Source: Tilletiaria anomala UBC 951 (Eukaryota > Basidiomycota > Exobasidiomycetes > Georgefischeriales > Tilletiariaceae). Taken from it: a stretch of DNA of 30,235 nucleotides. The notes under the pieces are model-generated. The model was not told where the DNA came from. It ran no database searches and saw only the letters and a program-made list of their open reading frames with translations. Positions within the stretch are counted from its first letter, which is position 1, and the number at the start of each line of letters is the position of its first letter. The position numbers were made by a program, and so were the translations under genes. Shown in pieces: positions 1-30,235 of the stretch. The stretch lies in contig NW_013546869.1 of NCBI RefSeq assembly GCF_000711695.1, positions 1 to 30,235 on the forward strand, read 5' to 3'.

Positions 1-1310
1 CGCCGCCACCCTCGTCCGCGTTCCCGCTCAGCGCGAGCGCAAGCCTCCCGCCGACGGCGGGCTTGCCACCCGAGCCGTCGCACTATGTCACGAGTAGCGC
101 AGCCGCAGCGGCTGCCGGGGCGACGGACCTGGTCGTGCGGCCTGCAATGCCGGAAGATGCGATCCAGCCGCACTGGTCCAGCGAAGGCTTCGGTCGGCGC
201 AGCGTCCGTAGCTTGGTATGGGGGCTGCTACACCCGCGTAAGGCGCTCAAGAGCTTGTGCAGCATCCAGCTTCGCTTGATGAGCCGGCTCGAGTTCAATG
301 ATGCAGGTATGATTGTCAGGCACGAGGATACGTGGGGGATGAGAGAGGCCATCGAGGGTATCCTGCCTTTTGCTTCCATCAGTGAGTCACAACCTGCGGC
401 CTGAGGGTTATGACACTGCTGACCGAGACGTTCGTCATGGTTTTCTCAGTCTACCCGCTCCACCGCCGCATCGTGGGGACTCTCGTGTCGTTCTCCATCG
501 CCAAAGGCTTCAGCTTGCGCGACAGCATCATCTTCCGCAAGCCGCTGTCGATCAGCGACGGCGAGCCCAATGCGCCCCATGGAATCACCGCTTCGTCCTC
601 TTCGGGTGAGAGCACGCCGCTCGCTCGCCAGCAGCTTGCGCAGAGCGTTACGAACGAAGCGCATGGCCAGGGACAGGGACAAGACCCGCATGTTGCGGCG
701 CTTGCGCTGCTTGATCGGTCGCAGTACAAAGGTCACAATAATCCTGAACATGTGAGTAGCGCAGCAGTGCAAGCCGCTAGTTGGAGAAGAGAAAGAAGGC
801 TGATGGATAAGAATGACTTGGTGCTTGGACCGTGCTTTTCTACAGTACCGCACGATCTCTCGCTCGCGCAACGCGTCGCCGAGCCGCTACCGATGGGGCA
901 ACATTTCCGAGCGTAGTTTCCAGACTGGCACACGTTCGCGAGCCCGCTCGCTGATTGGCGGTGTGCAAACTGGAGGTGGCGGCGGCACGACAACTACGAG
1001 CTCCGTTGCCGGCTCGAACGATAATCTCTCCCTGTGGTACGCCGGTCACCACCATATGCACAGCGGCAGCAGCATCCTTGACCGCGAGCGGGACCGGGAC
1101 CTGCCGCCGGACTCATCGGCGCGCTACCGCGACCGCGTGGCGCGGCGTGCGGACGGCGGACGCACGACGAGCGCGCCGCCGTCGACGCTCGGCGACACGG
1201 CCCCCGTCGCGGACGTCGGTGTGGGCATGCAGGCGAATGCGCCGAGCTCGCTCGCTGGGCTCTGGATGGACGATTTCGGGCGTAAGGACAGGATCCAAGG
1301 AGCAGACTAG
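1..1310 (+). CDS. Uncharacterised protein, 5' partial, possible NTF2/SnoaL-like segment
   Basis: Three exons are seen: 1-381 (open to the left edge, no start in the window), 450-751 and 846-1310. The introns at 382-449 and 752-845 both begin GTGAGT and end CAG or ACAG, and both junctions keep frame (phase 1, then phase 0). An Ala/Ser/Pro-rich stretch leads into RLEFNDAGMIVRHEDTW, then a helical segment ending FSIAKGFSLRD. This F-N-x-x-G-x-I-x-x-H-x-D-x-W pattern resembles NTF2/SnoaL-fold proteins of fungi. The family call is tentative and rests on that motif alone. The last exon is low complexity: Arg/Ser-rich, a Gly/Thr run, an HHHMH cluster, and a charged tail ending at TAG. No catalytic residues can be assigned. 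The missing 5' end could change the interpretation. The existence of a spliced gene is much surer than its function. Confidence 0.6.
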
Positions 1311-2267
1311 GCGCGAAATGCGCTTGCAAAGCGTGGAAACGGGTGGTGGAGTGTTTTGCAGTGTGCTTCACGCTGTTTCCCCCGCATCATCATGGTGCTT
1401 CGATTTGGCTTTCGCATTCACTGTTACCTGTAAGGCAGCTTAGCTGGCACAACACACAAGAATTAATCTTTCCTTTTTAGCTTCGACGACCCCCCGATTC
1501 CGTTGTAGCTGCTGTCCTACGCCTCCCTACTAACAAGCACCTCGCTGACTTTGGTACGTTGAGGACCCCTCTTCTCCTCGAGCAACAGTCTTAAGGGCTC
1601 AGCTGAGCATGCGCAGCCCATGCAAGTCTCGGGATACGGAATGCGGAATACGAAATACGGAATGGTAGCAATTGGACGTGTTCTTGAATCTGAGCCCGTT
1701 CAATCCACTGGTGCTGGATAACGGTCGGTCACTGCAGCGAGCATCGCTCACAGGGGGCCAATTTCGATGATGCTCCTCCTAACGGGCCTAGCTCGCCCCA
1801 TCATCACCCTGCCTCCTCAGGGCGATGCACTCCTGGTACAAGCGACCGCGCCTCCCCTTGGACGGCAACTCGGACAGCTCCACCCGGCCTGCTCGCTCCT
1901 CCAGCTCTTCCCTCCGAACTGTGTCAAAGCATCAGGACAAGCGCGCCCAACCACTTTTTCTGTCCCCTCCTTTGGACCCTTTGCGCGCGAGGCCTGTTCG
2001 GCTTGCTCGTCAACCGTGTCTGGGTTCTGAAAGAGCAATTGATTACCTTATTCCGCATAGACACCGCTCCGCTATCGTTGCATCAAGCAAAATCCTGATT
2101 TAAAACCTCGAACCGCACTCATCCTGCTTTCGAGCTCGTACAAGTCCAGCGACGCGCTTTGCCTTTTTCACGACGGTAGCGTCCGACTTGACTCGTGGGC
2201 TGGAAACCTGTCCATCCTTCACTTGAGTTCAACCAATGAATCATTCGTCCTGCAGTCATCATACAGC
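1311..2267. other. Intergenic stretch, no gene seen
   Basis: About 950 bases between two genes on the same strand. Reading frames here are short, use codons unlike the neighbours and match nothing I know. It must hold the 3' end of the upstream gene and the promoter and 5' leader of the Bre4-like gene. The only structure I see is the small direct repeat listed separately. Confidence 0.6.
1633..1664. repeat. Short imperfect direct repeat around ATACGGAATG
   Basis: The words ATACGGAATG, GGAATACGAA and ATACGGAATGG follow one another within about 32 bases, giving an imperfect 7-15 base tandem pattern. It is too small to assign a role. Slippage or a chance cluster is possible. Confidence 0.4.
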
Positions 2268-5200
2268 ATGTTGTTGCAGCCTTCCGCATCGGCCATCGAG
2301 CCAAGTCGCAGCACCGACGCCACAGCAGCGAATGGAGGAGCATGCACAGCAAGCCACGAAGGCCAGGCACTGAACCGAAATGAAGCAGCTCAAGATGACA
2401 CGTCCGGTGCCTATCTTAAGGTCGGCAAGGAGGAGGCAGACGCCTCTGTGCCGAAGGTAAGAGGGAGCAACAGCAAGTTGCCAGAGTGGATCACGAAGAA
2501 CGTCAAGGATCCGCACAGCTGGAAGATGCTCGCTCGTTGCTGTGAGTATGAGCAAGCTGTCCCGATGGCCTCTCCCTGACGCACCACAGTCCTAACCTCA
2601 CACATCTACCTTCTTGCTCGTATATTTCCCAGGGCTCGCCTCATGGGTCACGCTCATCCTCATGCTGCCGACGCGCTCACTGCAGACGTTTGGGCAAGCG
2701 GCGTTCTTTGCATCTATGATCACATTCATGATCCCGTCGAACATGCCGGTGTCGATCTGGCTCATCGCCAACGCGACGCTTGTCATCGGCTGCCTCCTCG
2801 GCTGGGCCTGGGGCGCCGCAGCGATGGCCGCAGGTCTGTTCTCGCGAGACAGCGTCCTGCTTGCCTCGCAGCTGCGCACCGCCCAAGCGTCCGTCGCCGC
2901 CGAGACCAACCCAGAGGCTGCGTTTAAATTGCGCATCTTCCAGGGGGATTTTCTCGACATCCGCGCGAGCGCCGTCATCGGCGCCTTCTTTGTCGTCGGC
3001 GCATACGCGCTCGGCATCATGATGGCCAAGGTGCCCAAGCTCCAGCTCAGCTGCATCTTTGCCTTGATCGTCATGGATATCATGTGTTCGTACGGTCCCC
3101 TTTTTCCGTGCGTATGCCCTCCCGTCTGCACGTCATCTTCATAGCAAGTAGTCTTGCATCTCAGTCAGCTTTCTTGCTCACTTTCTCTTTGTTCTCGCTC
3201 GGCAGGTTCGCGCAATACACCCTGGCGACCATATTCATGCTCCCCATCGGCGCCAGCCTCGGTGTCGCATTTGGCTGCATGCTCTTCGTCTTCCCTGAAA
3301 GTCTCAACTACTCGTGGACGCGCAACCTGGTCAGCATGCTCGAGTTGCAGCGCGCGCTGCTCGCTATGCACAGTGCCTTTATCTCCGACCCTGCGACGCA
3401 TAACACCCCTGCGCTCGAAGAGTTTGACCGCAAGCTCAAGGGTACATCCAATGGCCTCATCGGACTCAGCGATGCCCTCAGCGGCGAGGTCGCCTTCCTT
3501 GAACTCGACGTCTCGCGCGGACGCTTCTCTGGCAAAGACCTGCGCAAGCTCCTACTCGGCTTCCGCACGCTCAATGTCCGCCTATTCGGCATGGCTGCCT
3601 TCCCGCACCTGCTGCAGAATTTTGCTGACGGCGGGTATGTGGAGCAGAACGTCATGGGCGACCAAGGCGCGCCTCAGGAGGAGCCAGGGGCTGGGGACGC
3701 TGCTGCTGGAAAGGAAGGCAATGAATCATGGAAAGACTTGAAGCATCCCGTCCAGATCCACGATTCTACCTTGGTGCTTCGTGCGCGGCAGCGCATCCAG
3801 GAAGCCGAAGCAGAGCAACACGTCAAGCTGTCCACCTTGCAGCCGCTCATGGCCAAAGCGGCGGGGCCGACACTCGAAGCCTGCGGCGAGGCGCTTGGCG
3901 CAATCACCGCCTTCATCGATCGGACCAACCGCAGCCGGTGGCGCCTGCGCAAGCGAGACGATGCGCTCGAGGCGCAAACGCTGCAGCGCATACAGGATGC
4001 CGCGGCCAACCTTGCGCGCGTGCACCAGGCGTTCGTCGATGAAGAGCGCCTCGCGTTGTTCCGCCCGTACGAACATCACTTCAAGGTCGAGCGTGACGGC
4101 TCGCTGCACCTCGACGAACAGAGCGCCATCGAGTTCCGCACCGGCGGCCGCCCGCTGTTCCTGTGCCTCGTCTGGGTCGTCTCGCTGAGCCGCTTCAGCA
4201 AGCAGCTTGTCAAGGTATCCGACGAGATTCACGAGCTCGCCAGCAAGCGCCAGTCCAACAGACTCTGGCTCCCCTCCAGCTTGCGCAGCGTTTGGAAGGT
4301 GCTCACGTCCAAAAAGGCGACAGCCGGCGGCCCATTCAAGTTCTTCGCCAACACCGGACTGAGTCAAGAGGACACGGCTGCAGGTGATGGTGACGACGAT
4401 GACGATGAGGACCTGCAGCATTCGACCGCCTCATCGACCGTGGCGCTCGAGAAGGATGCTGAGCGCGACGCTTCGGGCAAGAAGGACATCAAGGCGTCAA
4501 AGGCCGACGGAAAAGGTACTCGTCGTCGTCGTCAGCGCCATCGGCGCAGGGCGGTTCGACGTGATCCGGACGCGATGCCACCTACCAACGCTTTGCACTA
4601 CCTCGGCAGGAGCATCACGGGGATCTACAACGTTATGACCTCCACTGACGGCATTTTCGCCCTTCGCGTCGCGGTTGTGACCCTCGCGCTATGGGTCCCC
4701 CAGGTGGTCCCGTCGTCCGCCGCGTTCTACTACCATCAGAGAGGGTGAGTTTCTGTGTAAGGGAGACGGAGAAAAAAACAAAAGCGCTGTTGCTGAACAT
4801 CACGCGAGTCCTTCGCAGCGTCTGGGCACTGATCATGGCTCAGCTCGGCCTGACGGTCTTCACCGGCGCGCAAGTCTTCGCCTCTATCGCTCGGATCGCT
4901 GGCACCATTGTCGGCGGGCTCATTGGAACGGCCATGTGGTACATCAGCGCAGGGTCTGGCAGCGGGAATGTCGTGAGTGCCAGCTTGTCAAGAAGGCCCC
5001 GCTTCCCTCCTTGTTCCCGCATGCTAAACGCCACTTTTCCTTCCCTCAGTATGCTTATGCTGTCGTTGGAGGTGTGGCATTCGTTCCTTTAGTCTTCCTA
5101 CGTTTGTATGTGCCGCCTGCCATGCTCGTACCGGCCCTCATGGTTGGCGTCACCGCGTGAGTCCGGACTGCCTTTGACAACGATCTTGAAAACGTGCGCC

Positions 5201-6235
5201 GCTACTCACTGACACGATCGCCCTAAATCTTCGCAGCCTTCTGGTCTTTGGTTACAGCTGGATCGACACGCATCTGTTTGTGACGGCAAATTCCGGAGTC
5301 GGAATCGAAGTCTTCTGGCGACGGACGCTGCTCGTCGTGATCGGCATTGCAGGCAGCTTCGCAGTCCTGCTCATCGGTCGTCCTGCTTCGTCTCGTGGCC
5401 TGGTGCGGCAGTCGGTCGCCGGCGTGACGCAGGACATCTTGGACATCTATTCGACCATCATCGAAGCGTACATCAAAATTGACTCCCAGGTTGATTCCGC
5501 TGCTGAGAAGCCGGCCCAAATTATTGATGAGCAGTATCTAGTGGATCATCTTCGACCACTTCTGCTCGATACATTTGCGAGACTCGCGGAGCTCAACACC
5601 CATGTCGGCTTGGCGTCTGTTGATGTTGCACCACGAGGGCATTGGCCAAAGGAACGCTATGTGGAAGCGGTGAAGGCACAAGCACGAATGGTGAGTTTGA
5701 TCTGTTCGGAATAAGGGCGACTGCTATCGCACCAAAGCTCAACTACTTTTCCCGCCACTTTCCTCAGCTCGAAGCATTGTCCCACCTTGCAGGCGCGGCA
5801 TTCGGGATCAGCACTCCGTCCGAATGGCAGCGCCACTTCTTGCGCTCGTCGGCGCTGCTCGACCCTTCTATTATCGCAGACATTAGTATGCACCTGTCGC
5901 TCATCTCGCGTGCCCTTGCAACTGGCACGCCTTTGCCGCACACTAGCGCCGGCAACCTCCTCGACCGTACAATCTCGGTCCAGATCGAGGCTCGGAAGAG
6001 GGAAAAAGTACTCGGACAGGACTCCGTGGTCAGCTCGCTTTCGCTGCACGCGCTGCACGAACCGGCCTTCATGGATATCGTCACAGGCATTGTAGCTCTC
6101 GGTCAGTTCGTCCGCAGCTGTGACCAGCTTGCCGCCATCACCGCTGCGCTGGTCGGCGAGGTCCCACTGGAAGGATACGACGCGTTGCTGAGCCGTGTGG
6201 AGGATCAAATGTGGAACATATCGCAGCGATCCTGA
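2268..6235 (+). CDS. Bre4-like membrane protein (aromatic acid exporter / FUSC-like family)
   Basis: Seven exons: 2268-2541, 2633-3107, 3206-4744, 4819-4972, 5050-5156, 5237-5690 and 5768-6235, giving about 1156 residues. All junctions keep frame. The donor at 3108 (GTGCGT) is preferred because it retains CSYGPLFP before FAQYTLATIF, a join usual in this family. The order matches the fungal ArAE_2_N / FUSC_2 / ArAE_2 (DUF2422, DUF2421) architecture: a soluble N-terminus (about 1-88); a first membrane block (about 92-290; WLASWVTLILMLP, IGCLLGWAWGAAAM); a long cytosolic middle with an acidic run near 642-655 and an Arg-rich run near 688; a second membrane block (about 720-890; GLWALI-like GVWALIMAQLGLTVFTGAQ); and a helical C-terminal domain to 1156. 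Yeast BRE4 is the named relative, linked to brefeldin A sensitivity; the substrate is unknown. The first in-frame ATG is 2268, but an upstream leader exon cannot be excluded. It ends 94 bases from the convergent Nop13 gene. Confidence 0.85.
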
Positions 6236-6329
6236 GACTTGTGTGATGCGAAAAAGAAGTATTTCATGGGATTTCAGAGGTGGCAAGGAATTTATTAATG
6301 TAGTGAACCCTAGACTGCACATGCAGGGA

Positions 6330-8230
6330 TTAGAATGTCGTCTTCTTCCCTTGGCTCGGCACGATGCTTACGGATGCGCGTGCCGCAGCCGCGAGAGCAG
6401 CCCCTGGCTTGGCACGTGCACCTCCTGTTACTGTCCTTGCGGCGCCTTTCTTGCCCCCAGAAGTCTTTTCTCTCTCACGCCTCGCTCTGCGCTCTTCCTG
6501 CGTCTCCTTGTGCTTTTTAGGCAGCGGTGCCTCGGGATCAAAAGTGCCAGGTGCAGGTACATCGATCGGGATCTGCTCTGCCGCAGGGTTAGCGTTAGCT
6601 TGAGGAGAATCAAGGATGATACCTGCAGCCGCGGCGCGTTGCGCAGCTTCCTCTTTCATTTTCTGTCTGGCCGCTTTGCCGGGTCGCGATTTAAACGACT
6701 TGCGCTCCTCCCTCCCCGCTCGCGCCGCGTCAATCTTTCCAGCGATGCGTTCGCCCTTCGGTGCACCTCGTCGCACCGCATCTGCACCGGCATACTGCAG
6801 GATGATTTCACGTCCGAGCAAGCGGTAGCATCGCGGATAGTCGATCAACGTCGCTGTTGCATGCGCTGTCGTATGGAAGTCGAGGAATGCGAAGCCCTTG
6901 CACTTCGTCGGCGCGTCTTCGAACGTCCCCAGGCGGATCTTTCGGATGCCAGCGCCACGGGCGCGTTTCTGCTCTTCTAACGGATCTTTCCCTGTTTCGT
7001 CCTTGCCGTCCGCTTCATCTTCGGAAGCGACATCGCTGCGCATCTCTTCATCGCTGTCCGAGTCACTGGTATCGTCATCGTTTGTATCGGCATCGTCGCC
7101 TCCCTTGTTTGCCCCCTTGCCTTTTTCGGTTGACTTCCCGCCCTTCTTGCGATTTGGGTTATTGTCCACGGCGAACTTTTGCATTCGCACCGTTGCGGCA
7201 TCCTCGAGCATTTTCTGTAATCCTTCCTCGGTCGTCTCAAAAGGTAGATTGCCCACGAAGAGGGTGGGCACCGGTGGGTTCTTTTGCGCACGGAGGATCT
7301 TCGCCGCAGTCTTGGTCAGGCCTGTCTTCCCAACTGTGATGTTCGCTGCTGCTGCTAGCTGCACATCGGTAGCACCTGCTGTATCAGAGCCATTGTGCAG
7401 GGAGGCTAGCGCCAAAGAAGCGGCGTCTGGGTTGATCGCCGGCCGGCCGGCAAAATCAGAGCCATTCTTGATGAGCAGACGCCTGCCGTCTAGATTGTTT
7501 TCCGAGAGCTTGATGGCTGCCTCAACCATATCATTGGAAGGTAAGTCGATGTATGCGAAGCTGTGGAGGTGGAATCAACGTTTTAAAGACCATGAGACTT
7601 GTGCTTCGAAGTGTCCCAGCAAACTTACCCTCGGTTGTATTCTCCTCGCTTGGCACCTTTTGGCATGTAAACACGTGATATGCCTTCAATTTCATGTTCT
7701 TGCAGCCATTCTTGTATCCGATCAGGGCTCGTGCGGAAAGATAGATTACCAATCCAGATCGAATACGGAGAGCGAGCAGGAACCTCTGGCTTGGCGTTTG
7801 GTTTTGCTTTGACACTATCAACCGGTCCGGTTTGGTCTTTGTCTGCCAAGTCAGATACCTTTCCGCTAGACTGGCTGCGCTGCTGTTGCTTTTCGACCCT
7901 CCGGCGCTTGCGTTGCTCCTTGTGTGAGAGGGGCTCTACTCCCTCAACTGCCTCTGCATGTTCCTTACCGTCAGCGGGACCAGCGTCACCTTCGCCATTT
8001 GCTGAACGCTCGCCATGCGTATCAACGTCATCACGCTTCCGTTTCGACTTCAAGCCATTCTTGCTGTTTTCCGCGGCATCTGCGTCTGCGTCTGTCTCTA
8101 CCTCTGCAGACGCTATCCCATCGGCCCCCCGCTGCTTAGCCTTCTCGGCCTTGCGAGCGAGACGCTTCTCCTTATTTGTCATCACGTCTGCCTGCGCTGG
8201 AGGCGTCTGTACGCCACCGGTCTCCGCCAT
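6330..8230 (-). CDS. NOP13: Nop13-like nucleolar RNA-binding protein, two RRMs
   Basis: Two exons on the minus strand, 8230-7629 and 7560-6330, flank a 68-nt intron (GTAAGT..CACAG, phase 2), giving 610 residues. The N-terminus is Lys/Arg/Glu-rich. RRM1 begins near residue 155 (YSIWIGNLSF) and runs across the splice into GFAYIDLPS and LDGRRLLIKNGSDFAGRP; this last segment is characteristic of Nop13. RRM2 begins near 299 (TLFVGNLPFETTEE), with RNP1 as KGFAFLDF near 422-429. It is interrupted by a roughly 70-residue Lys then Asp/Glu/Ser-rich insertion (about 332-403). The tail is basic, as in nucleolar ribosome-biogenesis factors. Nop13 is known from pre-ribosomal particles; the role here is by family. 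The start at 8230 puts MTNKEKRLARKAEKAK near the N-terminus. An in-frame ATG at 8374 would add 48 residues and is the alternative. It is divergent from the MTFP1-PPT2 gene. Confidence 0.85.
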
Positions 8231-8733
8231 TGGCTCACTTAGGGAGGTTGTTTGACGCACAGCAATATGATTTGCTCGAGTCAGTGACTCTGTTGTGCAG
8301 CCCGCGATGCAATCGCCAGGCCTCGTCGTAAAGATGGTGTAGAGACGGTTGGCAAATCGCACTGACTGTGCCATTCTTGTCGATTGGCGGGAGAGCAATC
8401 CAAAAAAAAATGCATACTTTCTTTTTCCAGTTCCGAGTCCCGATTTGCTCAAAAAGAAAGAAAGCGAGCGAGCCAAGTCAGACTGCGACTGAGCTATAGG
8501 CTGAGAGCTCTGAGCAAGGGGGCCAAGGCCAAGCACGGGCCGCTCTGGCTGTGCAACATCCAACGCGGGCCGACGCGAAGGTGAGGGCCACACTCCGACG
8601 CCTACCATCTGTCCACCATCGGTTCAGACGCTACATGCGTATCGCGATGGTACGCCCATAAGGAGGCGGACCACCGTGAAGGGAGTCCTTGATTCTGCAG
8701 GAAGAAGGCTCTTGGAAAGGATAACACTGCAAG
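8231..8733. promoter_or_regulatory. Divergent intergenic region between NOP13 and MTFP1-PPT2
   Basis: Both flanking genes point outward, so both promoters must lie in this 500-base gap. A run of nine A near 8402-8410 followed by pyrimidine-rich TTTCTTTTTCC is the only obvious composition feature. If NOP13 starts at 8374, the shared region shrinks to about 360 bases. No specific factor site is claimed. Confidence 0.4.
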
Positions 8734-10596
8734 ATGTCTTCTCCAGCTCAAGCCAGCGCAGACCCCATCGGGGACGGGCTGGACGGAGGGCCTGGTCGAT
8801 ATGCTGCATACTTGATGCGCTTGCGTACGCTCATCACCGCTAGCTCGCGATACATTGCGTGCGTGAAGCTCAGTGGAAGGACAATTTGGTGAAGGATTCT
8901 GACTGCCATCCTATTCTCCCCATCGCAGATACTCGTCTGATGTTGGCGAAGCCTTCCGTCCACTCACATCGCCCAACGTTGTGCGAGCGGCCTATGGCAT
9001 CTCATGGGCATACCTCGCCTTGGATGTCGGCTACGCGGGCTACAAGGCCCATCTGGCGCATCATGAGGCTGTATCTCCGCTTGAGTCGATCAATAATTCC
9101 CTGTTGAAAGCTAGGAATGACATCGACAAGCTGTCCCCAGCTGAAAAGGTCGAGCTGAAGAAGCGTCAATTCGACATCTCGAACGATGCAACCCTCTCAC
9201 CTCACCATTCGGAGATCACGAATATAGGGCTGGTCGTCGCACGCCGCGCAGTCTTTCAAAGCATCGCGTCAATGGCACTGCCAGCATTCACAATCCATTC
9301 GATCGTCCGCTACTCAGCGCCGCTGTTTGCCAAGAGCTCCAATGCACGTGTGCGTGCTGCCGGTCCCACGGTCGCGGGACTGGCATTCGTCCCTGCCTTG
9401 CCGTATCTGTTTGATAAGCCCGTTGAGCATGTGGTCGACGCAATTTTCGACAAGGGCGAAGGTATTCTTCTCGGCTCGACGAGCGCTGCGCGCAGCGAGG
9501 CGGGAAAGAAGGCTGAGCAGAATGTCCACGACTCGGAAGGGTTGTTGAAGCAGAAAGAGAAGCAAGTGGAAAAGGAGGCAAGAAAACTAAAGGATCAAGT
9601 GGAAGGAGCCTTCTCCTCATTACGCTCCAAGGCAACTACCAGCGCTGACAGCTCGGAGAATTCCAACCTGGTCGCCAAAGCCGTGATTCTCGGCATCGGC
9701 ATCGACCTGCTCTATCTCCCGCGCCTTCAGACCCTGCTGCACCGCCAAGCGCAGCGCATGGCGGCCGGCAGCGCCCGACGGCCGCGGATACTGGCGGGTA
9801 TGGGCGGTTTGGAAGGCAGCGATGCCTCGCTGCGTCGCTTCGTCATGCCTGCCACGTTGGGTGCAGGAATGAAGTTAGCGGAGCGCATTGGCTGCGAGAG
9901 GGAGCGGCAGCAGTTTCACAAGCTTTTTGTCGGTGACGCAAAACCCGAAGCGGGGTTCACAAATGCCAAGGCTATGCGATGGCTTGCTTTGAGGTGAGGT
10001 GGCGACAAGGCTTCGTCGTGCGGGATACCACTGTCTTGGAGATGCTTACCTTTTCACTGCATGTACACCCCCTCAAAGAGAATAGATGGACCGCAAAAGA
10101 GGCGGCATACAAGGCGCTTTATCCGCATTTGAAACTCCGATGGGCAGATCTCGACGTTCATAAGCCAGCCGACGCATCTGCCACTGCACCTTCCTGTGCG
10201 AACGGCGCTGGGGACGGGGCGCAGAAGGAGGAAAGGCTAGGCCTGTTGGCAAAAGCGTACCTGAGCGGATCAGCAGTAGGAAACGGTGGTCAAAGCGCGA
10301 AGCCAGTGCTGAGCTTCTCCCATGCATTCAAGCAACGCTGGGCCCAGGAACGTGAAGGCCGGTGCAACGGTTCAGTCCCAGGCGCATTTGCAAGTCCGAC
10401 ATTGGATGCTGCGCAACTAAAAGTAGAGGCGAGAAAAGGCGAGGAGCTGGAAGGTCCTGAACAAGAAGCAAAACGCATAGAGCTTCACTTGAGTATCACC
10501 CACGACGGAGACCTGTGCATGGCGCAGGTCATCGCAGAGCTCGTAGACGCACATCGTTCGCCGACCCAGGAACAACTCCAGCACTTAGTACTATAG
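8734..10596 (+). CDS. MTFP1/MTP18 mitochondrial fission protein fused to 4'-phosphopantetheinyl transferase (Ppt2/AcpS type)
   Basis: Exons 8734-8858, 8929-9993 and 10086-10596 give 566 residues, with all junctions in frame. Residues about 38-220 match MTFP1/MTP18: RYIAYSSDVGEAFRP, then AAYGISWAYLALDVGY, SMALPAFTIHSIV, and GLAFVPALPYLFDKPVEHVV with the family's C-terminal P-x-x-H/D pattern. MTFP1 is an inner mitochondrial membrane protein. A charged helical linker (about 229-280) follows. Residues about 293-566 are an AcpS-fold transferase: VILGIGIDLLYLPRL holds the Mg-binding Asp (about 301), and RWTAKEAAYKAL (about 397-408) holds the catalytic Glu and Lys; near the end LSITHDGDLCMAQVIAE is the usual last core strand. 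Such enzymes move phosphopantetheine from CoA onto acyl carrier protein. Both domains lie in one 1065-nt exon with no stop and no in-frame Met between them. Intron 2 (9994-10085) splits the catalytic motif. The transferase has a long low-complexity insert after LDVHKP. Confidence 0.85.
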
Positions 10597-10733
10597 AAAC
10601 AGTAACCGGGAACAAGAATCTGAGACGGATGTTTTGACAGGAGGATGCTACATGGGATGAAGGAGACGGCGATAGCGTAGTGTCTCGTGCGAGTTGTTTT
10701 CTTATTCTCTTTGGATCACATGGTCAGACTGAG

Positions 10734-11719
10734 CTATGCATCGACGAAGTTCTTGACGTTCTCGAGCCACCTGCAGTATTCGCGCTGCTCCTTCCACTCA
10801 GCCAGCTCCGGGATGAAAAGCGCGAGGTTGGCAGCGATGCCGCGCTCCTCAAGGAAAGCGTAAAACTGCTCTTGGACCTTCTCGTCGAGCGTCTCGAACT
10901 GCGGGCCGACGTAGAGACCCCGGCGCTGCCAGTCCGCTTCGACGGTCAGCTCCGAGGCGAGCTTGGCGTCCGAATAGAATGAGATGGCTTCCACGATGAA
11001 CTCGCCGTCTTGGGCTTGCGCATCAATGTTTAGCGCACCCTGGTTCGGCTACAAGCAGTTGAAGAGATGAAGCAGTGTGAGTGGGATAAGGAAATGTACG
11101 AATAAATAAGGAGCAATCGGGGACGCACCTTCGAGATAGTGATGGCGACTCGAACCGGGAACCCGGCTTCCTCTGACTCTTCGCTGCCCTCAACACCAGA
11201 CTCGCCCTCCTCGCCCATGCCACTGACGGAAGCACTGCTGTCCAAGTCTCCGATGGAGAAGAGCACGCGGATGTGCTCATTTCCGAATTCCCTCGTCAAG
11301 GCAATTTCATCTCCGCCAGTCTTCTCCTCGACTTTCCAGACGCCTTCATTCTTGAAGGCGGTCAAGAATTCCGGCTCATCGCCTGATGTAGCGGCAGTCG
11401 ATGAAGATTCGTCTTTCTCGTACTTGATCTCTTCGACCAGCGACGCGGATAGCTCAGCGTCCGACTCGCCTTGCCCTCGCGCTGCGATGGAGCTGCTGAA
11501 TGCGTGGGATGCGAGCCGGAAGCTCCACGAGCAGGATTTGCTGCCTCTGGCAACGTGATTCCCGTACGAAGACAAGGAAACCTGAGTGAGGATGCCTCGC
11601 TGAGACACTGCAGCACCCGCAGTAGCGAGCCGAGCTGGAAGGGCGGCGCCGCTGGCACGAGACGTGGAGCCTTTGCGCAAAGAGGCAGCGGCCGCACGGC
11701 GACCGGCGAGCATGAGCAT
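10734..11719 (-). CDS. MAM33: Mitochondrial p32 / Mam33 family protein
   Basis: Exons 11719-11129 and 11048-10734 on the minus strand give 301 residues. The 80-nt intron (GTGCGT..GTAG) is phase 0. The first 60-90 residues are rich in Ala, Arg and Ser with almost no acids (MLMLAGRRAAAASLRKG), as in a mitochondrial presequence. The mature part begins with acidic SDAELSASLVEEIKYEKDE, continues with FLTAFKNEGVWKVEEK and VRVAITISK, and ends with YVGPQFETLDEKVQEQFYAF and FLEERGI..LA.FIPELAEWKEQREYCRWLENVKNF. This is the p32/gC1qBP/Mam33 core, an acidic doughnut-shaped matrix trimer tied to mitochondrial translation and respiration. Two ATGs (11719 and 11713) lie two codons apart. It is convergent with the MTFP1-PPT2 gene (137-base gap) and divergent from NDUFB7. 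Confidence 0.92.
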
Positions 11720-12191
11720 CGTGCGAAGTTTGTTTGTTTGAAAGGGCTCCTGGTCCGCTCTTAGATGTCCACCAAAAATTGCGATTTTACTGTGACAAGG
11801 GCTGCTCCCACGAAACAATGGTACCTCAGATGTACGTCTTGCCTTGAAGCTTCGAGCACGAAGTTGAAAGGACAGTGGATGGGGCAGTACGAGCACGTCC
11901 ACTACGGTCAACGCACAAAACCTCTACAATGGAAAGGCGCGCAGTCAGCGAGCGCAAAGTGCAGCGTTCCGTGTTCCGCCCCATCGACCACTAGACTCTC
12001 TCTCCTTGCCATGATTGGCTGACTTCAATCCTCCAATATAGCATCCCCGTCTTGCTTTGCTGCACAACCTGGCAACTTACGGCACGCGCTTGATACCGCC
12101 GCTGCGAAGAAAGACAGGCCGCTGGCAGCTCTTCTTTCGTTTATCTCGGGAACGACGTCCGGGGACTCAGTCAGCAGAAGAAACAATCATC
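11720..12191. promoter_or_regulatory. Divergent intergenic region between p32 and NDUFB7
   Basis: About 470 bases separate two outward-facing genes for mitochondrial proteins, so both promoters must lie here. The reading frames in it are short and not protein-like. I see no motif strong enough to name. Confidence 0.45.
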
Positions 12192-13080
12192 ATGAGCGAC
12201 CAAGCCCACACGGCCTCGGTCGAAGCCGCCAACGCCGCAAGGCTGCCGCTTGGCTACCGGGACTCATGCAGCGCGTGTGTATTCAGGTGGCATGAATTCG
12301 CTTCTCCGGATCGATCTGTTCTGGATATGATCGAATATGGCAGGGCTGGAACTGGAACTGGGGTATAACCGGAAGGCTGCAGGCTGATCCGCTGCAAGAT
12401 GCGAATTCGGTGCTGGTCCGAATGATCGTACAGAACAACACGTACCGGGTTGCAGACCTTTAGGAGCGCAGAAAAATGCTCATATTACTCTGGCTGGCCA
12501 ATACTGGAGCACATCGCTTTAAAAGGAATGGTCATGCTGAAAGAGAAGGAAGGGCATGAATGCACTTGGCCATGGAAGGACCAGTGCGGTGCTGAGACAC
12601 ATTGGGGATAGAAGGGCAGACCCACTATTGCGGACCGCATGGATGTAGAAGGAAAGGGTACTGACTCAGCTCTTCGATCGTCTTTTCAGGCTACTCATTC
12701 CTCTGAACAAGTGCCGCAAGCAAACGCTATACGCTCCTTGGAAATGTGAAGATGAAAGGTGCGCTTGTCTGCGATAGGCCAGGGGACGTTACTCCGCAAT
12801 TTGTGATCAAGGGGTAGCAACGACAGCTGGCTGACTCATTTGTGTGCTCCTTTTGCAATATTCTTTTCGATGGCACTCTGACGCTTAGGCACACATACGA
12901 AAAGTACGTCCTCTCCCGCTCCTGCCATCTGCTCATCGCACGAAATCCGATTTTAACACAAGCGGTCCACTCCCTTCTCTCTGCCACGACTTGAATAGAT
13001 GCCAATATGATGACTTCATCCGGCGACAAAGGGAGCTGAGCAGGCGCGAAATGGAGAAGAGGAAGGAGGCAGCTGCATGA
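12192..13080 (+). CDS. NDUFB7: Complex I subunit NDUFB7 (B18), twin CX9C
   Basis: Four very short exons, 12192-12274, 12690-12758, 12889-12903 and 12999-13080, join in frame to 82 residues. All three introns are phase 2. The product reads LPLGYRDSCSALLIPLNKC, then YAPWKCEDERHTYEKC and QYDDFIRR. This is the NDUFB7 signature: two CX9C pairs (C-SALLIPLNK-C and C-EDERHTYEK-C) that are oxidised by the Mia40 pathway in the intermembrane space. The N-terminus MSDQAHTASVEAAN is small and polar. The third exon is 15 nt and encodes the middle of the second CX9C. The first intron is 415 nt, long for this window. The exons are too short for simple reading-frame searches, but the match to the family across all four leaves little doubt. 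The tail is basic and helical (MEKRKEAAA). Confidence 0.93.
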
Positions 13081-15582
13081 GATACTGCAGTCCGTACATG
13101 AAGTAGGGGAATGGAGCCGACATGTATAGAGATAAAGTCGCAAACGTCGCAGTGACAGCCGGTACACTTCTTTTCTTGAATTCTGGAGTCTGCTGATTTG
13201 CAGCTCTATTTCAATCCCATGATGCAAGACCTGGCCGGCATGGGCAAGGGAAAGAAGTAGACCCCGCGGATCGGTCTCTTGTCGCAATATGACGGCATGG
13301 CGTACCCTCCTTTCATGCCAATACATACTCGCATGCCTATGCATAGTAAGATGGAGCTAGGTGGCCTGATAACTTCACTACTAAACTCTTTACAGGTCGT
13401 CACTTGTCCAACCCATTGTTGGACTCGTCCGTTGCCCCAACCTTCGATAGTTACCTGACTTGAGATTATCGGTATGAGAGCCGATGCTCCCGAATTCGTC
13501 CCACGATTCCTCGTTGAGCCTCAGCTGTGGCCCCGTGGGGCCTGTGGTGGCATGTTGGCAAAGTATTCAGAGAAATTCAAGACGAGCCTGTGATATGTGC
13601 ATGCTATGAAAGTTCGACATGCTCATTTGGGCTGCCTTACCCAGCATCGAGGCCCAATCCTCTGCCTCGCTTAAGTCAAGTGGAACTTCGATGCAGCCTC
13701 CACACGCTTCCATGGCGGCTTCCCCATGATGCATGCAACGAGTCATCAGGGTTGTATACCAGGGTCCCCAACCATCCCTCAACCACCCATGTATTCTTTA
13801 AGCAAGCTATTCGGACTTTTGCGCTAAGGTTGTTGCATGGTAAAACACCGAATAGCCGGCGTGGAGAATACATGTTGGTCAAAAGGTCGTTAAGTTCATG
13901 TATCATGCAGCTTTGACCTTGAGAGCCGGCGGTCTCTAATCGTTGAGGAAGAGACGAATCTTCAAAGACTAGGCTGCAGGGTTCTGGCCATTGAAGAGAG
14001 GCACGTAAAGGGTTGGGAGAGCGAGAGAGGTGGTGCCTGGCAATCGGCCTCAAAAGCAACCGCCAAGAGTCGGCTCTCATGGTCACTCACAAGCCTTTTG
14101 CGAAGGCAGTCCCCGCAAAGGGGAGAAGCGCTTGACCAAGAAGGTCTATGAATGCAGACGTACCTCGAGGATGTGAGAGATTAATAGACGATTGTTCGAA
14201 GCTGTGGTGTTCACCAATCCCAACGGCATGGCCGGCCACTGAAACAGGCTGCCTTTGGCCGTCAGCGCCGCTGTTTCTCTACTACTCGCCTCGACGAGCA
14301 TGTATCAGTGATAGGACATGCCATTCGGATGGATGGATGCTACATCTCCTTACGGCCTCTTAATCTCTAACGTCTTTGAGTCGGAACGCCGTCGTGGCAA
14401 GGCCCTATTCGTAGACGATGTTCGCAACGTGTTGGTGCCAAGCAGACTGCCAAGACTGACCATCCCACCTGCACGTATCCAAGGTGCAGACGCGCGAGCC
14501 AGACCAAGCGAGTGCTGTTTCATGCAGAAGCGCGATGAATTGGAAGAGCCGAATATGAATACGCAAAGCAAAGCAACTACAAGATGCGCCATGGACAACC
14601 TGCCACTACAATGGTCGAGCTTGCGGACGATAAGTCCAGTGACAGGCCTGTCTTTTCCATCAGTCACCATGCTCTCCGACGAGCCGGGCCCCTTTACCAC
14701 AATACTCGACTCCGGCGCCTTATGGTCGGAGGGCAGCCTATTGCCGTGTTTGCTCTGGATCCGCTCCAGAAGCTGCGTTGGCTCGCTTGCGCGGTCGCCA
14801 AGGCCAGCTGGTTCTTCATTTGGCATTGGCGTGGATGAAGAGTGTTAAGCGAGTCTACCATGACAAATGGGCGAAGGCAGGTCAGAAACATGTCATAACC
14901 CTATTCTATCCGAAGTCGATTGTTGGTTTTTGGTTTGTGCTGTTCTTCGGTTCTTCGGCCCGGGTCGAGATGGGAGCGCAAACCACAACAAGATCGCGAT
15001 CTTCGGCGATAGGGCTATGATGAGACCCCACGATAATGAAAGCGATCGATTCTGACCTCACCCAGACCCAAGAGGCCAGACGTGCACACTGTATAGGGTC
15101 ATATACCATTACTACAACTGTTTGCGTTGTCTCAGAAAGAAGAGGGAGGCCTAATCGAAAGAGGGTCAGTCGGCGGAGGAGTGATACGGGTTTGCTTCTG
15201 TCTCGCCTTTACTACATCCTTTGAACGGTCGAGACCTCGGCGTAGTCGGCAACTGCGGTCAGAGCATCCATTTCAACTCGTCGCTCAGCTTGACGCACCG
15301 CGTCGAAGCATTGGCGTCATTCTGGCACTCAGTCGAACCTCTCTCTCAAACATACCAAGAGAGTGAGAGAAAGAAAGCAGAAGAAACCCAGATGCAATCG
15401 TACGCCAGTGTTCCGCACTCTCACGACGCTCATACGCGACGACGACCAGGCGCAGCTCCCTTGACACCTCAGTCAAAGTGGTCTTCCTGACGCCACACAC
15501 TGACCGGAGACTTGCCAGCAAAGCCCTCGAGTCCTAATCGCCGTCGTACTGGCACGCCACATTCAACATTGTCACCTCGACG
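13081..15582. other. 2.5-kb stretch with no supported gene
   Basis: Reading frames on both strands here are below about 180 codons, rich in Cys/Trp/His/Ser and without recognisable motifs or the GC-rich third positions of the real genes. I see no tRNA-like T-arm, no transposon domains and no convincing long terminal repeats. A short exon-like segment at 13204-13260 is discussed under rejected items. The last few hundred bases must hold the promoter of the gene that starts at 15583. Confidence 0.5.
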
Positions 15583-18500
15583 ATGTCGACCCGACATCTG
15601 GACCCACCAGGCGGAGGCCCGGCTCCTCTGCTGACACTCCGGACGCTCCCCCCTCTGCCGCTCTTTCACACACCGCACGCCGTACCTCCACCCCATATGC
15701 CAATCTCGCGCCTTAAGCTGAGCATCGTCCGCATCCTCACCGGCGCGAGCAATGCCGGCGCTGCAAGTGGAAGTGCAAGCGCCAGCAGGAGCAGCAGCGG
15801 AAACGTCATCACCATGACATACGCTGAGCAGGTCAAGGAGATGACACTGCATGGTTGGCGGCTGCAGATGATTGGGCTTGAGCTGAGGCAAAATGCTCTG
15901 ATCGCGCCAGAGACGAGGGAGCGGGTAGCCTCTTTCTCCTCACGGGCTGATGCAGAGAATGGGGGCGCTGATGAGGCGATGCAGGGGTTTGAATTGAAAG
16001 ATGAGCATGAATGCGCACTACTCGAGGAGGGAGATGAGATTGTGTGGGTCTAGAGCAAAACTTTTCTGTTAATCGAAATTAACTGATTTGACCTGTCTTT
16101 CTCGCTGCAGCATCCGAATCAGAAAACCCTACACCTTAGCAGATCTTCAACTCCCCAGCCTACCATCGACACATGTATATGTCGTACCGGCTGCATCGCT
16201 CACACGCGCTGGTACACTGTCCAATCCGCCTTCGTACTCGAGCATACACCCACAGCCGCCGTTGGTCATAACCAGGCGAACATCTTCAGGATTCCGCTCC
16301 GCGTCGGCCTCAGGATTGGGCGACGGAACCGGCACCCGCACCGGCAGGCGGAACAAGTCTGATCGGACGACGGCAACGACCGCTGCTGCAGCGACGAGCC
16401 GGCGAAAGCACTCTCACGCGAATAGCAAAGGGACGCCGCACACCAATGCGGACGCAGAATCTACATGCTCCTCGTCCTCTACCGCTTCAGGACACTCACA
16501 CAGGTCGACCGGCTCACGCGCATCAGTCGCTTCGAACACCACTGCCGCTTTTCTCTCGCTGAACCCGCACATTGCGCTCGCGAAGCCACGCGAGCCAAGC
16601 AGCCACAGCTCGAGTGTCGCAATTACCAGTGCCACCAGCGCCGCGGGGGGCGCCTTCAATGGCATGCGTGCGTACCCGCTCGCGTCCGAGGTAGGGCGCA
16701 CGCGCCGGGGGATGTACACGCTGAAGTTAGGCAGCGGGGCAGCTGGCCCAGGCACTGGATCAGCCGTGGGGGCGGCCAAGGTGCTGACGAGGATTCAGAA
16801 CGGCAGTACAGCAGGGCTCGGGCGACTGTCGGACGCCAAAGCCCTCGATGAGACTGATAAGAAGCGCAGGCCCTCAGGCTCGGCTGCTGCCGCTGCCGCA
16901 AATGGAGCCAAGAGGCGGCAGAGCAGCACGAACAACCTCGGTGCGTGCGGATTCATAGCACCGATGGTAGAGGGCTCGCCCGCACAATCGCCGCTCGGTT
17001 CGCCCTTCAGCACGACATTTTCATCATCAGCGCATCCATCAGCTATTGTGGGGCAGAATACAGCAGCAGGTGCCCAAAGCTCGGCACGCACAGAAGCGAT
17101 GCGCGTCGCCACGAGACGTTCAAACGCTGCCCTGCACCCGATGTATGCTGCGGCTGCAAGCGCGAAGAAGCAGCATCAGTTTCAGCAACAGCAACAGAGC
17201 CAGAACCCTTCGCCTGATATACCGACTTGCGAAGAAGCAGCGGGTACGAAGGTAGACTTGCTCTTGACGACGGCTATCGCGCCACCTAGATCCATCGTAG
17301 CTGTGCTGCCTCACTCATCAGCAGCGGTATCACCCGCCGTGCCTGCCACCCTTTCATCATCATCGATGTCTCCGGTTGCATCACCTCGGGCGCTATCTTC
17401 GCCCGCCAACAGCACCGCGAGCAGCAGCCTGGTGACCAGCGGCAGCAGCGTCACACAGACGGCGCGCACCACCGTGCTGTCGCCGGGCGTGAGCTTCCAC
17501 GTCGGCGTGGGCTGTTCTGCTGCGTCCGGCACCGTCTCTGGCAGTGAGCAAGAGAAGCCGCATACTGTCGCTGGTGGTCAGCGCCCAGCAGGCACCGCGG
17601 GTCTTGCACTGCCCGAGGGACGGCCCTCGCCAGCTAGCGCAAACGTTAACTCTACTTTCGCGGAAAGCACTCCATTGATGTCCGCTATGCCACTCCTCAT
17701 CAGCCCTGGCGTTCCACGCGCTATCGACCGCTCGGCTAGCAGCAGCGGCGCTGGCCCTAGCCGCCCAGATTTCGTCAGTGCACATGCTCCGCCTCCTGTT
17801 GGCATGGGTGATGCAGCGCAGGGAAGACTATCAGTTTTGGCGCCTGCAGAGCCGCTCAGATGCCAGAGCGCTAATGGGACTGCCGCAGCTCACCTGCATG
17901 CAGATGCTGTCACCGGCCCCTCCACGACCGCTAAAAGCAAAGCAAAGGAACTCGACGTTTCTGCCGTCGCATCCGAAAAGGAAGCAAACACCGGAACGAT
18001 GAAACGACGTCCGCTCTTGCGTCAGATCTCCTCTGCGCTCTCTGGCACCAATCTGCTCGGTGAACCTATTACACAGAGCTCTTCTTCGCGTTCAATGATC
18101 GCGAGCTCGGAGACGATGACGGCATCTTCGGCTGTTGCCGAATCTCGAGCACAGGGGGGGCTATCGGGCTTGGCGTCGCCCCCAACGCTACCACTGATTC
18201 AACATCATCTACCATCTCTTGACGGAGCGACACTCGCCGAAGCGCGCAACACCACCAGCGGTTCCGGAACGCGGCGCCCACCGGCCGAGGAACCCATGTC
18301 AGAAGAGGACCAACTTGCGCTCGATGCTGCTATCGCCGCCGCCCTAGCCGAGGCAGATCTGTCTTCTTCCTCGCCTCCGCTGACTCCGTCGCCAGCATTG
18401 GCGGCTTCTGCGGCGGACGCAAAGGGGCAAAGCAGAGGAAAGGAGAAAGGTTTACCCCCAATGCCTACGGCAGTGGGCGCGCCGACTGTCGTCAATGGAC

Positions 18501-19267
18501 ACGTGTATGTCGCCCATCCTGGTGTCAGACAAGATTCTTTCAGCAACGGCAACAGTCGCGGAAAGGGAAGCAGTGCCCATGCTCATGGCCATCAGCATGG
18601 ACAAGGCGCTTTACATAGGCACAGACAGGGTCGGCCGTCCACAGCGCGCAGTCGGCCCTCGGTTGAGGCGAGCGCGATAAGTTCCAGTGACTCGTCAAAC
18701 AACGACAAGAAACTCGCAGGTGATGCCGCGCAGCTGCAGACACTGCTCTGGAATGAGATCGCGAATGCAGGCGGAGGTGGCAGCGGTGGCGGTGGAATCG
18801 GCTTTGGCATTGGCAAGCTGGGGAGGCGCAAGCACAGCAGCAGCGGAGCAGCAGCTGTAGTCCCCGCGGCCTATGTGGAGCCGTCGCTATCTGACACCGG
18901 CACGGACGGCTCCAGCCGGCGACCCAGCTTCGTTGTCCACGTGCAGCAGCGCTCCTTTTCGAGCGATAAGGCGAAATCCAACGCTGGCGCGAGCAGCAAC
19001 GTCGCCGCTGAAGCGAAAGTGGAGAAGCGCTTCGTGGCGGTGCAGAGGGAGCTGGAGAAGGAGCGGCTGAGACAGGCGGAAGCAGAGGCTGCCCGGTACG
19101 AGGAGATCCGCAAGCGCGAAGCCAAGAAGCGTGAAGAGGCCGAGAAGAAGGTAGCAGAAGCGAAAAGACGCAAAGTGAAGCAGCAGTGGGAGATGTGGGA
19201 GGAAATCAGGCGGCGCGAGAGGGAGGCAGGCTTGCCACCGGCCGCTGTTGCGGATCGCGCGAGGTGA
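15583..19267 (+). CDS. Large low-complexity protein of unknown function with C-terminal charged helix
   Basis: Exons 15583-16043 and 16111-19267 are joined by a 67-nt intron (GTGGGT..GCTGCAG, phase 2), giving 1205 residues. I do not recognise the family. The N-terminal part (about 85-170) is the only segment that looks folded: TYAEQVKEMTLHGWRLQMIG and, across the splice, GDEIVIRIRKPYTLADL. The next 900 residues are Ser/Ala/Pro/Thr-rich and probably disordered, with a Gln run (QFQQQQQSQ), a possible ubiquitin-interacting-like helix near 883-905 (EEDQLALDAAIAAALAEAD), a His-rich patch near 977-994 (HAHGHQHGQG) and a Gly run near 1040. The end (about 1120-1190) is a strongly charged coiled-coil or single helix (KRREEAEKKVAEAKRRK-type, then EMWEEIRRRERE) that contains a basic cluster able to act as a nuclear signal. 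Length and open frame make it a real gene. The role is unknown. Confidence 0.78.
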
Positions 19268-19501
19268 TAAATCGCTTACCGGCATTGTAGGGCCATCCAC
19301 CAACTCGATAAATTATGCGCAGTTTCATCAATCTTGCGGATACCCGAACTGTTGCGGCATCGCCAATACTTTGTAAAACATGGCCACAGGTGCATCGACC
19401 GGGCATTACGATCGTTTCAAAAGTTGCATCGTCTTTACCCATCTATTCTTCCCTTTGGTCTAGCTTCTAACACGGACGTCTACGCCAGCTGGTGTGTGCG
19501 A

Positions 19502-20638
19502 TTAGTAACCCTGTGCATTGTCAATGACCCCCACAAATTTGCCGCTGCCGCTGAGAACGGCTTGGATGTTGTCGTTCCATCGTTGCGACAGGAGCGGTAT
19601 GATCTGTTCAGGCGTGTCGGCCGTGTGCGGCGTAATGATCAGGTTCTTCTCCCCATCCTTGGCGAGCTGCCATAGCTTATGATCTTCCGGAAGGGGTTCC
19701 GGCGCAGTGACGTCGAGTCCTGCGCCGAGGATGAGATTCTTCTCGAGTGCGATGGCAAGGTCGTCGGTCTTGATCAGCTCGCCACGCGCGACATTCACGA
19801 TGATCGCTTTGCGCTGCATGTTCTCGAACTGCTTCAACGTGAACAAATTTGCGGTTTCCTTCGTTGCAGCGGCAGCGAGGTAGACGATGCCAGCATGTGG
19901 GAGGTATTTGTCGAGGTTGGTGAACGAGTCGATCTTAACGTGTTTCAGGTGCTCGGGCCAGGCACCGTCGACGGACCGCCGCAGGACAGTGATGGAGCAG
20001 CTGAATGGTGCTAGCTGATCTATCAGCGAAAGCGCGATGCCGCCGGCGCCGATGACCAGCACGTTTTGGCCGAAGAGCGACTCGGCGGCAGGCGAGCCCC
20101 ATGAGGAGGCGAGGACGCGTCTAGGGATGAAGCGCAGCAATGCCAGGGACAGCATCAGCGCGTGCTCTGCGACAGGTTGGGCGTAGGCGCCTTTCGCGGA
20201 GGTCCAGAGCCGGTGCTTTCCCACGTCGGACATGATCAGCTGCGAGTAGGCGTTGACGCCTGCCATGGGTAGCTGCCAGTGAGAAGACGCATGGAAGGTA
20301 AGCGCTAAGGCTGTCTTGTCTGGCCGCCATTCGGCAATGTTGTGCGTCAGAAAGCTCACCTGGATCCACTTGATGTGTTCTGTCTCCTTCAGCGTCTTCT
20401 CCAGCAGCGGCAGGTTCTTGGGGCTAGGGTCGAGCCAGATAATACCGGTCGTGCGTTCCGAGATGTCATTCTCGAACGTCGCCCCGGAGCCCTGTACCCG
20501 CTCGACCGTCTTGCTGAAGTGCCCCGTGCTGCGGTTCTCTGCGGGAAGGAAAACGATAGTTCCGTCTTTTGCGGGCCGCATGTTGTCGGGAACGTGTGCT
20601 TGCTCGGCGAGCACAGCGCGGTGCTGGAAGGTGGACAT
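19502..20638 (-). CDS. D-isomer-specific 2-hydroxyacid dehydrogenase family protein
   Basis: The minus-strand frame is open over the whole span, but family alignment requires removal of an 87-nt intron at 20359-20273 (GTGAGC..GGCAG). The spliced protein is then 349 residues with HIKWIQ joined to LPMAGVNAYSQL. The NAD-binding fold starts at GQNVLVIGAGGIALSLIDQL; the last glycine of GxGxxG is Ala. Catalytic positions are visible: Arg in VNVARGELI, Glu in LDVTAPEPLPEDHKLW, and His in ITPHTAD. These enzymes reduce 2-oxoacids to D-2-hydroxyacids, or the reverse, with NAD(P)H; the substrate cannot be told. No organelle signal is evident. The start at 20638 is the only well-placed ATG. It lies divergent to CMC4 and convergent with the large unknown gene (234-base gap). 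Confidence 0.88.
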   Translation of the reverse strand: MSTFQHRAVLAEQAHVPDNMRPAKDGTIVFLPAENRSTGHFSKTVERVQGSGATFENDISERTTGIIWLDPSPKNLPLLEKTLKETEHIKWIQVSFLTHNIAEWRPDKTALALTFHASSHWQLPMAGVNAYSQLIMSDVGKHRLWTSAKGAYAQPVAEHALMLSLALLRFIPRRVLASSWGSPAAESLFGQNVLVIGAGGIALSLIDQLAPFSCSITVLRRSVDGAWPEHLKHVKIDSFTNLDKYLPHAGIVYLAAAATKETANLFTLKQFENMQRKAIIVNVARGELIKTDDLAIALEKNLILGAGLDVTAPEPLPEDHKLWQLAKDGEKNLIITPHTADTPEQIIPLLSQRWNDNIQAVLSGSGKFVGVIDNAQGY

Positions 20639-21129
20639 GGTGGGCGGCGTGGGTGCGGCGAGCTGCGAGAAGGTTCAATGACGCCTGCGGTTGTTGAGGT
20701 GATTGGAGGCCGTCAGAAATGGCACTTTTGGGTGATGTGGTGAGGAGCGGTAGAGGATAGAAGCAGCGCGGTGGTTTCTATGACGAGACAGACTCGGACA
20801 ATGTGGAAGAGGTCTAACCAGCTTCTAGATATATATAGTAGCGGGGATATCATTCTATTGTCAAACTGGGTATTGTCGCTATGTGGGCGTGGGGCTCCGT
20901 CTCCGCGTCGGCGTCGGCGTGGGGGGAGGCGCGGACCGAAGAAGATGCCGATGGTTGTCGTGGGTGTGGATGACGACAACGAAGATGCGACTCTCGACAT
21001 TCGACGTTGCTCGTCAAGTCTTTACCTGACGATTCTCAACACAAATAGAGGGTTGCATGGACAGGAGCCTGGAATCGCGAGTACATCGAGTCCTTCGACA
21101 GACCGTCAAAGAAGGCCCTTCAGCCGGTC
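20639..21129. promoter_or_regulatory. Divergent intergenic region between dehydrogenase gene and CMC4
   Basis: About 490 bases between outward-facing starts. A G/C-rich patch with repeated GGCGTCGGCGTGG lies near 20908-20932, and an ATATATATAG element near 20829. These may be promoter parts, but nothing in the sequence proves it. Confidence 0.4.
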
Positions 21130-21381
21130 ATGCCGTCAGACGCTACCGAAACAGCCGCGACGAGCGCGTGCCATGCGCACGCGTGCGCAATCCAGAGCTG
21201 CCTGCAAAAGAACACGTTCCAGCAGGACAAGTGCGAAGGCCTGATCGATGCATTGTATCGATGCTGTGCGCGCTTTTACCGCTCGCACGGCACAGATGCC
21301 AAGCAGCCCGACGCTTGTCCGAAACCGGCCGAGCTGAAGAAGAAGCTGGAGAAGAGGGGAATGAATGAGTCGTTGCAGTGA
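21130..21381 (+). CDS. CMC4: Cmc4-like twin CX9C protein
   Basis: A single exon of 83 residues. Cys14 and Cys24 form the first CX9C (with the family's extra Cys19 in ACAIQSCLQKN), and Cys35 and Cys45 form the second (C-EGLIDALYR-C, followed by Cys46). The tail DACPKPAELKKKLEKRG is also usual. This spacing and the AIQ-x-CL-x-x-N-x-x-x-x-x-KC pattern identify Cmc4 (p8 MTCP1 family), a soluble mitochondrial intermembrane-space protein imported through Mia40. Its precise function is not settled even in model organisms. The length matches the family, the ATG at 21130 is immediately upstream of the conserved part, and no intron is needed. Confidence 0.92.
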   Translation: MPSDATETAATSACHAHACAIQSCLQKNTFQQDKCEGLIDALYRCCARFYRSHGTDAKQPDACPKPAELKKKLEKRGMNESLQ

Positions 21382-22106
21382 GGTAAGCTGATGTGATCGT
21401 CCATGAGTTCGACGGTAATGAGCAGTTCAATTCCCTATCTCAACCTTTATCTTCTCCTTGCCGTACGCAAAATCAAATCCGTAATTGTGCGCAAAGATTT
21501 TACTGGCGGTCTCTCAAACGACACAGCTCCCCAGCCACACTCTGCATATCGAATCAAGCCTGAGGTAGTGATTGACAGCCTGCACGCGGCATTAGCTATG
21601 ACATACAGCTCCCCGCCCCACTCATACGCCACAAGCCGAGAACGAGCGCACAGTTGAATGTTCAGTCGGTCTCTGCACCCTCTGTCTGTGAAGGCAGGCT
21701 GCCACTTCGTTGGATCGAACTGGTGCTCTAGCAGCGCTCTCCTTTGAGTACCCTTGCGACAAACAGTATGAAGCAGACACGTCAAGAGAATCGTTTCAAG
21801 AGGTAAACTGCAAAATGCGGTGAAAGTCATCTTGTGCAGCGAAGTGGTGGGCGAGTGGAACAGCAAGTTGTTGCGCAAACTGCTTACATCGCTTGCGTCG
21901 GCCGCGGTTCGCGCGAAGGACCATTCCCACGAACATGACATGCATGTCAGTCATTTTGTTCTCTCGCAGCACGAGGTAAACACGCCCTCATTTGGGAACC
22001 AGCGCAAGATACATAGATAATTAATCGGCCCATCAATGTCCTACGAAGAAATGGAAGTGCAGACGATGAAAATGGTGCGCGCCCATCTCGGGCATCATCG
22101 GAATCC

Positions 22107-22566
22107 TTACCCGTGCATGGGCGCAAGCATGGCCGTTTGGTATTCTGGATTTCCACTTTTTCCGATCGGGCCGTTGTACTCTGATAAGAAGAGCACACGA
22201 GATCAGCAACTCAATAACATTTGCTTCGGAACGAAAGAGAGAGGGGCGAATCCGGCAGGCTCACCGAGCGCAGATCCCCGAGGAGACTGCCGTGGCTATC
22301 CGAAATCAATTTGGGCATATACTTGGCAGCAGCCCAGACGAATGCGATGCTGCTCGTCCTGCTAGCGCTGCCGCTGTACGCGGCCCATACTTCTGTGTCG
22401 GTGAATCTAGGAAAGCGTAGATCGAACAGCAGCAATGAATGACAGTATCGTGTCACGATTGCACATAGACGACGAGTGTGAGCGCAGACTCATGCACTGA
22501 AACATTCCCACGCTCTTTCCCTTTCCGTACACCATGGAATAGGGGCCTCCGGGTAGACTGGATCAT
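22107..22566 (-). CDS. Doubtful small spliced gene, 77 residues, unknown
   Basis: A possible three-exon model on the minus strand is 22566-22533, 22392-22265 and 22178-22107. It uses GTGTAC..ACAG and GTGAGC..CAGAG junctions and closes on TAA with every junction in frame. The middle exon has about 70% G or C at third positions and reads VWAAYSGSASRTSSIAF and VWAAAKYMPKLISD. The last exon reads YNGPIGKSGNPEYQTAMLAP. The second intron is 86 nt, typical for this window. Against it: I recognise no family, the first exon is very short, the acceptor of the last exon is ambiguous by two bases (CAG or CAGAG), and the reading could be chance. Confidence 0.25.
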
Positions 22567-23378
22567 GGCCTGCGCGACAAGCAGTTACGGCTGGTTCTCT
22601 AGTTGTTCAGCTGCTGCAACCAGATCTGGTCAGATCGCCCTGAGTGACCCGGGGCACTTTTTGAGCAGGTGTGGGTGTCCATCGCGCCCTTTTGATGTCT
22701 TGGTAGATGAAGGAGGATGAAAAGGACGAAGACGAAGAAGATCGCATGCTGCCCTTGTTGCCACCCTGCTCTACTCTTGGGGACTAGTGACAGCAGGAGA
22801 GGAAGATGGAGTGGAGTGGTGGTGGCTGCCTTATTAGCCTTGCACATCGGCTTCTTCCACATCATCACCTTGGCCTTAATACTGCGAGCCTCCAGGAACT
22901 CCGTTTCCTTGAAGAGAACGAGATCGCTGCGCCGCTGTACACCGCGCGCATGGTGGGGTGCGCAGAGACGGAGCGCGTAGGCACAGGCCTGGCCGTCTAT
23001 GTCTTGAATGTCTCCGCAGCCATGAGGTGGCAAAAAAAGAGTAGGAGAGCCCCCTTGAATAGCGCGCTAGTGATGAACCTCATGCTGCAAGATGTTATCT
23101 GGTGGCTAGTAGAAGAAAAATGGTTTATGACGGATATAGGTTAGATCTCAAGGCTGCTGGTGTGACAACAGAATTGATCGGCTGCTTTCAAAGGCACGGC
23201 AATATATGTTGGCGATTCAGAGAGACTTGATCTTCCCGGGAATGTGCAATTTGCAAATGTCCAAGACCTGCAGAGAGTAGGAAGCGAGGTTGCTGGATGC
23301 GCGGTGACCCTGCGCCTGTATTCAAAATTCGAGAGGAGCGAGACATTGCTTGCATCTCTGCGGCTTGAACGGCATCGA

Positions 23379-23394
23379 AGAGAGAGAGAGAGAG
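23379..23394. repeat. AG dinucleotide microsatellite, eight units
   Basis: Sixteen bases of pure AG are seen directly, followed by AAAGGG. It lies in noncoding sequence. Its length is likely to vary between strains. Confidence 0.9.
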
Positions 23395-23613
23395 AAAGGG
23401 AGTAGAAACGAGATGACCTGGCAGCTGGGAAAGAAATTCAAGAGACAGAGACGAAGACACGATACAGAACCCTATGAGGAAGGAAGGGAAAAGGGATGTC
23501 GCGATGCAGACCTCGCGTGAGTTGCAAGGTATATACTTGAAAATGATAATAGGTGCCCAACATTGCTCATTGCGGCGCCTGGTCGGGCGTCGATGTGACG
23601 AGATGTTGGCCGA

Positions 23614-23625
23614 CCCCCCCCCCCC
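23614..23625. repeat. Run of 12 C
   Basis: A homopolymer of twelve C is seen directly in the gene-poor stretch. Such runs are prone to both slippage and sequencing error, so the exact count is uncertain. Confidence 0.85.
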
Positions 23626-24792
23626 TCTTCCTCCCGCCTATCGATCGATTCGACTGCAGTAAACAACAAGCAGTAGTGGCGTCGGTTGAGATGTCCCAGC
23701 AAGGATGTCGCTACATTCCAAATGCGTTCGCCTCTGCAAATGGGATGAACCGGCCGAGCAGAGTGGATACATTTGTAGGATGAATGGCGATCAAAAATGT
23801 CGGAGCCTCGGTGCTCTCAGATGGGCACTGGAACAGTGTGAGAGTTCACAAGTCAAGGCCCAAAACGGAGGGGGATCACGCATCCAGGAACCGCTTGCTC
23901 CGGGTTTCCCGGAAGTTATCTGAGATCTCTAAGAAAGATAGCATCAGTGTTATGCTCTTGAGCTATGAGCTCTGCTGATGACACGTCGATCACACACATA
24001 CAAAGGACACATCGGCAGATGAGGGCGCCTCATGTTCATGCCAGATGACGGCACTCGCTTCAGCTATGTTCCCAGACAGGACGCAGCCTGCCAAGCTGCG
24101 GTAATCAGCTCGGAATGATGCAGCATCGCAACCCTCTCCCCCCCTTTCCGCGGGTCCCCCATAGATTGAGCGACATGGCCATATCTCTTGAAAGAGTCAG
24201 CTACCACACGCCACAATCTGGTTAAAACAGAAATGAATCTGCCGCAGGGCACCGGCGCTGGGTCGGGCTGAACGGAGCTGGGCTTGCTTGGCATCCATTG
24301 GGGCTGCATGCGCCATACATTCTCTGCGTGCTGAAGAGGTGAATCGATTCAATTTCAAGGGGCCAACCGCCGATAAGCGACGGTCTGATTATGCATCGAT
24401 CGATAGAGGGTTGCATGTACGGAGCACTCGCAATGCCTGTCTGATCATACGCAACGAAGCCCGCGCGTATCGGGATCGGACATCAATCGAGCAATGTTGC
24501 GAGTGCAAAGAATTGGCATGAAAGAAGTTCGTAGCATAAATTCGAAGATCGCTGGTTTAAATGCTAGGCCCAGCCGCATCCTGGTTGAAATTGAAAGGAG
24601 GCCTAGCAGGAGTCGAAACCCAGATGGGAAGGGCGGCTTGCATGCGGAGAGCAGCTCATAGGGAACATGCACGAGGCATATCAGGGGGGCAGTGTTCAGT
24701 GTTGTCACATGTACATACACGATTACACTGCGCAGCACCATCATCAAAGATCAGCTTTCATCGGCTAGTCTGCACAATAGCCCACCCGCCGG

Positions 24793-26688
24793 CTAATCAT
24801 CATCCCAGTTCGGGTTCTGCTTCGGCGCCTTGATTCCCGCCGGTTTGGCCATGATGATCGAGTCGACGTTCAGCACGTTGACCGCTGCGCCGGTAGCGTA
24901 GCGTAGCGCCCAGTACTTGGCCGACAACACATCCAGGATCTGCTTGGACGTCGCAGACACTGTGCCGTCCTCGGACTCGTCCTGAGCACAGAGGAGAACG
25001 ATGGGTCAAGAGGGCCGGAAATAGGGTGTTATCAGCACCGAGCAAAGCGCAGGATGAGGCCAACGCCAAGTGCCTTCTACCTGACTCACCTCAATGTCGA
25101 CACCAACTTCGGCGCCCTTGCCTTCCTTGCCCTCGTGCCGCGCGTACAAGCTGCTAACGACCTGCGTGGCGTTGAGACCTGCATTCTCCGCCAGCGTACG
25201 CGGCACGACCTCGAGCGCCTCTGCGAACTTCTTGATCGCGTGTTGGTTCAGACCGGGCGTCTTTTCGCCGAAGCGCATGATGCGCTTCGCCAGCTCCAAC
25301 TCCGTTGCGCCGGCGCCGGGGACGAGGCGCGCATCCTTGGTGAGCGACTTGATCACATTGACACCATCATCAATCGCCCGTTCAACGTCATCAAGGAGGT
25401 TTGCTGTCGCGCCGCGCAGCACGACCGTCGCCATCTTCGGCTTCGACTTCCCGCCGAGCTTGCCATCCTCCTGCCGGAAGACTGTCACTCGGTCCCCACC
25501 GATCTCCGTCGTCTCCACAACGTCCACCCACCCGGCCTCCTCGGGCATCGGCGCGCCGAGCCGCGCGAGCGGCGTAGCGCCCACCAGCCGCGCCAGCCGG
25601 CGCACCTCGAACTTGCTCAGGATCTTGACGCATAGAATTTCGAACCGGTTCAAGTAGTGCAGCGCAAGCTCGCCTACCGTGCTCTGCGTGATGACAATCT
25701 TGACGCCTGAATCGGCGATCTCCTTGATGATCTTCTCCAGTTGCTTCTCTTCGCCCTGCGTGAACGCGCTGAGCTCCTTGGCATTGTGCAGCAGCACGGT
25801 ACCCTTGGTTTCCGTCTGCGAAATGTCCATGCCACATGTAAAGATCGCCACCTTGCCTCCCTCGGGCACGGCGCGCACACTGCCCTCCGGCTGCCGGCCA
25901 AAGACCATCCCGCGCACGACCCGCGACTCTGACAAGGACCCGCCCATGATCTTGACGACGCGAACGTTGTCGACGTTGATGTTGGATAGGCCGCCAGTGG
26001 TCCTCACCTCTGATGCCGTCTGCTTCTCGACGGCCGTCGGGAAGACGAGCGAAACTGCCTGAGCGACAAGCGGTGCTAGAATATCCTCTTGCCCGTATTG
26101 CTTGGATGCCAGCGATGGCCGAATCGCCAATGCCAGCGACTCTACCGAGGGAGGTGAGCTGAGTGATGCAACCGAGAGAGCTGAGAGCGTAGAAGGTTGC
26201 GAAGCGTCAGAAAGTCATGGGAGCGCTCGGTTCACCATGCATAGCAAGCATCACCCACTCTCAAGTTCTTCTAGGGCCTTGTCCCTCGCCAGCTCGTAGC
26301 CCTGCAGAATTTCACTCGGGTGGAGACCCATCGTGATCAGGTACTCTGCCTTCTTGAGGAGCTCTCCAGCAAAGATGAGGACGAGGTTGGTCGCGTCTCC
26401 CATTTCGGCCTCCTGCTGCTGACTCGCCATGACCAAGAGCCTTGCTGCGGGATGGACCACCTCCAACTCGCGAATGATGGTCGCTGCATCGTTGGTGACA
26501 AAGAGCCGCTCGAGGTGGTTGATGACCATCTTGTTCCTCCCGTTTGGTCCAAAGGATGTACGCACAATTTCTGACAGTTCGTTGATGGCCTGAATGTTCC
26601 GCAGCACGGCCTCCTCAATGCCTTGAAGGTGCTTGTAACCATCTTTGAAGAGCGACGGCCCGCCCGCCTTGGGTACTTTTAATGACAT
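24793..26688 (-). CDS. CCT8: T-complex protein 1 subunit theta (CCT8)
   Basis: Exons 26688-26259, 26180-25090 and 24981-24793 on the minus strand give 569 residues. The introns are 78 nt (GTGGGT..CTCAG, phase 1) and 108 nt (GTGAGT..CTCAG, phase 0). The product is one of the eight subunits of the cytosolic TRiC/CCT ring, which folds actin, tubulin and WD-repeat proteins with ATP. Visible group II chaperonin features are RTSFGPNGRNKMV, FVTNDAATIIRELEVVHPAA and GDATNLVLIFAGELL in the equatorial domain; VDNVRVVKIMGGS and DISQTETKGTVLLHNA leading into the apical domain; VGATPLARLG; and GGDRVTVFRQE, RGATANLLDDVERAIDDG and VPGAGATELELAKRI on return. The final exon reads LDVLSAKYWALRYATGAAVN and IIMAKPAG, the theta-type C-terminus, with an acidic end WDDD. 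Length is normal. An upstream in-frame codon run (QTRRRLPLVRSGK) precedes the chosen ATG and is probably leader. Confidence 0.97.
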
Positions 26689-27288
26689 CTTGCCGCTTCT
26701 GACTAGAGGCAGTCTCCTCCTCGTTTGCAATAAACTGAAGAGGTAGATCTACTCCCGGGTTGGACGCGGGTCGTATGGTAATGCAACATCCACGCCGAGG
26801 ATCAATTTGTGGGACTGCAAGGATGGAGTTATTGTGTGTATCGGGGGGGGTGTTGCAGAAGATTCTGGCAGCGCGAAATCAGCTGGTGCGGCGGAAGCGA
26901 CATAGTTCTATGAAGACGCACTCACCTTACGTGACCAAGCCCATTGGCGGTTGCACCGAATGTAATGGCGCAGCTCATACGTGTTCTCACTTCGCATAGA
27001 GGTACCAATCAGTATAGGCACCGCTGAGGGAACGAAGCACACAGCGCATGTGCATGCTCCTTTGTTGTGCACCATGATTATTTTTATGTGCTCTGGATTC
27101 TGCGGCCTGCGGTATCGAGATGCGCGTACGAGAGCTTGGAGATTCTAAACGTGCCGTATCTCGAGAGCCAAGCCGTCTTCAGGCCGAGCTTTGCTCAGAA
27201 ATGAGAAGACCTTGATGAAACCCCTCTTCTCTGAATCGTAGTAAAAACAAAGTAATTGCCACTCCAAACCCGAGCTGAGCCGACGAAA
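26689..27288. other. 600-base stretch upstream of CCT8, no gene seen
   Basis: It lies between the CCT8 start and the decayed regulator and must contain the CCT8 promoter. The frames are short and without motifs. A run of nine G occurs near 26841-26849. Confidence 0.5.
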
Positions 27289-28400
27289 ATGATGACAGTC
27301 ACTGCAAACGCAGCAGAACATACCGCCGCAGATGTCTCAGACACGGAAACCCGGGTGCAGCTGCGCTTCCATTTTCGGCGGTCGCAGGGCAGCAGCAATA
27401 CCAAGCAATGGGGAGAAGGAAAGCCATGCGACCGCTGTCGCTTGAAGTGCATGGACTGCTCCCGCGGGCATGCGTGCGAAAGGTGCTTCAAAATCCAACA
27501 AAGCCTGCGCTTACGAAGATCAGAAGCATCGTCCTGGCCCCCATCTCCCGCGATGAGCAGCAAGCTTGCATTCGAAATTTCGCCAGCGAAAACGGCGAAC
27601 GCAGCCCAGGCAGGATAACCTACTTCGCATTACATCAGAATTTGAGCTGGGTTCGGATTCCTCGAGCATCGAGTCGTGGTCGAGCTATACTATGGAGCCC
27701 GGGAAGTCCATTACATCCTTGAGCACGGCTGTGACGGACGAGTTGCGATCGGATATAGCGGGTTGGGTGGCTCAACAGGTCAAGGTTTCCTTCTCTCCGG
27801 CGGTTGGGCTCACAGGCGCACATGTAGGCGCGATGGTCACGCTGCTCGATTACATGACCAGCATCATATTCAACCATGCGGATAAGCTAAAGTTCGCTAC
27901 CCAAGCTTTGAATCATCTCGACTTGATGCACATTCCACCTGTTCACAGACTAGTCCTAAACAAGCTCGATGCCACCAAAGCTGTCCATGATGGCAAGCTG
28001 GCTCTGATTTTCGACGATTGCCTTGCCTGCCCGGGTAGCGCACACCGCATGAAATAAAGGGCATGCCTTTGGTGATCGGGGACAACGTCTATCGAGCTCA
28101 TCCTGCTGGGCTATACGTTCTGTTGCTCAACAGTCAAGGGTGATTGGGCTTTGTTCACCTCCACGGCTGGCGCGCTGATGGCTCGTTCCCACATACCATC
28201 GTGTGGCCCAGATTGTTCCAAGCGATCTCGCCATCGAAATACTGCTTGGACATCTGCATCGTATTCCAGCAAGCTTAGCACTCGCTCGGACCGAAAGGGA
28301 GGATGCTCAGCCCACCGTGGACCTAGAGGGAGCTGGAAGGCTCCGTCAGTATTTGGCCCTCGCACCATGCTACGACGGAGAGTATGGCGACCTGATGTGA
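27289..28400 (+). pseudogene. Decayed Zn(II)2Cys6 regulator-like gene
   Basis: From the ATG at 27289 the first frame reaches KPCDRCRLKCMDCSRGHACE with C-x2-C-x6-C-x5-C-x2-C, five of the six cysteines of a fungal zinc cluster. The sixth, in SNKACAYEDQKHRPGP, lies in the next frame beginning at 27494, after an AAAA run where one extra A would explain the shift. That frame meets TGA at 27554, then is open from 27557 to 28057 with protein-like content (VAQQVKVSFSPAVGL, MTSIIFNHADKLKFATQALN). A third frame holds YRAHPAGLYVLLLNSQG, and a later one VDLEGAGRLRQYLALAPCYD. Frames change repeatedly and no intron with normal signals removes the breaks, so I call it a broken host transcription-factor gene. 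The alternative for the first shift alone is a sequencing error in the A run. The family beyond the cluster is not established. Confidence 0.5.
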
Positions 28401-30235
28401 CAAGCGTGCGGGGTGCTTTCCGATCACGTATCAGTCGAGTTTATAGAAATCGAAACGGCACTGAAACCTCGCTTTCCCATCACCTACCCCTCATGCTGAA
28501 CCAGTAACTGCGCCACGTTGTCACTGTCGACATAACACACGGACGGCCGGTCGTGAAAACGCGGCACCGGCAGACTCTCTTGCCCACCATATAAGCTGCC
28601 TGGCCGCAATTTAGCGGCCCGATCGCCGTGACGATTGGCGAGGTCCAAGCAAGCTTCTCGGCATGGGTGAACGCCTTTTCTGTGATGAAGCTCACCTGGC
28701 AGCTCCTGCAGCCGTGGTCCGAGGGGAAGGTTCGATGCGGAAGTGCTCACGCTTGTTGTGCTGGTCGCGACGACCGTCCTCATTGATACGATGCGCCCGC
28801 ATTCTTGCTTCGTTGCCTTGTCCAAGTGTATCAAGCGCCTGGTCCAAGCCCTCGCCGCGCATGCGGCAGTCTTGCGCGTGACTCAGCGCGATCCGGAGAG
28901 CCTCGAGTCGTACCGCAGTCTGCTCGCATGGATAATTGCGACTCCCAATGTTCCCCTCCGTTGCTCACCGTTTGGTTCTGCGCTCCCCTCTTCTTAGCTT
29001 TCACCTGTTCGATGCCGTCGTGCTGCGGTTCTGGAAACAGAAGGGTGTCCCCATCAGCTTCGGCCAGCTATGAACGTCACTACATGGACTGTCGCTCTTT
29101 CCTGGTGAGAAGTTTGTCGGCGCGGGGATGGGGCCAGAGACGACGAACCGACAGACGTATCGGCTCCTCCAGTACACGTTCCTCTTGGCTATGATCAATG
29201 AGGAGCTTTGAAACAGATCGCTGGTTACAAACAGCCAGGTGGCTACGGGTCGGGCGCCGGACAAGTTGGCAGAGGTTACGGGCTTTCTGGAAAGACGGCC
29301 AGTCCTCCTGGAGCGATTCACTGATCAAAGTGCCCCTGTCTTGACAATCCAGTTGGACGGGCCGTCTGATGCGCATCTGTTTTCCCTTTTGGGGAGACTC
29401 GAGTGGCGCACCGAAGCCTGTGCTTTTGAACCCTCCATCAGGGACGCCAGCTTTCTCAAAGCAGAGACTGAGGCCAAGCATGGGCGATGTGCGTTCCTAT
29501 TTGACCCGAAATTAGGCGCCGTACTAATGGACTCGGTCCTATGGAACAATGTCACCGTCACGATCGGTCTGGTCATCGCCACCATGCACACCTGTGATAT
29601 TTCGGGCTCGGAGGCGAGGGTTTCCTACGGCTCACATCATCGACAGGCGCTGTAGCGCGATGCGAGGCTCATCATGCAGCGGTAAAGCGTTACACTAATG
29701 TGCCGCGCGTTTGGCAAGCCACTTCGCTTCATCGGTACTGTGCCCATATGTGAGTTACCCCAACTATATTTGGTTCGAAGCAAATGCGGCGCTCGACGCC
29801 ATTTATGTGCTGACATGCTGTGTATTCGCCCTCAGCTTGCGCTATCAGATGGGAGATGACGGCTCAGGCCGGCTCGCTGACGGCGCGCTGCACGTGACAT
29901 GCAACGTCTCGCCAGTGCTCCAAGGACTGTTTTCTTCCTGGGTGACAGGTGTGTACAAATAATGCGGATCTCAGGTGCTCTCTGGCGAGGCGAGCGGCGA
30001 GCGCATGTTGTGTGGTGGCCGCCTGGATCCCCAAGGGGAGGGGGGTAAGTCTGCTGGTGGTGGTGCTGGATATACCGTCATCCATCGACGAGCTCGAACG
30101 CTCGACAGTGCACCCATGCACAGTCACTGACACTACACACCGGATGATGGCCAACCCGAAACTCGGCGCAACCCGGCCCAGACCCATAACCCTAACGAGA
30201 CTGACCGATGTGCCTCAGTGCCAGCGCCGGGTGTG
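28401..30235 (+). other. Broken protein-like frames, probably the continuation of the decayed gene
   Basis: Plus-strand pieces with protein-like composition follow one another in changing frames: GEVQASFSAWVNAFSVMKLT (about 28640-28699), the 28743-28997 frame (LIDTMRPHSCFVALSKCIKR), a piece near 29000-29066 (FHLFDAVVLRFWKQKG), FVGAGMGPETTNRQTYRLLQ near 29115, the 29239-29655 frame (GFLERRPVLLERFTDQ) and the 29711-29962 frame. None starts or splices convincingly. They may be the downstream part of the zinc-cluster gene or a second relic. I recognise no transposon enzyme in them. The last 270 bases hold nothing I can name. Confidence 0.35.

Follow-up and report, generated by a model that had tools for sequence, protein, structure and literature searches.

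A predicted fungal gene joining an MTP18 (MTFP1) domain and an AcpS-type phosphopantetheinyl transferase in one reading frame

In mouse heart, MTFP1 has been described as an inner-membrane protein, and proteins of complexes I, IV and V have been reported to co-purify with its tagged form (PMC9636241). The fungal mitochondrial phosphopantetheinyl transferases (Ppt2, PptB) are described as AcpS-type enzymes that transfer phosphopantetheine to the mitochondrial acyl carrier protein (ACP), with the Candida albicans enzyme spanning 135 residues (PMC4659657). We analyzed a 30,235-nt stretch of the Tilletiaria anomala UBC 951 genome (contig NW_013546869.1, positions 1 to 30,235; hereafter the window), in which a single gene is predicted to encode both domains, a new pairing of known families whose members usually are known as separate proteins. 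The original prediction had named an MTFP1 and an AcpS-type domain, and both identities were borne out by Pfam matches over cut-off and by alignment of the AcpS motifs. In the retrieved portions of the open-access literature, no description of an MTFP1-AcpS join was found among the matches listed; such a join may already sit unnoticed in fungal protein databases. Judged by title and the opening of the abstract, the papers matching MTFP1 together with phosphopantetheinyl transferase do not deal with such a join, and at least some seem to concern mTFP1, a fluorescent protein.

Gene model and the two conserved domains

The predicted gene and its surroundings comprise the following features.

8231-8733, no strand: upstream space, ~500 bp to a divergent minus-strand gene, if the start of that gene at 8230 is right
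8734-10596, plus strand: fusion gene with three exons; predicted product of 566 aa and 61.0 kDa (computed)
8734-8858, plus strand: exon 1, encoding roughly aa 1-42, in which the MTP18 domain begins
8859-8928, plus strand: intron 1, 70 nt, GTGCGT...CAG, branch-like CTGAC 30 nt from its end
8929-9993, plus strand: exon 2, 1065 nt, with most of MTP18, the linker and the first AcpS motif
9437-9682, plus strand: charged linker, aa 212-293 (82 aa), ~246 nt of coding DNA, in frame and coding-like
9683-9993, plus strand: first part of the AcpS-type domain, with GIGIDL at aa 297
9994-10085, plus strand: intron 2, 92 nt, GTGAGG...TAG, branch-like CTTAC 41 nt from its end
10086-10596, plus strand: exon 3, completing the AcpS domain (KEAAYKAL at aa 401, LHLSITHDG at aa 530) and including the stop codon
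10597-10733, no strand: 137-nt downstream space, beyond which a convergent MAM33 gene ends

The start codon was assigned to ATG 8734, the first in-frame ATG after the TAA at 8722, and the computed mass agrees with the product of about 62 kDa that had been expected. Removal of intron 1 restores conserved RYIAYSSDVGEAFR, and removal of intron 2 restores conserved LALRWTAKEA, which aligned with LAARWAAKEA of solved holo-ACP synthases. Judged by the general rules for such signals, both predicted introns carry ordinary fungal-type signals.

In the spliced protein, Pfam MTP18 (PF10558) matched aa 22-211 (profile positions 4-171 of 171, E 9.3e-66), passing the curated cut-off (221.5 bits versus 25) with the whole profile covered. 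Three hydrophobic stretches were found in this part (58-77, 137-176 and 181-211) by a hydropathy measure that is crude, because its maximum for the whole protein (1.62) begins at aa 287, where the AcpS domain starts and one would expect a soluble core. Relatives were sought with short-peptide patterns, which were taken from this protein alone and detect only close relatives: 72 stretches matched in prokaryotic genome contigs and 20 and 17 in viral contigs, with no confirmed relatives in either. A degenerate YxxDVGEAFR-like pattern occurred in 22 bacterial records and one viral record, and tblastn of the MTP18 part against those 23 loci gave a best E of 0.059 among the matches listed. PF10558 was found in none of three genomes or records and none of 14 control genomes, which does not show absence. 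A gene for a mitochondrial 18 kDa protein has been reported in prasinoviruses and is explained there via the translocator protein (18 kDa) (PMC12906663); the family of this protein may differ from MTP18.

For the second half, Pfam ACPS (PF01648) matched aa 356-430 (profile positions 20-85 of 111, E 3.1e-10), again above the curated cut-off (40.5 bits versus 25). Motifs like GIGIDL, RWxAKEA and HLSxTH are located at aa 297, 401 and 530. The long second exon had been said to run into the transferase; it carries only the first motif (GIGIDL) through LALR, and the KEA and HLSITH motifs sit in exon 3. Among the holo-ACP synthase models of NCBIfam, which serve bacterial and archaeal annotation, the best E for the AcpS half was 2.8e-11; the cut-offs were reached by none of 12 families with the AcpS half and none of 13 in a separate comparison, a result that we counted against our main reading (best score 43.8 bits versus a cut-off of 107, and 27.0 versus 59.8 for TIGR00516, both with the AcpS half). 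Matches to solved structures were weak and likewise were counted against it, the best E being 0.064 when the whole protein was the query and 0.0048 when the AcpS part was. The latter query returned 17 sequences up to E 10, a few of them unrelated proteins. In all five alignments shown between the AcpS part and solved holo-ACP synthases, the GIGIDL, KEA and HLSITH stretches were aligned, and the whole-protein query aligned two motif stretches in three of the three shown. The GIGIDL stretch scored negative in four of the five, which also was counted against. From aa 293 on, the AcpS part comprises 274 residues and must carry insertions, given the 135 residues of the C. albicans enzyme. Long insertions are apparent at about aa 313-355 and 430-525 (limits by eye), in a domain about twice the size of that enzyme.

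On the upstream side, RRM_1 was matched in the open reading frame (ORF) 6333-7574 and no Pfam match was found in ORF 7628-8623; we infer that the two form one RRM-protein gene on the minus strand. This gene likely starts at Met 8230, with Mets 8374 and 8608 of ORF 7628-8623 as alternatives. The MAM33-family gene on the other side (10734-11719, minus strand) has an R/A/S-rich, presequence-like N-terminus. Other Pfam matches in the window were to an ArAE_2_N transporter, a 2-hydroxyacid dehydrogenase and a TCP-1/cpn60 chaperonin, the last a minus-strand gene at 25009-26748 extending over at least two ORFs; ten further ORFs in the window had no Pfam match. This gene content, together with the introns and the AcpS-type enzyme, is consistent with a fungus.

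The linker and its reading frame

The exon of 1065 nt was said to be open from the MTP18 core into AcpS. This reading held for 8929-9993, and none of 5000 first-order Markov copies of exon 2 (8930-9991) were open. Codon usage was scored with a model trained on six gene parts of the window (1330 codons), four cut to the Pfam match and two extended past it. The linker stretch 9434-9682 (83 codons) scored +0.32 bits per codon in the reading frame, with both of its halves positive (+0.47 and +0.16), while the other five frames had negative scores and contained stops. The MTP18 and AcpS parts of exon 2 each scored +0.12. Exon 3 scored -0.06 and exon 1 scored -0.34, the latter not above the +1 frame, and both values were counted against the model. 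That the linker is open says little by itself, because 12% of 5000 Markov copies of 9434-9682 were open, but none of the 5000 reached its codon score. Across six frames, 51 of 527 stop-free windows of linker size scored at least as high as the linker. Of the best 25 of these, 20 lie inside training ORFs by our count, which favours them. Among the other five, at least one window scoring above the linker, at 4005-4253 on the minus strand, is antisense to the transporter gene, and the codon score therefore supports coding without proving it.

In-frame Met codons of the predicted protein are at aa 1, 28, 157, 319, 333, 348, 356, 391 and 542. This list agrees with the claim that the MTP18 core and VILGIGIDLL (aa 294) have no in-frame Met between them: after M157, which still belongs to MTP18, the next one is M319, beyond GIGIDL. 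The further claim that there is no room for a terminator or promoter was too strong; with ~246 nt of linker coding DNA, there is little room. For a splice that would end MTFP1 alone, no GTRNG donor was found from 9434 on. Candidate introns were defined by a GTRNG donor, a YAG acceptor and a length of 40-300 nt, with CTNAY as the branch-like site rather than CTRAY, which intron 2 (CTTAC) would fail. Eight candidates between 9000 and 9700 fit these rules, two of which, of 293 and 295 nt, have a branch-like site. The close neighbours on both sides were counted for a one-gene reading as well. Based on the kept frame, the codon use of the linker, the absent Met and the few rule-fitting introns, the locus very probably gives rise to one fused primary translation product.

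Fate of the product and other readings of the locus

We propose that the locus is a single nuclear gene for a mitochondrial fusion protein, in which a charged linker connects MTP18 to an AcpS-type transferase. The protein would be imported into mitochondria; its MTP18 half would insert in the inner membrane, while its AcpS half would serve as a Ppt2/PptB-type enzyme, transferring 4'-phosphopantetheine from CoA to mitochondrial ACP. If the halves stay joined, a step that is less certain, the enzyme would be tethered to the inner membrane. For a fused product that stays joined in this manner, we judge the chances to be about even. The original prediction went further and put the anchored enzyme next to complex I and the fission machinery, a speculative placement; what bears on it for complex I is the co-purification reported for tagged MTFP1.

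A serious rival to staying joined is that the fused precursor is putatively cut in the linker after import, yielding separate MTFP1 and AcpS proteins, an outcome that we consider possible but hold only tentatively. Fungi are known to have mitochondrial precursors that are fused and then cleaved, examples being Arg5,6 of yeast and Rsm22-Cox11 of fission yeast. In the predicted protein, no domain was matched above cut-off in the linker, which is long and charged. Matches to Phasin and DUF883 in the linker were below cut-off and were dismissed as helix-composition matches; a single-sequence AF2 model of exon 2, too poor to be used (mean pLDDT 44), has the linker as a long helix at low confidence. 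The distribution of charge around the hydrophobic stretches also bears on tethering. With a net charge of +4 for aa 160-190, the positive-inside rule would place the C-terminus in the intermembrane space and not in the matrix. The middle hydrophobic stretch (137-176) could, by its length, cross the membrane twice, and the C-terminus would then lie on the opposite side. We count the lean of the charges as a real difficulty for the idea of a matrix-tethered enzyme.

Two proteins might also be made from the one locus, with a second product starting at M157 (ATG 9272) or at a spliced ATG 9342; this we regard as improbable. M157 is in frame with the AcpS half, and the 47 residues that follow from it (aa 157-203, encoded by 9272-9412) include no acidic residues and four K/R and are presequence-like by eye, such that a product initiated there might in principle be targeted to mitochondria. 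Under the GTRNG/YAG rules, six combinations give a separate AcpS start; a branch-like site is present in one of them (ATG 9342, donor 9350, acceptor 9642, 293 nt). Looser GT-AG introns of 40-250 nt gave 313 formal one-intron AcpS starts, five of them conforming to GTRNG/YAG and a further 15 carrying a CTRAY site. However, each of the rule-fitting second starts would require a transcription start within the MTP18 coding sequence, and the branch-supported intron is more than three times the length of introns 1 and 2 (70 and 92 nt). An assembly or base-calling error, by which a stop codon or an intergenic stretch between two neighbouring genes was lost, is very improbable, as the frame is kept in both scored halves of the linker, homopolymers of at least 5 within 8700-10650 start only at 9924 and 10068, and a separate AcpS would still be without an in-frame start codon.

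Implications and comparison with known fusions

Returning to the fused product whose halves stay joined, the join would be a Rosetta-stone-type hint connecting an inner-membrane protein of debated role with mitochondrial fatty acid synthesis, and the topology of MTP18 would be directly testable through the fusion. The stronger proposal, that the MTFP1 module permanently tethers a holo-ACP synthase and couples ACP activation to the location or state of an inner-membrane dynamics protein, seems rather doubtful to us. If it is true, lipoate and complex I assembly would be linked, via mitochondrial ACP, to an inner-membrane dynamics protein, and the fusion would be a natural reporter for a matrix-facing MTP18 C-terminus. 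If the precursor instead is cut after import, the fusion would mainly amount to a shared promoter and a single import step, and one gene serving two mitochondrial proteins in this way would be less surprising.

Compared with MTFP1/MTP18 proteins, the predicted fusion matches nearly the entire profile (PF10558) but continues past the end of the match at aa 211 through the linker into the enzyme. Like Ppt2/PptB, it has an AcpS-type domain with the GIGIDL, KEA and HLSITH motifs, whereas this domain comprises 274 residues, versus 135 in C. albicans, and is placed after a membrane domain. With fused mitochondrial precursors and transferase domains fused elsewhere, the kind of arrangement is already known in part. 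As for Rsm22-Cox11 and Arg5,6, two mitochondrial proteins would be made as one precursor, but the partners here differ and cleavage is putative. The phosphopantetheinyl transferase domain of fungal fatty acid synthase is of AcpS type and C-terminal. There too, a transferase domain is fused to another protein (FAS1/FAS2; PMC4393869). In the fatty acid synthase, the transferase is joined to the complex holding its ACP substrate; in the predicted protein, in which no ACP domain was matched by Pfam, the AcpS-type domain instead is joined to a membrane protein.
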